This document shows, in pieces, positions 1 through 64,000 of a stretch of 64,000 nt of DNA (the first letter of the stretch is position 1; each line of letters opens with the position of its first letter). Location: positions 1,123,609-1,187,608 of the forward strand of contig MU004199.1 in assembly GCA_010093605.1 (NCBI GenBank), given 5' to 3'. Made by a program: the position numbers and the translations under genes. The DNA is from Lophium mytilinum (Eukaryota; Ascomycota; Dothideomycetes; Mytilinidiales; Mytilinidiaceae). The notes under the pieces were generated by a model. It did not search any database and was not told the DNA's origin. It saw only the letters and a program-made list of their open reading frames with translations.

Positions 1-86
1 GATCATCTTGCGGTGCGTCGGATGATGGGGAGAGTGGATATACCTCGGATGGTGGCTACGAATCTGAAGATGATGAAGATGGATGA
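1..86 (+). CDS. 3' end of an acidic protein (partial)
   Basis: An open frame enters from the left edge (codons counted from base 3) and stops with TGA at 84-86. It encodes 27 residues rich in Ser, Gly, Tyr, Asp and Glu and ends GYESEDDEDG. Acidic Ser/Asp tails of this kind are common at the ends of fungal nuclear or cytosolic proteins. The rest of the gene lies outside the window, so its function cannot be named. The main doubt is that 84 bases of open frame can occur by chance. The strongly biased, repeat-like composition (GYTSDGGYESED) is the reason for calling it coding. Confidence 0.5.
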   Translation, partial: SSCGASDDGESGYTSDGGYESEDDEDG

Positions 87-754
87 AGGGAACAGGCACA
101 GCAAGGTCTTTCATAGGATAAGTCTGGGAACTTGGGGCGTACGTATTTCCTGTTTCGGTGCTTGGCGTTCAGGTCATGAGATTGTGCTTTCTACAGTGCC
201 TTGCCATAGCTCTAGATATCCGTGCGCTTCCCTACGAGTGTTCGAGGGGCCCCAACCCACTATGAAAAACCGGAGGTAGCCGATACACAATTGACCTGCG
301 TACACCATGTTGACACTGGAGGAGCCTCGCGAGTTTACTAGTAGTCCAAAACATTATACTTCTGCGCTCTTATTCGGAACACTGGAAATCCAAAGAGGCT
401 GCTCAAGCAGTAGGAAATGAGTGTACGAATTTCTATGACGAGTCGTTGTACTTGATCGTTACTTCTCCCAATCAACGCCCAACCTCTCATGTGTCAAGAA
501 CAACCTCTCACGCAAGCAAGATCGATAGTCAGCCCGCGCTTTTTCCTTCTCAGTAGTTTCACACTGACAACACACGAAGTCAAATCATTCAATCGACCAA
601 ATACTTCTCACTCCATTCCAATCCACGTTATCGACATATCTTACAGCCTACGCTGAATATCACGGTTCAAACAAAACGCAACGTCTCTCACTTACACCAC
701 ACACCTCAACGGAAACCTACTCTGCTCATTTGTCTATCCAAGACCTCACCGACG
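87..754. other. intergenic region, putative promoter of the RING gene
   Basis: No supportable gene. From about 540 the sequence becomes rich in CT and CA/AC on the + strand, as in fungal 5' leaders, and leads into the ATG at 755. Confidence 0.5.
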
Positions 755-1360
755 ATGGCTTTCAGAATCCCTGAAGGAGTTAATGAGTTCGTCGTTAACC
801 ACATAATCAATATCAACGCCAGCGACATCAGCGACCCTACCGTGCCCGACGAATGCCCGATCTGCCAGGATGATTTTGACGCAAGCCATCCAGCTGTTCG
901 AATCACGAATAACGACAATTGCAGCCATGTCTTCGGTCGGCCGTGTCTGCTCAGGTGGATCATGAGCGTCAACCGTAATAAGAACAAATGTCCCATATGT
1001 CGGGCTCTTCTCTACTTGAACGTTTCGCTGAATGCTCTGCTCCGAGCCCAAGCACTTGCTGATGCTCTGGAAATACAGGGTGCAAGCTTGCAACTGCTTG
1101 GGGGATCTGGTAGAAATATTTTTGGGGGAGGTGTACCCCGGGCAAGCACTCATAGAGGAATTCGACGAGCTGCGATCGAAAGCAACAGGAATGCACACGA
1201 GAGCAGAGCACATGCACGCAATAGTAGCGGAGAGGGACGCGGAAACCGTGGAGGCCGCGGGAGCCGTGGAGTTCGCAGAAGCCACAGAAATCGCAATGAT
1301 GCGAGTGGCTACGGAGCAAACTCGACGAATCGGAGCGCGAATGCGACGAGACGCAGATGA
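755..1360 (+). CDS. RING-type zinc-finger protein, probable E3 ubiquitin ligase
   Basis: A 201-residue protein encoded in one exon. Near the N-terminus (about residues 32-85) it has a RING finger: CPIC, then NCSHVFGRPCLLRW, then CPIC. The CxHxFGxxCLxxW core is the form common in fungal RING proteins. The C-terminal third is rich in Arg, Gly, Ser and Asn with RG/RGG-like runs, which suggests an unstructured, possibly RNA- or protein-binding tail. No membrane segment or signal peptide is seen. RING proteins normally bring an E2~ubiquitin to a substrate; the substrate here is unknown. The start is the first ATG in frame. The frame is closed by TGA and no intron is needed. Confidence 0.8.
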   Translation: MAFRIPEGVNEFVVNHIININASDISDPTVPDECPICQDDFDASHPAVRITNNDNCSHVFGRPCLLRWIMSVNRNKNKCPICRALLYLNVSLNALLRAQALADALEIQGASLQLLGGSGRNIFGGGVPRASTHRGIRRAAIESNRNAHESRAHARNSSGEGRGNRGGRGSRGVRRSHRNRNDASGYGANSTNRSANATRRR

Positions 1361-2400
1361 ATAATGCGGATTGTTGGATGTTTAACGATGTATACTGGAG
1401 CGGGCACGCGCGCCGGTTTCTTCGAGGCACAGTTGAGCCTATCACTCGCTACTTGGTACGCTACATTAATTCATTCCTTCGCAGCATCTAACAGCATCAG
1501 TGATTCTTTGAGGACAGTCGATACCTCGCATGCCTCTACAAGCAACAACTACTTGGGTACATGACCGTTTTCAGGTGGCCGAGGTAGTCTAGATGTTGTC
1601 AGTATTACTCTTCTAGTGGAATATCAGATGCTCTCAGAAGCTTTCCCATGCCCATACATGCTTGCGATACAGACTAGCTCATCGTACCCACCAAGACTTA
1701 TACTTCGTGTTCATTTATCGTCGACTTCCACTCCATTTCTCGCTGCATCTGCTTGTTAGTCGTCTCGTGAGACAGTCACGCTGGGAGTGAAGCAAGTGGC
1801 ACACTCTTCAACCCCTCTGTTTCGGGTATACCTGTATCCCTCTGCTTGAGTTACTTCAACGAAGTTTCATATAGCCCAAAGTGAAGAGTATCTATCTTGT
1901 TCAGATTTCCGAAAATATCTTCCAGCAACCGAAGCAGTTGGATACACGTGTATGCTCCCAGAGACTAGACCAATCACTTTTCTCACTGATAGCATACAAA
2001 GTTCCGATGGTAGATGCGCGCGTTATACGATGAGACGACTTGAAGCGAGGGAGAGAGAGAGAGAGCTCGTGGACTTGAGAATGCTCACCAAGCAGATTCT
2101 TACCCTAACCTCCTCTTTGACACGCATTGGCCCATCATAAAGAGCGGTTTGACCGAATCAAATGCATATCCCATACCAGAAAACTACCCACGTCCCATGC
2201 TATGCAATGCAACCCGATAACGCCGACCCGATCCCGCTAAGCAATTCCCAATGCCACAAAGACAGCATCAACCCTGATAGCCATACGCCCAAATATCCGG
2301 TGCATAAGCCTCCGTCAATCGCTTGTCTTCCCCAAACCTGTTTGCAATAACACATTAGCCTGTATACCATCACCCAACTCCACACCCCATCCAATCTCAC
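1361..2400. other. intergenic region
   Basis: No gene with supportable coding character. A short GA run (GAGAGAGAGAGAG) lies near 2050. The rest looks like ordinary 3' and 5' flanks. Confidence 0.5.
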
Positions 2401-2796
2401 TCACTTCTCCTGCCACTTCACAAACCCCCCCTCCAGCACAACCACCTGCTGCTTCACGCCCTCCTCCTCCTTCGCCTCCCTCTCCCTCTCTTCCTCCTTC
2501 CTCCTCTCCCGCAGATACCGCAACGCCGCACTCGGTCCCCGCTGCTGGCTCAGCGCGCAATGGAACACCACCGTCTGCTTATCCCTCAGCACGCGCAGCA
2601 GCTCAGGCAACCGGTAGTCGAGCGTGTTGCTAGGGATGTGCGTGCTGCCGGCGATGTGGCCGCCGACGTGGTCGGAGTCGCGGACGTCGACGATGGCGAG
2701 GTGGGGTGGCAGCGGGGGCGGGGAGGCGGAGAGGAGGTGTTGGGAGAGGTCGTCGCGGGTTATGCGGCCGATGTCGCTGATAGTGTAGAAGGACAT
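2401..2796 (-). CDS. rhodanese-fold Cdc25/arsenate-reductase-like phosphatase
   Basis: A 131-residue single-domain rhodanese-like protein. Visible landmarks are the IVDVRDSDHVGGHI motif that begins the fold, and the active-site loop HCALSQQR, which fits the HCx5R signature of Cdc25-type phosphatases and arsenate reductases. Size and layout match fungal Ych1/Ibp1/Arc2-like proteins, which act on phospho-substrates or arsenate. A Lys/Glu-rich insert (RERRKEEEREREAKEEE) precedes the final GGFVKW motif. The chosen ATG is at 2796. An ATG further upstream would add eight residues (MRSTPRIK) and is less likely. Substrate specificity cannot be read from the sequence. Confidence 0.85.
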   Translation of the reverse strand: MSFYTISDIGRITRDDLSQHLLSASPPPLPPHLAIVDVRDSDHVGGHIAGSTHIPSNTLDYRLPELLRVLRDKQTVVFHCALSQQRGPSAALRYLRERRKEEEREREAKEEEGVKQQVVVLEGGFVKWQEK

Positions 2797-3188
2797 TTTG
2801 ATCCTGGGGGTGCTCCGCATGTGGTGAGGAGTGGTGGTTGAAGGGGTGGAGTTTGAGGTTCAGGGTCCAGCGGATTTTGGGTCACGTGATCACTCATCAT
2901 CTTCCCCCTTTTACGGTTAGTCAACGGTATCTCCATGCTTCAGTATCCGGGTACAGCCAAAACCAGACAGAAAGTAGTTAAGCGAGAGGAGAATCTGTCA
3001 CTGAGTGCTGGGTATCACAGCCGCTTCTGCATCGAAGACAAATTTGAAGTGACGATAGGATTGAATACACAGCTTCCATCCTGCAATTTTTCAGGACGTA
3101 GACCAGCATCCTTAGTACAGTTTTCGAGGCTTTCTATGTCCGGAGCCCGACAGAGATTACACGGATCTGATTTGTTTTAAGCGCCAGC
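2797..3188. other. intergenic region between two minus-strand genes
   Basis: This stretch holds the promoter of the rhodanese gene and the 3' flank of the crotonase gene. It contains a CACGTGAT block near 2883. No gene is seen. Confidence 0.4.
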
Positions 3189-4069
3189 TCACAGCTTCGA
3201 CGCTTTCCACTTCGGCTTCCTCTTCTCCACAAACGCATTAACCCCCTCCCTCATGTTATCTCCCGCCAATAGCCTCGGATACCAAAGCTCCTGCCATAGC
3301 CTCGTTCCCTCTTCCGCGCCCACCCCTTCCCAGCCAATCTTGACGCCTTCTCGACTCACAATGACTGCGTCGGGGCTATTCTCCGCAATCAACTTCGCCA
3401 TCGCTACAGCGCCACCTACCACATCGTCCACAACCTTGTTGATCAGACCCCATTCCGCCGCCTCTTTCGCCGGTACCACGCGCCCCGTCAGCGCCATCTC
3501 CATCGCCCGCGGCCGCCCAATTGTCCGAACAAGGCGCGGCAGTGCACCCGCAATGGCAACGACGCCGCGCTTGACTTCAGGGAGGGCAAAGGTAGCCGTG
3601 GGTGAGGCCAGGACCATGTCGCAATTTATGATTATCTCACAGCCGCCCCCAAAACAGATACCGTTGACGGCTGCAATGACGGGCTTGAGGCCAGTACGAC
3701 GGGAGAGGGCACCAAAACCGGAGGCGGGCATCGGGCGTGGGGAGGAGGATTTGTTCTGGGTGTCCCATTCTGCAGAAATGTTAACATGATGACCTTTTGT
3801 GCATCTGGGGAAATAGTACCTTTTAGGTCTGCTCCAGCGCAAAATGCGCGTCCTTTGCCCGTTATGATTCCCACACTCAGTCCCGGCTCTTCGTCCATCC
3901 ATTGCCATACATCGTGGAGCTCGGCATGGCCATTGCTGTTGATGCTGTTGAGTGCCTTAGGTCGGTTGAGGGTGACGAGGAGGATATTGGGAGACGGATA
4001 GGAGAGCTCTGCGTCTTTAATGGGAGGAGGGTTTTTGGCGAACTTTGGAGTCCAGTTTATGGGTGCCAT
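3189..4069 (-). CDS. peroxisomal enoyl-CoA hydratase/isomerase (crotonase family)
   Basis: Exons on the minus strand are 4069-3820 and 3769-3189. The 50-bp intron (3819-3770) has donor GTACTA and acceptor TGCAG and is phase 1. The 276-residue product has the crotonase landmarks: FCAGADLK (about residues 76-83, oxyanion hole), NGICFGGGCE (119-128), and the FALPEVKRG segment that carries the catalytic acid in many members. The last three residues are SKL, a canonical PTS1, so the protein should go to peroxisomes. The likely reaction is hydration of 2-trans-enoyl-CoA, or isomerisation, in fatty-acid or branched-acid beta-oxidation; the exact substrate is not readable. A CCTCGG core lies 115 bp upstream of the ATG, the element bound by FarA/FarB-type regulators, one of which is in this window. 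Confidence 0.92.
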
Positions 4070-4183
4070 TGCGTCTCAAGGCGGGTCGGTGTGGTTGGAG
4101 CTATCCAGGTAGACAGCTTGATGATGTGCAGCCATGATGGAGTGCTTGCGGGGAGACTGTGGGGAAGTTGATTTGAAGAAACG

Positions 4184-4189
4184 CCGAGG
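4184..4189 (-). promoter_or_regulatory. CCTCGG core upstream of the crotonase gene
   Basis: The minus strand reads CCTCGG here, 115 bp upstream of the ATG at 4069. CCTCGG is the established core for FarA/FarB (CTF1alpha/beta) activators of fatty-acid genes. A single hexamer can occur by chance (about once per 2 kb on two strands), so this is suggestive only. Confidence 0.4.
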
Positions 4190-5420
4190 CTCACGAAAGG
4201 AGCGGAGGAGCTTTTCCTGGCCCAAGCTTCAACATCACTTCGCCATCACCAACGACGTTCGGAATTTTAACGCAGCACTACCGGATCAACAAGTCGAACA
4301 GTGGCTTTGTCATATTCTCGCTGTGGACGAAACAGTGGTCTTTCCTGTAGCTTCGGCGGGCACATTGTGGCGGACTTTCCTTGATAATATGCTTTATCGA
4401 AAGCCAATTGGAGTAAGTAGACGATACAAAATGGCAGACTAAAAGAGGTATTCCACTTCATTATCGGTCCTGAGGATGGAGAAGGTAAGATAGCTTTCAA
4501 ACCCAGCACCATACTCGCACGTACTGTACGCAGTCCTGTAGCATTTCAGCCTCTTCCGAATCCCGTTTTACCGCATTACTATGGGCTATCTCACTTCACT
4601 GTTAAGCTAAGCTTGGAGGCATAGTGAACGCTAGGGAACAAGAATTCAAAGGCTCCATATGGTATCATTCATGGTTCAATTGCAGCTTCAGTCGCGCGCA
4701 AAGTCGTTCTCTACAGCCTCCATCTACCAAGATTATCCAAGATACCCTGTCAATTGCGTGCTTCCCCTCAGCCCAATGTCGACACATCATCCAAATCCTA
4801 TTCGTCAATGAGGCCATTCAGAGCCTGGAACATCTGTACCTCCGATCGATGGGTCTGGGTCACCTATCACCCAGTTCCGCTCGATGCTCCTCACTGGTCT
4901 CGCTCTCATTTCCCCATTTGCAAGTAACATTCACTCCACCTGCATCCAGGATTGCGATTAGGACCTCCAAGAAAGTAGTATCCCCCAGGCACAATGGTCC
5001 ACATTGCGTAAGGCGTGACTTTGCTTACCAACGACATGGCCCAATCTGCTTTCTCTATTGCAATGCTCCGAAACCGAGCCGTAAACAAGATACGCGAAAA
5101 GAAAGAATAAGATAATCGCAACCACAAATGCTCCCCGGAACTACACCACTACGCGTGTTCTCGTGATGTCAAACCCGTATCAAACCCCTCTTTCCCCACG
5201 TTCACGCCATACAGCCCAGCTATTCATCAATCCTTCCAGGCAACTATTCCATCCAGTCATAGCAGACGCCACAGGAACTTTACAAAAGATCAATGCCGAC
5301 TATCCGGGTCAGTGTCGATGCTGCAGGAATATAAGTAGTCCCTGTGAGAATGCCTTCTTCGCTCGTAACTCTGCAGGAGACCCATTGAGAATACCCCAAC
5401 GACTATACGAATCCGCAAAC
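4190..5420. other. divergent intergenic region
   Basis: About 1.2 kb between the divergently transcribed crotonase and dioxygenase genes. Open frames here lack any recognisable domain and coding bias. It is probably shared promoter and leader sequence. Confidence 0.5.
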
Positions 5421-6717
5421 ATGGCACCCTCCGCAGTTGAGCCCGCTATTGATATCGAAGCCAAGAAGCTCAGCTTGAAGAGTGGACCGTTGAAGTCAGC
5501 AGGTCTATTAGACAAGTTCGAGCAAGACAATGTAACTCCTGTTATCGGAACCGAATTCCCTAAGGCCAATCTCGTGGAATGGCTCAATGCACCCAACTCC
5601 GACGAACTCATACGTGATTTGGCAATCAAGAGTGAGTACAAAGTCGCCAGCACTTCCCCAAAGTTCTTCTTCGCCAACATGAAGCACGCATCACTAACAC
5701 CGCTCAGTCTCCGAACGTGGCGTCGTTTTCTTCAGAGCTCAAGACAACCTCACTAACGAGCTCCAAAAGACTCTCATCAACCGTCTCGGCCAGCTCACAG
5801 GACGCCCCTCGGCAAACACGCTCCACATCCACCCCATTCTTAACCCTGAGCGTGAACTCGGTGGCGACGACCCAGAAATCAGCACCATCAGCTCCGTGCA
5901 GCACAAGAAAATTTACTCCAACACACAGCTGGATGTCAGCACGAAGAAGCAAACCAGCGCAGTATGGCACAGCGATATCGCATTCGAGCCCGTGCCAGCT
6001 GATTACACGAGCCTTCGTCTAACGCAGCTACCCAACACTGGCGGAGGTATGTCTTAAAATCTCTTATTACCCCTCTCTCCTAATTCTTATCAACCTCACC
6101 CCCAAACCTAACAGACCCCTAGACACCCTCTGGGCCTCCGGGTACGAGCTCTACGACCGCCTCTCCGCCCCCTACCAAGCCTTCCTCTCCTCCCTCACCG
6201 CGACCTTCGCCCAGCCCGGCTTCAACGCCGTCGCCGAGCGCGGCGGCTTCAAGCTCTACGACAAAGCGCGCGGCGCGCCCGAAAACGTCGGCGCCGAGCT
6301 CAAAGCCGTGCACCCTGTCGTGCGCACCAACCCGGTAACAGGCTGGCGCAGTTTGTTCCCTGTCGGTGGGCACGTCAAGTACGTCAACGGCGTGACGGAG
6401 CAGGAGAGCAAGAGCTTGCTGGACTGGTTCTTGAAGCTGTTGGTCGATAACCATGACTTGCAGGTTAGGTTTAGGTGGAGGAATGCGAATGATATTGGTG
6501 AGTGATCCCGATGCGTTCATGTGAATGTGGAGTAAAAGGGAACTTGCTAATTTGGGGTTTAGCGATCTGGGATAATCGTAGCGTGTTCCATACGGCTACC
6601 TACGACTATGAGGGCCTGGGCGACCGCTTCGGGAATCGGGCGGTTGGGCTGGGCGAGAGGCCGTTTTTGGACCCGAGTAGTATTGGGAGGAGGGAAGCGC
6701 TTGCTGCGAAGGCGTAG
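5421..6717 (+). CDS. TauD/Jlp1-type Fe(II)/2-oxoglutarate-dependent dioxygenase
   Basis: Four exons: 5421-5631, 5708-6046, 6123-6497 and 6563-6717, giving 359 residues. All three introns are phase 1 and 65-76 bp, with donors GTGAGT, GTATGT and GTGAGT. The product has the TauD layout: ERGVVFFRAQ near residue 73, the metal-binding WHSD (H158, D160), NPVTGWRSLF, and DNRSVFHTATYDY (distal His about 318), followed by the Arg-containing segment expected to hold 2-oxoglutarate. Yeast Jlp1 is the characterised relative; it releases sulfite from sulfonates or sulfate esters, so a role in using organic sulfur is likely. Related fungal paralogs act on other substrates, so sulfonate is an inference. The ATG at 5421 begins the conserved N-terminal segment. 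Confidence 0.92.
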
Positions 6718-7094
6718 GGAGATGTAGAAATCCAATTGTGCATCGGGATATTGTGAGGTTGATTTGCATATCCCATTTCTTGATATTGCACTTTGGTAGG
6801 ACGACGTAATGTGATTTGCACCCCTTATACATATTGCCCTCTTATGAGCTCATTTTTGACCAAGCTTGGTTGTTCTGGCATACCGAATTGAAGCTGAATT
6901 AATCTTTCTTACGAGTTCATTTTTGTGTTGCGTCCGCCACCCCAATATTATGCAGAACAGGAGCCATGATTTTTCCGCTATGCAATCTCATTGACAACGA
7001 CGACTATTCTTCGTACTAACGATACAACCCGCAGCGTCTCCCCTCTTCCCCCTCTTTTCTTCCCTAAAGCTTTATTCCTCTGCCCTAATGCGCT
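6718..7094. other. convergent 3' flanks
   Basis: An AT-richer spacer between the tail-to-tail dioxygenase and isomerase genes. No gene is seen. Confidence 0.5.
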
Positions 7095-7580
7095 TCAATT
7101 CGCAAAATTCTTCGTCTCGTGATCCATAATCGCCTGCACCTTCGCAGCACTCGGACTACTCGTATCAAACCTATACCCCAAATACTCCTTCGCTAACCTC
7201 CTCGCCAACTCTATCCCTACTACCCGCTCCCCCATACACAGCACCTGTGCATCATTACTCAGCACCGCCCGCTCCACACTGAAACTGTCATGTGCCGTCA
7301 CCGCTCGAATCCCGGGCACCTTGTTCGCTGAGATAGCCACACCAAGACCAGTTCCACAGATGAGGATCGCGCGGTCCGCCGCGCCCGAGGTGATGAGCTT
7401 AGCGGCGTCGACGGCGATGTGCGGGTAAGCCGTTTTATCAGAGGAAGCGGGGACGCCGACGTCGGTGACGGAGGCGACGAGGGGGTTCTTTTCGAGGTCG
7501 GCTTTGATGGCCGCTTTGTAGGAGACGCCGGCTTCGTCGCTGCCGATGGCGATGCGGAGGGGCTTTGGGTCGGTGGACAT
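7095..7580 (-). CDS. RpiB/LacAB-family sugar-phosphate isomerase
   Basis: A 161-residue single-exon protein with the ribose/galactose isomerase fold. Landmarks are IAIGSDEAG at the N-terminus, the phosphate-binding and catalytic loop [14 protein letters not shown], and [26 protein letters not shown]. Known family reactions are ribose-5-P/ribulose-5-P isomerisation (RpiB) and tetrulose/erythrose-4-P isomerisation (EryI/DerI). The long [21 protein letters not shown] stretch looks more like the latter group. The first loop reads SDEAG, where many bacterial RpiB proteins have SDHAG. The ATG at 7580 puts the first beta strand at the usual distance; the frame is open for ten more codons upstream without an ATG. 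Fungal RpiB is generally thought to be of bacterial origin. Confidence 0.88.
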
Positions 7581-7632
7581 CGTGACGTAGGGTCGTAGAT
7601 AGTTTAGCAACTGTCACGTTATGGGTGTTTTG

Positions 7633-7896
7633 CTAAAGCTGGCTCGTATCGTAGGTCGTGTTCTTCTTTTGGAATCTGGAGAGGGAGGAGCGAGAGGCGA
7701 TCGTTTTGCCGTCGACTGTGCGTTCGGCGCGATACTCGTATGGCTTGGTGGTCAACGATATAGAGGCTGTGCTAGACGCAGCGTTGGGTCGTTCAAGGAG
7801 CTTAGTCTTGCCGGTGTCGTGGAACGTGACTTTCTCGAAGGCGTGCGAGGCTGTGGTTTTGAGTTCGAGGGAGAGCTGGATGCGGTTTGCGGCCAT
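7633..7896 (-). CDS. small open frame of unknown function
   Basis: An ATG-initiated frame of 87 codons, basic and Ser/Thr/Lys-rich, with no recognisable domain, signal peptide or membrane segment. It ends only 52 bp before the start of the isomerase gene on the same strand. That is very tight for two separate fungal genes, and no splice pair that would join them in frame was found. It may be a real small gene, an upstream open frame in the isomerase leader, or chance. Confidence 0.22.
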   Translation of the reverse strand: MAANRIQLSLELKTTASHAFEKVTFHDTGKTKLLERPNAASSTASISLTTKPYEYRAERTVDGKTIASRSSLSRFQKKNTTYDTSQL

Positions 7897-9566
7897 GATT
7901 AGTAGCGCGGTGAGGAGTCGTCTTTATGCGGGCCGTGGTCTCGCAGTGAGGCAATGGGGTAGAGGGGAAAAGAGCACGCATGCCTCGAGACGGGGCAACC
8001 GGGGAGACGAATACGGCATCCCGCTCGGGTATTGCTGCACCGTGTCTCCACTGAAAGCAAGGAAAATCTGGGGAACCTGGGCCCGAGCTGTGGCTTTATC
8101 CAGAGCGCTGTGGACTTCGTCCTTCCTTCATACCCCCTTTTGTCCGTCATGCCCAGGTGGTAATGAACTTATCTACTAACTCGACAGCAAACCACTTATT
8201 GCCCTGTTCATTGCGATAGCCATTGTGATGTCTGTTGTGATTGAAAACGCTTGATGGGTGCGGTTTGGCTCCTGAGCCGTCTGCAGTGAGCTTCGATGAT
8301 CGTTCTCCTGGAGCGCGCAGGACCGAGGCAGTGCAGAAGCATACGGTAGGTACTCGCGGCCTCTTGAAGGCAGTATTGAGAGGGCTGAGTAGGTTGGAGT
8401 TCGAATCTGGCACTTTTCTAAGTCTGCAGGCCCGTCAGGCTCGATTTTTCCTCCCTCCAGCCTCTCGACCCCACCCCTATCTTTCCATTAGCACCAGCTC
8501 TTCTTTCCACAACTTCTTGAAAAATACTAGTTGACCAGGCGAATCACGTCCCGGTTTCGGATCTTGTCTGCGAGGTGTCGTTGTTGAGTTATCCCTGAGA
8601 AGGTGGTTGGCCCCGAAAACTCGAAACAGGCCGCTGCGGCCATTAGGCGTTCAACACTTCGGGCCCTCGTAGCGGCCAAGAGTTTCCGGAAGGAGATGGG
8701 CGGTGGCAGGAGCAATGTTCCGGAAAAACCTCATCCGCCGAACTCAATTTTTCGAGTCTCCCGCCGTCAAATGCGCGTTTTCGCGAATAAGTCTACAACC
8801 ACACCTCGTAGTACAAATCTGAAAGCAGGACGTTGTTCGCCTAGCGAAGTAGTATTTATGAGGAAGTGGTTGGGTAGTGCGTGCTTCATTTCACCGGGCT
8901 AGAGGGGGGTCTACAGGACTCCACACTTTTTCCAGACCCTCACGGCTGCCAAGAGTTGCCCGATGGAGAAGGGCACGTGGTGAGCAGGCGCGAAGGCGCG
9001 AGGACGACGAACGGCATCACTACGGGACTTCGACAGCCTCAACGACATCTCCCACTTGTCAAATCTCTGCTTTAGAAATGGAGGGGAGTGTCCCTAGCCC
9101 TCCAACGACTCTTTCACCCGCTCGATGTCAATGGGCAACAATCCCGAACACGACGAACGCGCGAATACGAACGGCAGGCCTCGGCGAGGACACACAGGCA
9201 ACCTTCATAAGTCACATCCATTGGAACGTTCGTACGGATATCTGATCAATTGACGAAAATAGAGAAGAGGGAGCACCCACGGCCGCCATAGAAGGAGGCA
9301 TTTCCCGACGAGCAACTAGAAGTCCACCCGCCCCAAATATGTGTGCGAACACCACCCTTTCCATGGCTAGCCCTTCGACACAGGGACCTGAACCTGTCAA
9401 TAATAACAACTGTAACGATCCATAGAAAGGCGCATATGTATACGACTATGGCGAACTGTTCGGACTTCGGAGAATCCTCAAGGAGGATTTTACGTTGAAT
9501 GAAAGGGGCTTGGTCACGGTGGGGATGAAATCTGTGAGGACTGTGCGGTATCTTCGACTACCTACG
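7897..9566. other. gene-free region
   Basis: About 1.7 kb with only short, domain-less open frames on both strands. A B-box-like AGTTCGAATC occurs near 8400, but no tRNA fold can be drawn around it. Confidence 0.45.
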
Positions 9567-9797
9567 TACAGTACTAGACCATGAGTCCGGGCACATGGAC
9601 TCATTTCAGCTTAGGGCCAACTTGCTCACTCGACACCACTGTCAAGGGTAGCCTAGCTGCTGAGCAGCTAAGTAGTCAAGAGGCAGTCTAATTCACACTG
9701 CTTGAACCTCGAAGTCACCCTTGGATCATCAAAACCCTGCGGCGGAACCTCCAGCAGTGGCGAGCCAGTGTGCCCAGACTTGTGGCCTGTTACTGTA
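9567..9797 (+). mobile_element. Tc1/mariner-like MITE, copy 1
   Basis: A 231-bp non-coding element with imperfect terminal inverted repeats of about 35 bp. The left end reads TACAGTACTAGACCATGAGT. The right end, reverse-complemented, reads TACAGTAACAGGCCACAAGT. The ends follow the TA|CAGT...ACTG|TA pattern of Tc1/mariner elements with TA target duplication. The whole length is similar to the copy at 54307-54527 in opposite orientation, including an internal block with GACTGCCTCTTGACTA and GCTCAGCAG. There is no transposase, so it would have depended on a partner elsewhere. Many transition differences between copies are consistent with age or RIP. Confidence 0.8.
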
Positions 9798-10369
9798 GTC
9801 TAATTTCTCTTAGCTCCACCGCCTTCAGGGCGCTTTTGACAATCCATTTTTTAGTAATTGTGGTTGTAAGAAAGACATCTACTACCCTAAATAAGAGACT
9901 TGAGTGACACCCCACACTTTGTCCTTTTCACACAACACTCTCGAACAACGCTCCCGGTGTAGAGGGCGAGACCAAAAAAGGCTTATGAAGGAACTACCAC
10001 GGGTACAGTGGTATGTATGTAGTATCCCGGTATCCTTTCTACGAAGTTGTATCCGAAGGTATTTGCAGCTAAAAGGCGCCGAGTTTGTCCAAGGTGCCTC
10101 TCACAGTTTGCTTTGAGATCTCTGACCGTAGACAGGATTCTACCCTTGTAGTCATGGAGAGGAAGACGACGAGGCGGGATGTACGCAGTGTTCACTCCTC
10201 GTCCCCGAGTTGGACCTCATTTCGTTGATTCTATGGATCCTCGCAACTGTTTGTGGCACTACGGACGGGAGGCACTTTAGAACCGATAGATCAATAGAAG
10301 ACTTCCAGGGGGTCGAATATAGATGGAACGATGCCGGAGCAGGATGCTATAACGATTTCTAGCCGATTT
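9798..10369. other. gene-free region
   Basis: Spacer between the MITE and the 3' end of the next minus-strand gene. Nothing further can be supported. Confidence 0.4.
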
Positions 10370-11900
10370 TCATTTTACCACTACATTCCGTCTCTTACTT
10401 CTCTTCGGAGCAGTGCTATATAAGTTCTTCAAGAAGGACTTCTTCTGCGACGGATTAGGACCGTTGCAAATGACTCTCGCATCAACAATCTTGAGCTTTG
10501 GTTTATGATAATTATGACCGGATGAGTCTCCACGTTTGAAGAGCGCTGGCGAAACCATGAGCTGGACAATATCCCGCTTGCTTGACCTCCTAAGATCTTC
10601 CATATGCTCAGGCACAAACTCGTAGCCATACAGAGCGTCGCCCCAAGAGCCAAAGGAGAAGTCCGCTTTTTGTTTCTTAAAATCAACGTCCAAGGCCATC
10701 GCGTCGCGAACAATATCACGCAGATCGTCCTTGGCAGTTGGTTTATTTGCGCGTGTGACGTAGGATCGCAGGTCTTTCCATATCTTGTGAGTGATCAAAT
10801 CTCGCTGGCCAATCACTTCTCTCATGTCGATTCGAGGCGTTGCTTCCCGCCCTCTCCCTGGGAACAGGAGGTTATACGTCAAGGATCTCCATTCGTGGTA
10901 CTCTTCATATTCAACAGTATTGGATCGAGTTCCTGCAATATTCAGCATATAGGTTCAGCTTGTCACAAACGCAAACGCATACCTTTTCGAAGAGTCGAAT
11001 CCAGGGATACCAGATTGCCTTTCCGAGGCCCACGGTCACGGATGTGCCGCTTTCGCTTTGCTAATCCTCCAGCCCAAACGAAACCAAACCGCTCGCGAGG
11101 ATGTGGTGTAATCACGAAATCCAGGAGTAGATCCCATAGTCGAGCCTCGATAAGGAAACGACGGTTCGGCTTGGAGAGCAACCATATTTCATGATTCTCA
11201 GTGAGGTGCTGAAAACTTTTCGCAGCTGATTTGGTAGTGTAGCCTTCCTCGTTGGTAAAATGCGTCCTTGCCCATCTCTTAATATTTCGTTGTAATCGAA
11301 TCATTTCAGCCCTCAAGTACTCGTCATCGAGACGGTAGCTCCTCTTCCGCTTCTCAAGGCCGAATCCATGCTTTGCTTCCCTCAGTATTTGCTCCTTCTC
11401 GTATAGCTGTCTTCGCAGGCGATGAACCTCGTCAATGAGTTCACTCTGACTCAAATCTTCGGGCGGTGCCGACGGTTTGATAGAAGTCGAAAGGTCGCTG
11501 CCGAGATCGACTGTTACGCTAGGGGTTTTGCTGTTTTCGAAATCCGAGGAATGGCGGCGGGGTGGGGTGATATTTGGTGGGATCAAAACTCTCCGGTCTT
11601 CCTCCGAATCATCTTCCCAGCTCTCCACCTCGAGCAAGGGGTCGAGGAAGGGATTCTCGTGACCGATGTCTGTCGAGAACTGGGCATTTTCCAGTCGAGT
11701 TCGAGGGCCGCCCAGCTCTGGGTATGCACCAGGTTGGGGAGATACTGCTCCTTCTGCCGTTTTCAAGATACTTGCTCTCGTCTCTGAACCTGTCCAGAGC
11801 TCCGACCTTAGAGCTACTCTTGTGTCAGCTTCTCCAGCCTCAAGGTTTTGAATGCTCCAGGCCTACCGGCTTCCCGCTCGTTCAGTCCAAACCCAAACAT
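10370..11900 (-). CDS. conserved-type hypothetical coiled-coil protein, three exons
   Basis: Exons on the minus strand are 11900-11867, 11813-10983 and 10932-10370. The introns are 53 bp (donor GTAGGC, GCTGAC branch, TAG acceptor) and 50 bp (GTATGC, GCAG), and all joins keep frame, giving 475 residues. The reading frame of exon 2 has no in-frame ATG near its 5' end, which is why the short first exon (MFGFGLNEREA) is proposed. The N-terminal 130 residues are acidic and Pro/Ser-rich. A charged coiled coil follows (SQSELIDEVHRLRRQLYEKE), then a Trp-rich globular region with IWLLSKPNRRFLIEARLWDLL and EWRSLTYNLLFPG, and a very basic tail. I recognise no named domain. It may be nuclear because of the basic runs (KRKRH, KRSKRR). 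Confidence 0.75.
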
Positions 11901-12389
11901 ATGAGATTCCATCACAATTGACTTGTCGAGAAGCACGTATACACATTTTGTTTTTGCGGCTTAAGAAGGATTGCCAACACATCTTGACAGGGATTAAGCT
12001 CACCGCCGCGGCCGCCCCACCTCGAACTTTCCCCTGGCCCCATAAATGCAACCCAATGGAAAAAGCCGTCCCAAAAACATGTCTTTCTCATCATTTCACA
12101 CTTGTTCGTGGCGTGGGTTGATGTAGGATGCTTAGGGAGACCTTGGAATTTACAGTGACGTCTGTGCACAATTCAAGGGGCGCATAATCACCCTACGTAA
12201 GCTGCTCACCAAAATCCGAAAACCAGCTTTACAACAATCACAACATCACAGTAAAATCTCTTTGCTCGATGGATGTGATGGATAGGTGTCTATGGGAGTA
12301 TTCCAGCTTCCTGGAACTTATTATCTTCTCGTGGTGCTGAGATACAGCTTTGTGAAGCTACTGATTTGGGGTCGTTTTGGTGTTCCTCG
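11901..12389. other. intergenic region upstream of the coiled-coil gene
   Basis: Promoter side of the minus-strand coiled-coil gene. No gene is seen. Confidence 0.4.
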
Positions 12390-12674
12390 CCCCTTGTAGA
12401 CTGCCACTATTAAAGATCTTTATAAACTAGAAAGCGGAACCTGAGCTGCCTCTTGACTAGCTAGCTATTCACTGTAGGCGTCAACTTAAGTTATGATCAG
12501 TGTAGTTGGCGCTTCCTATTGACTAAGAGGAATCCCGATAATGGGGCTGCTCCTGATAGTGGCATCCAGCTTGCAAAAGCGGCACTCAAGCAGTGATATC
12601 CGTGTGCCTAAACTTATGGCTTAATACTGTAACGTCGATTTCATTGCGGTATAGACTCATGGTCTAGTACTGTA
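12390..12674. mobile_element. degenerate MITE relics
   Basis: Diverged remains of the same TIR family as 9567-9797. One right-type end reads TGTGCCTAAACTTATGGCTT up to ACTGTA at 12631. A second end, ACTCATGGTCTAGTACTGTA, finishes at 12674. Internal words (CTGCCTCTTGACTA, GTAGTTGGC) also match. The two ends lie in the same orientation, so this is a nested or truncated pair rather than one clean insertion. GTAGACTGCCACT at about 12396 recurs near 15437. Confidence 0.55.
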
Positions 12675-13159
12675 TACCAATCACCACACAAATCATAAGA
12701 CAAGTAAGAGGTAGAATTTCAGCATCCATCTTTCATCAAAGTCCTAGACAATCTGCCCAGAAGCACCTCGCACCATTCCCTCTCAAGAACCCTACCCGGG
12801 TTGCAATATACACGATCCGCAGATCTCCGCCAAAAGTCAAAAGAAAGCCGCCGTCCGTCCATAACTCATCGCTCGTGAGGACTTTCGTGCCATGCCCATG
12901 CCACGCCATACCGTATACTCCATACCTCCGTCTTGTGCAATAATCAATGAGACGCTGAATCCGCCCATCATAGAACCTAGCCAAGCCAAGCCAAGCCAAC
13001 ATCACTAACCTCAAAACCTTCTCCACTACCCCAATTTTAGAACTTCATCGATCGTAGCATCTATCATGGAAGCCTAGCCAAGCCAGGCCAACACTCGCCT
13101 TGAACCCTCTCAACCACCCCAATCTTAAAATATTCATCGATCTCGCAGCATGCACCCGC
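12675..13159. other. gene-free region
   Basis: Contains short direct repeats of the type AAGCCAAGCCAAGCCAAC near 12980, and again near 13075 (CTAGCCAAGCCAGGCCAACA). No gene is supported. A minus-strand frame of 96 codons here has no coding character. Confidence 0.4.
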
Positions 13160-14965
13160 TCACCGCCACGGACTCGAACTCCCATGCATATCCACACTCT
13201 CAAACTCCAGCTCCACCTGGTCAATCTTCCTAAACTTCTCCGCCTGCTCCCGCAACTCTCGACTCATCAGCGCCTCTTCGATCGTCGTCTGGCCCTCTTC
13301 CGCGTGCTCGTGGTCTGACTCGCCAGCTACCCAGACACTGTCCTCATTCTCGTTCTCGTTCTCCTTATCGGAATGCCTGCGCCCGTAGGTCCGCGTAGGA
13401 GGCGCCGCCGTCCTTGCCACACCAGCGCTCTTGGTATCCTTGCGCGGTCGGCCCCTCTTCGCCTTGGTCTCGGCGGGTTTCTTCTTGGCGCTGAGCTGCG
13501 CGAGTGACTTCGCGGTTTTGGCTGGCTGGCCGCGGGCGGGCGTCTTGGCGACCCTGCGGCGGGGCGCGACGATGGAGAGCTCGTCTTGGTCTGAGTCGGG
13601 CATGTGGGAGTCCAGGGGGTCGGAGGAAGGGATGTCGAACTCGTCTACTTTCTCGGCAGCCCGACGAGGCTGCTGGCGGCGACGCGGGAGGAGGGCTTGG
13701 AGTTTGGCGGTGGAGAGAGTGGGTGCGCGGGCGGGTTTCCTCGCCTTCACGGGCTTCTTTGCTTTAGTAGTGGGAGCGGCCTCGTCGTCGGATGCGCGGG
13801 GTGTAACATCATAGAGGTCGTCAAACTCGTCAGTTTTGCGGCGCTTGGGGTGGCGTTCTTCGGGCTGTTTGGAGGGGCTGGATGGTTCCGGGCTGCTGGA
13901 TAGTGGAGGTGCCATGGTTGAGCTCCAGACTTCGGGTGCTTGGGGTGAAGAGACTGGGAGTTGGTTCTCTTGGGTTTCTAGAATGTGCTCGGAGGGTGTT
14001 GCGAGACGTGAGAGAGGACTGGACTGTGGGAAGTCCGCAGGTGGTGAGGATGGCGCGGGTGGAGATGATGCTGGGACCTGCACTTCTGGAGACGGAGCTT
14101 TACGCTTCCTGGAGCCTGAGGACTGCCCGGTGCTGGCCGACCTCAAGGTGCTCTCCTCGCCTGGCCCCTCTTCTCCCGATTGCTTGTGCACGTGGAGTGG
14201 CGTTGACTCATTATCGGGGTTGAAGTCGTCCAAGAAATCCAAATCGACATCGCTCTCGTTGTCATCGGAGCTTGGCTGCTGTACCATCCGCAGAATGCTG
14301 GGCTGTCGCGACCTCCTCTTGAAATTCGTCAAAGCCATCATCGACGTCTCCATAGCTGGAGTTCCTTGCGCCTTGAGCGCTGAAGGCGGGTATGCGCCCT
14401 TCGCAGGCGAGGGACTAGGCGTTGGTGACGGGGCCGGTTTCTGCGCAGATGTCGGCTGTTGATCGTCGCTGGATGCCTCGGTGGCCTGGTCTCCGCTAGT
14501 CCTCCTCGAAGGAATGACAACTTCTGGTGACGCGCTCTTCCGCGCCTTCTTCGCCTTCGCCCCCGCGGCCTCATCCCGCTTCTTCTTCAGCGCCTCAATC
14601 GCCTTCGCATGCTTCTTGTCCGGTGTGATTTTCTTAGCTGCACGCTGGGCCGCCCGTTTCGCCTTGCGCTCCGCCGCCGATTTCGCTTCATAAGGATCTG
14701 GTATGAGCTTGTGCGCGCCCGCGACATCGCCTTCGCCCAGGCCGCCAGTCATGTAGTAATCGACATCGGGTTCCTCGGGGAGATCCCACGGGTGCTTCAC
14801 ACGAGGTTTGGTAGCTGCGATTACTAGGCCATCGCCGTCTCCGCTGATCTGGGGGGGCTCGGTCGTTGCGTTTCGTGGTGGGTTGCGCCGAGTCGAGACG
14901 GCCGTGGGTGCTTGCGCCTGAGCGACGCGTGTGGACGCGACCTTGGTCCGCTTAGGGCGCGGCAT
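13160..14965 (-). CDS. large disordered nuclear protein with AT-hook
   Basis: A 601-residue single-exon protein dominated by Ser, Pro, Ala, Lys, Arg, Asp and Glu, hence mostly unstructured. It starts MPRPKRTKVAS and has many basic clusters that would serve as nuclear import signals. It carries an AT-hook-like KRGRPRKD (about residue 500). A Lys/Ala/Glu-rich helix-prone stretch lies around residues 100-145, and the closing segment TTIEEALMSRELREQAEKFR...VELEFESVDMHGSSSPWR looks conserved-like and folded. AT-hooks bind the minor groove of AT-rich DNA, so a chromatin role is plausible. I do not recognise the ortholog. The alternating acidic SSDP/DSDQDE blocks could be kinase or SUMO targets, which is inference only. 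The ATG lies 39 codons ahead of the first low-complexity block. Confidence 0.75.
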   Translation of the reverse strand: MPRPKRTKVASTRVAQAQAPTAVSTRRNPPRNATTEPPQISGDGDGLVIAATKPRVKHPWDLPEEPDVDYYMTGGLGEGDVAGAHKLIPDPYEAKSAAERKAKRAAQRAAKKITPDKKHAKAIEALKKKRDEAAGAKAKKARKSASPEVVIPSRRTSGDQATEASSDDQQPTSAQKPAPSPTPSPSPAKGAYPPSALKAQGTPAMETSMMALTNFKRRSRQPSILRMVQQPSSDDNESDVDLDFLDDFNPDNESTPLHVHKQSGEEGPGEESTLRSASTGQSSGSRKRKAPSPEVQVPASSPPAPSSPPADFPQSSPLSRLATPSEHILETQENQLPVSSPQAPEVWSSTMAPPLSSSPEPSSPSKQPEERHPKRRKTDEFDDLYDVTPRASDDEAAPTTKAKKPVKARKPARAPTLSTAKLQALLPRRRQQPRRAAEKVDEFDIPSSDPLDSHMPDSDQDELSIVAPRRRVAKTPARGQPAKTAKSLAQLSAKKKPAETKAKRGRPRKDTKSAGVARTAAPPTRTYGRRHSDKENENENEDSVWVAGESDHEHAEEGQTTIEEALMSRELREQAEKFRKIDQVELEFESVDMHGSSSPWR

Positions 14966-16384
14966 GGTTTTGTCGTTGATCGCAGCGTGGATAGAGGTAG
15001 AGTCGTGGTTGAGGAATGTCGAGGCTGTGGAGAGCGCGGTGCGCGGGTGCAGTTGTGGAAGATGGTGGGTGCAAAGTGAGGTGGTGATTGACGCCCGTTG
15101 TTTGGATTGTCGTGAAGATCGGATTGTGCTAGTCCCGAAACGGTAAAGCGGGGTACGGCATCACGGGACCAAAGACAATGCCCTCCCACTTCACTCCTCA
15201 ATTGCATGTCCAATTACCATTAGAGGCTCGGTATCCCCCAATCCCGGCTCACCAATCTTGTAAAAGCCAGAATGGCGCACTCAAGCGGTTCAACGCTTTC
15301 TGCGGTGGCCCGAAGAGCGATCAGGCTTGCCAAAGCTGGTGTATACCCTTGTATGAATAGCACATACTGACGGACCTCAAGCGGTACTAAACAAGCATAT
15401 ATAGCACGTAGATAGTGTGTATATACCTTATGGTTTTGTAGACTGCCACTCTCTATTAACGCTAGGTTAACACGCTGCCTTCTAGCTGCACCTGTTCACC
15501 ACTGCTTAAAGAGCCTTGAGAAGTTTGCACCGATCCCAGAACGAAGAACTTCTATCCCATTTGAATCCCCAATAATACATTAAACCACTTCAAGCAAGAA
15601 CTGTATAGAACAAAGCACCACCTTTCCCACGCCCCGCATGCCAGGCTGCCAGGATCTGAGGCAATCCTCCAGCACCCCATCACCAGCCTAACGCCAAACA
15701 CCCCTCCCTCCCGGTGCGCCTGTTACTTCCCTGGTCCATTAGCCTTGTGGCCCCAGGACCATTCTCGCGCGTGGCGACCGCGGGCCTGATCTACCGCGTC
15801 GGCATCTAGGATCTGACCTCAGGGCCGCGGGAATTGCATGTGAAAACGGGCGAACCGAGACGTTTGCTTCGGGCGTGACGGCCTCAAGCGAGGATTGCCT
15901 TTTGCGGGGAGCCTTGCGGTTTGCATGTGCTTGCGGACGTGGGGCGCTGGGGGCACGTCCAAGGTTTGGGTAGAGCAGGATATGAACAGGGCTAGAGCTT
16001 TTTAGGTACCGTGTGAACTGGATCCGTATAATGGTTCTTCTTTTTGTAAGGTTTCTTTTGGAGCGGTGTGTGCTACTGTAAGGCAGCTATGAATTGCACA
16101 CCGGCGGGCCACTAAGATGCGGCTGAATATGTTTCGCCCCACTTTTGGATTTTATTGTTGTGGAGGCTACGATCTTTTGGTCGTGACACTGGCGATACGA
16201 TCAGGCAGCCACAATTACTTAATTTCAACATCGCGGCTGGACGACCAGCCTATATCTCAAGTTTTCGCCTTTCCAAACTGGAGAGAAGATCTAAGTTGGA
16301 GTAAAGATCTAAATTGAGTTGCGGCTACGACCATCATACGTGCAAAGCCAATCGGCCGCTAATTAACCTCCCCTCACCGCAATC
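14966..16384. other. divergent intergenic region
   Basis: 1.4 kb between the AT-hook gene and the Nudix gene. It contains a fragment near 15437 (GTAGACTGCCACT) shared with the MITE-relic area at 12396, and GGCGCACTCAAGCGG near 15270, resembling GCGGCACTCAAGCAG near 12580. These are probably worn repeat pieces. No gene is seen. Confidence 0.4.
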
Positions 16385-17031
16385 ATGTCTACGGCACAAT
16401 CAGATTCAAGTACCTCTACACTCTACACCTCCATACCACCAGATCTGGAAAAATACGCCATCACCAGAGCCGAATTCTTCAAGCAGAACCCGCATTTCGA
16501 TGCCCTAGCCATCGGTGCCGTTGTGTACCACAAGAAGCGGCTGCTGCTTATACAACGCAGCGCCACCGACCGCGGATTCCCAAACTTCTGGGTAACACAT
16601 TTATCATTTCTCTAGCGTAGTTTCACAATACTAACGGACCGATAGGAAGTCCCAGGAGGTGGCTGTGAAGAGACCGATGAGACTATTCTGCACGGCGTCG
16701 AGAGGGAGTTGTTGGAGGAGACGGGATTGAAGGCAAAGCGGTTCGTGAAACTAGTCGCGCAGCTGGACTGGAAGGATATGAGGCCTGGAAGAACGGACAG
16801 GTGGGCTAAGGTGAACGTGGAGGTCGAAGTCGAGGGGATAGAGAAAGAGGGAGATTTGGAGGTCGTTCTGGCTCCTGAGGTAAGATTACAGTCTGATTGT
16901 CGCTGCTGTTGGCTGACTGTTAGTAGGAGCACCAGGCATTCGTCTGGGCGACAGAAGAGTTTGTTGAGGAGAAGACGAAAGATGGAACATCATTGGGCAT
17001 ATTCAAGCCTAGGTTGTGGGTCCCAACGTAG
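16385..17031 (+). CDS. Nudix hydrolase
   Basis: Three exons: 16385-16591, 16646-16879 and 16927-17031, both introns phase 0 (54 and 47 bp; donors GTAACA and GTAAGA, CTAAC branch before the first acceptor). The 181-residue protein has a complete Nudix box: G-GCEETDETILHGVERELLEETGL fits Gx5Ex7REUxEExGU and lies around residues 73-97. The box binds Mg2+ and cleaves nucleoside diphosphates linked to another moiety. The preceding segment AIGAVVYHKKRLLLIQRS is the usual first strand pair, and the family's aromatic contact follows in HQAFVWAT. The substrate (damaged nucleotide, NAD-like or isoprenyl diphosphate) is not readable. Ending the second intron at the earlier TAG would give an immediate stop, which decides the acceptor at 16926. 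Confidence 0.92.
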
Positions 17032-18626
17032 GATCTGCGGGATTACGGTTTCTAGGCGGGACGATACGATGGAGGAAAGACCATGACCGTTGATGGAAGG
17101 TGGTTAGACGGAACGATCTCGGTGAATATAGAAGCAAAAGGAAGCATGATCTGGGCCTTGTAAGGCAGACGTGGCGTTCGACGTCAAGACAGAGCCTACT
17201 CTACGTCAGGCATAGACTATAGATCTCGTAGCTAGCACCGTTTCCAAGCGCCAGGAACGATCTGTTTGAGAAGTGTCAGGAAATATCACCTCTTCGGGCG
17301 TCTTGCCATAGAGACAAGTCCGAAACGCGCAGCGAGCGAGACATTCTTAGTTGAAGCTCGGAAGAAGCAATCAGAGATTGACAGATCTGAAAACAAAGAC
17401 GCGTCGACAAGCGACGTCCTAACTATGATGAGAGGCCCGAAGATAGATCAGTCGTTCCGCAACGTGGAGGCAGCCGTTGGCAAGGATACCCTATCTGGCC
17501 ACTGGGCTATCCGCGGACTGCGTGACATATCGGACTAGCTGCAGATCGTGAATGTGATCAATCTACGTACCAAAGTACGTCGGAGCCTGCTCAGGGAAAT
17601 GACAGGATGTAATCGGCTGCACCTCGTGGTTGGTAGTGGGCGGAGCGGCTCCAAGAATGTCCAAGAGAGACGGAAGCAATGGAGATGGGGCCCAAAGGAG
17701 GCCCAGAGGAGGCTCGCATGAAAGCGCTAGGAGCCCGTAGCAGCCCCAAAGCTCGACTGAGCCGGCTTTCAGGAGAGCCAGGTCGCAGAGTGAGGGAAGG
17801 GCCGGGCAATGCTCCGTGGTGTGCGAGCTAACGTCGTATACGGTCGTCGCGAAAGCAAGTTAACCACACAATAGCTGTCCGGAACCTTGCGAAAAGGGAT
17901 TTTGCCTACGTTTCTGTGGTCGTCTTGTTCCTGACGCGGCGAGAGACTAAAGTTGGAGCTGGACATGAAGCACTCAGCCCCAACGGCACCGTTTCAGGAG
18001 CTCTGAGCAAGTACTAGCGGCGAGAAACGATAATGCGAGTGGCACTCCCGGGCCTAGCTAGTTAGTAGCAAACGATACGGCAACCGCAAAAGGAAGAGGC
18101 GAGCTGGTGTTGGTAAGGTGGCGGGCTGGTGCGTCTGCTAGAGCACAGTATCCAAAGTACCTACGGAGGCCGACATCTCATGGCGGAGCGAGAGACGTAG
18201 CGGGTATTATATGTATTATATAACGCAGCGGGAGTCGTCGGAGGAGTGCTTCATGATGCGCTGGACGCGGGGCGCGCTCGGGATGTGGAGTCGTGCGCAG
18301 ATGACGGCGGCGGACAAAGGCGGGCGCTACATACAAAGCATCTCTCGATTACGAAGAACGGCGGGCGGGACAGTTCTGCAGTAGGCTTGGGGCCACAGGG
18401 CAAAGGGAAGCACTTTCGGAGGTGCATTCGAAAAGAGAAGAGGTCTGCTGCACGGCTGTTTTCTGCAGATGATCCCCCCGGCCACTAAATAATACATACT
18501 AGGCCTGGAAGACGTCGTTTTGGTCTGGGGAAAGCCGGCCACCACAATCCCAGCCCGACGCTACCTACGTGCCTACATATCACGGCCTGCGAACACCAGA
18601 CAGAGCCCTCACAAAGCAGCAGCAGC
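17032..18626. other. long upstream region of the Zn2Cys6 regulator
   Basis: 1.6 kb without a supportable gene. A TATA-like ATTATATGTATTATATAA lies near 18205, about 420 bp before the regulator's ATG. A long promoter and leader is common for fungal regulators. Confidence 0.45.
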
Positions 18627-21600
18627 ATGTCGGGCGAGCACAGCTTCATGGCCGCCCCGGCGCCCTCGGCCTCGCAAGCGCCCCAGGGCAATCCAGTCCC
18701 GTAGGCATCCTCTTGCTGTCGCAAACCGGCCTTCGCTTGCTCACCCACCGCAGGAACTCGCAGCAGATCGGCCACCCGAGCTTCAGACGGCAGCGCGCCA
18801 GTCGGGCATGTGAAGTGAGTGCTCCCGCTTTCTGTATAGCTTTGCTGGTGTTCTGCGCTCCACGCCCGCGTTACTCCAGTGCGGGACTGTCGTTATATCT
18901 ATCTGCGCAGAGTGCCTCGGCACCGAGGTTTCGTCCAGCCTTTGGTGGATTACAGTTCTTGAGTTGTGCTAATCATGGCGCGAGCAGACATGCCATGCAC
19001 GCAAAGTAAGGCCCCGAGACTCGCCCACCGACCACCAGCGAATAACACAGACAGGTCCGCTGCGACGCTGCCAGCTTAGGCGTGCCGTGTACGAACTGCA
19101 CCGCCTTCTCCATCGAGTGCCGCATCCCCACCCCGAAGCGCAAGAAGACCCAGGTCAAGGCTAAGGATGGCGAGAGGTACGGCCCTGGGCACATCCAACG
19201 AAGACAAGCCAAGCTGACTGCTGCCTTTTCATAGCGATCGTGGAGACAGTAACACTGAAGTCGATAGGTCCCCCGCGACTGTGGACGAGAATCCGGATGG
19301 CCCACCGCGAGACAAGACGACCGTATACCACTCGGCGGATGGCACTCCCACAACGGCCATCAACAACGCCTATGCGGCCCAGCAGAACTCGCACAATGGC
19401 ATGTATGTGCAGTTCATGAAGCCAAAGTTTGCCAGAGCACCCATCAAGGAGGCCGGACGCGTGGCGTATCTAGGAGAATCCTCAAACCTGTCACTTCTTG
19501 TTCACGACCGCTATGGTACGACCGACGTCGTGCACTATCCCCTGCCAGAGAACGTGCGAGGGGCGAAAGCCCGAGTGAACGAGCTGGACAACATGGAGAT
19601 TGACATTTTGCACCAGCGCGGGGCATTCCTCCTCCCTCCACGAGCATTATGCGACGAGCTGGTCGAAGCCTTCTTCAAATGGGTGGCTCCGGTGGTCCCT
19701 GTTATCAACCGCAGCCGCTTCATGCGACAGTACCGTGACCCGAAGAATCCACCCTCACTTCTACTACTCCAAGCGATCTTATTGGCCGGTTCCCGTGTGT
19801 GTACGAATCCCCAGTTGATGGATCCAAGCGGTTCAACTACTCCAGCAGCCATGACATTCTACAAGCGAGCAAAGGCTTTGTATGATGCAAACTACGAGGA
19901 TGACCGAGTCACCATTGTCCAGTCTGTCATTCTCATGGGGTGGTACTGGGAAGGCCCAGAAGGTAAGTTTGGAGTCCTGGACTCTAGCCGCATTTCCAAA
20001 CTAATCAATGCATAGATGTTACCAAAAACGTGTTCTACTGGAGTAGGGTAGGCATAGTAGTTGCGCAGGGATCTGGCATGCACCGAAGGTGAGATTTTGA
20101 GTTCCTCAACACTGAAATTTCGCTAACCAGAATAGTGTCGAGGGATCCCAGCTCAGCAGGTCAGACAAACGACTATGGAAGAGGATCTGGTGGACGCTGT
20201 TTTCCAGAGACCGATCAGTCGCAGTCGCGCTCGGCAGACCGGTGGCCATCAATCCGGAAGACTCCGACGTCGAGATGATCTCTGAAGACGACTTTGTAGA
20301 AGACGAGCCCGACCGGCCTGCGGAATATCCACCAGAACCCGTTCATGTTCACTTCTTCATCAACTACGTCAAATTGTGCGAGATCATGGGCCTAGTTCTA
20401 TCGCAACAATACTCTGTTGCTTCCAAATATCGACGTACTAACGCTATTGATCTCACCCACAGTGACATGGCCTTGGCGGATTGGTTACAACACTGTCCCG
20501 CCGACGTGTTATGGGATAGGTCAAATCATCATTTCTGGGCTGCATTACTTCATTCTAATTACTAGTAAGTCTGCTGCCTCATTCTATTAAGGCCACGCTA
20601 ACCAGTTAGTACTACGCTATGTTTGCTGCATCGCGCCCACATGCCGCCCGCTGGCTCACCCAAGGCCAATGCGAATGGGTTTTCCTCGGAAGAAACAGCA
20701 TATCCATCTAGGAATATTGCTTACCAAGCGGCGGCTATGATCACATCCATAATCGAAAATCTACGAGCACACGACGAACTACGATATACGCCGGCATTCA
20801 TGTAGGTCCTCAATTAGACCTAGGATGAGCTCAGCTAATGCCTCCTAGTGTGTACAGTCTTTTCTCAGCCCTAATCATGCACGTGTACCAGATGCGATCA
20901 TCCAACAAGTCAATCGTCTCAGCAACCGAGGCGCGTCTTCAGACTTGCATGGATGCCTTGAAAGAAGTGTCCAAGGTGTGGCTAGTGGCGAAGATGGTTC
21001 ATACTCTCTTTGAGTCTATTCTCGGCAACAAGCACTTGGAAGAGAGGCTGCAAAAGGCTGCTGGCAAACGGCATCAGAAGAACAAGCAGTCAGTGCCTCA
21101 TCCGCCGCCGAAACCCACACAGGATGCAGCATCCAAGAGAAAGTTTGACGACATGGACCTTGGCTTCTCCAATGGACCACCAGCTGCTCAGGTATCGTAT
21201 GAGCGCTCGAGACCGCAGACGCCAGCCGTCACACCGTCCCGGGACATACAACAGCAATCAATGCCGAATATGACCGCCACCTCTCCACACATGCCTCGAC
21301 AAAACAGCGATGCTTTCATGGGCCCTTCGCGGTCCGGAACACGTCCAACTACTCCTTTCAACCCGTCATACTCATATCCGGGCACTCCTCCAGAGCTCTT
21401 TTTGGTCACACGGAATTCACCGAACATCTCTCAGGAGCTTTGGCAAAACTTCCAGCCTGATCAGCTATTTCCTGCGGACACTCATGTCAACTTCCCCGCC
21501 ATCTCACCGAATCAGAACGGCCTCGTGGACCCAGCTCTATCACGACCTCACCAATCGATGCCGATGCATCCGCACAACGCCAACATGCAGTCTGCCGGCG

Positions 21601-21878
21601 CACATCACATGCAAACACCCCATAGCGCTACGATACCCGGCTTCGACCAAACGGACCCCAACGGGTGGTCTTCGCACGTTGACATGATGGCACAGCACCA
21701 GCAAGGGGCAGGTGGCGACGACACATGGAGCAACAGCAGCAACGGACGAAACCCCATCGTGCCCACAACGCTGAACGTTGAGGACTGGTACGTGTTTCTT
21801 CAGCAGTCGAATTCCGCCGACCCGTCGGACCTCCTGAGCATGTACAATCATCCGCAGTCTGCGTATAATGGAACATGA
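18627..21878 (+). CDS. Zn2Cys6 transcription factor, CTF1beta/FarB-like fatty-acid regulator
   Basis: Nine exons: 18627-18700, 18754-18814, 18988-19005, 19055-19176, 19235-19962, 20016-20088, 20136-20564, 20610-20801 and 20849-21878, all in frame, giving 908 residues. The zinc cluster is Cx2Cx6Cx8Cx2Cx6C (ACETCHARKVRCD, then PCTNCTAFSIECR, followed by basic PKRKKTQ). It is split over exons 2, 3 and 4; exon 3 is an 18-nt micro-exon encoding TCHARK. A long fungal-specific transcription factor middle region follows (SLLVHDRYGTTDVVHY, FFKWVAPVVPVINR, WKRIWWTLFSRDRSVAVALGRP), then a Gln/Pro/Asn-rich tail. This layout matches cutinase transcription factor 1 beta/FarB, activators of peroxisomal beta-oxidation and cutinase genes through CCTCGG. 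The FarB rather than FarA assignment rests on the zinc-cluster wording and is less certain. Donor 1 is GTAGGC, a weaker form. Confidence 0.9.
18915..18928. promoter_or_regulatory. intronic CCTCGG/CCGAGG inverted repeat
   Basis: Inside intron 2 of the FarB-like gene lies CCTCGGCACCGAGG, two copies of the Far core facing each other with a 2-bp spacer. Zn2Cys6 proteins of this class often bind paired half-sites, so autoregulation is possible. Position and spacing are seen; function is inferred. Confidence 0.4.
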
Positions 21879-22988
21879 AGAAACACGAGAACACGGACTG
21901 ACGTATTTGGCGTTTTCTGTACGAATAGGTTCAACTTTTTCGGGATCAATGGTGAGAATCACCTGAACGGCTTCTAAACGGCGATATCGGACTACAAAAT
22001 ACTGCTTCGAATGGGCGTCGAATGGGATGGGATGGAAGAACTGGTAAATACTGGGAATCATGCGATGATATTAGGCATCTAAAGGAATACCGGTCTGGGA
22101 TTTTTCCACCATCATACAGTGATGGGTGGCGTATTGTGGCAAAGCAATGGTTCGGGCTGGGGAGCGATATCATTTTATCGAGTTTTTATATTTGATTTAC
22201 CTGTCAAGCCGTGATTGTCGGCAGATATGGCATGAGGGTTGTTGCGTGCCGGAGGATCTGTCCTTATATATACAGTCTTCCGAAGCTACGAAGGGCGATT
22301 CAAAAATAGTAGTATCGAGCTAAAGGCCCAGCACTCGAACGTGTTGCTCTTCAAGGCATTGAGATATGATTCTTATTGAGGACTGTTTTAGCCCCACACC
22401 AACAAAGGGTAGAACCACCTGGATGTTAGTGCCGCTCGGTGTGAAACATGGCGAAAGCTCCTGAACCTTTCTGGCTCATGCACAGCGTGAAATATGTCGA
22501 TACTGGAAGCATCCTTGTGGTATTATATTCCTATCCCACGTAGGGAAAAACTCCTCGAAGAGTTCTATATCTGAGATGTTCTTGAGTGAATATTCAATCG
22601 CTTCAGGAAAAGGAGGGGTCGATCATCCGAATCAAACGCTATCTGGCCTTACAATCATTAGACGGTATTGAGAGAGCAGAATTTTAGCTCTATAGTTAGT
22701 CGGAATAAAACAGCAATCAAAACATCGTCTATATAGCATAATATACCAAAATAAAGGTGTTCTTGAAGTAGGCGCAGCCTTGCAGTCCTCCCGCGCCGCA
22801 GAAGAGCCGCTGTCAGCAGTGGGTCCGTTCCAACGTCTACCGCAACTCCACTCCATTCCTCTCCTCCTCTTGTGTCGCAAACCACCACGATAATGCTTTC
22901 CTGAGTGTCTTCCAAGCCCTTTCCGCCCCTAAGCTCGTATATCCTATGCCGCTCCAAATCCACCCGTACCGCCAGGGCTCGAGAGGCC
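21879..22988. other. intergenic region
   Basis: 3' flank of the regulator and leader of the LysM gene. Minus-strand open frames near 22650-23240 overlap the LysM coding region and look like antisense shadows. No other gene is seen. Confidence 0.45.
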
Positions 22989-24929
22989 ATGAACCCCACT
23001 ACCTCCCACTCCTCCAAGACGAGCTCCACGCCCACAGCCTCGTCCCTCAGGCCTCGCAATCGCCGCTTGATATCTGGACTCGACGATGAGTCTGACGCGA
23101 ATCCAACTAGCGGACAAAACACTGGCAAATCCTCTCCTTTCGCATCGCCCTTCACTTCTCGAGCCGCGTCACCGATCCCGAGCACGAACCCTTCCCGGGC
23201 CGAACCCTCAAGGACTGCCGCACGGTCGAACCTTTCCGGCATTCCAAGCTCAGCAAGTATATTTGGACAAGGAGGCAGTCAGGAGGCTGCTGCAGGTCTC
23301 TCCGGTCTTTTAGGGAATTCGTGGTCAGCAATTCAAGGACTCGCCTCCAATGTCCTAGGAAGCGACACGTCGCCAGATAGAAAGCAATCACGGCGGAGGA
23401 GACCATTGCAAGCTACCCACCGCAGGACGGCTAGCAGCGCGCCACCGAAGCAATGGGGGCCCTCCGCGTCATCAGGTCCGCAGATCGGCGCAGGATCACA
23501 GGAAGAGAGAGAGAATATGGTCAGGGCATTGAAGCGGAGGGATCTTCTCGCTGCAGACGGGAACATCTATCCAGATGCTGTAGGGCGGATAAAGCGGCGG
23601 AACTCCGACGAACGCCTCTCCACGTCTGCTCCCCCAGCCGAACAGGACGATCGGGATGCCTTGGTTTACGTTCATCGAGTTCGGCCAGAGGACACCCTTG
23701 CAGGAATTACTATTCGATACAACTGCCAGCCTGCTGTGCTTCGGAAAGCAAATCGGATGTGGCCGAATGATACTGTTCAGACGCGAAAGACAATTGTACT
23801 GCCAGTGGATGCATGCGGAGTAAAAGGGCGGCCAGTCCCGGACCCTAACAACCACGTAGATGACGACCTTCTCCTAGGTGGATATGGCGATAGCACTTCG
23901 GATAACGAAAGAACTCCTACACAGACTCCGACCCTCACTAATGGATGGCATTCTACGAACCAAATCACATCAGCACCTCGTCCTCCCTCATCAACATCAA
24001 ATGCAGATTCCGAACCACCTTGGAAGCACGAGTCCTGGGTCGTCTTCCCGAACGACGCGAATCCTACCGAAGTCGCGCGTCTCCCACGTCGAACCCTTGG
24101 CTTTTTCCCGCCCGCCCGTCGGAAATCACTCACATTCTCAGACACCCCCACAGCATCCTCCTCTTTCGACCTACCTCGCTCCTCGCTCTCCACCGTATCT
24201 TCCCATGCCCATTCCCCTTCTGTAAACAGTAACAAAGGCGGTAACACCGCGACAATCACACCCATCGCGAGCAACAGCCCCCCAGTGCGTCCTGGTGCCC
24301 GCCAACGCACATCAAGCATATCACAGTTCCACCTCCACGGGCCTGGCGGCGTTGGGACCATGGGTAAGAACGTCCGCAGCCCTGGCCCTGCCCAAGACGG
24401 CCTAAACAAGCTCTTCGCCTCGCACCTCCCAAATGTCGCGCCACCCCCAGGACAGGAGTATTTCACGCCCTGGAATCCCGGCCTCTTGGATGACGCCGGC
24501 CTTGATGGCTCCGATGCTGGGAACTCGTTCCAGACAGCCAATAGCGGTGGACGCGTTGCAGGAGGCGGCGGCATTGATCTCGAGAACGTCGGCGGCGCGA
24601 TCGAGAGCTGGATGCGGAAGATGGCAAAAGGGGCGTCGACTATGCTCGAGCCGTCCACCAAGAACGGAACAGGCCGAGGCTCGGCGGTCCCCGTCATCGG
24701 CGTCGTTGGTGGAGATATGGGCGACCTCATTGAGCTGCGCGACGACGCTTTCGAGGTTGGCGACGATGATGATGATGATGACGCAGACGCGCTAGGGAGG
24801 GGGCGGAAGGCCACAGAGTCTTTGGGCGCCCCATCCGGTTCCGGGCTTTATGGGAGTGGGAGGTCGCATGGGGAGACGGCTGTGAGAGATCGAGGGAGGG
24901 GGAGGAGCGGGGGGACGAAGACTGATTGA
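22989..24929 (+). CDS. intracellular LysM-domain protein
   Basis: A 646-residue single-exon protein. One LysM domain lies at about residues 226-275: VHRVRPEDTLAGITIRYNC, then KANRMWPNDTVQTRKTIVLP. There is no signal peptide and no membrane span, so it is not a secreted chitin-binding LysM effector. It resembles the cytosolic LYSMD-type proteins found throughout filamentous ascomycetes, whose ligand is unclear. The rest is low-complexity Ser/Thr/Pro, with an Asp run (EVGDDDDDDDAD) near the C-terminus and an RGRGRSGG tail. The ATG at 22989 is chosen because the 28 preceding codons lack family character; the frame is open from an ATG at 22905. A segment about 120 residues in (GLSGLLGNSWSAIQGLASNVLG) may be an amphipathic helix. 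Confidence 0.85.
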   Translation: MNPTTSHSSKTSSTPTASSLRPRNRRLISGLDDESDANPTSGQNTGKSSPFASPFTSRAASPIPSTNPSRAEPSRTAARSNLSGIPSSASIFGQGGSQEAAAGLSGLLGNSWSAIQGLASNVLGSDTSPDRKQSRRRRPLQATHRRTASSAPPKQWGPSASSGPQIGAGSQEERENMVRALKRRDLLAADGNIYPDAVGRIKRRNSDERLSTSAPPAEQDDRDALVYVHRVRPEDTLAGITIRYNCQPAVLRKANRMWPNDTVQTRKTIVLPVDACGVKGRPVPDPNNHVDDDLLLGGYGDSTSDNERTPTQTPTLTNGWHSTNQITSAPRPPSSTSNADSEPPWKHESWVVFPNDANPTEVARLPRRTLGFFPPARRKSLTFSDTPTASSSFDLPRSSLSTVSSHAHSPSVNSNKGGNTATITPIASNSPPVRPGARQRTSSISQFHLHGPGGVGTMGKNVRSPGPAQDGLNKLFASHLPNVAPPPGQEYFTPWNPGLLDDAGLDGSDAGNSFQTANSGGRVAGGGGIDLENVGGAIESWMRKMAKGASTMLEPSTKNGTGRGSAVPVIGVVGGDMGDLIELRDDAFEVGDDDDDDDADALGRGRKATESLGAPSGSGLYGSGRSHGETAVRDRGRGRSGGTKTD

Positions 24930-25510
24930 TTTCATCACTCGATTCGCTGTGAGGTATAGCACGGCGGGCGAATTGCGCGTTTTTAGCGTTCTGGAGGTGT
25001 TTGGATGGCAAGGGGTGTGTTTTGATGTTACCACGCCCTCTTACAGCTGAAGGCCGTTTTGGGGTCGCAATTCTCATCGGGTGTTGGGAGAGTGGGAGTT
25101 TGTAGCATTTAATCTAAGGTCTTTCGAAGATTGTATTTCTCGTCCTGTGAATGAAGATCGTGTGCGACCATTTCCAACCCGTCAAATCGAAGTTGAGATG
25201 GAGAAGGCAGCATAAGCAGGCAAGCCTTGTGCCTACTTTCGCCTCACTGTAACGCCGGATCTGCGATATAAAGCAAGGGCATTCCTTCGATACTCGACAC
25301 GTTCCTTCACAACTCCAACATTTCCTTCACGCAAAACCGCTGATACCGACCTGCCTCTTCAACTCGCATCACGTGGCTACCCCACTAGACCATCCCAGGC
25401 AGCTCCACCCAACCCTCACGCTTTCCATCGGCTGCTACCCACCGCCGTCTGCCCAAACAATCCCTTCCTCACTCTACTTCCTTGAATCCCCCACACCACT
25501 TTGATATCGT
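24930..25510. other. intergenic region
   Basis: Ends in a C-rich leader before the aminopeptidase ATG. No gene is seen. Confidence 0.45.
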
Positions 25511-27870
25511 ATGAACCGCATCAAACCTCTCGCCTGGCTGCCCAACCTCAACTCTTTCTCTAGATCTACACGGACCCCGCATTCTAGCGTAAGAGGATTT
25601 GCGAATAGAGGTGTAGCGAGGATGCCGCGCGATCCGAATACGTTGAGCAATTATGATGCGTTCCGGACGCGGCATACGACGGCGGAGCTGGAGATTGACT
25701 TTGAACGGAAGGTGTTGACGGGGGTGGTGAGGTTGGTGGTGGAGAGTTTGGTGGGGAAGGAGGAGGGGGAGGTTGTGTTGGATACGAGGTGGGTTTATTC
25801 TTTAAAGGGTTACTGGGTAGAGTTAGGGGATTGGTGCTTCGCTGCGTTGATTGTGCGGAAGTAGTTGGCTGGATCATTTCTTGATTGATTGTCGCGGGCT
25901 ATTTGGTTGATTTCGGGGGATTTTTGGTTATCTGTAACGATCCCCGGGATTCTATGTTTTCTATTCTTCTTGCTTATCCCCGTAGGATGATGGGCTAACT
26001 TATGCAGTTTTCTCGATATCCAAGACGTCAATGTGGATGACAAAGCTGTTGAGTGGAGTGTGGCGGAGAGATCGGAGCCATATGGGAGTCCGTTGTCTAT
26101 TAAGCTTGAACAGGGGGTGGAGAAGGGAAAGGAGTTTGCGATCAATGTGAGTTCTGCGATTTGTTCTGCATTTTCGGGAACACAAGACATAAAAGCTAAT
26201 TCGGAATCCTCAAGGTCAAATTGAGTACTACAGACAAATGCACCGCGCTCCAATGGCTCACGCCCGCCCAAACTTCTAACAAGAAGCACCCATATATGTG
26301 TAAGTTTCATCTAAATATGATACCATATCTCCATCGTTCATCACCGTCCAGTCTCCCAATGTCAAGCCATCCACGCGCGCTCTGTATTTCCCTGCCAAGA
26401 TACTCCAGACGTCAAATCGACCTTCTCTTTCAAGATCCGCTCGTCTCTCCCAGTCGTAGCCAGTGGCCTCCCCACAGGCGCCGAAGACTACAAGCCGGGT
26501 GAAAAAGGTGCTTCAGGAACGCTGTCCTACACCTTTGAGCAGAAGAACCCCATCCCCAGCTACCTTTTTGCCCTCGCTGCCGGAGACCTTGCCACCGCCT
26601 CCATTGGCCCCCGCAGCACTGTCGTGACGGGCCCTGAGGAGCTGCAAGCTTGCAAATGGGAGCTCGAAGGCGACATGGAGAAGTTCATGGAAGCCGCCGA
26701 GTCCATCGTCTACCCATACGCGTGGACCACGTACAACGCGCTCATCTTGCCTGCCTCGTTCCCGTACGGGGGTATGGAGAATCCCGTCTTCACCTTCGCC
26801 ACTCCAACCATCATCAGCGGAGACAAGCAGAACATTGACGTCATTGCGCACGAGCTGAGCCATAGCTGGAGCGGAAACCTTGTCAGCAACGCTTCCTGGG
26901 AGCATTTCTGGCTGAATGAGGGTTGGACGACGTATTTAGAACGCCGGATCCAAGCCGCGCTTCACGGGGAGCCGTTCCGCGATTTCAGCGCCATTATTGG
27001 ATGGAAAGCGCTCCAAGACTCGATCGAGCTGTTTGGCGAGGATCACGAGTTCACGAAATTGGTCGTGGATTTGAAGGGGAAGGATCCGGATGATGCGTTC
27101 TCGTCGATTCCGTATGAGAAGGGCTTCGTGTTCTTGTACCATCTGGAGAAGCTGGTGGGGAAGGAAAAGTGGGATACCTTCATCCCGCATTACTTCACAA
27201 AGTACAAGTTCAAAAGTCTGGATTCGTTCGATTTCAAGTCTACGTTGCTAGACTTCTTCGAGAGCGACGCAGACGCCAAGAGGAAGTTGGGCGAAATCGG
27301 TATGTTGAATCTTTCTCCATATCCACCCCCTTTCCCGTAGCGCCAACACAACTAACGCACCAAGACTGGGATACCTGGTTCTACGCCCCCGGCTACCCTC
27401 CAAAACCCGACTTCGACCAAACAATGGTCAAAGAATGCTTCGCCCTCGCCGACAAATGGGCCCCCTCCACCTCCTCCTCCTCCAGCACCTTTAAACCCGC
27501 CCCCTCGGACATCTCCCACTGGCTCGCCCAACAATCCGTCGTCTTCCTCGAGAAGCTCCAAACCCTCCCCCCGCTCCCCGCCTCCTCCATCGACACCATG
27601 GGCTCCGTGTACTCCTTCGCGACCTCCCAAAACGTCGAGCTCGTCGCGCGCTTCTTCGGGCTCGGGCTTAAGGCCCGCGCGAAGAGCGTGTATGAGCCGA
27701 CGGCTGAGCTGCTGGGGAAGGTGGGCCGGATGAAGTTTGTGCGGCCGCTGTATAGGGGGCTGGTGGAGGTGGATCGGGCGTTGGCGGTGGAGACGTTTGA
27801 GAGGAATAGGGAGTTTTATCATCCGATTTGTAGGGGGTTGGTGGAGAAGGATTTGTTTGGGGGAAAGTAG
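25511..27870 (+). CDS. leukotriene A4 hydrolase/M1 aminopeptidase
   Basis: Five exons: 25511-25788, 26008-26146, 26215-26299, 26352-27299 and 27365-27870, in frame, giving 651 residues (614 from the second ATG at 25622). M1 landmarks are PYGGMENP (substrate N-terminus binding), the zinc site HELSH (residues 334-338) with the third ligand in NEGWTTYLE 19 residues later, and PYEKGFVFLYHLE holding the transition-state Tyr. The C-terminal helical domain is complete. Fungal homologs (yeast Lap2) are mainly cytosolic aminopeptidases with epoxide hydrolase activity. From the first ATG the N-terminus has many Arg and Ser and no acidic residue in 37 positions, as in a mitochondrial presequence. From ATG 25622 the zinc site falls at 297, close to the human enzyme (295). 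Dual initiation is therefore plausible. Confidence 0.93.
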
Positions 27871-28417
27871 GTGGGTTGGCGCTGGGCGTGTGGGTAGTAT
27901 GAAGAGATGCAGGTTGTTGAGGGCCTGATATAAAAAGTTGTGGAGCTGTGGAATGGGATGTTGATGTTGGGCTTTGACGTTCTGATGGCGATGTTTGGGG
28001 TCCTTCAACGAGGGATCAGAAATCATACAAGATGCTGAGTTCTGCAGCGCGAACTTGGGATGACCTTTAAGACATATTGGCGCTCCTGTTTGCCGCCGCA
28101 ACACAGTGCAAATTGAAGCAGTCCCAAATGCTGATTTGATCTTGTGCACAGGGATTTCACATTGTAGCTTGGCTCATTCTGAAACGTTCAGAGGTAGCTC
28201 GGCGACGCATGACACAGGTCAAATCATCAACTGTAACGAGGCGATATGAACTCCGGTGTAGAATTAGACGTCCAGAGCGACTCTATTTCGATTGATCTAA
28301 TCCTGTGTACACGAATTTTGCACTGTAATTCATAAAGATGAACAGTTGTTATACAGCTGGTGTACAAAATATTAAATATGTTCAAAGAATGAAGAGTGAG
28401 GTAACAAAAGATGCTTC
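27871..28417. other. convergent 3' flanks
   Basis: Contains two near-copies of a short block around GATCTTGTGCACAGGGATTTCACATTGTA (about 28137) and AATCCTGTGTACACGAATTTTGCACTGTA (about 28301). No gene is seen. Confidence 0.4.
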
Positions 28418-31273
28418 CTATCCATCATAACCCAGCGGCAGCGTCGTCGTATCCGTATCCCCCCCAATCCCCAAAACCTGGCCACTCCACAACCCAACCC
28501 CGCCCCATTTTGTCGTACTACCATAATCGCAATACGACACGACGGCCGTCAGTCCCTTAATGCAATTCGCTATAGTCGCCGCCTTCTCCTCATCGCTCCC
28601 CGCCTTGGCAGAGTCGTAATCCTTCACAACACCCTCGATCTGCACCAGCTGTGTAGAATGATCGTACGACTGGCCGTCGGTAGGGTAGAATTGCGCCATG
28701 GAGACGTGATCAGCCTCGTAGGTGAAATCGCCGATCCACTCGTTGCAGAACTTGCTGATGGGGTCTGTGGAGGCGCTTTCGGCGAAAGAAATCAGGCTGG
28801 ATGCCGTGCCTTCGCCGTAGCACTTCAGGTTCGTCGGTTTGTTGGGGTCTACCGTTGGCGTAGGCGTGGGCTCCGGTAAGGTACTTGTAGGGTCTGAGGT
28901 TGGTGAAGGCGCTTCGGCGGTGGAAGCTGGGTCAGATGTGGCGGCGGCGGCGGCGCTCGATTGCGCGGGCGGTTGGCAGCCGTTGCAGGAATCGTCGCAC
29001 CCATCTTTCCCTTTGGTCATGATCAGCGCGAGGCATCCCTTAGTTCCGACTTGACATGTTGTCGGCGTGCAGGAACAGGTAGTGTCAGTGCGGTCGCCCT
29101 CGCTGTTGTATGTTAGTACATGTTCGTGACTCTGGGTCGGCTTCGAGAGACTCACTATACTTCACATGTATAAGCGGCGCCAGATGGCGATGACGTCGGG
29201 GCAGAAGTGGCATCCGTAGTGGAAGCAGCGGCGCTTGTGATAATGGAATCCGTAGCCGAAATAGTAGCGCTTTCAGCACTTGAATCTGTCTCGGAGCTAG
29301 TTGGGCTTGCAGTGCTAGAAGCGGATACGGAGGAACTGGTGATGGGGCACGAAGATCCATCACGCTTTGAGTTACCGGTGCAAGGAACCCAATCGTCGTG
29401 GGTGATCAGTTTGGCCTGCGTCCAAACTTGATACATGTGATGAGCTGGATCCCAGTCATCGTACGTATCAGGGTCAAAATTCTGGTTGTTGCTGTAGAGA
29501 ATCTGGGAGAGAGTCAGCGTGGAAGAATGTAGAGTGTTGCTAGTGCCTACCATTGCCTTTCCATAAGCGCCTGCACTCAAAGATACCTCATTTCTCTGCA
29601 CTTGATAAACGAATGTTTGGATAGTTGCGCCAGGCACGAGTGTGTTTAGAGTCGTAGTGATCGCCCCAACCTGGTCGGGGTATTTCTGTGGATTGTCGCC
29701 ATTGGATGGATTACCATTGCCAGTCAAATCGTTGGCCTCGGGCGCTGGTGTCATGATAAAAACCTTGGTGGTAGCGCTGTCTGCCCAGTCCGCGGCGTGA
29801 CCCCCAAGGTCTGTGTTCAAGAAACCGATTACATCTGCCTGGAACTTTGCATCCCCCGATGTGAAGGAGGGACGCTCCCAGAAGTGGCTTGCCCATGCGC
29901 CATTACGAGATACGACAATGACAGAGGCACAGCCCTAAGCCCTCAACGAAGATGTTGTGCTCTGCCTCATCGAAAGCGGTATACTTTGATGAAGAAACAC
30001 CAACCCTGGCTACAGTACTGCCGGGGACCGGTCCATCCGCAAGTTCGACTGTTTGGGTGTTTGCGTTCTTCTTGACCTCGCTGTAGGTCTCAGCAACGCC
30101 ATCGCTGTCTTCTCCGGGAATGTTCCGCTTATTACGAGATTGAGTAGCATGTTGCATAAAGTTGCCAATTTCGCGTTTTGGTTTCTCTGGAGTAGCGGTT
30201 GGTGCAGCTACTCCGCGACGAAGATTGCAGATTGCGCAACCCACCTCGCAGTATAGCCCAGATGACGATGAAGAGCTAGATGAGCTGGAACTGCTCGAGG
30301 ACTCTGAAGACGACGCGGTTGTTGTGGTTTGAGACTCTTGGTTGCTGGTGGGCTCTTGAGTGGCTTGAGTGTCGCTGGGGTCAGAGTCTTCGCAGCCAAA
30401 TTGACAGCCAGGATTGCCACCATCTCCTCCAGGTCCTGGTGGGGCAATTGGAGGGGGACCAGGAATGGGCAATGGCCAGCCAACAGGTAGGCTGGGGATC
30501 CACCAGATAGCAGCTCCAGCTGTATAGGATGCAGTAGTGGTCGTCGAGGCGTCAGACTCGACGATTGTCGTGTCTTGGGTAGCGGTGGTGGAGACATACG
30601 TTAGCGAATATGTCGTACCTGAGACAATTGTAGTCGAGACACCCCATGGTACAGTAGGAACCGCAACAACGGAGGAAGAACTGAAGGTGGTGATAGGTGC
30701 GGTTGTGGGAAGAGCATTATCGGAAGAAGAACTGGTGGGAGAGGTGCTTTCAGAATCGCTCGTAGTGGCAGACACGGTTGTGGGAAGGGAACTATCGGAC
30801 GAAGAACTGCTTGAAGAACTGGTAGTGGCGACGGATATGGTCGTGGGAACAGCAGTGCCGAGGATAGAACTGCTAACAGAGCTGCTCTCAGAGCTGCTCA
30901 AGATGGCCGATCCGGTCGAGGGAATAGCAGTACCAAGGAGAGAGCTGCCAAGGAGAGAGCTGCTCGAGATGACCGGTTGCGTCGAGGGAACAGCAGTACC
31001 GAGGAGAGAGCTGCTTCCAAAATTGCTCTCAAAGCTGCTCGAGATGACCGATTCAGTCAAGGAAACAGCTGTACCGACAAGAGAACTGCTCGTTGCGGCA
31101 GCCACGGTCGTACTATTGGTGTAAATCCCCGAAGCATCTCTTAGCTTGAAGCGACCGACTCTCGCATCCCAACGGCCAGGTGCCGGCCTTGCGCCAGGCA
31201 GGGCAAGCGTCGGAGTGAGAAAAGACTGTGAAAGGAGAAGAACGAGAGTAGAAAAAACGGTAGTCGATACCAT
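28418..31273 (-). CDS. Ser/Thr-rich secreted protein with apparent frame break
   Basis: Minus-strand coding blocks are 31273 to about 29933, about 29932 to 29156, and 29102-28418 (53-bp intron, GTGAGT donor, ACTAAC branch, CAG acceptor). The N-terminus MVSTTVFSTLVLLLSQSFLTP is a signal peptide. A long Ser/Thr region follows with imperfect repeats of the type SSLLGTAVPSTxxVISSS (DNA about 30690-31110), a Pro/Gly hinge and a Ser run. Then comes a globular module containing VVSRNGAWASHFWE, which is recurrent in secreted ascomycete proteins, and a Cys-rich C-terminal region (TTCSCTPTTCQVGTKGC). The module is split between two frames at about 29933, with no splice pair that keeps its core. Either the gene carries a small indel, the assembly has an error, or I missed an unusual intron. 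It is likely cell-wall associated and O-glycosylated; function unknown. Confidence 0.7.
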
Positions 31274-32100
31274 GTTGGCGGTGCAATAACGCTAATGAAT
31301 GAAAGTACAACTGTACACAGAAGTACGAATGATGCGTTCAAATACAAAATGCCAAAGCCAAAAACGAGTGTCAACATTCGGCGAAGCGAACGACATACTT
31401 TTGTACCGTGACATGTTCCGACAAGGAAACAAAGAATCAACCTTACGCATGGACTTTTCTTAGCGCCCTGTTGTTATATGAAGGTGTTTAAACGAAACAA
31501 CCTGTTCCTCAATGGGGCTCCATCTGGTCGTTTTACGGCGGTTCTTCTAGGAGGGATGCCTGCACTTGGCACTATTTGGAGGAGGGCGGGTCCATGGCGT
31601 CGCCCGACGGCGGCAGGATCGACGATTAAGGACAGTGCAATCCCGTGAGACTCAGCCGCACTTAGCTTATACGATTTATTTATACTCCGATCGACCGTCT
31701 CCAAACAATGGGGGCCAGGTACAGAGCATCGGACTCTTCAGCTCATTTCCTATCAAACATACCCCATGCAGGATGGCGTGTCTCAGAAGACGGGTGCATG
31801 GATGTCCCTGTTGCCTCTTGTAGCCCCGTTGTTTCTATGCCGAGTTCCTGATGATGGAAGCATGCAGATTTTAAAGACTGGGACTATCCACGCAAGAAGC
31901 ATTCAAGGGTCAGATCGAAATCGCAAGTGGAGTGGGCGACGCACCAGGGGCAGGTAGAATAGGCCTTGCGGCTAATGCGCTAGCGTGCACGTGATGACCG
32001 CACCCGTCATCTACGACGACCCTCACGTCGTCCACTCCTCTGTCCGTGTGGTGGTTCATTTGAAAGGTTCTTGATTCTCGTTATCCAAATAGTCACCATC
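31274..32100. other. divergent promoter region
   Basis: Between the secreted-protein gene and the ankyrin gene, which diverge. Contains GCACGTGATGACCG near 31986, an E-box-like CACGTG. No gene is seen. Confidence 0.45.
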
Positions 32101-33111
32101 ATGTCTTCTCCCGCCCCTACTGCTTCAACCTCCGTGTCCAGCACTGCTCCGCGCCAACGGCCGCGTGCTTTAATCCTCACGGCCTGTCAGACCGACGACG
32201 TCTCCCTCATCTCCCAGGCTCTCTCACTTGCTTCCTCCCCAAACTCGCGAGACAATGCCCCGGAACTCTTATCCCGGGCCGTCACGCAATCCATTCGTCG
32301 AAACGCAACCAACGTCCTAACATACGTCCTCGACCATGGCGCCGAAGTGCCTGCATATTCAACTCTCAACCTTGAGGACCATTGTAGAGCAATTTTCGAA
32401 ATCCTCGTCGCTCACGGCTGGGACATCAACGCCCGACGTCCTGGAGACCGACCGTTATTGTGGGAAGTAGTTGGCGACGGCGACCTCGTCGCATGGTGCC
32501 TGGACCACGGCGCAACTGCGATTCCGAGCGATCTTGGCCTCGCTAGCGATGATGAGCGCAGAAAAGACGAACGTGGTTGCCCTCCTCTACTCGAAGTAGC
32601 TGCGTCACAAAGCACAGTGGCGACTTTCGAGCTTCTGAGGTCGAAAGGCGCACAGCTAGGTCGGCGGACGCTCCATTTCGCCGCAAGAGCAGCGATCAAA
32701 AGCGGAGATGGAGAGGGAGAGCAACCGAAAATGCCAGATAAAGACCGCGCGAAACTGCACTCGGAGCGCATGGCTGTGGTAGTTCATCTCGTAGACGTGC
32801 TCGGGCTGGATCCGAACGCGTTGGACCAGCCTGCTGGGTGGTCGCTGGGAAATCATTGGGGAACGCCGCTGTGCTACGTCGCACATTCGAATCCAAACTG
32901 GGACTGCAGTGACGTTGTCACGTTTCTGCTGCAGAAGGGTGCAGATCCGGGGCTCGTCACGGACCCTGCTGGCGACGACGCCATGGAGCTTGCGAGGCGG
33001 TCCAAGAATCAGCGGTTCTTGGACCTCGTAGAAGACTGGAAAGCAAACCAGGTAGAGCGGAAACCGGGTGATGCAGAGCCAGGTAGCGAAGTTTCGGTCA
33101 AGGGAAATTGA
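32101..33111 (+). CDS. ankyrin-repeat protein
   Basis: A 336-residue single-exon protein. Ankyrin-type helices are visible from about residue 20: LILTACQTDDVSLISQAL, NVLTYVLDHGAEVPAY, AIFEILVAHGWDINAR, GDLVAWCLDHGA, PPLLEVAASQSTVATFELLRSKGAQL, and VVTFLLQKGADPGL near the C-terminus, each with the LLxxGAD-like turn. Repeats are worn and irregular, as in many fungal ankyrin proteins. There is no catalytic domain, signal peptide or membrane segment, so it is probably a soluble scaffold. The ATG at 32101 is preferred over one at 32071, which would add ten hydrophobic residues (MILVIQIVTI) of doubtful meaning; it sits in a good CATCATG context. Confidence 0.8.
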   Translation: MSSPAPTASTSVSSTAPRQRPRALILTACQTDDVSLISQALSLASSPNSRDNAPELLSRAVTQSIRRNATNVLTYVLDHGAEVPAYSTLNLEDHCRAIFEILVAHGWDINARRPGDRPLLWEVVGDGDLVAWCLDHGATAIPSDLGLASDDERRKDERGCPPLLEVAASQSTVATFELLRSKGAQLGRRTLHFAARAAIKSGDGEGEQPKMPDKDRAKLHSERMAVVVHLVDVLGLDPNALDQPAGWSLGNHWGTPLCYVAHSNPNWDCSDVVTFLLQKGADPGLVTDPAGDDAMELARRSKNQRFLDLVEDWKANQVERKPGDAEPGSEVSVKGN

Positions 33112-33363
33112 GTAAATATATCAAGCCTTGTTAGAAACTAGCGTATACCCCTTGACTATCGGGTAGAATTGTGTCAACGAAGACCCTAACAATTGAATGG
33201 CATGCTGTTCACTCCTGAAGCTGATAGCGAAACGACTTCCAAGCTTCTTTCGACAACTCCACTTGAAGTGATCAGATTGACATGAGACGAACCGCTTCTC
33301 CTAGACATCAACTTTACCATACTGTCAATGGTACATTGTATATCTTCCTGTTCATGCTAAGAA

Positions 33364-33915
33364 TCAAGCCACTGTGAAGCGCTCGTATCCAAGATCATCC
33401 GCAATGCTATGCAGGCGAATCCTAAGCCGCTCCGGCTGCGGCAATTTACTATCGTTCAAATTCGATCTCGGCCGCACCCCCTCATAGCAACGAAACGTAT
33501 CAGCAAGCCTATCGCCAGCATCAGGAAGCCGCACGAGCGCCAGCGACTGATGCCACAGCGCGAGCGCCGCCAAATTCGGTCCGTCCTGTGCGAGCTGATC
33601 AAGATCGAGTACCGATAGCGCGACGAGCATCCGCTGGGCGTATTTAGTAACCTTCTCTTTGTCGGTCGTTTCGTGCGCGATGAATTTGTACGATGCGCGC
33701 GCGACCTCGATGGGTAGGGAGGCTTTGACGCTGCCGCCGTAGAAGCCGTTCACGCCTGGTGGTAGTGGGATAAGGCTGCTTGGGTTCAAGGCTTCGAGCC
33801 ACGCGTCGATGATTTTGCTGGGCATTTGGCCGCCGAAGTGGTCGTCGGCGATGATCGCGCGCAGAGTGTCGATGTGCTGGTCGTAGCTTTGTTGCTGTGA
33901 GCTGTGTATTGGCAT
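33364..33915 (-). CDS. hypothetical protein, 183 aa
   Basis: A single-exon protein beginning MPIHSSQQQSYDQHIDTLRA. It is helical and of balanced composition, with stretches such as YAQRMLVALSVLDLDQLAQ and ALALWHQSLALVRLPDAGDRLADTFRCYEG that read as a folded soluble domain. No known motif, signal peptide or membrane segment is recognised. The frame extends 13 codons upstream of this ATG without another ATG. Coding character is supported by its length, codon bias similar to neighbours and an amphipathic pattern. Function unknown. Confidence 0.65.
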   Translation of the reverse strand: MPIHSSQQQSYDQHIDTLRAIIADDHFGGQMPSKIIDAWLEALNPSSLIPLPPGVNGFYGGSVKASLPIEVARASYKFIAHETTDKEKVTKYAQRMLVALSVLDLDQLAQDGPNLAALALWHQSLALVRLPDAGDRLADTFRCYEGVRPRSNLNDSKLPQPERLRIRLHSIADDLGYERFTVA

Positions 33916-34028
33916 TTTCGGCGCACTTGGGGCGTCCGCGGTGTGTTTGTACAAAGGTAGTTGTAGATGTAGGCTGAAGTAGGCTTGTATTTTATTGAGT
34001 ATAGAAGTAACAAAAGTAGGAATACGGA

Positions 34029-34760
34029 ATGCTAGAACAAACTATAGATGGTAGGGTATCGGAACAAAAGATCATTGACAAGTGGCAGGAACACAAAGGT
34101 AACGCGGCGGTACGCACGTTGAGGATAACCTCGAAGCTTATAAATAAATTTACGACTGAAAATTTAGGCAAAATGGAAGACAATATCAGAGCAGTAATCG
34201 CCCGCACATGGAATGTCAATGCGGAGCTCGAACGTGAAGTGGAGGTTGCAATGTATCTGTACGAAGAAGGAGGCTTAGACGACTCCGCTTGTAAGATTTA
34301 TCTGTCGAGGGTGATGGACGCTAGTCTTACCTAACCGGCGATGCGCGCCCCAGCACGGCCACATATACGCGATTGACTTTGTGATTCTGTTTTGTCGGAG
34401 TACGAGACCGGCTATGATGGGTGGATAGAACGTGGTAATCTTGCAGACACTCCAAGACAAGCGCCCAATACAACTGACAAGACTATTAGATGAAAAGAAG
34501 GCTTGGTTTCTGGTCAAGAAATGGGCTAGGAAAATTAGGACATCAGTCGATCTCGCCTTCTAAACTACTGCTTGCAGGCTCTCATGGAAACTTGGATGAT
34601 TGGTGGGTTACTAGGTGCCTTACTTATCGAGATGTTTGATATTCTGAAGCCGTCCACGGGTCGAATGAGAATTCTGTTCTTGACGATGACGAAGAGAGAG
34701 CGATTATAGAAGGAGTTGCAGCGGAAAAGGGCGCTCCTAGTCAGCTGCTGAGCGACTGTA
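34029..34760 (+). pseudogene. decaying coding region of unknown family
   Basis: An ATG-initiated frame of 101 codons (34029-34334) encodes a charged helical protein (IIDKWQEHKGNAAVRTLRIT, then LEREVEVAMYLYEEGG). Beyond its stop, protein-like segments continue in other frames, for example LLDEKKAWFLVKKWARKIRT near 34480 and GSHGNLDDWW near 34580. The run of fragments in one orientation suggests a gene broken by several changes, or an intron-containing gene I cannot resolve. The AT-rich codon choice differs from neighbours, consistent with RIP or old age. Confidence 0.35.
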
Positions 34761-35517
34761 CTCAGGTCCCCACCTGTAAAGGAAACGTGACTATAAGGTG
34801 TTCATACCGCGTAAACGTAGCGGACACGCTATGTCTAGTAAGAATGTAGAGATACTTTTGATTCCGTAAATGATCTAACAAAGTTGGGAAGTCGTCTAGA
34901 GGGACTTCAGTAATTGAAGGACGTTGGCGAGGACTCACATTCAATGACCACGCATTTCTCGCTCCCCCTTTTCCCATTCCAATACTCTCTACCCTGCCGC
35001 CTCAAGATGACCCCGATTATGCATCAACTCTTGCCTATCCAGCTTCGTTCGGTATGCCATCCTCATCATCTCATCATCGCTACCAGCCCAACACTCCCTC
35101 CCTTGAACGATTTCCCCTCCGCTGCTTCCATAGTTACCCTCTCGATGTTTTTCTGCCATACGACCTCGCTACCGTGGTACTGCTCTTCTTTTCTCCATCC
35201 CACCCAACCTTCATACCCGATCTCGAAGCATCCTCGCCCTCGCTACCAAGCCCTCAGTACCACGTTTCGACCATGACTCCAACTGCTGGAGAGTATAAGG
35301 AGCCCTCCCCGCCCTCTTTTCTCTCCGCAGACTTCTAACAACGACACACACCCCCAAGCTCTCACACTTCAAGCCAAACCAAACCCACTACTCTCGCTCT
35401 CACACTTCAACTCAAACCACACACTCTCCCTCTTCCTCTCCACGAAGACACACACACACTCTCTCTCTCTCTCTCCTCTCAAACCAAACCAAACCAAACC
35501 AAAGCCACTTCTCCAAA
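34761..35517. other. promoter and long CT/CA-rich leader of the 68-aa gene
   Basis: From about 34940 the + strand is strongly pyrimidine/CA-rich. At 35345-35513 it has tandem-like CTCTCACACTTCAA blocks, a CT dinucleotide run and a (CCAAA)n run (ACCAAACCAAACCAAACCAA). Such leaders mark highly expressed fungal genes. Confidence 0.5.
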
Positions 35518-35724
35518 ATGGCCCACAGCACCACCGCCACCAAGCACACCTCCCAAAAGTGCGCCTGCGGCTGCACCTCCCTCCGCCGCACCATCCTCAG
35601 CGGCCCAACCTGGTCCCTCGCCGAAGAAGTCGCACGCAAGCGCTCCCAGCACGCCACCAAGAGCACGACGAAGAAGCTAGGCTCCAAGGCCGCGAAGGTG
35701 CTGTCCTCTGTTTTTGATTTTTAG
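35518..35724 (+). CDS. small basic protein with Cys cluster, 68 aa
   Basis: A single-exon frame starting ATGGCCCACAGC in good context (CAAAATGGC), right after a strong CT- and CCAAA-rich leader. The N-terminal third has a KCACGCTS cluster (Cys-x-Cys-x-Cys). The rest is basic and Ser/Thr/Lys-rich with SLAEEVARKRSQ and ends SSVFDF. No signal peptide, so the protein is probably intracellular. Codon use is strongly C-ending, as expected for a highly expressed gene. I do not recognise the family. The leader architecture is the main argument that it is real. Confidence 0.55.
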   Translation: MAHSTTATKHTSQKCACGCTSLRRTILSGPTWSLAEEVARKRSQHATKSTTKKLGSKAAKVLSSVFDF

Positions 35725-36178
35725 TTCTCGGCGCAGTGTGTGTGTGCATATGTGGTCTTTTCGCTACCGGGGCGGGTAGCGACGCGTTGTATAGCTGGAA
35801 ACCGTGGGATTGTTCGGAGGGGAGCCGTGGATGGTGTTAGAGTTTTTGGGGTTGGGGTTGGGTAGGAGGTGTCATGTGACGCGATTTCTGGTGGGGCTGG
35901 ACGAGTACTGGGTGGGCGGCGCGATGGTGTTTTGGATGTACCCTAGATTGAGACTCGTGAATGAGCGAATAAGGAAACTGTTTTGATCTGATATTTCGTT
36001 CCGATCTTGCTGTGACGTGAGTAGTGAAGATCCCGCTTATCTCAGATAGCGCCCTCGCGACACCATGCTCTGCATCCTCGTGCCATTCCTAAAGTGTTGA
36101 TGCAGGTACTTTAGTATATCGGAGCCATGTAGACACAGGTATGAACAGTACTGTGTCTTGGTTAATGTCGATTTCTCA
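35725..36178. other. convergent 3' flanks
   Basis: Spacer between the 68-aa gene and the 3' end of the RanBP2-type zinc-finger gene. No gene is seen. Confidence 0.45.
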
Positions 36179-37846
36179 TCAGACTCCCAATCCCACTCCA
36201 CCTCCCCATTCCACCGTCGATCCACATTTGCAATGCCAGTCCTCCTCATTGTTCCTATTCCGACACGACGCGCAGAACCACTCTCCTTTTCTCAGTTTAT
36301 CCTCCCTCGGCCATGTTCTTTCTATTTTCCTTTGGTCGCTCATCTTCTTTCCCGTGCCACACCTATGACACGTCTCTCTCTCCGCCCCATTATACACGCC
36401 ACAGGTCGTCGCGACACATACCCACTCCCCTGGCAGCAGCTTATAAATCGGCTCCGCAGGCTCCCTCGGCGTGCCACAGGTCGAGTTGTGGCATATATGC
36501 CAGGAGGAGTGGTTGTGCCAGCCGCAGTTAGGCATGCCGCAAAACCAGTCGCCGTAGTGCCAGTCCACGGGCAGGGGTCTAAGGTCAAAGGGGTAATGGA
36601 GATCTGTGAGAGGTGTGGCTGGTGGCAGTTTCTTTGCGAAGAATTCCCTGGGAGCCTCCTTTTTGCTCCAGGTCAAGTGTGCTCGAACTCGAAGGCGGCT
36701 AGGAGTCTGCACGGGAAGATGAGATACGGCTAGCGATAGTGTCTTTTCAAAGCGTTTTGCGATGCTCTGGTTTCCCCCATAGGTCCATTGTCTTCGGAGT
36801 CGAAGGCGTCTTGAAGTGTGTGCAGGACTATGAGCTACGGGTAGCGATAGTGCGTTTTCAAAGCGTTTCGCGGTACTCTGGTTTACCCCATCAGTCAATT
36901 GTCCTCGGACTCGGAGGCGTCCTAGAATCTTCGCGGGATTGGGAGCTGCTGCCCGTTCTGGGCCTCTTGCGTGGCTGGGAGGTTTCGGGAGACTTGGAGA
37001 GTTTACGCGCCCTCGAACCTTCACACGCTCGTGAATAGTTACGTATTTATAAATTCTTATACGGCATTTGAAAGGAGACAGGGAAACCGCACGTCTGACT
37101 CCAAGAAGGTACACCCGGTTCCATTTACGGACATTCGATTTCACCAAGCTAGACGGAGCATAGCCCTTACCGACGGTCGTGTTGTCCAAAGAAGCACGCT
37201 GAGAGACGCCCTTCGGAGCGGACTGAAAACCCGCTTTTATCCCTTTGGAATCATCATGGCTCGCTGTCGGGGCTATTTTCTCGTTTTTAAAATGTGATTT
37301 CAGTCGCTTGTATCTCGCAAATGGGTCTTTTTGCTTCAAGGAATTTGTCTTAATAGGTGTGGTTTCAGACTGTAGCTTGTCCGGTTTCTTAGTGATATCA
37401 CCAGCAATAAGATTTTTGATTTTCGTATCAGGTTTGGAAGCTGTGAAGATTCTTCTTATTCCATTCTCCTTGTCGGGGGACCTTAACACTGCGTGAGCGT
37501 CTGGTTGTAAAGCTGGATTCATGGGTTTTCCTGGCTTTTCGGCAATTCTGTCTGATCTGATAGCTCGTATAATGCGTTTAGCAGAACCCGGAACTCTTTC
37601 AAAGCTTTCCTCAATCTTTAAATCAGTTCTGATAACTCTTATAACGCATTTAGCAGAGCTTGGAACTCTTTTTAAGCTTTCTTCGATCTTCAAGCCTGTT
37701 CTTATGATGCTACTAGCAGAACTCAGAACTCTCTTGAAGCCTTCCTCAGTCTTCACATCTTTGCCTTTCGAGTCATCTCTAGTATTTTTCAAAGGCGCGC
37801 TAGCTCTCACACGCTCATCAACTGATCTCGGGATGATATCCCTCAT
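36179..37846 (-). CDS. RanBP2-type zinc-finger protein with internal repeats
   Basis: A 555-residue single-exon frame from the ATG at 37846, which has the best start context (ACCATGAGG). The frame is open to an ATG at 37996, but that start would overlap the end of the upstream transferase gene. The C-terminus carries three Trp/Cys fingers of RanBP2 type: GDWFCGMPNCGWHN...CHNSTCG, GEWVCVATTCGVYNGAERETCHRCG and GEWFCASCRNRNNEEDWHCKCG. The second fits WxCx4Cx3Nx6Cx2C well; the first is widely spaced. Upstream lie two sets of internal repeats: LKIEES(L/F)(K/E)RVPxSAK...IRT/S (about 30 residues, near the N-terminus) and RLR(V/L)Rxx(L/W)T...AKRFE(N/K)xLSL (about 36 residues). The protein is very basic. 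RanBP2 fingers bind ubiquitin, RNA or Ran; which applies here is unknown. Confidence 0.7.
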   Translation of the reverse strand: MRDIIPRSVDERVRASAPLKNTRDDSKGKDVKTEEGFKRVLSSASSIIRTGLKIEESLKRVPSSAKCVIRVIRTDLKIEESFERVPGSAKRIIRAIRSDRIAEKPGKPMNPALQPDAHAVLRSPDKENGIRRIFTASKPDTKIKNLIAGDITKKPDKLQSETTPIKTNSLKQKDPFARYKRLKSHFKNEKIAPTASHDDSKGIKAGFQSAPKGVSQRASLDNTTVGKGYAPSSLVKSNVRKWNRVYLLGVRRAVSLSPFKCRIRIYKYVTIHERVKVRGRVNSPSLPKPPSHARGPERAAAPNPAKILGRLRVRGQLTDGVNQSTAKRFENALSLPVAHSPAHTSRRLRLRRQWTYGGNQSIAKRFEKTLSLAVSHLPVQTPSRLRVRAHLTWSKKEAPREFFAKKLPPATPLTDLHYPFDLRPLPVDWHYGDWFCGMPNCGWHNHSSWHICHNSTCGTPREPAEPIYKLLPGEWVCVATTCGVYNGAERETCHRCGTGKKMSDQRKIERTWPREDKLRKGEWFCASCRNRNNEEDWHCKCGSTVEWGGGVGLGV

Positions 37847-37928
37847 GGTAGGCTCAGTCTCAGTCCTCAACTCCGGTGTACCATGAGAGCTTGTCAATCC
37901 TCGTGCTCCTCTCTGCGGACTTGGGAAG

Positions 37929-38625
37929 CTACTCGGACGTGGGCGTGGCATGCATAGTCGGCGCAATGCACACTGCACAAGCGTAGTCCCCGTCATGGCT
38001 TATGCTCAGGTTGACAATTTCCCCTTCCAAACCCTGCACGCTCTTCGCGATGTCTTCCGCCTGCAATGCCTGCAACTTTGGTTTGTTCTTGTCGAAGAAC
38101 TTGAGCGGCTTATGTTTGGTCACAGGGGTGGGTTTAGGTGTGGCTTTCGTGTCGAATGGTCTATCGAGGACGACAGCGTAGACACCACCGGACGAGGGGT
38201 CTGAGGAGTCTCTCGGGTGGGACAGCACAACAACGTCACGGAGGAGTATACGGCGTGGCTTGACGGCTTTTATGACGGCTTCTTTGGCGGCCCATCTACC
38301 GGGAGCTTCAATCAGCTTGAGATTCAGATTTGTGAGATGAAGCTAGAGGGCCTGTGCTTCAAGTAGGAAATCGCTGTGTATACCTTCCAGCAATGTGCTT
38401 GCTTATGATGTCAATTGACACACCATCTCCCCCAAAGCGAGCCCAGTAGTACCGCTGTTCGAGCGGGTGGTAGATTCGATCGAGAAGCTTGGTGATGCGC
38501 CCAGGGCGCTGCGATGCCGTGATACTGGAGGGAAGGCTGGGGGTGATGAGAAAGCGCACTATACGAGGAACATGGCATATGTCAATTCCAACGTTGTAGG
38601 GGAGGGCAAAAGGGCGCGGTGCCAT
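37929..38625 (-). CDS. ppt2: holo-[acyl-carrier-protein] synthase (phosphopantetheinyl transferase, AcpS/Ppt2 type)
   Basis: Exons are 38625-38384 and 38295-37929 on the minus strand, with an 88-bp intron (GTATAC donor, GGTAG acceptor) that restores the motif AGRWAAKEAVIKA. The 202-residue product shows both AcpS signatures: VGIDICHVPRI (xGxDxxxI, Mg2+ and CoA binding) and WAAKEAVIKA (WxxKEAxxK), followed by the late SISHDGDYACAVCIA strand. It transfers 4'-phosphopantetheine from CoA to a Ser of acyl-carrier protein; the yeast counterpart Ppt2 serves mitochondrial ACP. A middle insert rich in Lys and Pro (KPTPVTKHKPLKFFDKNKPK) separates the two conserved blocks. No obvious presequence is seen. 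The stop lies 83 bp ahead of the preferred start of the downstream gene. Confidence 0.9.
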
Positions 38626-39473
38626 GGACGCTGGCAGACTAGAGGTCCATTAGATGAAGCTCAACGCTCGAATAAAGTTGGAGCTTCGTCATTGGATGAA
38701 TTGGGTCCGGACCGAACTTTCACCGTGCAGATCATGTGACTTAGCAGTCTCCACCCTTTGCCTTTGTAACACCAGACGGCCAGACTACTAGACTGTAGCC
38801 CATTACCTAAATCAGGACTCGGATCCGAAGCTTTTCCTTGGAGAGCTGGATCAAACTCTCACTCTGTTTCTAGAGAGCATGTGACCTCGACCTGCTCCTC
38901 TCAACACCAGACTACCAAACTGCGAACCGGGCTCCCCGGCTTCCTAAACGTACGCCCAGCCTCATCATGCACCTTTGCATCCCTCTAGTCTTGCCACCTG
39001 CCCGCACTGTCAAGGCTGCGACGATCTAGCTGTATATACTGGTGCTCCCCCACCAGGATCAGCCCTTTTCGTCCTGTCAAACAGTCGTCGGACTTCGATG
39101 AGCACCCCTGCGTCACCTACTCCCGCAGCCCTGGACCCCGAAGAAGGGCCTCTAAATCCGGCCATTCGTCATCAGCAGCATGATGTCGGCGATCCACGGT
39201 GTTGGTAACCCGTCTCTCACTCGCACAGTGTTTAGTGTGCTGACCTCAAACCTGCGGCGGAGTTGTTGGGGCGCTGGAGGGCGACGCAGGCCCGGCAATC
39301 AAGCCAAAATGGCGCAGGTGGGAGGACAGATATATTTCACAGTGCCGCACAACGGACTCCACGCCGGCTGTTCTTCTCTTCCACTCGTCTCTTGCGCTGC
39401 ATGTCAAAAGTCCCGTCTACCAGTCTCTCGTAGTATCCAATAATTTCTTTTTAATACGCATATCCTCGTCATC
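38626..39473. other. intergenic region
   Basis: Promoter of the transferase gene and leader of the gene at 39474. Two similar blocks (CTCTCACTCTG...GTGACC and CTTTCACCGTG...GTGACT types) flank about 38715-38885. No gene is seen. Confidence 0.4.
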
Positions 39474-40850
39474 ATGGTTCCCCGAAAGTTTAAACTCATG
39501 TCTCCCCGCCTACCAGGCGTCCAGATCCTGAGTCTGGATTGCACGCCCGTCGAGTACCAGAAATGGCGCCGCGCGGTACGGTCTGCCATGTCAAATGCCT
39601 CGCCAGACGCGTGGCAGCATTGTGATGGTAGCTGCAGCTGCCCGATGCCCATGCCCGCCGAGCGATGCAGCCTCAAGCAGGAACCACAGCCTCAACTCCT
39701 TGAAGAACGCCGTGACTGGGTGCGCAAAGATCGCGCTGTGAAGCTGGACCTCTTCCTTTCCATCTCCGACGATATCAAGACCGATCTGTTCGGAGTGGGA
39801 CCCCCACTACCACCCTCTGCACCAACTGCGAACCAAATGCTAGAAGACCTAGACGAGCGGTTTAGCCACTATACGTTCGACGACTACCATCACGCGTTCT
39901 GCTACTTCCTAAACCTACATCTCGACGACTTCGAGCACCTCGATGAATTCCACAATGAGTTTCGTGCTATTCTCCTCGAGATGGAGGACTTCGGTCAACC
40001 CCTGAATAATACGCAGGCATGCTCGGCATACTTCTCCAAGCTCCGCTGCTGTCAAAACCCCTGGGTCGCGCGCAAGATAAAAGAATGGGACACGCTTGAG
40101 GAGCACCCGACCATCGAGTCGCTAATGGCAGAAGCGCCAAAATGGATGATCATCAAACCGCTCGACATCAAAAACCCCGCCGACGGTCCCGAGGACGCTA
40201 CGCTAGTCGGAAGCGACACCGAAAAGGACACTTCAGACCGCCTCCCTGTCCGCCCAGAACAACTCCAACAGAAGCTTCAACGTCTACAGGACCAACAGCT
40301 CGAGCTCGAGAAGCAGCATCAGCAGAAGAAGGAGACCGAACAGCAGCCAGAGCACGAGGAGATCACCATCCACGCCAGCCCAGAAGCCCTCCACGCCTCC
40401 CAGCCCCCTCCCCGCAACCCGTCCCGCATGAGCACCCGCACCGTCCGAACAATCACCTCTAAAGCCTCACAAGAACGCCCGCTACCCCCACTACCACAAG
40501 AATCCCCAGGCCACATCGTCTCCCAACTCCAACCTCAGATCATGTCCCGATCCCGGCCTCAAACTCCAAACGCCTCGCGCCCCGCGACCCCAGTGCTGAA
40601 CTCCTCCCGCCCTCGCCAGGCCGAACCATCGGTCCCCAACACCTCGAAACTGCGCCCGAAGCTCGCGGAGCTGAAGCTGCCGTCTGAGCTCCGGATGCCG
40701 GCGGACATGATGGTGCCACCGCAGGTGGTGCCGCGCAAGCCGCATCCGGCGGCGGACTCGTGGAGTCTGCCCATGCAAGGTACGGATATGGTGGGCCCGC
40801 CGGCGATCAGGGTAGGTGGTGATGGAAGAAAGAGAAGTCGGGCGAGGTGA
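39474..40850 (+). CDS. single-ORF protein resembling copia-type Gag
   Basis: A 458-residue protein. Residues 15-230 show the spaced aromatic and acidic pattern seen in UBN2/Retrotran_gag-like proteins of copia-type elements: EYQKWRRAVRSAM, KLDLFLSISDDIK, MLEDLDERFSHYTFDDYHHAF, FHNEFRAILLEMEDFGQPL and AYFSKLRCC. A Gln/Glu coiled-coil stretch follows (QQKLQRLQDQQLELEKQHQQ), then a Pro/Ser/Arg-rich tail. No zinc knuckle, protease, integrase or reverse transcriptase frame and no long terminal repeats are seen nearby, so this is not a whole element. The frame is intact and long. It is either a host gene derived from an old Gag or a host family with a similar pattern; I lean to the former only weakly. 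Confidence 0.6.
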   Translation: MVPRKFKLMSPRLPGVQILSLDCTPVEYQKWRRAVRSAMSNASPDAWQHCDGSCSCPMPMPAERCSLKQEPQPQLLEERRDWVRKDRAVKLDLFLSISDDIKTDLFGVGPPLPPSAPTANQMLEDLDERFSHYTFDDYHHAFCYFLNLHLDDFEHLDEFHNEFRAILLEMEDFGQPLNNTQACSAYFSKLRCCQNPWVARKIKEWDTLEEHPTIESLMAEAPKWMIIKPLDIKNPADGPEDATLVGSDTEKDTSDRLPVRPEQLQQKLQRLQDQQLELEKQHQQKKETEQQPEHEEITIHASPEALHASQPPPRNPSRMSTRTVRTITSKASQERPLPPLPQESPGHIVSQLQPQIMSRSRPQTPNASRPATPVLNSSRPRQAEPSVPNTSKLRPKLAELKLPSELRMPADMMVPPQVVPRKPHPAADSWSLPMQGTDMVGPPAIRVGGDGRKRSRAR

Positions 40851-41240
40851 AGGAGTGATCTGTTAGTAGCGTGGGAGCTTCGATTATCCTAGAGCGTTTT
40901 GGGGGAGTTGTGTGAGTACGCTTAATATGGCTTAGCATTGCTATGGTTTGCGGGTTCAATATTGATATCTCTCTCTCGATAGAGGTTCTACCTCTGTAGT
41001 CCGAAGGGTTGACGGCCGCGTATATCCAAGTTCTTCGACCTTTGCTTAGGCAATTACGCTACGCGCTCCTCTGTATGCAACTCGAATCGCCTCCTTAGGG
41101 CTTGTGTTTGCTCCTCTTGCTATCCATGATTGCCACATGAGATCAAAATGAAACAGCAGAAGGAAAGAATAAGGTGTAGGCGACTGGACCATGAGAAGGT
41201 AAAAAGGAAGAGAACAAAGGGAAAAAATAATATGTTTGGT
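40851..41240. other. 3' flank at the edge of the repeat island
   Basis: No gene is seen. The purine-rich AAAAGGAAGAGAACAAAGGG area near 41205 precedes the first tRNA-like repeat. Confidence 0.4.
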
Positions 41241-41580
41241 ACTGGCGAGACCAGAGCGGGCATTGAATCCAGGCTAAGCCTGAGCGCTCTAGAAGGCATG
41301 GAGAAGCGGAACGAGTTTTGTGTTGGCGAAGTCAGAGCGTGAGTCGAATCCAGGCTAGGCCTGGGCGCTCTGGAAGGAAAGGAGATGGTGAAGTGAATTT
41401 TTTTTTGTTTTTTTTGTTTTTTTGTTTTCTTGGTGCTAGCGAGGGTCGGAGCGGAGATCGAACCCAGGCTAAGCCTAGACGCTCTTTAAGGGAGGTAAAT
41501 GTGAAATATATGGGAAATGAAATGTTTTTAAGGCAAAGAAGCCGGAGCGGGGTTCGAACCCAGGCTAAGCCTGGTTTGCT
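41241..41580 (-). repeat. four tRNA-like hairpin repeat units
   Basis: Units at about 41241-41290, 41322-41372, 41433-41486 and 41533-41580. Read on the minus strand each contains CCAGGCTTAGCCTGG (a perfect hairpin), directly followed by a Pol III B-box-like GGTTCGAACCC or GGTTCGATC and a closing GCTCYG that can pair with an upstream AGAGC. The fourth unit also has a D-arm-like GCTCTAGTTAATGATTGAGC in front. Units 2 and 3 are separated by a T-rich tract (A-rich on the minus strand). The pair matches 45587-45740 in opposite orientation. They look like tRNA-derived, SINE-like units rather than functional tRNA genes, since no complete cloverleaf can be drawn. Confidence 0.65.
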
Positions 41581-42583
41581 CAATCATTAACTAGAGCTTC
41601 CTGATCTCTAGCGTGCACCTCTGAATCCCACATTGGCGGAACCAACTGGGCAAACAAAGGCGTAGAGGCGTCGGGCGGATAGGTAGTATAGTTTCACGCG
41701 AGAATTAAACTAAGTATGAAGGAAGGTCAAATCACAAACACTTCTCTATTTCTTAGCAAGCTTCTAATCTCTCTTTCTACGTTTAATACAGTTAACTTAT
41801 TTTATCCACTAACTCCTCTATACGCACCCCCTTTCCACTCTACGTATACCTTCTCTCCCGGGTTACTTTACTATATTCTAATTTGCTCGGCAGGGCTTAA
41901 GAAAGGTCGGCGCATTTACTATAATTACTCTTCTCCGCCCGCTATATGCTATATACAAGGCCGTACGTAAGGCTAGATGTATAGTAAAGCTTGCATTACT
42001 ACCTATCGGTCCTCTCTGCCGAAGAGGGTGCTAAAACTATCTAAACCTTACCTTACAGAGGCTCCCCTCCCTCTAGCGTAGCCCTCCAGCATCGCCGCCA
42101 GCATCACCGCCAGCATCGCTGCCTGCATCGCCGCCTACATACTCGCCTTCGCCCGCTCACCTATGTACTCGAGAGAAAGCTCCAAGATGACGGTCAGGCT
42201 GCACCAGCCAATTAGGAGGTCAGACGAGAGAGGGAGGCGGCGGGTATGTAGAGCAAAAGAGGTATACGTCCCCCAATTTAGGGGTACAGTTATCTCTCAC
42301 TCAACTTGTCTCACTCAACTTGTCTCATTTATAATGCCTATTCACTCGTTAGAAGAAAGCGGTGCGCTCAAAGGGGGAGAAGCGGCTAGGCACATATATT
42401 CACTATCCGCCTTACCTTGGTCATGTGCATCCTCCGCTCTTAATCGGCCTTACGATTGTGTTTAGCCTCTAGAAGGCGCGCTTCTCGCCGGGTAGTTAGA
42501 AGGGCTCTGCCGATGGAATTATAAAGAAGTTGCCTGGTATTCACTACTTCAATCCTCGCGACCTTCTTTCTCCCCGCTCTTGT
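41581..42583. other. AT-rich, TA/CTA-rich degenerate region with 12-bp minisatellite
   Basis: Much of 41700-42060 is rich in CTA/TAT words and depleted of open coding signal, as in RIP-affected repeats. AGCATCGCCGCC is repeated about four times at 42088-42136, and ACTCAACTTGTCTC twice near 42300. No gene is seen. Confidence 0.45.
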
Positions 42584-42596
42584 CGAGTATTTAAAC
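42584..42596 (+). promoter_or_regulatory. 13-bp core promoter box shared with the paralog at 56373
   Basis: CGAGTATTTAAAC lies 113 bp upstream of the ATG at 42709 and is followed by GCCCTCCC and a CT/CA-rich leader. The identical 13-mer followed by CCCTCCC lies 103 bp upstream of the paralogous gene. TATTTAAA is TATA-box-like. Confidence 0.6.
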
Positions 42597-42708
42597 GCCC
42601 TCCCTTCCTATCTCTTCTTCTCACCCACACCCTACAACATCACCTCACCACCTTACCTCACCTCACAATTCCATCTCACCCGCACCTTTACCACCTCACT
42701 CCATCACT

Positions 42709-44148
42709 ATGGCTGGCGGCGGGGATACGGAGCCCGACCAGGAAGTGAAGCGGAACACTATCTCAAGCAGCTCCACCGCGAAGAAGAGAGCGTCCTCTTC
42801 ACTATCATCGGCCCACAGCCCCATACAGCCAACGATCCAGGAGCGCGTAGAAGACGTGAACAGCCAAAAAGATACGCTCCGCGAGCGGCGCAAAGCTATT
42901 CAATTCGAATTGCTCAATCCAGGACAAGAAACACGCCTGGATCAGCAGGGGAGATACGCGGACGAAGCTTCACTTAATGTCCGAAAGCGCCGCAAGGCGC
43001 TTCGGAATGAGAGTCGTCGCATAAGTGAGACACTACAGTCACTCGCGGATGACACGTTCAAAGGCGAAGACACACCCGTGAAGCCGAAAACCGGCCCCGA
43101 GAGTCCAGCAATGACGATGGCCTCTGATTCCAGCGATCCTCTGTTGGCGCTGAAGGAACGTCACGAGGGAGTCTCAAAGAAGATGGAGGCGCTGAAACAA
43201 CGTCAAAATGAACTGCGAGCCGAGTTGCACCAGATCGGTAGGACCAAAAAGAGTCTCGAGGACGAGGAAGAGGTAAGCATTCTGCCTTTAGCGCTTGGCG
43301 CTTCGTCATCCATTGAGAACTTGGTACTGATTCTCCTCCAGGAATTGCTTAAGTTGATTCACTCACAAGAGGCCGCAAACCAGAGCCAACCTGTGTTCAA
43401 ATCTACCTCTGAGCATGCACAAGACCCCAGAAAGCCTGTTACGACCATATCAGTTGCGAATGAAACCCCGTCCGACTTCAACAACTCTGCCATCGAGAAC
43501 AGCCTCAGCGACGCTCAAGTTCCTAGTCGCCAGGAGACTCCAAGAGCTGGTACAATGAAGACGCATGTGCGTCGCGACCGGAGTGCCTCCCCAGTCCGAG
43601 AGCAAGTCGAAGATATCGAGAAGCGTCGTCGGGATAGGGAAGAACCGGCAAAGGCAGCGAATCCAAAAGTTGAGCGGGTCAGGAAGCCTTTCCACATACG
43701 CTACAACCGTTCGAATGTATTCTTGGCTACTCCCAAAGCCCCCGCCCAGATCGTTGGGCCTTGGGGAAAGCCAGACTGTGCCGTCCCCGTTCCGTTACAG
43801 GAAGAACCCTCCTTAGCGAAGTGGGGTTACCCAACAATCGTACCATACGAAGACACTTGGTATGAACTTGTATGCCGCGTCTGCAAGGGAAATGCTATTT
43901 GGCCCGACGATGGCAATTGCGACGACATCAAGGTGTGGCTCGATGGAGCTTCAGGCCTTCAAAAACACCTTCGAATCGACCACGATATAACCGTTGACAG
44001 TCTGAACAACATTGTAGAGGCTAGCTGCTACCGCGAGTTGACGCCCATGGAAGTTCGTGACATCAAGCTCGGGGTTAAGGACGCTTACAAGGTCCCCAAG
44101 CTCTGGTGCGGAGAGGCGGTGGAGGAAGCTGTCCCCACCAATGAATAG
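42709..44148 (+). CDS. C2H2-like zinc-finger protein, paralog A
   Basis: Exons 42709-43272 and 43342-44148, giving 456 residues. The 69-bp intron (GTAAGC...CAG) is an in-frame multiple of three without a stop, so retention would only add 23 residues. The N-terminal half is charged and helical with two related coiled-coil blocks (VNSQKDTLRERRKAIQFELL and GVSKKMEALKQRQNELRAEL). The C-terminal 170 residues form the conserved part: NVFLATPKAPAQ, GKPDCAVPVPL, GYPTIVPYEDTWYELVC, then a finger-like CRVCKGN...GLQKHLRIDH, and the ending RELTPMEVRD...KLWCGE. The order Cx2C...HxxxxH fits zinc binding. The gene at 56373-57140 shares this C-terminal block and its core promoter. Function unknown, probably a nuclear fungal family. 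Confidence 0.8.
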   Translation: MAGGGDTEPDQEVKRNTISSSSTAKKRASSSLSSAHSPIQPTIQERVEDVNSQKDTLRERRKAIQFELLNPGQETRLDQQGRYADEASLNVRKRRKALRNESRRISETLQSLADDTFKGEDTPVKPKTGPESPAMTMASDSSDPLLALKERHEGVSKKMEALKQRQNELRAELHQIGRTKKSLEDEEEVSILPLALGASSSIENLVLILLQELLKLIHSQEAANQSQPVFKSTSEHAQDPRKPVTTISVANETPSDFNNSAIENSLSDAQVPSRQETPRAGTMKTHVRRDRSASPVREQVEDIEKRRRDREEPAKAANPKVERVRKPFHIRYNRSNVFLATPKAPAQIVGPWGKPDCAVPVPLQEEPSLAKWGYPTIVPYEDTWYELVCRVCKGNAIWPDDGNCDDIKVWLDGASGLQKHLRIDHDITVDSLNNIVEASCYRELTPMEVRDIKLGVKDAYKVPKLWCGEAVEEAVPTNE

Positions 44149-44812
44149 GTTGTGAAGCTCTTGGGCCACAGGATGGCAGGTCTTTAGATGGAGATGGAGT
44201 GATGGAAAGATCTGCTTTCTTCTGGTCTGTGTTACGAGTGGTGCGCCCTTGGTCTACGAAGGACCTCGTATGTGGTGAATGGAGCGTCTGGCAAGGCTAG
44301 GTTCTTTTGGTATAGGATAGTGTAAGCTTCCGGACTATTGGAGTCTCCGCGCTTCATGGTAATTGTCACGTAGTCATGATACGGCTTCATCAACTTGTTT
44401 ACCCTCTTTGTGATTGCTACGTGTGCTTCGGCGACCTTTGAATTTTCACAACGCTAGTGTCATAATCGCGACACTCAGGCTCGATTGCAAAGTAGCTTGT
44501 GTGATATTTTAAGTATGCAAAGCATCACGAGCAAGTTGTCTGAACTACCTACGGGATTTTTGCATCAATGCTACCCGTGTAATTACTAACACAAGGCTAC
44601 CGTTGGGAGGAACGACTGAGTTTATGTCATAACTAAGTGCAGACAGCAAAACTAATATAGCCATAAAGGAAAATAAGAGAATTTCGTAACATCCGCTAAA
44701 GCGCCTCTGTAGCCTGGGTAATGGCAAACGGCCAGTGCTACATGTACGACCCCTTTTGGCTACCTACACGATGTGCTCTTGCTGCACGTACGACGCCCGC
44801 CCCGGCCCTTTT
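44149..44812. other. gene-free region
   Basis: 3' flank of paralog A grading into AT-rich sequence. No gene is seen. Confidence 0.4.
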
Positions 44813-45356
44813 GCAGCCCTTTCACCGCGTTTTTATTGGTTCGCTTAAAGCGCTGACTCCTCTAAAGTATAGCAGATTCACCTAGAAGCCTAACAACAGG
44901 CGACCCCCATATGAACAAGCGACGTGCGAATACTAATGCATAGCTCGAGCGAAAGACTGCGCTACTAGAAGCGTAGGTACAGGGTCTACGGCCTGTCGTA
45001 GGAAGCATCGCGCAGTCGATAGGCTTGCTGTTACGCTGTAGCCTCGTGACGCAGGTCATGACGCAGGTCGTGACGCAGGTCGTGAAGCAGGTCGTGAGGA
45101 ACTGAATAAGTATGCGGAGGATTTTATTAGTAAGGACCTCACAAAGGTTTTTTATAGGCTAGGGGCGAAAGAGGGATAGCGTCTATTAGGTGCGAGATAA
45201 ATAGTTTAGGTATCCTCCTAGGCAGGTAGATATGGAGGTATATATCTAGCTATATACGTAGCTACGGAAGGCTACACGTGCAAGCATGCGTAAGAGTAAA
45301 TAGCCGGAGGAACTTTAAAGCCCTCTAAGCTTATTAAAACGCGGTGAAAGGGCTGC
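44813..45356. mobile_element. 0.54 kb element with 21-bp perfect terminal inverted repeats
   Basis: GCAGCCCTTTCACCGCGTTT(T) at 44813-44833 is matched exactly in reverse complement at 45336-45356. The interior is AT-rich and TA-rich without coding potential and contains a 12-bp minisatellite (CGTGACGCAGGT, about 4.5 copies, 45045-45098). It ends beside GCT repeats and a 15-base G run (45361-45375). The layout is that of a non-autonomous DNA transposon or MITE. A target duplication could not be defined with confidence, and the superfamily is unknown. Confidence 0.6.
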
Positions 45357-45586
45357 TGCTGGGGGGGGGGGGGGGTGAGGACGTATAATTATTTTTGTAA
45401 GTGTGATTTACCTAGGGTATATTTGGTATTAATTTTTGAAAGTTCCTTGACATGTTTCGCTTGGTTCAAGTGATAAGGCCTGAGTGAGAAACCCTCCGTT
45501 GGCGTACTGGTTACGATTTTGGGAGGACACGAGGGCCGATACCACTGTCAAAACATCCTACTCGCTCTTTCACTTTATACTCCTGT

Positions 45587-45740
45587 TAGAGCGTCTAGGC
45601 TTAGCCTGGGTTCGATTCCCGCTCCGACCCTCGCTAGCACAGTAAAAAAACCAAAAAAAAAAATCAATTCACCTTCTCCTTTCCTTCTAGAGCGCCCAGG
45701 CTTAGCTTGGATCTAAATCCCGCTCCAGGCTCGCCAGCAC
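45587..45740 (+). repeat. tRNA-like hairpin repeats, inverted copy
   Basis: Two units (45587-45640 and 45690-45740) separated by an A-rich tract. The first carries AGGCTTAGCCTGGGTTCGAT followed by TCCCGCTCCGACC; the second is more worn. The whole block aligns with the reverse complement of 41322-41486, including the A-rich spacer and ACCTTCTCCTTTCCTTC. The two copies form a large inverted repeat about 4 kb apart around paralog A and the 0.54 kb element. A weak A-box-like TTGGTTCAAGTGATAAGG lies 120 bp upstream, too distant for a normal tRNA promoter. Confidence 0.65.
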
Positions 45741-45916
45741 AAAAGCTTCATTCTCTTTTTGCGCCTCCTTTCTTCTTCTCACGTGATTAGGTGTAAAATA
45801 GTACCTACATTATTAAGGACATGGTATTTTATTACACGCCGCGCAAGGTCTTCGCCCTCATTCTTCTTCTACCTCCTGCTTCCGGAGTCTCTTTAAGGTC
45901 GTCTTCTCCTACTCTC

Positions 45917-48900
45917 TTATTTCCTGAACGAGCTCGTCACTCCTTCCATGTTTTTGTCTTCTTGCTCCTTAGGTTGTACCTCATAGAAACCCTCGAGTTC
46001 GCGCATGTCCACACGCTCCGGAAGTTGCAACCTAACCCAGCGTTCAGCCTTTTGGACCATCAGCTCCCAAAGCTGCTTCTCCTCTGGGTATGTAACGCAG
46101 ATAAACCGTATCACAAGCGACGTATCCAAAGCTTCTCCTTGGACATTCAATATTGGAAGGATCTCTTGGCGGATCTCTTCACACCCGTGACGAAGTCGCA
46201 GGCCCATCTTGTTCAGAATTCGTTGGCGAGTATCGCTGTCCAGCGGAAAAGAGCCCGCCGCAGTCTGGATAGCGACTAGATCTTGGAGCGTAATTTCTCT
46301 CTCGATATTGTTGGATCGATGGACGCGGCGGATATGCTCAGCGAGGTTTTCCTTCCGCGTGAAGCCCTGACCAGAGGAGCGCTTGCAGTCGGCGAAGGGG
46401 CAGAATAGAGACTTCCTGGACCCCCCGTGCATCCTATGCACCTCACGCTCATGGCGAAGAAGACCTCCGCTGTAAGTATAACCTCGCAAGTTTTCACACC
46501 CAGCGATGGTGCACTTATATGGCCGGTCATGCTTGTCCATATGCTTACTACATGATCGAATTAGTTTGCATCAACAAGCTCGCGGGATGCATGTGGCATA
46601 CCTCCGTTCACATTTCCGATCAAATGTCTGGTCTAAATTTAGGCAATCCTTACGACAGCAGATGATCCTGTGCTCTGTATTCCGGGGTGGTTCCTCGGTG
46701 CGCGCGAAGGGCCTGATTATCCCTTGGCACGTTGGCTTGCGTTCACGATTGTTATCGATAAGATGCGCCGTATCGGGACTAGCCGTTTGACTTAGCGATT
46801 GGCTGAAGTTTTGCTTAAGTAAGCACTGTGGACGCCAACGTGCGAAGGGATACTGCCTGGACTCAAAACTGAAAAAAGTGGAATGGGCGAGATCCGGGGA
46901 TGGAGCTGCTTCTTCACACTCTGCACGCACGCTTGTATGCGAGGCCGCATTGGAAGCTCTTCGTGAGTGATAAGTGGCCGTAACTCGACCAGGTTGCCGA
47001 GGTGGAGGGGGCGATCCGCTCATATACGGAGAGATGTGCGGAGAGCAACTAGTAGGCGAGAAGTGTCGCTGAGTCTCCCCCACGAATATATTGCTTTGCA
47101 TGCTGGGAGGTGTCACCGGGCTCAACATCGAGTGGCTGCCTAATTGTTCCATACCAAAATCACGCGACATGTCGCTACAGAACTCTTCTTCATCAGAGTA
47201 ATTCAGAGCTGGCATGTTGCGTTCCGTCGAATGGTGGCTGATACGAGCATCTATAGGAAGTGAACTACTAAAGACTCCCATTGGGAAGTGACCCCGCGGC
47301 TGGGTGAGTACAGATAGTTCAGATCGTTGAGCTTTGTAAAGCCTGGACATACTCTCTTGATTTGTGTTGTTATCGACAGCAATAAAGCTGGTCCATCTTC
47401 CGGTTACTTTATATAGTGTTCCAATTCGTTCTGCTTCCTTTCTTATCATGTCATCCAAGGAAACATTCGCGTCGTCTTTGCTAGCGTTTGGGACATCCTG
47501 ATGCATCCAGCTCCTACCGATTTCCAGGTCCAACATCGCAGCTTTAGCGGCAAGATGATGAATGGCATTCGTGCCAGCAGGTGTTCCTTTGATAGTGAGG
47601 TATGTAGCAATGGCCTCGCCAGACGCGGCCTTTGCCCTTATGTTGACCGTCTGCGGATCACTCGTGGCGTGTTGTGGAAAAAGAAAGAAGATCGATCGAC
47701 GAGCAAATGTATGCAAAGAGGGAAGGTGATAAGGTGCTCGAATGTACCCAGGTATTTTGGATGATGGTAGGGTGTTCAGCTGCCTTGGTGAGATTGCAGT
47801 CAAGCCATCAATCTCAACCTCGCATTGCCAGGTCGTTGGCATAAGAGCCCCCTTCAACATGCGGATGACTCTTTCCGCCCATTTGCCCTTTCCGTCAGCG
47901 GCTACAACCTCAGCGTACCCTCCACCTTGTCGGCCAATACCTTCAATCAGCCGGTGTGATACTGAGTCTCCAATGCCAAGAGCAAAAAAGCGCACTGCGC
48001 CTCCAGCCTTTTCCCTAGATTTGGCGACATAGTCAAGCAGCTTCTCTGTATCCCAAACTTCTCCGTCTGTGAGAACCATGATCTGAGTTGTAAAGTTCCT
48101 TTGCTCAATTCGGTTCTCGAAAGCTGCGGCAATGGCCGAAAGAATTTCAGTACCGCCCATATTTGCATCAAAGCCGTTGGATAAGTGGTGCGTAGCTGCA
48201 TCCAGGCTCTGCTGTGTGTACTCTTGGGAAGAGCCCCAGAGTGACGAAAAATTGTCGCCAAAGGAGTAAATATTAAAGAAAGATTTCTCTGGAAGGCTCT
48301 TTAAAAAGACGCCCAAAGTCTCCCGTAGCGTGTTGATCTTTTCACCCATCATCGAGCCTGACCGATCCGCGACAAAAATGATCTCTCCCTCAAAGCGATT
48401 AGATGTCTCCGAGGTAGCATTCAAGACGAACAGATCTTGCGGACATAACGTGACCATCATAGCCGATTCATCAGTGCCGTCTATCGGAGCCTCCATTACG
48501 GCGCGAGATTCGACCAGGCTCGACCCCGAGGATAGAATTAGGAGGACAAAGTCCTTGCCTAGAGTAGCTGTTGAATCAGCAAGCAATGCTATAGCTCTGT
48601 TGGGGTCGAAATCGCGGTTCTGGGAGGCTTTGACACTTGAAGCAGCTTTCGCAAAGTTACTGAAGGTTGTCGTTGGTATTGGTTGGTTGTAAGTCGCTGC
48701 GGCGCCCATTTCGACCGATATCGGATGGGTGCGGCTCTCCAATTTGCGAATAGGAGTCAGGCCTGTAACATTGACTGTGACTGAAAGGCCATGATTTGAC
48801 GCATTACCCAACGCCGTGGTGGACGAAGGGAATCCCGGTGGCGGTAACCCATATCTTGGTGCGACCGAGGTGGGGATCGTTACCAGCACTCCTTCTCCTC

Positions 48901-49507
48901 CAATATCGGCCTTCAGCTCGTTCACATACTGGATTTCGACTTTGACAGTGGATCTTGCAGGAATATTGCCCAAATGCGTCTCGAAAACCTCAGGAGTGTG
49001 TTCTTCCAGCAACGCAGCGACGCGTTGCTCTGCTACTGCTTGCTTGTATTCCGCCCGAGCCTCACGCTTCGGCTTGATCTTCCCCTCAAGTGTCTTATCA
49101 TGGCCGACAGAGACTCTAAAGGACGTGATTACAGTGCCATCGTATAGCGGAAAGGTGTAGTTGGCGTCGGCGATGAGGGTAGCGGAGAAATTGGAGAAGG
49201 TTTGAGTCAGGGTCGTCCGGGAGATCGTCGACGTGACTTGGACATCGACCGACACATCGAGCAACGGCAAACACCGCAGCTCAGGTGTGGTTACGTTGCT
49301 CGTAGTTGTAGATGCGCGAAAGAGAGGGAATGCAGGACTTCTGTCAATATCGTCTTTGCGTGGACGCTTCGATGGACGTGGCAAGTTTATGGCGGCTACG
49401 TGCGCAGACTCAAAAACAACCCCGGAGGCAAGACGTTCCAACGCGGCATGCTCTTGGTGGAACTGATTGATGTAGGGCTGTCCAAACGTGTTTGAATAGT
49501 AGGCCAT
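45917..49507 (-). CDS. VIT-vWA protein fused to C2H2 zinc fingers
   Basis: Exons 49507-46602 and 46547-45917 on the minus strand, giving 1178 residues. The 54-bp intron has donor GTATGC and a TGTAG acceptor. Residues about 75-215 are a VIT domain (LPLLDVSVDVQVTSTISRTT, then FPLYDGTVITSFRV). Residues about 375-550 are a von Willebrand A domain with an intact MIDAS (DRSGSM, 381-386) and IMVLTDGEVWD. After a Ser/Pro linker come three C2H2-type fingers. The first is split by the intron: ICCRKDC at the end of exon 1 and KHMDKH at the start of exon 2. The others are YKCTIAGCENLRGYTYSG...HEREVH and FCPFADCKRSSGQGF...HIRRVH. VIT-vWA proteins usually bind protein partners; this finger set is common in fungal regulators. 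The split finger is strong evidence that the two halves form one gene. Confidence 0.85.
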
Positions 49508-50039
49508 GCTGATGGAAGGTGGAGTGGTTCCAAGGCTCTGAATTCCGTCGTTCTCTTACTCCGCTTCAGCCTGGTGCCTCCAGACTGCCGCAATGCAGCC
49601 TCATCACATCTATTGGCTGTTAAGGACTACATGAAACTCAGCCTTGTAGCCTTGTCGCCTTGATAACTTATGCGACCGTCGATCAGCGATGCTGCGCCTC
49701 TCAGCAGCAGGAGGCCCTTCGTCCAACACACAGTGCTGGACACCATTCCACTTGCATATATTCGGGGCGACTACGAGGGATACAACTACCTTACTTCTAT
49801 CATCTTCCGGTATGTGTTAGGAGTTTCGAGCGTATGGTAGATGGGCTTGGGTGGTGGACAGATCGTTATCCAGCCGATCGCAACATCCGAAGGCGAGATT
49901 GGATTCATGCTGCTCCAACGCATCACAACTCCAACCTTTTTCTCGCGGCATGATCTTAAGCTGGCTCAAGCAGTAGCTAACTGTCTTAGATAGGGGAGCA
50001 GTTTATAGGCTCAAAAATTGTCGGACATCAACAAAACTC
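49508..50039. other. divergent intergenic region
   Basis: Head-to-head spacer between the VIT-vWA-C2H2 gene and the decayed gene at 50040. No gene is seen. Confidence 0.4.
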
Positions 50040-52669
50040 ATGGCTCTACCCGTGTCGATCGGAGATGCACTTATGTTATCTAGATTGGCCTACCGACTAG
50101 GGCAGGCTTTCACAACCGGTCGTAAATCCGCTCCAGCAGAGTTCGAAGATGTCCAAAACCTTCTTCGTAGTCTGAGTAGAGCACTAAAGCTTCTGGGCCG
50201 AGACTTGCCAGATGGTTCTTCATCAAGTTCCATTGACGAAGACGAAGATGCGATCTTGCATATCGTCGGGAATTGCCGAAGCACGCTCATTTATCTTGAA
50301 ACTGTTGTTACGAAGTATGCTAAGTTGGAAGCCAATTCGAATAAACCCCAGACTACTCGGTTCAAGAGTTGGTCGGAAGATATCCGTAGGAATTGGAAGA
50401 AAGTCGTATGGACAAAGGAAGGGGGAGACCTGATGAAACTCAAAGCAAACCTAACAGCGCACACAAATTGTCTGACACTGGCGGTGTCGGCTGCCACAAG
50501 GTTCGTTTTTTCTCGCTTCTATTTGAACTTGAAGTGTTTCTGCTCTTTTTCGATATATTAGGCATGGGGAGGTATTCGGTATCGTAGACGGATCCACAGA
50601 GAGTTATAGTACAAAATCTTGGGATTGAACACTCCAAGCAGAGGGAACAAGTGCCCCAGATTTTTTATCATGGTATTTTACTGAAGATCGTCTTGCAGAT
50701 TGAGGAAAGACTTGCATGATCAACTTCAATATCAGGGCTAATGAGTTGTAGGCACCAAGGAGCAGTCTCACAAGAAAGAATCAACGCCATCCACACGAAA
50801 CTCGATGAAATACATCAATGGTATGCAGCGAATTTGCGAGGAGGGGAGTCTGAGACCCCTCGAAGTGCCAGAGCAGAAATTCGACCAGAACGTCGACCGC
50901 AAAATTCGCTACCATCGCTTGAAAAGCCGCCTCGTCTTGCTTTCTTTATCTCCGGAGCCTCGACGCGAAGTGCCTCCCCAGAAATCATATGTCCAATGGC
51001 ATCTTTTTCTGACCAGTGGCTGTCGAGCGAAGAAGCTGATAACTCCTGGAATATATTCCAATGTCGCTGTCACTCGGATACATCGTCCGCAACCATCGGG
51101 AGTCCGCATTCGCTACCCTTCCATGGTAACACTAATCGACGAACGTCTCTATAGTTCAAGAATGGTACTGACAAGCTCTAGTACTACCCGTCAGTTTACT
51201 TGTTCAAAATGTTGAGCCTTTGTCAAAAAGAAGCTGGCAAATCTACGTGGGCTCACCCCAATCGAACGCACCGATATCGCTCTGTCTTACCGACGTGTCG
51301 CCTAAGCGTACGTGGATATGTTAGTTGAGACTACTAATTGTACAACGGCTGATTTGCTACTAGATCTCGCAAGATTCGAGGCCTACGTCGTTGAGCTTGC
51401 GGTTTCTCGGGCCGCTCTTTATACCAAGCAAGGATTGAGTTCCATGCTAATATCTCATTCGGCCAGTGCTAATCAGACAGGACCTGTTTCCATTCTCGTG
51501 GCGAAAGTGTGAGGAGCCTCTAAGCCGTTTATCGGCTTTCCGAGCTGATCTTGCGATTAGACCAACGTCAAACATAGACTCGCCAGTCTCATTGGCTTTC
51601 ACGTCAAACGGTTATCGCTTCAGTCCTGGCCAGGTTGAGTCCCTCCAACTCTTGACCTACGGCACGCTACCTGAGACATCATCCACAAGCTTATCATTAA
51701 GTTTCGACTCCGCACAAGCTCTGCTGCGATATCCACATGCGGAGCTCGTTGTTCATTGCGCCGACCCAGCATCTGGCGAGGGATATGAGACACGTTATTT
51801 CATCCAAAGTATAAACCCTCTATACCGCCCACCGTTTCCCCGCAGTAACACGTTGTAGTTGATCATCATACAAACATCACAGTGTGGTCAAACCTGAGTA
51901 TTCGCCTTGAAAATGTGTCTTGTGTATCAGACAGTAACGGCAACGACGAATTCACGCCGTCTCAAGTCCAATGCTCTAAAGTCGACCTTTGTCTCCCTTC
52001 TACATCTGGTATGCATTCCTGTTGTTCTCTTCCGAAGGCAACTTTCCTAGCCGCTATCTAATGCCACTATCAGCAGTGCAATCTTTCGTGACCAGCCTCC
52101 AATCCATGCAACGCGAATTGCACATACTCTACCTACAGTACCCTCGCTTCGGCGAACAAGTTGTCTACCAACATGCCGTCGGTGATCTTATGGTACGACA
52201 CTGCTACCTCACCAAAGCACACCTTAGCCTCATATTCAATCCGCTTACCCGAGACTACCGCATGATCCTACTCAGTGGTTGCCATTCAGTCTCTGTTTGC
52301 CTAGAACGTGGGTGTTTCCTCCCGCTGAGCTCCATATATGATGAGCTATACTATAGGGGTCCTGTGCTAATTAAGCCAGTCCCTCAAACCTTCCTCCAGG
52401 ATATTGCCACTGCGACTGAACCCCCAAAACGCGACTACCCCGCTTGGTTTGTTGAAGTAACAGAAAATGGCACAAACATTCTAAAACAGTCTGCGGGTAT
52501 AGAATCGCTGCTCTCGCTACAGGGCACTGTCGCTAGTAACGCCCTTCGTAATACCTCCCCTTATTTCAGACAACAGACGACTTTGCTAATCTTTTCTCCA
52601 GCACAGCCTACAACGCTGCCGATTCGGGGTGCGCAGCAGGATGAGGATGAGGAGATGACAGAATTGTAG
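50040..52669 (+). pseudogene. decayed fungal-specific gene with STAND-type N-terminal region
   Basis: Starts MALPVSIGDALMLSRLAYRL and continues with the helical region EFEDVQNLLRSLSRALKLLG seen at the N-terminus of many large fungal proteins, some of them NACHT/ankyrin-type. A possible intron follows (donor GTTCGT, acceptor ATATTAG near 50502-50561). Beyond it, family-like segments appear in the right order but in shifting frames: IICPMASFSDQW...FQCRCHSD (about 50970-51070), SLAFTSNGYRFSPGQVESLQ (about 51590), FTPSQVQCSKVDLCLP (about 51950), and WYAFLLFSSEGNFPSRYLMP (about 52010). Several frame changes and stops cannot be explained by splicing, so the gene is probably broken. The last frame is open to 52669 and ends in an acidic tail (DEDEEMTEL). 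A reduced product from part of the locus cannot be excluded. Confidence 0.6.
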
Positions 52670-53651
52670 CGCGGAGTCGCACCACTGCACAAATCAGAGA
52701 ATTCTTATGTTTGCAACATCCTCCACTTCCCAACTCAGCCCGTACTCCTCTTCTCGTACTCCATTCCGCCATCAAGTGTAATATTGGGTGCACGCCTCAC
52801 AATTTGCGCTTGTTGGAACTGAATATCAATAGGGTCTTAGGAATTTGCGCGTGAGGAGATGATACGCCGTACACGGATTATCCAATCCTCCTGAAGCTAG
52901 TTATGTTCTAGCCTACTAAGCAAACAAGAGTGGACTTGAGTATTAAATCGCATCTTCAACCCCTGATTTGAGGCCTTGGCTTAGTTCTGCCGTACTCGCT
53001 CAAATACGCGTCGGAAAGAAAGTTTAGTTACTATTCGGCCCGAGCTAAGCCTATGAGCTCCTAGGAGTGAGAAGGAGTATTGTCAAGTTCTCCCAGGTTC
53101 TACCGCGCTGCATGATCCCAGTGGGCAAGCGCAGGTACTACAGCAGGAGCCCGGATGAGGGGTAACGATTTACTGGCGAATATTATACACATTATATAGC
53201 TCAGGCAAATCACGGCCACACTACGCTTTGCTAGTGCTATTTCTTCGGTAAGCTAGTAAGCTACAATACTCACTCATTAGAGATAGCGCATTTTCGTTCC
53301 TTGCTTGCACACATATACACTATCATGTAGTTCGCGCTTTACACAGAAGCTTTCACCAATATATGAGAGATGTCGTAAACCCCCCCAAACGTCAGCTTTG
53401 CCCATGAAGTGCTGCTATGCCCTTGAATAAAGGGGGATCCCTGGCCCCTCAGGGCCCTCCGGGACATAATCTAGCCTTGATCGAAGAAAAGCCTGAGCCA
53501 CCGCTCATCCCGAAGACCCTCTGGTCCATACATTGCAGTCTCAGTCGCCCCAGAGCCTCAGATGTCCCAGAACATCCAGTTACTCTGGCCTCCAGTGATT
53601 TCTGTTAGCGGTGAGTAAGCCTCTTATCCTTTCTAAAGAGTCTATACCATC
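52670..53651. other. gene-free, AT-rich region
   Basis: No supportable gene. TA/CTA-rich words resemble the degenerate sequence around 41.8 and 45.2 kb. Confidence 0.4.
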
Positions 53652-53783
53652 TCAATTATCGCTAAACCCCGCCCCCCCGTGGTTGCCTTTGGCATCTCCA
53701 CAGGTCTTGCACGTATCGGCTTTGTTGGGGTCTTCGACGTAGTCTTGGCATGTACAATTGGTGACGCGGCATTTCTTCGCCAT
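53652..53783 (-). CDS. small Cys-rich protein, 43 aa
   Basis: An ATG-initiated frame of 44 codons including the stop. The protein begins MAKKCRVTNCTCQDY, continues DTCKTCGDAKGNH, and ends in a Gly-rich tail. Five Cys and one His arranged Cx4CxC...Cx2C...H suggest a metal- or zinc-binding mini-domain. There is no signal peptide, so it is probably intracellular. A 15-bp element occurs twice in its upstream region (53962-53976 and 54052-54066). It is too short for length-based gene finding. The dense Cys pattern and the good CACCATGGC start context argue that it is real. Family not recognised. Confidence 0.55.
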   Translation of the reverse strand: MAKKCRVTNCTCQDYVEDPNKADTCKTCGDAKGNHGGAGFSDN

Positions 53784-53961
53784 GGTGTTGGAAACGGAGC
53801 GATACAACGATGAAACAGTATTTGAGGCTGCTGGAGTTCAAGTTCTTGCCGAGTGGGAGCAACTGATGAGCGTGAAGCTGTAAACTAGTTAGCTCACCTA
53901 CCTAGCTTTATAGGCTTAATATTGAACCCACTGTATGCCTGCGTATGTCCAGGTGACACTC

Positions 53962-54066
53962 TTCACAAGTGGGGTAAGGCTGATATGTGCGAGTATGAGA
54001 GGAATCTCTTTCCATTTCCGGCGGCTATATACAGCCTGCTGCATAGCACTGTTCACAAGCGGGGTA
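53962..54066. promoter_or_regulatory. paired 15-bp direct repeat, CreA-like
   Basis: TTCACAAGTGGGGTA (53962-53976) and TTCACAAGCGGGGTA (54052-54066) start 90 bp apart and differ at one base. Both contain SYGGRG (GTGGGG and GCGGGG), the consensus for the carbon-catabolite repressor CreA. They lie about 180-280 bp upstream of the 43-aa gene. Function is inferred. Confidence 0.35.
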
Positions 54067-54306
54067 GAGATGTCATTACTGGTTTATTTCAGATGTCCTG
54101 ACGGCTCGGCATAGAAATCATTAGAAGAACTGTCCCTAAGACACCTCGTCAACGCCATACCTCCGCTCGGCTATGTCTACGGGCAGTAGATAACGATCAA
54201 ACGAGTCGCGGTGGTGTCTAGGCGTTTTTCCCAGCAGCGAGGCAGATTAGAGTTCGTGGTTGCTTGGTTCTACACCAGAAATTTTTCCAATGCTCTATGG
54301 CGCTTG

Positions 54307-54527
54307 TACAGTGATGGGCCACAAGCCTGGGCACAATGGTACGCCACTGCTTGGGGTACTCCACAGGATTGCAAATACTCAAGAGCGATGTCAAGCTTCA
54401 CGCAGTGCAGATTAGACTGCCTCTATGACTAGTTGCCTGCTCAGCAGTCAGGCTGCCCCCAGCAGTGGTGCTGAGTGGGCAAATTGGAGCCGAGTCCATG
54501 TGCCCAGACTTGTGGCCTAGGACTGTA
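54307..54527 (-). mobile_element. Tc1/mariner-like MITE, copy 2
   Basis: A 221-bp element with terminal inverted repeats TACAGTGATGGGCCACAAGC and, from the right end reversed, TACAGTCCTAGGCCACAAGT. The ends follow TA|CAGT...ACTG|TA. Its interior matches the reverse complement of 9567-9797 throughout (GACTGCCTCT, GCTCAGCAG, CAGTGGTG). Non-coding. Confidence 0.8.
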
Positions 54528-54901
54528 AGTAGGGCGGTGTTGGGAACGTACTATACGCTGCGTAATATATGGGCAGATTAGAGTACTCTAGCTAAAATAA
54601 GAGGTTTACGCAGTCGGCTTCGCACATATCTTCACCATTCGCTGTAGCATTTGGTCACCTCAGATTCTACAAGCGAAGATGACTTTGCCTTAGCATAATA
54701 ATAGTCCCTGAGTTGAGCACGAGGAAACTTCTATATGACTCCTTGGTTCATCTTCTTAATCGGGACCCTGAGTTGGATTGCAATGACCTTCCCCTTTGTG
54801 AACTCGAAACTAGGAACTCGGCCATCCTCTCTTCCGATATCAGCCTTCCACCATCGAGCAAGTACCTAGCTAAGAGCTATCAGGACCGCTCGGGAGTTAG
54901 T
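54528..54901. other. gene-free region
   Basis: Spacer between the MITE and the 3' end of the coiled-coil gene. No gene is seen. Confidence 0.4.
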
Positions 54902-55418
54902 TCAATTCGTCGAACCAGGCTTTCCTTGTCCGAGGTCGTTGGACTGGGACACTTCTCCCTGGGTGGGGGGTGCATGGAGGAGGGTGAGTCGATCGAATTC
55001 GCGGGCAGCCATCGCGGTTCGCAATCCCTGGAAAGGCATTAGCCTGGACATGAATGTATCGCAGAGCATTGAACAGACGCAGGCATTGTTCAATCGAGTG
55101 TACATACTCGCTTCTCTGCATTGATCGCTGCAATCTCCTTGTGGATTTTCGCTTCCCTCTTCAGAATCCCCTCCATCTGCTCAAGTAACTCTACATCCCT
55201 CTTGTCTAGTTGGACTAGCTTCTCTCTTGTAAGTCATCGAACGTTGGAATGTCGTAGCTGAGAAGAGGACCTACAAGCTCTTGGGACTCCAAGTTCTTCA
55301 GAATAGCGGCCTTTCGTTTTGCTAACTCCTCAAGCTTAGCCTCGGTGGTGAGAACTTTGCCGTCAGGCCGGTTGGACAATTTTTCCCAGCCATTCATCAG
55401 AGCTTCGCTGGCCGACAT
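54902..55418 (-). CDS. small coiled-coil protein, 127 aa, three exons
   Basis: Exons on the minus strand are 55418-55275, 55221-55108 and 55027-54902. Both introns are phase 0: 53 bp (donor GTAGGT, acceptor GAGAG) and 80 bp (donor GTATGT, acceptor TCCAG). Without the first intron the second helix is out of frame, so the splice is favoured over a frame break. The product begins MSASEALMNGWEKLSNRP and has two heptad-rich helices (KLEELAKRKAAILKNLESQE, then KLVQLDKRDVELLEQMEGIL). It ends in a short polar tail (QGEVSQSNDLGQGKPGSTN). Probably a cytosolic coiled-coil protein; no family recognised. The acceptor of the first intron is the weakest point. Confidence 0.55.
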
Positions 55419-56372
55419 AGTGTTGTGGGTGTGCCAGTTCGATGTGGTAGATCGGGAGCAGGTTTGGGTGGTGTAGTGATAGAGTGTGGTCAGGAAAAGT
55501 CCGAATGGAGCTTGACATTAGCATCAAAGAGATCCGGTGGCTACATAAACATTGAAGGAATGGTGAATGTAGAAGCTACAAGCCACAATCCCGATGTCAG
55601 GCCCACACATCATTACTGTTCCCTCCTAGTAACCGACTTGGACACCGACTCTCACATAACATAGTAGAGTTCATGTAGTGAGAACCCCTAGAGACAATAT
55701 GCGCACTGTAAGTAGAGCGTCTAAATTTCGATGCAACCGCCTTGCATTCTTACTCGTCAAGTCTCCACGCTGTTGACTATTGAGGTATCTTAGCTAGCTA
55801 TCTATTTCGCGGAAGCATACCCCTTCATGCTGCGATTTAGCATGGAGCCAGAACTCAAATACGGTTATACTTGGTGCGTACTTAGAAATCTAGAATATGA
55901 TCTCAAGCTTCACTTTCATTCCTTACAATCCTCCCACCCCCAGGGGTCTTCGACAGCCCCAATACGCATTCCTACGTAATTCGTCTCGCAGGTGCAAGAA
56001 CCCGGGTGTAAAATCCTAGATTCATTACCGGTTGTATGGGCCACGACGCTACGACTTCTTCACAGTGTGCAGGAAAATATACCAGTCTTTTGTAAATATG
56101 ACACCGTTTACTGGTGTATGATTTAGCTCTTCTGCGGGTAGTCTACGGCCAATTTTCGGAACGGTTCAGGAAACTCGCCGACGCTCTAATCGGTACGAAA
56201 GACCAAAACCCCCCTTCCGTCAACACTTACCCTCTTAGAAGCCACAATACTAGCTACCATAGCTTTTGCCATGTACACGCCCATAGCTATGGCATGCCGC
56301 CTTGCCCAGCCCTCACTCCGTCTGCAGCACATCCAAGGCCGTCTCACTTGCCCTTGCTGGAAGGGTCCTTGA
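55419..56372. other. gene-free region
   Basis: Promoter of the coiled-coil gene and 3' flank of paralog B. No gene is seen. Confidence 0.4.
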
Positions 56373-57140
56373 TCAACGCTTTGATTCCAAGCACCACTTC
56401 TGGTCGATCTTGGGCGCGTCCGCCGCACGAACCCTCATCTTGCGGACCTCCTCGGCGGTGAACTCGCGTACCTTGCACGCAGAAGCCACCTGGCTCTTGT
56501 GGATGTCGCTGCCATGGGCATTGTGTAGGTGGCGATGGAAGCCCGCGACACCCTTCACCCAATCCGCCTCCTCGTTAGGCATACCCGTCATGGGCTTGAT
56601 TGCGTTGCCATCACAGGCAGAGCAGCGAAGCTCCATCCACATGTCCTCGTGGTAGACGACGGTGGGGTAGCCTTCCATATCTTTCTCCTCCAGGCGGCGG
56701 GGCACGTCACAGTCTGGGACGCCGTTATCGCTCAGGACTCTATCTGGAGCCCTGGGCCTGGCAAGGAATATGGAAGGCCGATTGATTTTACGAGCACGTG
56801 GAGCCTTCCTGAACTTCTTGGCTCTGGCTGCGTCTATCTCGGCCAGCGTCTCCTCGCTCACTTCCTCGATCTTACGGCGCTTATCCAGTCCATCGGCTTT
56901 CTCACAGATCTCACGTAGTCGCGATGCGCTACGGGCTCGGCGGCGACCAGTGTTGACTGGCGGGTCGTCTTCGAAATGGGAACGGGGATCAATAATGGTA
57001 CGACCGTCGTTGGTGGAAGGCCTCGCTGCATTCAGCTTCTTGGTGGTAGATCGTCCGCGCTTGAGGCTTTGCTTCTTATAGTTGGGGCCAAGAAGGTCAC
57101 GCTTTGCCCGCAATGCCCTACGCTGCTCTTTGGCGGACAT
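56373..57140 (-). CDS. C2H2-like zinc-finger protein, paralog B
   Basis: A 255-residue single-exon protein starting MSAKEQRRALRAKRDLLGPN; the frame is open well upstream but without family sequence. It is basic in the first 130 residues (KRGRSTTKKLNAARP, GRRRARSASRLR). The C-terminal block is the one shared with the gene at 42709: SIFLARPRAPDR, GVPDCDVPRRLEEKD, EGYPTVVYHEDMWMELRC, a finger-like CSACDGN...GFHRHLHNAH, and VREFTAEEVRKM...KWCLES. It lacks the long coiled-coil N-terminus of paralog A. The core promoter CGAGTATTTAAAC lies 103 bp upstream. The pair shows a dispersed gene family; the ligand is unknown, and DNA or protein binding through the Cx2C/HxxxxH unit is an inference. Confidence 0.82.
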   Translation of the reverse strand: MSAKEQRRALRAKRDLLGPNYKKQSLKRGRSTTKKLNAARPSTNDGRTIIDPRSHFEDDPPVNTGRRRARSASRLREICEKADGLDKRRKIEEVSEETLAEIDAARAKKFRKAPRARKINRPSIFLARPRAPDRVLSDNGVPDCDVPRRLEEKDMEGYPTVVYHEDMWMELRCSACDGNAIKPMTGMPNEEADWVKGVAGFHRHLHNAHGSDIHKSQVASACKVREFTAEEVRKMRVRAADAPKIDQKWCLESKR

Positions 57141-57242
57141 AATGTCTGGCTGTAACGACTGTGAGATGTAGTAGGCTTTGAAGTGTGGTGGATTGCAGCT
57201 TCTGGCTTGGTGGTGGTTGAGGAGAGTAACTCGGGGGGAGGG

Positions 57243-57255
57243 GTTTAAATACTCG
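57243..57255 (-). promoter_or_regulatory. 13-bp core promoter box shared with the paralog at 42709
   Basis: The minus strand reads CGAGTATTTAAAC followed by CCCTCCC, identical to the box at 42584-42596 and at nearly the same distance from its ATG. Confidence 0.6.
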
Positions 57256-60200
57256 AGGAGCGCGCAGAAGGAATGTCGCGAGGATCGAAGGAGTGAATGG
57301 AAAATGCCTTCTCGATGATTCCACCGGCACAGTGCTTCCAACTATTCTGCACAGGAACCAGGCGTCCACAGACTTTTAGGCTGTCTCAATTCACCATACC
57401 ATAGTTCAAGTGCTCGTCTAACTCTACGACACCACCACCGGGGACGCCGGTCATAAGCCCTAAAGAGATTCAGGAGTCGATGGCGTTGAATGGTGATGTA
57501 TGTGCCTGGCGACCTCAAGACAATTTTCCTTTTCCCAGTCCACCGCACCAACGTACTGTGGGAACGAGCTGTTGTTTCCTGAATACCAATCGCCAGGGCT
57601 CTCACTAAAGCTATACCTTTACCTTACATGTCTCTACATCCCCCTCTTTCATAAATTGTGCTCTTGCAACTTTAGAGCAGATAAAGGTTTGCAGTGCTGT
57701 GATTAGGCTGGACCTCAACGACTATGGTGCTAGGCTCATCGGATGTATGCATTTATACATGGGGGCATCCGCAAAAGCATTGGGGAAGTGATTAAGGGCC
57801 TACGTTGAGTAGTTAGCGCAGTTCTAGTACCCACATGAACATCGAGAATATAGGATCGCGGCCCAGCATATCATCCCTATGGTAAAAATGAGAGAGAGAT
57901 GAAGTAGCTATAGCGAAAGAGGAGTGGGGGATTTGCAGAGCATTATACTAGTAAGCGGCTCGATGACCTGTAACTAAATCAGAGTAGATCTAATCTTGTT
58001 TTGTTTTTGGACATTGTTCATTCGGCACAATTGCATCAACTTACCTCCGTTTGCCTACCCGATTTCCCCTACTTAGGATTTCGGAGGGGCGACACAGTCT
58101 ACTTACTCTAGTTGAAGTTCCAATCTAAATTCAGCCAATTCCCCTTCAAGAGGGGATAGACTTAGCCGGCAGATATGAATGATATCCTTCTTACCCATCT
58201 ATTTTACCTTCTCACGTGATTATCACGTGTCTTGTTAGCAATACCCTCAGCTCTATATCAACGACGAGTCTCTGAAGAAAAGAGAACTTTGTCGGCACCC
58301 AAAAGTTTAAGAATTAGTACATACATCTTCTATAATTCCAGCATGAGAACCTACTGGACGGGTTTACTCGCCTCCAAGGCTTAACACCTAAGCTCCAAGC
58401 TCTCCGACAATGCTTCCACCAACACAGCCCCCATCTTGCAACGTTTCAGACCCTAGGAAGATGACTCTCTTACCATAGACCTCCTCGCCAATACCGCTAT
58501 CGTCCAAGCCCCCGTCCCATTGGATATACTGTGTGCCGAATACACCCCTCACGACATTAGTTTTCGCCAATTTTGAACACCATGTCCTGTCCATAATCCC
58601 ACAAAGCTGGTTCCACACCGACTCCCCCGTCCTACCTGAACACTCAACAAATTAATTGACGCGGCACCAGCTTATGTGTTACACGAACACCTCTCCATCG
58701 CCAACGACAGCAAACAAGCGCGTCTCTGCCTGGCACCTCCACCTCTTATAACTCGCACGCTACAGATTAAAACAAAGGCCTTCTACATTGATGCAAAGTT
58801 GACTGTGACGTCAGGGGTGTCGCAGTGCTTTTCTCTGAAACATGGGAGGACATCTTCATTCCTCGGCTTCGCAATTTGGTGTGATGGTTTTCAATCACGC
58901 TTCCATCTCTTGGGGTTCTCAGTAACTTACCTTTGTACCTAGATTTGAACCTGGACTATGTATACTCCTAGACACTGCAAATCGGTCCCGCTGCCACATC
59001 TTGAATGCGCTCATCCCGGTTCTCCTAATACTCTTAAGAGATATAGAATTCGTGACAGCGCAAATCTGAGCATCGAACGTGACCGCATTCCGCGCTCGCG
59101 GCAACATTCAAGGGCGGTCCAGTAGAGTTCTTGTGCGAACGACGCATAAAAACTGCTTGACGCCATTAATTGGAGCGTTGGTGTTAGCATGGCAAAGTGA
59201 AGTAAAGTTGCCCACCATCTAGTCATGAAGTTCTTACCAGGCAGCAAATTTGAAGAGTTTTGGCCAAGGAGAATCGGAGCAGATACAGCTTACATTTACT
59301 ACAACGCAGGCAATTTGCTTCAAGGGTGTCGAGACTTTCATAACATGGACGGATTCTTAGCATCTTAGATATCTTGGCTATCCGGGGATTTTTGAGATAT
59401 GCATGTATAAAAACGTGGAGAGTAGTTCCATTCATATAGACATGGCATATTCAGCAAGCACGTGGAGACGCAGCATCGCAGCAGATGGAAGACGAAGAAA
59501 CGCAAGACTATTGTGAATGGCGACATTTGCCGAATGCAAATCAAAGGAATGGAGACCTACATACCTTCCATTCTTGAAAACTTACAACACTATAGAAACC
59601 AACGCGATAATCTGGGCAAGTTGTGAATCATGCAAGAGTCGCCGAAATCAAGATCACCACGCGGTGTTAAGATAGATCGGCCTGGGGCCTGAGGCCTGAG
59701 GTCGGACTACCTGCTTTTGCCCAGCAGCGGGTATTGTTTTACCGTCACGGGTGTTCAGGGGTGATAGCGATGTCTAGACCACGGTTTAATCTGACTCGAA
59801 GGACTTCGGCGTTGAAGCGGCGCTGTGGAGAACGGCTGAAATCCTGGGGTACTCCACATCTGATTCGAAGCCGAACGTGATCAACTAGGGGATCATCCAA
59901 AATTGAATCGTGTGGAAGATGATTGCCGCGAAAGTCGATGTGCGTTGCTACTGTACAGTATCCCGTTTCATCACATTCGGCAGACGATCTATCAGCCCAC
60001 CGGGTTTGGCCAATCTGACTGCAAGCTGCTCGTAGCTTGTTGAACTTGTTGAAGAGTTCCGGAACACTCGGCGAAAATGCCGTGAGAGCCGCGAGAAATG
60101 CCGTAAGCCCGCCTAGAGAGACATATCACCAGATATTCTTGCCTTTGGAATGTGATCGAAGTTGCGCAGCATCAAATTCCCGAGAAAGTCGACAAAGTGG

Positions 60201-61289
60201 AGCCTCCACGTCCTCTATTATGTAGAGGTCTCATCACCATCGCGTGATGTGGGGTAGACGACTTCCGACTTCCGATGAATGCCAAGAATCCGGGGACGTC
60301 GACGACTTGAGGGGGCCAACATCACGCCGTCCGGATGATGATATCAGGGTTTCTCGCATATACATCCTGCATATCGTCAGAAATGCAGGAGGCTGAAGTC
60401 GAATTGTCGGGGTCAGCCAATCGCGTGCGAAGCTGACCCCGGACGCTGCACGAAGGGAGATCTCCAGAGGGGTTGGCCATCGGGTCAAGGGCATGGGGGC
60501 GGGGGATGGAAGCTTGATTGCGGATCGACTGCCACTGCTGCTCGCCGCCGACAAACGGCGTCGAGGATCGCGGCGTGATTCGAAGGCGGCGGCATGGGTG
60601 AAAGGGACTTTAGGATGCTAACTCGGCACAACTCCAGAAACCTGGGGCCGGACAAGTGGCCGGCACTTGGCCGGGGCATCATCGGTAAGCGGAAGCCGAT
60701 ATCAATTCGGAGCAGACTCGGCGGAGGGTTTGCCGTCCGCTGGCTGGACGTGGAGGACGCCGAAGGGTCGGGCTAGTTGACTCGCAGCTCCACAGCTGGG
60801 GAGATGACGGGCTGGTCGCTGGGCAGCGAGGGGCACGAGTTGTTTTATCAGCGCGGTACCTTGCAGCTGTCTAACAGGCGTCGGGATGCTCGAAACGGCG
60901 ATTCCGGGGGATTCAGTGGAGTTTGGAGGGGCCTTTTGAGATTCATGGCCACGGATTGGGCGCCCGTTGGCTTACTCGAGCTTCTATTCCGGATATTCCC
61001 GACCCACGTGCGCGACATCTGGGCCTCCACGCTCCGCCATCGCAAATTTCCGTGATAACGGAGCAATTCGCCTTCGCGCCTGGAAGCAGAAGGTACTAGC
61101 ACTCTCAAACTAGACGAACCTGCCCAGCTAACCTCTACAGCATGTCTTTACGTCCGGTGAACGAGCGCTAAAATCAAGCCACAAACTTACCGTATAAGGT
61201 AGCGATTCCGGACGCCCTTAGGGAGGATTGACAGCTGCCTAGCCAATGATTCTTCAAGCCAGCTCACTATTAGCCCAGAAAAGGAGGTT
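57256..61289. other. long gene-free region
   Basis: 4 kb without a supportable gene. A 76-codon minus-strand frame at 58388-58618 (GEEVYGKRVIFLGSETLQDG) reads protein-like but is isolated. The section at 57700-58300 is AT-rich. CACGTGATTATCACGTG near 58213 is an inverted pair of CACGTG boxes. Confidence 0.45.
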
Positions 61290-64000
61290 TACAGGGGTCG
61301 ACTCAGTTTCCGCGCTAGTTCATCGGACGTGAAGAGATGCTGTACTGTCGCATCTGCGGACGCTGACAGGGAAAGTTTTTCCCCCGAAAAAGAAGCCCCG
61401 GTGGCATGAAAATTGAACCCCAGACTTGCACATGTCAACGTCGTTCTGTCCATGACGACGTTTTGACGACGGCTTGGCAGAAGCATGTGCGGAAGATGCG
61501 ATGCATCATCAGGGTCTGGCTGGCTGCAGGACTGCAGGACTGCATCGCATCGCGATCGCGAGTCGCGTTGCTTTGAGACGGCGGCCGCCAAGATAAGAAT
61601 ACATATCATATGCATCCCCTTTTTGATGCTTCCACTGTGCGTCCAGACGACACCCCGGATGCCGTGGAACCGCTACTGCTACTATTTCCGCCCATACCGG
61701 GGCAGTCGGCTCGTTAAACCGTGCTCGCTGAAGCCAGACGCATGGGGGGTGCACCCCCACCGATGGGTGATCACTGATGCTGAGGGAGGTTTGGTTTGAC
61801 GACAAGGTCGCGGCTGGGGAACGACGCCTCGCCTGGGAGTCTGGAGACGGATCTGCCGGGGACACTGGAATCTGGCACGCCTGGGGAGATCGGTGCTGTT
61901 TCGCCGGACATCGCCTACAACCTGCTGCCCCAGATGTCACTTTTTGTACACATGTCGTGATCCACCTGCGCTGTGGCGGAGATGAGGATTCTGCCTGAGG
62001 TGGATGGGCGAGCTCCGTACTTGTTCGAGCTGCTGGACGCCCTGTCTTTCAATGCCCTCCTTGTCCAACACGCCTTCTCCACACCGACTCCCCCTCTCCA
62101 CAATCTCCTTGCTCCTTTAATGTGTCCCGATAGATCAGCAGAGGTGGGTTAGGCGCCACGGAAAGTCTGGAGTCGGCGCTGTCACGCCGCAAGCGTCAAA
62201 CCCCGACACGAGGCCTGCGGACGGCTTTACCCCAGAATCCAGATTTGTTCTCTCGGCCCCAGAAGGGTGACCCCCACTCCCTTCTTCCCGTCAGCCATGC
62301 TGCTGCGGTGGCACGTCCACATCTCGACGCAGCCACTGGATAAAGGGCCCAGCGTTCCGGTATGCCGTGGCTATTGGCCGCGATGCTGCACGCCTCGTCA
62401 TCCCCATAATCTTGACATGTGCGATCCAGACAGGGAGGAGGCCTGGGGCCGGGGACAGCGTGCACAGGAGGAGGTGACGAAGATCGAGGGCTGATGCCAC
62501 ATTGCCCATACAGCCGCTTCTGGAGATTGGCGACTGGGTGCAGAGTGACGGCGGAGGCCTGTCCTTGCCCACGGGGGCCCGCTGCCTGGCTGCTGGACTC
62601 GGAGGCGGCAGGGAGGGCTCGGGGGGCTTCCAGTGAGGGGTGCGGGATGGGGTGCTGCGAGTGAATGGGTCATCGATCCTTGTGATTGCTCTGCTTGCGA
62701 CCTGTCTGCTTCGACCGCTCAGTCATCGTGTCACCGTCCGTCTCACCTGTCGCTTGGCCAATGGAGCCCGGGTCTGAAACCGCGCGCGCACATGCGGCAG
62801 GGCGAGGAATTGTGAAAAGTGACCTGATGGAGCGGCGGTGGTGGTAGAGCGATATATCACCTCCACGCCCCCATCTCCGCGACGGAGAGACGGCAAACAC
62901 CATCTATTGTGACCCCGGATTTGCATCGCTCTTGCCCGCCTCTGTCGAGATCGGTCCTGCTGCCTTGCCTGCATCCTACTGAACTCCTTGCCTCACAGTC
63001 CCCTTATCTACTGCCTACATACAAACACTGCCACCTGACGCAGCCTCACTCAGACACCCCATCCATTCCACACCACCACTCACCGAGCAGCCTCTCGTGA
63101 CCCGCCCTCTTGACGCAGTCACGATAAGCTCCCACGCCGCCACGACTCCAGCACGTCCTGCCTAGACAGTACAAGTACCGCGTCGGCAGGCAGAGTCCAG
63201 ACACGTCGCAAGGCAACCGAAAGCAGCATCTCCTTCACCGACGCCGCCTGCTGGGGTGCCCAAACAGTGTAACGCAAGTCCCGACTTCAGCCACGGCTAC
63301 TCTCACTCGGCTCGCAGCCCACGGCTTCGCGCAGCAGCCGACGAACACAGCGGACAGCGGACGGCCGGCGGGTGTTTCTGTCAGCTGGAGCCAGCGACGT
63401 CTTACGTCGGCTTTACCGTGGGCGCTTCCCGGGCCCTTCTCCACAAATACTGGAAAGTTTTGGGGCTCAAGTTCCGCCGAGAGATAGGAGGCACTCGACC
63501 ACGACACGTTGAGCCCATCGACCGACACCGGCGATATCTCGCAGCGGCAGAGTCTTGCAGATTGCAGAGTCTTTTTGCACGGCAAAACTCGCTGACGCTG
63601 ACTCTTTCGGCGCTGCCGTCACGCCAGGCGCTGTCCACATCCACGCCTCGCAGTATCAGATCCCCGTCGTCTCCGCCCGCACAGTCGCATCGCGGGCTCA
63701 CATTCCGCCCACGCAGCGCCAGACCTGGAGGCGCCGACAGCCCTGCCGGTCACTGCGCCCCGCCACTCGCTGGCCTGCTGCTTTCAGCCGGAGAGGCGCA
63801 GGCACACAGGGCGGCTCCCTTTCCCCCCCACAGGGACCACGTCGGGACGCTGAAGCACGCCTTCGACGCCTGCTCTCGTCTGCCCCGTCTGCCCCGTATC
63901 TCGCCCTCCGCCCCACCCACCAGGGCAAAAGAAAAGATCCAGCCTGTGTCTCCTGTTCGGGCTTGGCGCCCTCCTTTTTCCGGCGGATCCTCGAGACAAA
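61290..64000. other. GC-rich gene-free region, possible long leader at right edge
   Basis: 2.7 kb of GC-rich sequence whose open frames on all strands lack recognisable domains. From about 62940 the + strand is C/A/T-rich and G-poor, with CCACCACTCACC-type words, as in the long 5' leaders of fungal regulatory genes. A gene to the right of the window on the + strand would explain it. Confidence 0.35.

What the first reader, a model, noticed from the sequence alone, without database searches (positions are those of the whole stretch)
45917..49507. VIT-vWA domain protein fused to three C2H2 fingers
The frame with an intact VIT domain and vWA MIDAS runs directly into the Cys pair of a C2H2 finger (ICCRKDC). 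A 54-bp intron then joins it in frame to KHMDKH and two further fingers. VIT-vWA proteins are normally secreted or cytosolic adhesion or partner-binding proteins, and this finger triplet is normally found in nuclear regulators. A metal-dependent protein-binding module tethered to a DNA-binding module would be an unusual architecture and could be a ligand-gated regulator.
Basis: partly seen in the sequence, partly recalled or inferred. Interest (0 to 1): 0.75.

Follow-up and report, generated by a model that had tools for sequence, protein, structure and literature searches.

The report
Finger triplet inside fungal VIT-vWA protein
A fungal VIT-vWA protein carries three zinc fingers copied from another gene in its linker, and its two sister proteins carry pieces of histones, a ribosomal protein and a SNARE in that same linker, so this scaffold seems to display copies of the cell's own proteins.

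Summary
In detail: the minus-strand gene 49507-45917 reads as one gene. Exon 1 carries VIT, vWA with MIDAS, linker and half of finger 1; a 54-nt intron (46601-46548) follows; exon 2 carries the rest of the fingers. First, the fingers are inserted, not appended. After them the protein ends in a domain shared with both other VIT-vWA proteins of this genome (shuffle tests; a genome search finds it as third and last hit at E 0.21, while one from the other sister misses it). The fingers match a stand-alone C2H2 gene on C18 with an intron at the same codon and phase. So a piece of a finger gene, intron included, sits in a VIT-vWA linker. Second, 3 of 3 VIT loci found carry foreign cargo in this linker. 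C2 has a histone H3 tail (30 of 31 identical), an H4 tail (17 of 23) and a P-stalk-like end. C1 has SLFG repeats and an R-SNARE motif. Proposed mechanism: an intracellular VWA5A-like scaffold displays copies of self-protein surfaces as bait or competitor, or as recruitment modules. Function is inferred; no other fungal genome and no RNA could be examined.

The parts
46602..49507 (-). exon 1: start codon, VIT, vWA, core end, linker, first half of finger 1
   Evidence: open frame and spliced translation; VIT and VWA Pfam hits
48926..49261 (-). VIT domain (residues 83-194)
   Evidence: Pfam PF08487 E 6.7e-34; one of 3 VIT loci found in the genome
47909..48385 (-). vWA domain with MIDAS-like DRSGSM (residues 375-533)
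   Evidence: Pfam PF13768 E 5.2e-25; aligned with both paralogues
46877..47107 (-). linker stretch (residues 801-877) similar to the N-terminal flank of the stand-alone C2H2 gene on C18; weaker than the other matches
   Evidence: local score 88, 0 of 5000 shuffles reach it, best shuffle 85; joined to the finger match by BLASTP; not found by a genome search with the linker alone
46718..46852 (.). MITE-like insert: 135 bp from TA to TA, 19-bp inverted ends; a GT..AG stretch 46853-46713 of 141 nt around it could be an in-frame intron
   Evidence: inverted arms 95% complementary; one further copy on C13, 72% identical; 141 nt and open frame when left out
46548..46601 (-). 54-nt intron inside finger 1
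   Evidence: GT..AG with branch-like site; same position and phase in C18 and C13 copies
45917..46547 (-). exon 2: rest of finger 1, fingers 2 and 3, C-terminal domain, stop
   Evidence: spliced translation
46319..46660 (-). three C2H2 fingers (residues 950-1045), interrupted by the intron
   Evidence: ligand positions; finger block 84 of 112 residues identical to C18
45974..46294 (-). C-terminal domain shared with the other two VIT-vWA proteins (residues about 1054-1160)
   Evidence: alignment A2; scores 72 and 71, 0 of 20000 shuffles each, best shuffles 70 and 67; third and last hit of a genome search with the C1 domain, E 0.21
50040..50501 (+). divergent neighbour with a SesA-like N-terminal region; context only, not part of the protein
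   Evidence: Pfam PF17107 E 6.7e-4, 20.2 bits, below the 26.3 cut-off

Best explanation
SHOWN BY SEQUENCE: the gene encodes one VIT-vWA protein into whose linker, between the VIT-vWA body and a conserved C-terminal domain, a piece of a stand-alone C2H2 gene has been copied with its intron. The two other VIT-vWA proteins found in the genome carry pieces of other conserved self proteins at the same place: H3 tail, H4 tail and P-stalk-like end in one, SLFG repeats and R-SNARE motif in the other. INFERRED: the family is an intracellular VWA5A-like scaffold whose linker is a display site. The displayed piece binds what normally binds or attacks the parent protein, here the C18-type finger protein. 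Binding, modification or cutting of the displayed piece then changes the contact between the C-terminal domain and the body, or engages the partner held by the vWA and C-terminal parts. The protein would act as competitor or bait (integrated-decoy-like) rather than as a promoter-binding regulator.
For: Single gene and insertion. Cargo in 3 of 3 VIT loci. The pieces keep their protein sequence while silent sites differ: H3 30 of 31 residues with 14 third-position changes in 31 codons; finger block 84 of 112 residues with 59 third-position changes. The copies lack or alter parts of the parent: H3 K14 is Ala and H4 K5/K8/K12/K16 are Arg/Arg/Val/Met, no membrane anchor follows the SNARE piece (by eye), and finger 1 has Trp to Arg. 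Precedent for the logic: zinc fingers are the commonest extra domains of Sordariales NLRs (57 NLRs, 34 of them C2H2; the authors read them as sensors) and a CHK2-derived kinase is proposed as decoy (PMC12258605, passages). Precedent for the scaffold: Dictyostelium Vwa1, a VWA5A relative with a C-terminal domain, autoinhibition proposed by its authors, found with an F-box protein (PMC10539598).
Against: No expression, interaction or infection data. No other fungal genome could be searched, so it is unknown whether cargo varies between species as decoys should. The protein-level constraint could in part be inherited from the parent genes. C1 and C2 have ordinary-looking neighbours on the side examined (by eye), and nothing shows that they act in defence. 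The VIT-vWA body has no known signalling output. The P-stalk match rests on an 11-residue core. The C-terminal domain of the window protein is divergent: 22-24% identity, not found by the genome search with the finger part as query nor with the C2 domain, E only 0.21 with the C1 domain. That it is the domain of VWA5A was not shown: the PDB profile search gave nothing above noise.
Confidence: 0.42

Rival explanations
1. Tethered adaptor or regulator: the fingers bind DNA or chromatin at the sites of the C18-type finger protein, and the VIT-vWA body with its C-terminal domain brings a partner such as a ubiquitin-ligase complex there. In the sisters, the H3/H4 tails and SNARE motif likewise serve as docking tags.
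For: All zinc ligands are kept, and the helix stretches of fingers 2 and 3 up to the first His are identical to C18. A basic NLS-like run KRPRK at residue 47 and KKRK in C2. Dictyostelium Vwa1 associates with an F-box protein (PMC10539598).
Against: Trp to Arg in the core position of finger 1. Anchorless SNARE and P-stalk-like pieces do not fit a chromatin theme. The H3 tail is internal and has no free N-terminus.
Confidence: 0.33
2. By-product: a long disordered linker tolerates insertions, and gene pieces and transposons accumulate there without function.
For: A MITE-like insert lies in the same linker. The linker before the fingers finds no relative in the genome search.
Against: H3 tail and fingers keep their protein sequence while third positions differ. 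The pieces are parts of highly conserved self proteins, in 3 of 3 loci.
Confidence: 0.18
3. Two neighbouring genes wrongly joined, a finger gene and a VIT-vWA gene.
For: A stand-alone copy of the finger gene exists on C18. The C-terminal domain match is divergent and was missed by two genome searches.
Against: A domain shared with both sister proteins follows the fingers, the exon 1 frame has no stop from 49507 to 46574, and the intron joining the halves recurs at the same place in C18 and C13.
Confidence: 0.04

Closest known systems
Intracellular VWA5A/BCSC-1 clade of VIT-vWFA proteins (Dictyostelium Vwa1), PMC10539598
   Same: VIT, then vWA, then a further conserved region, then a conserved domain at the very C-terminus; that paper places fungal members in an intracellular clade
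   Different: A finger triplet from another gene sits between body and C-terminal domain; section 22 of the paper describes no such cargo
Fungal and plant NLRs with integrated domains or decoys (PMC12258605 passages; PMC5067614 listing and start of abstract)
   Same: A piece of another self protein is built into a different scaffold; zinc fingers are the commonest extra domain in Sordariales NLRs and one NLR has the finger motif three times
   Different: The scaffold is VIT-vWA, without NACHT or NB-ARC; immune role untested; the cargo lies in an internal linker
PARP4 and inter-alpha-trypsin inhibitor heavy chains
   Same: VIT and vWA sequence relatives in the PDB: PARP4 E 4e-29, ITIH4 E 3e-16
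   Different: No PARP domain in the Pfam scan; PARP4's C-terminal part was not matched; signal peptides were not looked for
Stand-alone C2H2 gene of the same genome (frames at about C18:463578-465154)
   Same: Fingers, intron position and phase, and more weakly the flank before the fingers
   Different: No VIT or vWA match on C18 in the genome searches; has its own C-terminal tail

Membership tests
VIT-vWA (VWA5A-like) protein | VIT domain | tested here: met
   PF08487 E 6.7e-34
VIT-vWA (VWA5A-like) protein | vWA domain with MIDAS residues | tested here: met
   PF13768 E 5.2e-25; DRSGSM, GGTE and LTDGE seen in the sequence
VIT-vWA (VWA5A-like) protein | conserved domain at the very C-terminus | tested here: met
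   shared with both paralogues, 0 of 20000 shuffles each, though divergent (E 0.21, missed); identity with the human VWA5A domain not tested
VIT-vWA (VWA5A-like) protein | intracellular location | not tested
   only inference from PMC10539598 and an NLS-like run
C2H2 zinc-finger protein | complete Cys2His2 ligand sets | tested here: met
   three sets; Pfam only sub-threshold
C2H2 zinc-finger protein | hydrophobic core residue in each finger | tested here: not met
   finger 1 has Arg where C18 and C13 have Trp; the rule itself is recalled
C2H2 zinc-finger protein | DNA binding | not testable with these tools
   none
NLR with integrated decoy | NB-ARC or NACHT domain | tested here: not met
   no such Pfam match at E up to 1
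NLR with integrated decoy | built-in domain derived from another self gene | tested here: met
   fingers from a C18-type gene
NLR with integrated decoy | domain is a target of an effector or toxin | not testable with these tools
   none

The most novel reading that the evidence does not exclude
Fungi have a second kind of integrated-decoy receptor, built on an intracellular VIT-vWA scaffold instead of an NLR. The linker between the body and the C-terminal domain is a docking bay into which pieces of vital self proteins (zinc fingers, H3 and H4 tails, ribosomal P-stalk end, R-SNARE, nucleoporin-like repeats) have been copied as baits for toxins or effectors, and damage to the bait trips the scaffold.
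Probability: 0.27. Interest if true: 0.93.

Novelty: new variant of a known kind. Interest (0 to 1): 0.72.

Why it matters
VIT-vWA proteins occur across eukaryotes and the roles of their domains are largely unknown (PMC10539598, passages). A family that repeatedly places copies of conserved self proteins at one defined position gives a direct handle: what binds or attacks the copies tells what the scaffold is for. If it is a decoy system, it adds a scaffold to the integrated-decoy idea now discussed for fungal and plant NLRs.

Tried and rejected
Relatives in public collections: viral contigs scanned three times and genome contigs twice, no confirmed relative. These are collections of viral contigs and of bacterial and archaeal genomes, so this says nothing about conservation in fungi. 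Phage, plasmid and E. coli collections were not searched.

Structure: AlphaFold2 on exon 2 alone gave mean pLDDT 37 and was not used; no fold search was run.

C-terminal domain against solved structures: only a hit at E 0.75, rejected. Pfam shows no family at that place in C1 or C2 beyond a sub-threshold DUF3293 match, E 0.038, in C1.

NCBIfam: only TIGR03788 (bacterial sortase target, VIT-vWA region), far below its cut-off (197 against 552 bits for the window frame); not used.

Bacterial promoter and terminator scan of the gene: counts near the shuffles (3 against 3.1; 5 against 3.3), uninformative for a fungus.

Identity figures for the C13 copy (13 and 17 of 100) come from a register error, because that copy is two residues shorter; they are discarded, and the 71% over 73 residues is used.

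A SesA-type neighbour as a shared feature of the VIT-vWA genes: rejected. A genome search with the neighbour's N-terminal part found only itself and C17:686335, neither near C1 or C2; by eye nothing like it among frames of 170 aa or more in the 6 kb examined on one side of each sister.

Negative controls: the window linker does not match the H3 tail (4494 of 5000 shuffles as high) or the SNARE (2552 of 5000). The shuffle tests for H3, H4, P-stalk and SNARE were run after the resemblance had been seen, against chosen targets; the unselected searches gave H3 E 3.7e-5 and H4 E 0.016, with acidic or low-complexity hits at similar E to H4, and SNAREs E 7.6e-4 and 0.016.

Literature: 9 searches listed no paper that by title or start of abstract treats VIT-vWA proteins with fingers, histone tails or SNARE pieces in fungi. 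The library lacks most subscription papers. Beyond listings I saw passages and one section of PMC10539598 and passages of PMC12258605.

Full report
WHAT IS THERE. The window lies in an unnamed assembly of 43.18 Mb in 24 contigs, at C19:1123609-1187608; introns, histones and gene families show it to be a fungus (inference). On the minus strand an open frame of 994 codons holds a start at 49507. It stops at 46571-46573 if read straight through, but a 54-nt stretch 46601-46548 with GTATGC, an ACTAAT branch-like site and a TAG end joins it in frame to a second frame that ends at 45917. The product has 1178 residues. Pfam finds VIT at 83-194 and vWA at 375-533; the fingers reach only sub-threshold models. 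The three ligand sets are complete. VIT and vWA find PARP4 and inter-alpha-trypsin heavy chains among solved structures, and the fingers find AEBP2 and others only weakly, E 0.026 at best.

THE FINGERS ARE INSERTED. A VIT search of the genome finds 3 loci, all above the cut-off: this gene, C1:3.013 Mb and C2:1.721 Mb (3 candidates scored, so a lower bound). Both sisters align with this protein through residue about 720. Both end in a domain with the pattern WELVVEKA..W. A similar pattern, WELMVQKAERW, ends the window protein after the fingers (22-24% identity over the domain). Local scores 72 and 71 were reached by 0 of 20,000 shuffles against each sister, the best shuffles being 70 and 67. 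A search of the whole genome with the C1 domain gives three hits at E up to 10: C1 itself, C2 (5e-11), and the stretch C19:1169627-1169740, window 46019-46132, just after these fingers, at E 0.21. Against this, the same search with the C2 domain finds only C2 and C1, and the search with the window's finger part and C-terminus as query did not return the sisters' domain. The domain is thus divergent, but its place makes chance unlikely. It means that the fingers lie between two parts of one family.

WHERE THE FINGERS COME FROM. The genome holds a stand-alone C2H2 gene on C18. Over the block EEPPRN to just past finger 3, 84 of 112 residues are identical, with 18, 16 and 59 differences at codon positions 1, 2 and 3; dN is 0.16 and dS could not be computed (returned -1, which I read as saturated). 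It has a 56-nt intron at the same codon and phase. A third copy on C13 has a 57-nt intron there; that copy looks frameshifted late in finger 3. The window linker before the fingers (residues 801-877) also resembles the C18 protein before its fingers: score 88, 0 of 5,000 shuffles, best shuffle 85. This is weaker than the rest, and a genome search with the linker alone returned only the window itself. A retained intron argues for copying at DNA level. Finger 1 of the window protein has Arg where C18 and C13 have Trp, the place usually held by a hydrophobic residue (recalled rule).

THE SISTERS CARRY OTHER CARGO IN THE SAME LINKER. C2: one open frame of 939 codons holds, between body and C-terminal domain, residues R2 to T32 of histone H3 with 30 of 31 identical to the genome's own H3 and K14 changed to Ala (PDB histone H3 E 1e-10); then 17 of 23 residues of the H4 tail with K5, K8, K12 and K16 changed to Arg, Arg, Val and Met; then an acidic stretch with SDEDMGFGFFD against SDEDMGFGLFD at the end of two P-protein-like loci of the genome. 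Shuffles reaching the scores: 0 of 20,000 for each of the three; these tests followed the resemblance seen by eye. In the unselected search the own H3 came at E 3.7e-5 and the own H4 at 0.016, the latter among acidic hits of similar E. The H3 piece has no intron where the H3 gene has one, and 14 third-position changes in 31 codons. C1: the frame that ends in the C-terminal domain holds a synaptobrevin (R-SNARE) match, Pfam E 6.8e-8 above its cut-off, and FG-nucleoporin-like repeats just below theirs; 9 FG pairs against 1.25 expected and a maximum of 6 in 10,000 shuffles. Its nearest solved relatives are VAMP4 and YKT6, and two SNARE-like loci of the own genome match it (E 7.6e-4 and 0.016). 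The window linker matches neither H3 nor SNARE.

HOW IT MAY WORK. The three proteins share body and C-terminal domain and differ in the piece displayed between them. The pieces are parts of very conserved self proteins, and the H3 piece and the fingers keep their protein sequence while silent sites differ; part of that may be inherited from the parents. Several have lost features of the parent: acetylated lysines in H3 and H4 (their role is recalled), the membrane anchor of the SNARE, perhaps the core of finger 1. This suits a bait or competitor better than a working regulator, but tethering to DNA or to partners is not excluded. In Dictyostelium the related Vwa1 has the same order with a conserved C-terminal domain, is found with an F-box protein, and its authors propose autoinhibition (PMC10539598, passages and section 22). 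In Sordariales NLRs, zinc fingers are the commonest extra domain (57 NLRs, 34 of them C2H2; one NLR shows the motif three times), which the authors read as sensors; a CHK2-derived kinase is what they propose as integrated decoy (PMC12258605, passages). The step from these to the present protein is inference.

LIMITS. No RNA, no other fungal genome and no interaction data. The P-stalk match is short, and the equality of the C-terminal domain with that of VWA5A was not tested. Calling the sisters' cargo part of one pattern rests on 3 loci of a single genome.

Noticed in passing
L022:1299-4118 (minus), residues about 697-795 of the frame: VIT-vWA paralogue on C2 carries an H3 tail, an H4 tail and a ribosomal P-stalk-like end in one linker; the H4 acetylation lysines K5, K8, K12, K16 and H3 K14 are replaced.
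   Followed up: yes
L021:389-2146 (minus), residues about 246-489 of the frame: VIT-vWA paralogue on C1 carries an R-SNARE motif without a following anchor, and SLFG repeats.
   Followed up: yes
window 46718-46852: 135-bp MITE-like insert with TA ends and 19-bp inverted ends inside the coding linker, one further copy on C13:926747-926892. The 141-nt GT..AG stretch around it (46713-46853) is in frame both read through and left out, so it may be a transposon-derived intron.
   Followed up: partly
window 50040-50501: Divergent neighbour with a sub-threshold SesA-like N-terminal region; the sequence downstream has many stops and shifting frames and may be decayed (by eye). A relative lies on C17:686335 (38% identity).
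   Followed up: partly
L037:1850-2282: Third copy of the finger block on C13 that looks frameshifted late in finger 3; an overlapping frame runs on with DTGS motifs like those of aspartic proteases (by eye).
   Followed up: no
window 45044-45097 and 45590-45740: A 12-bp tandem repeat of 4.5 copies and two similar stretches around CCCGCTCC downstream of the gene (by eye).
   Followed up: no
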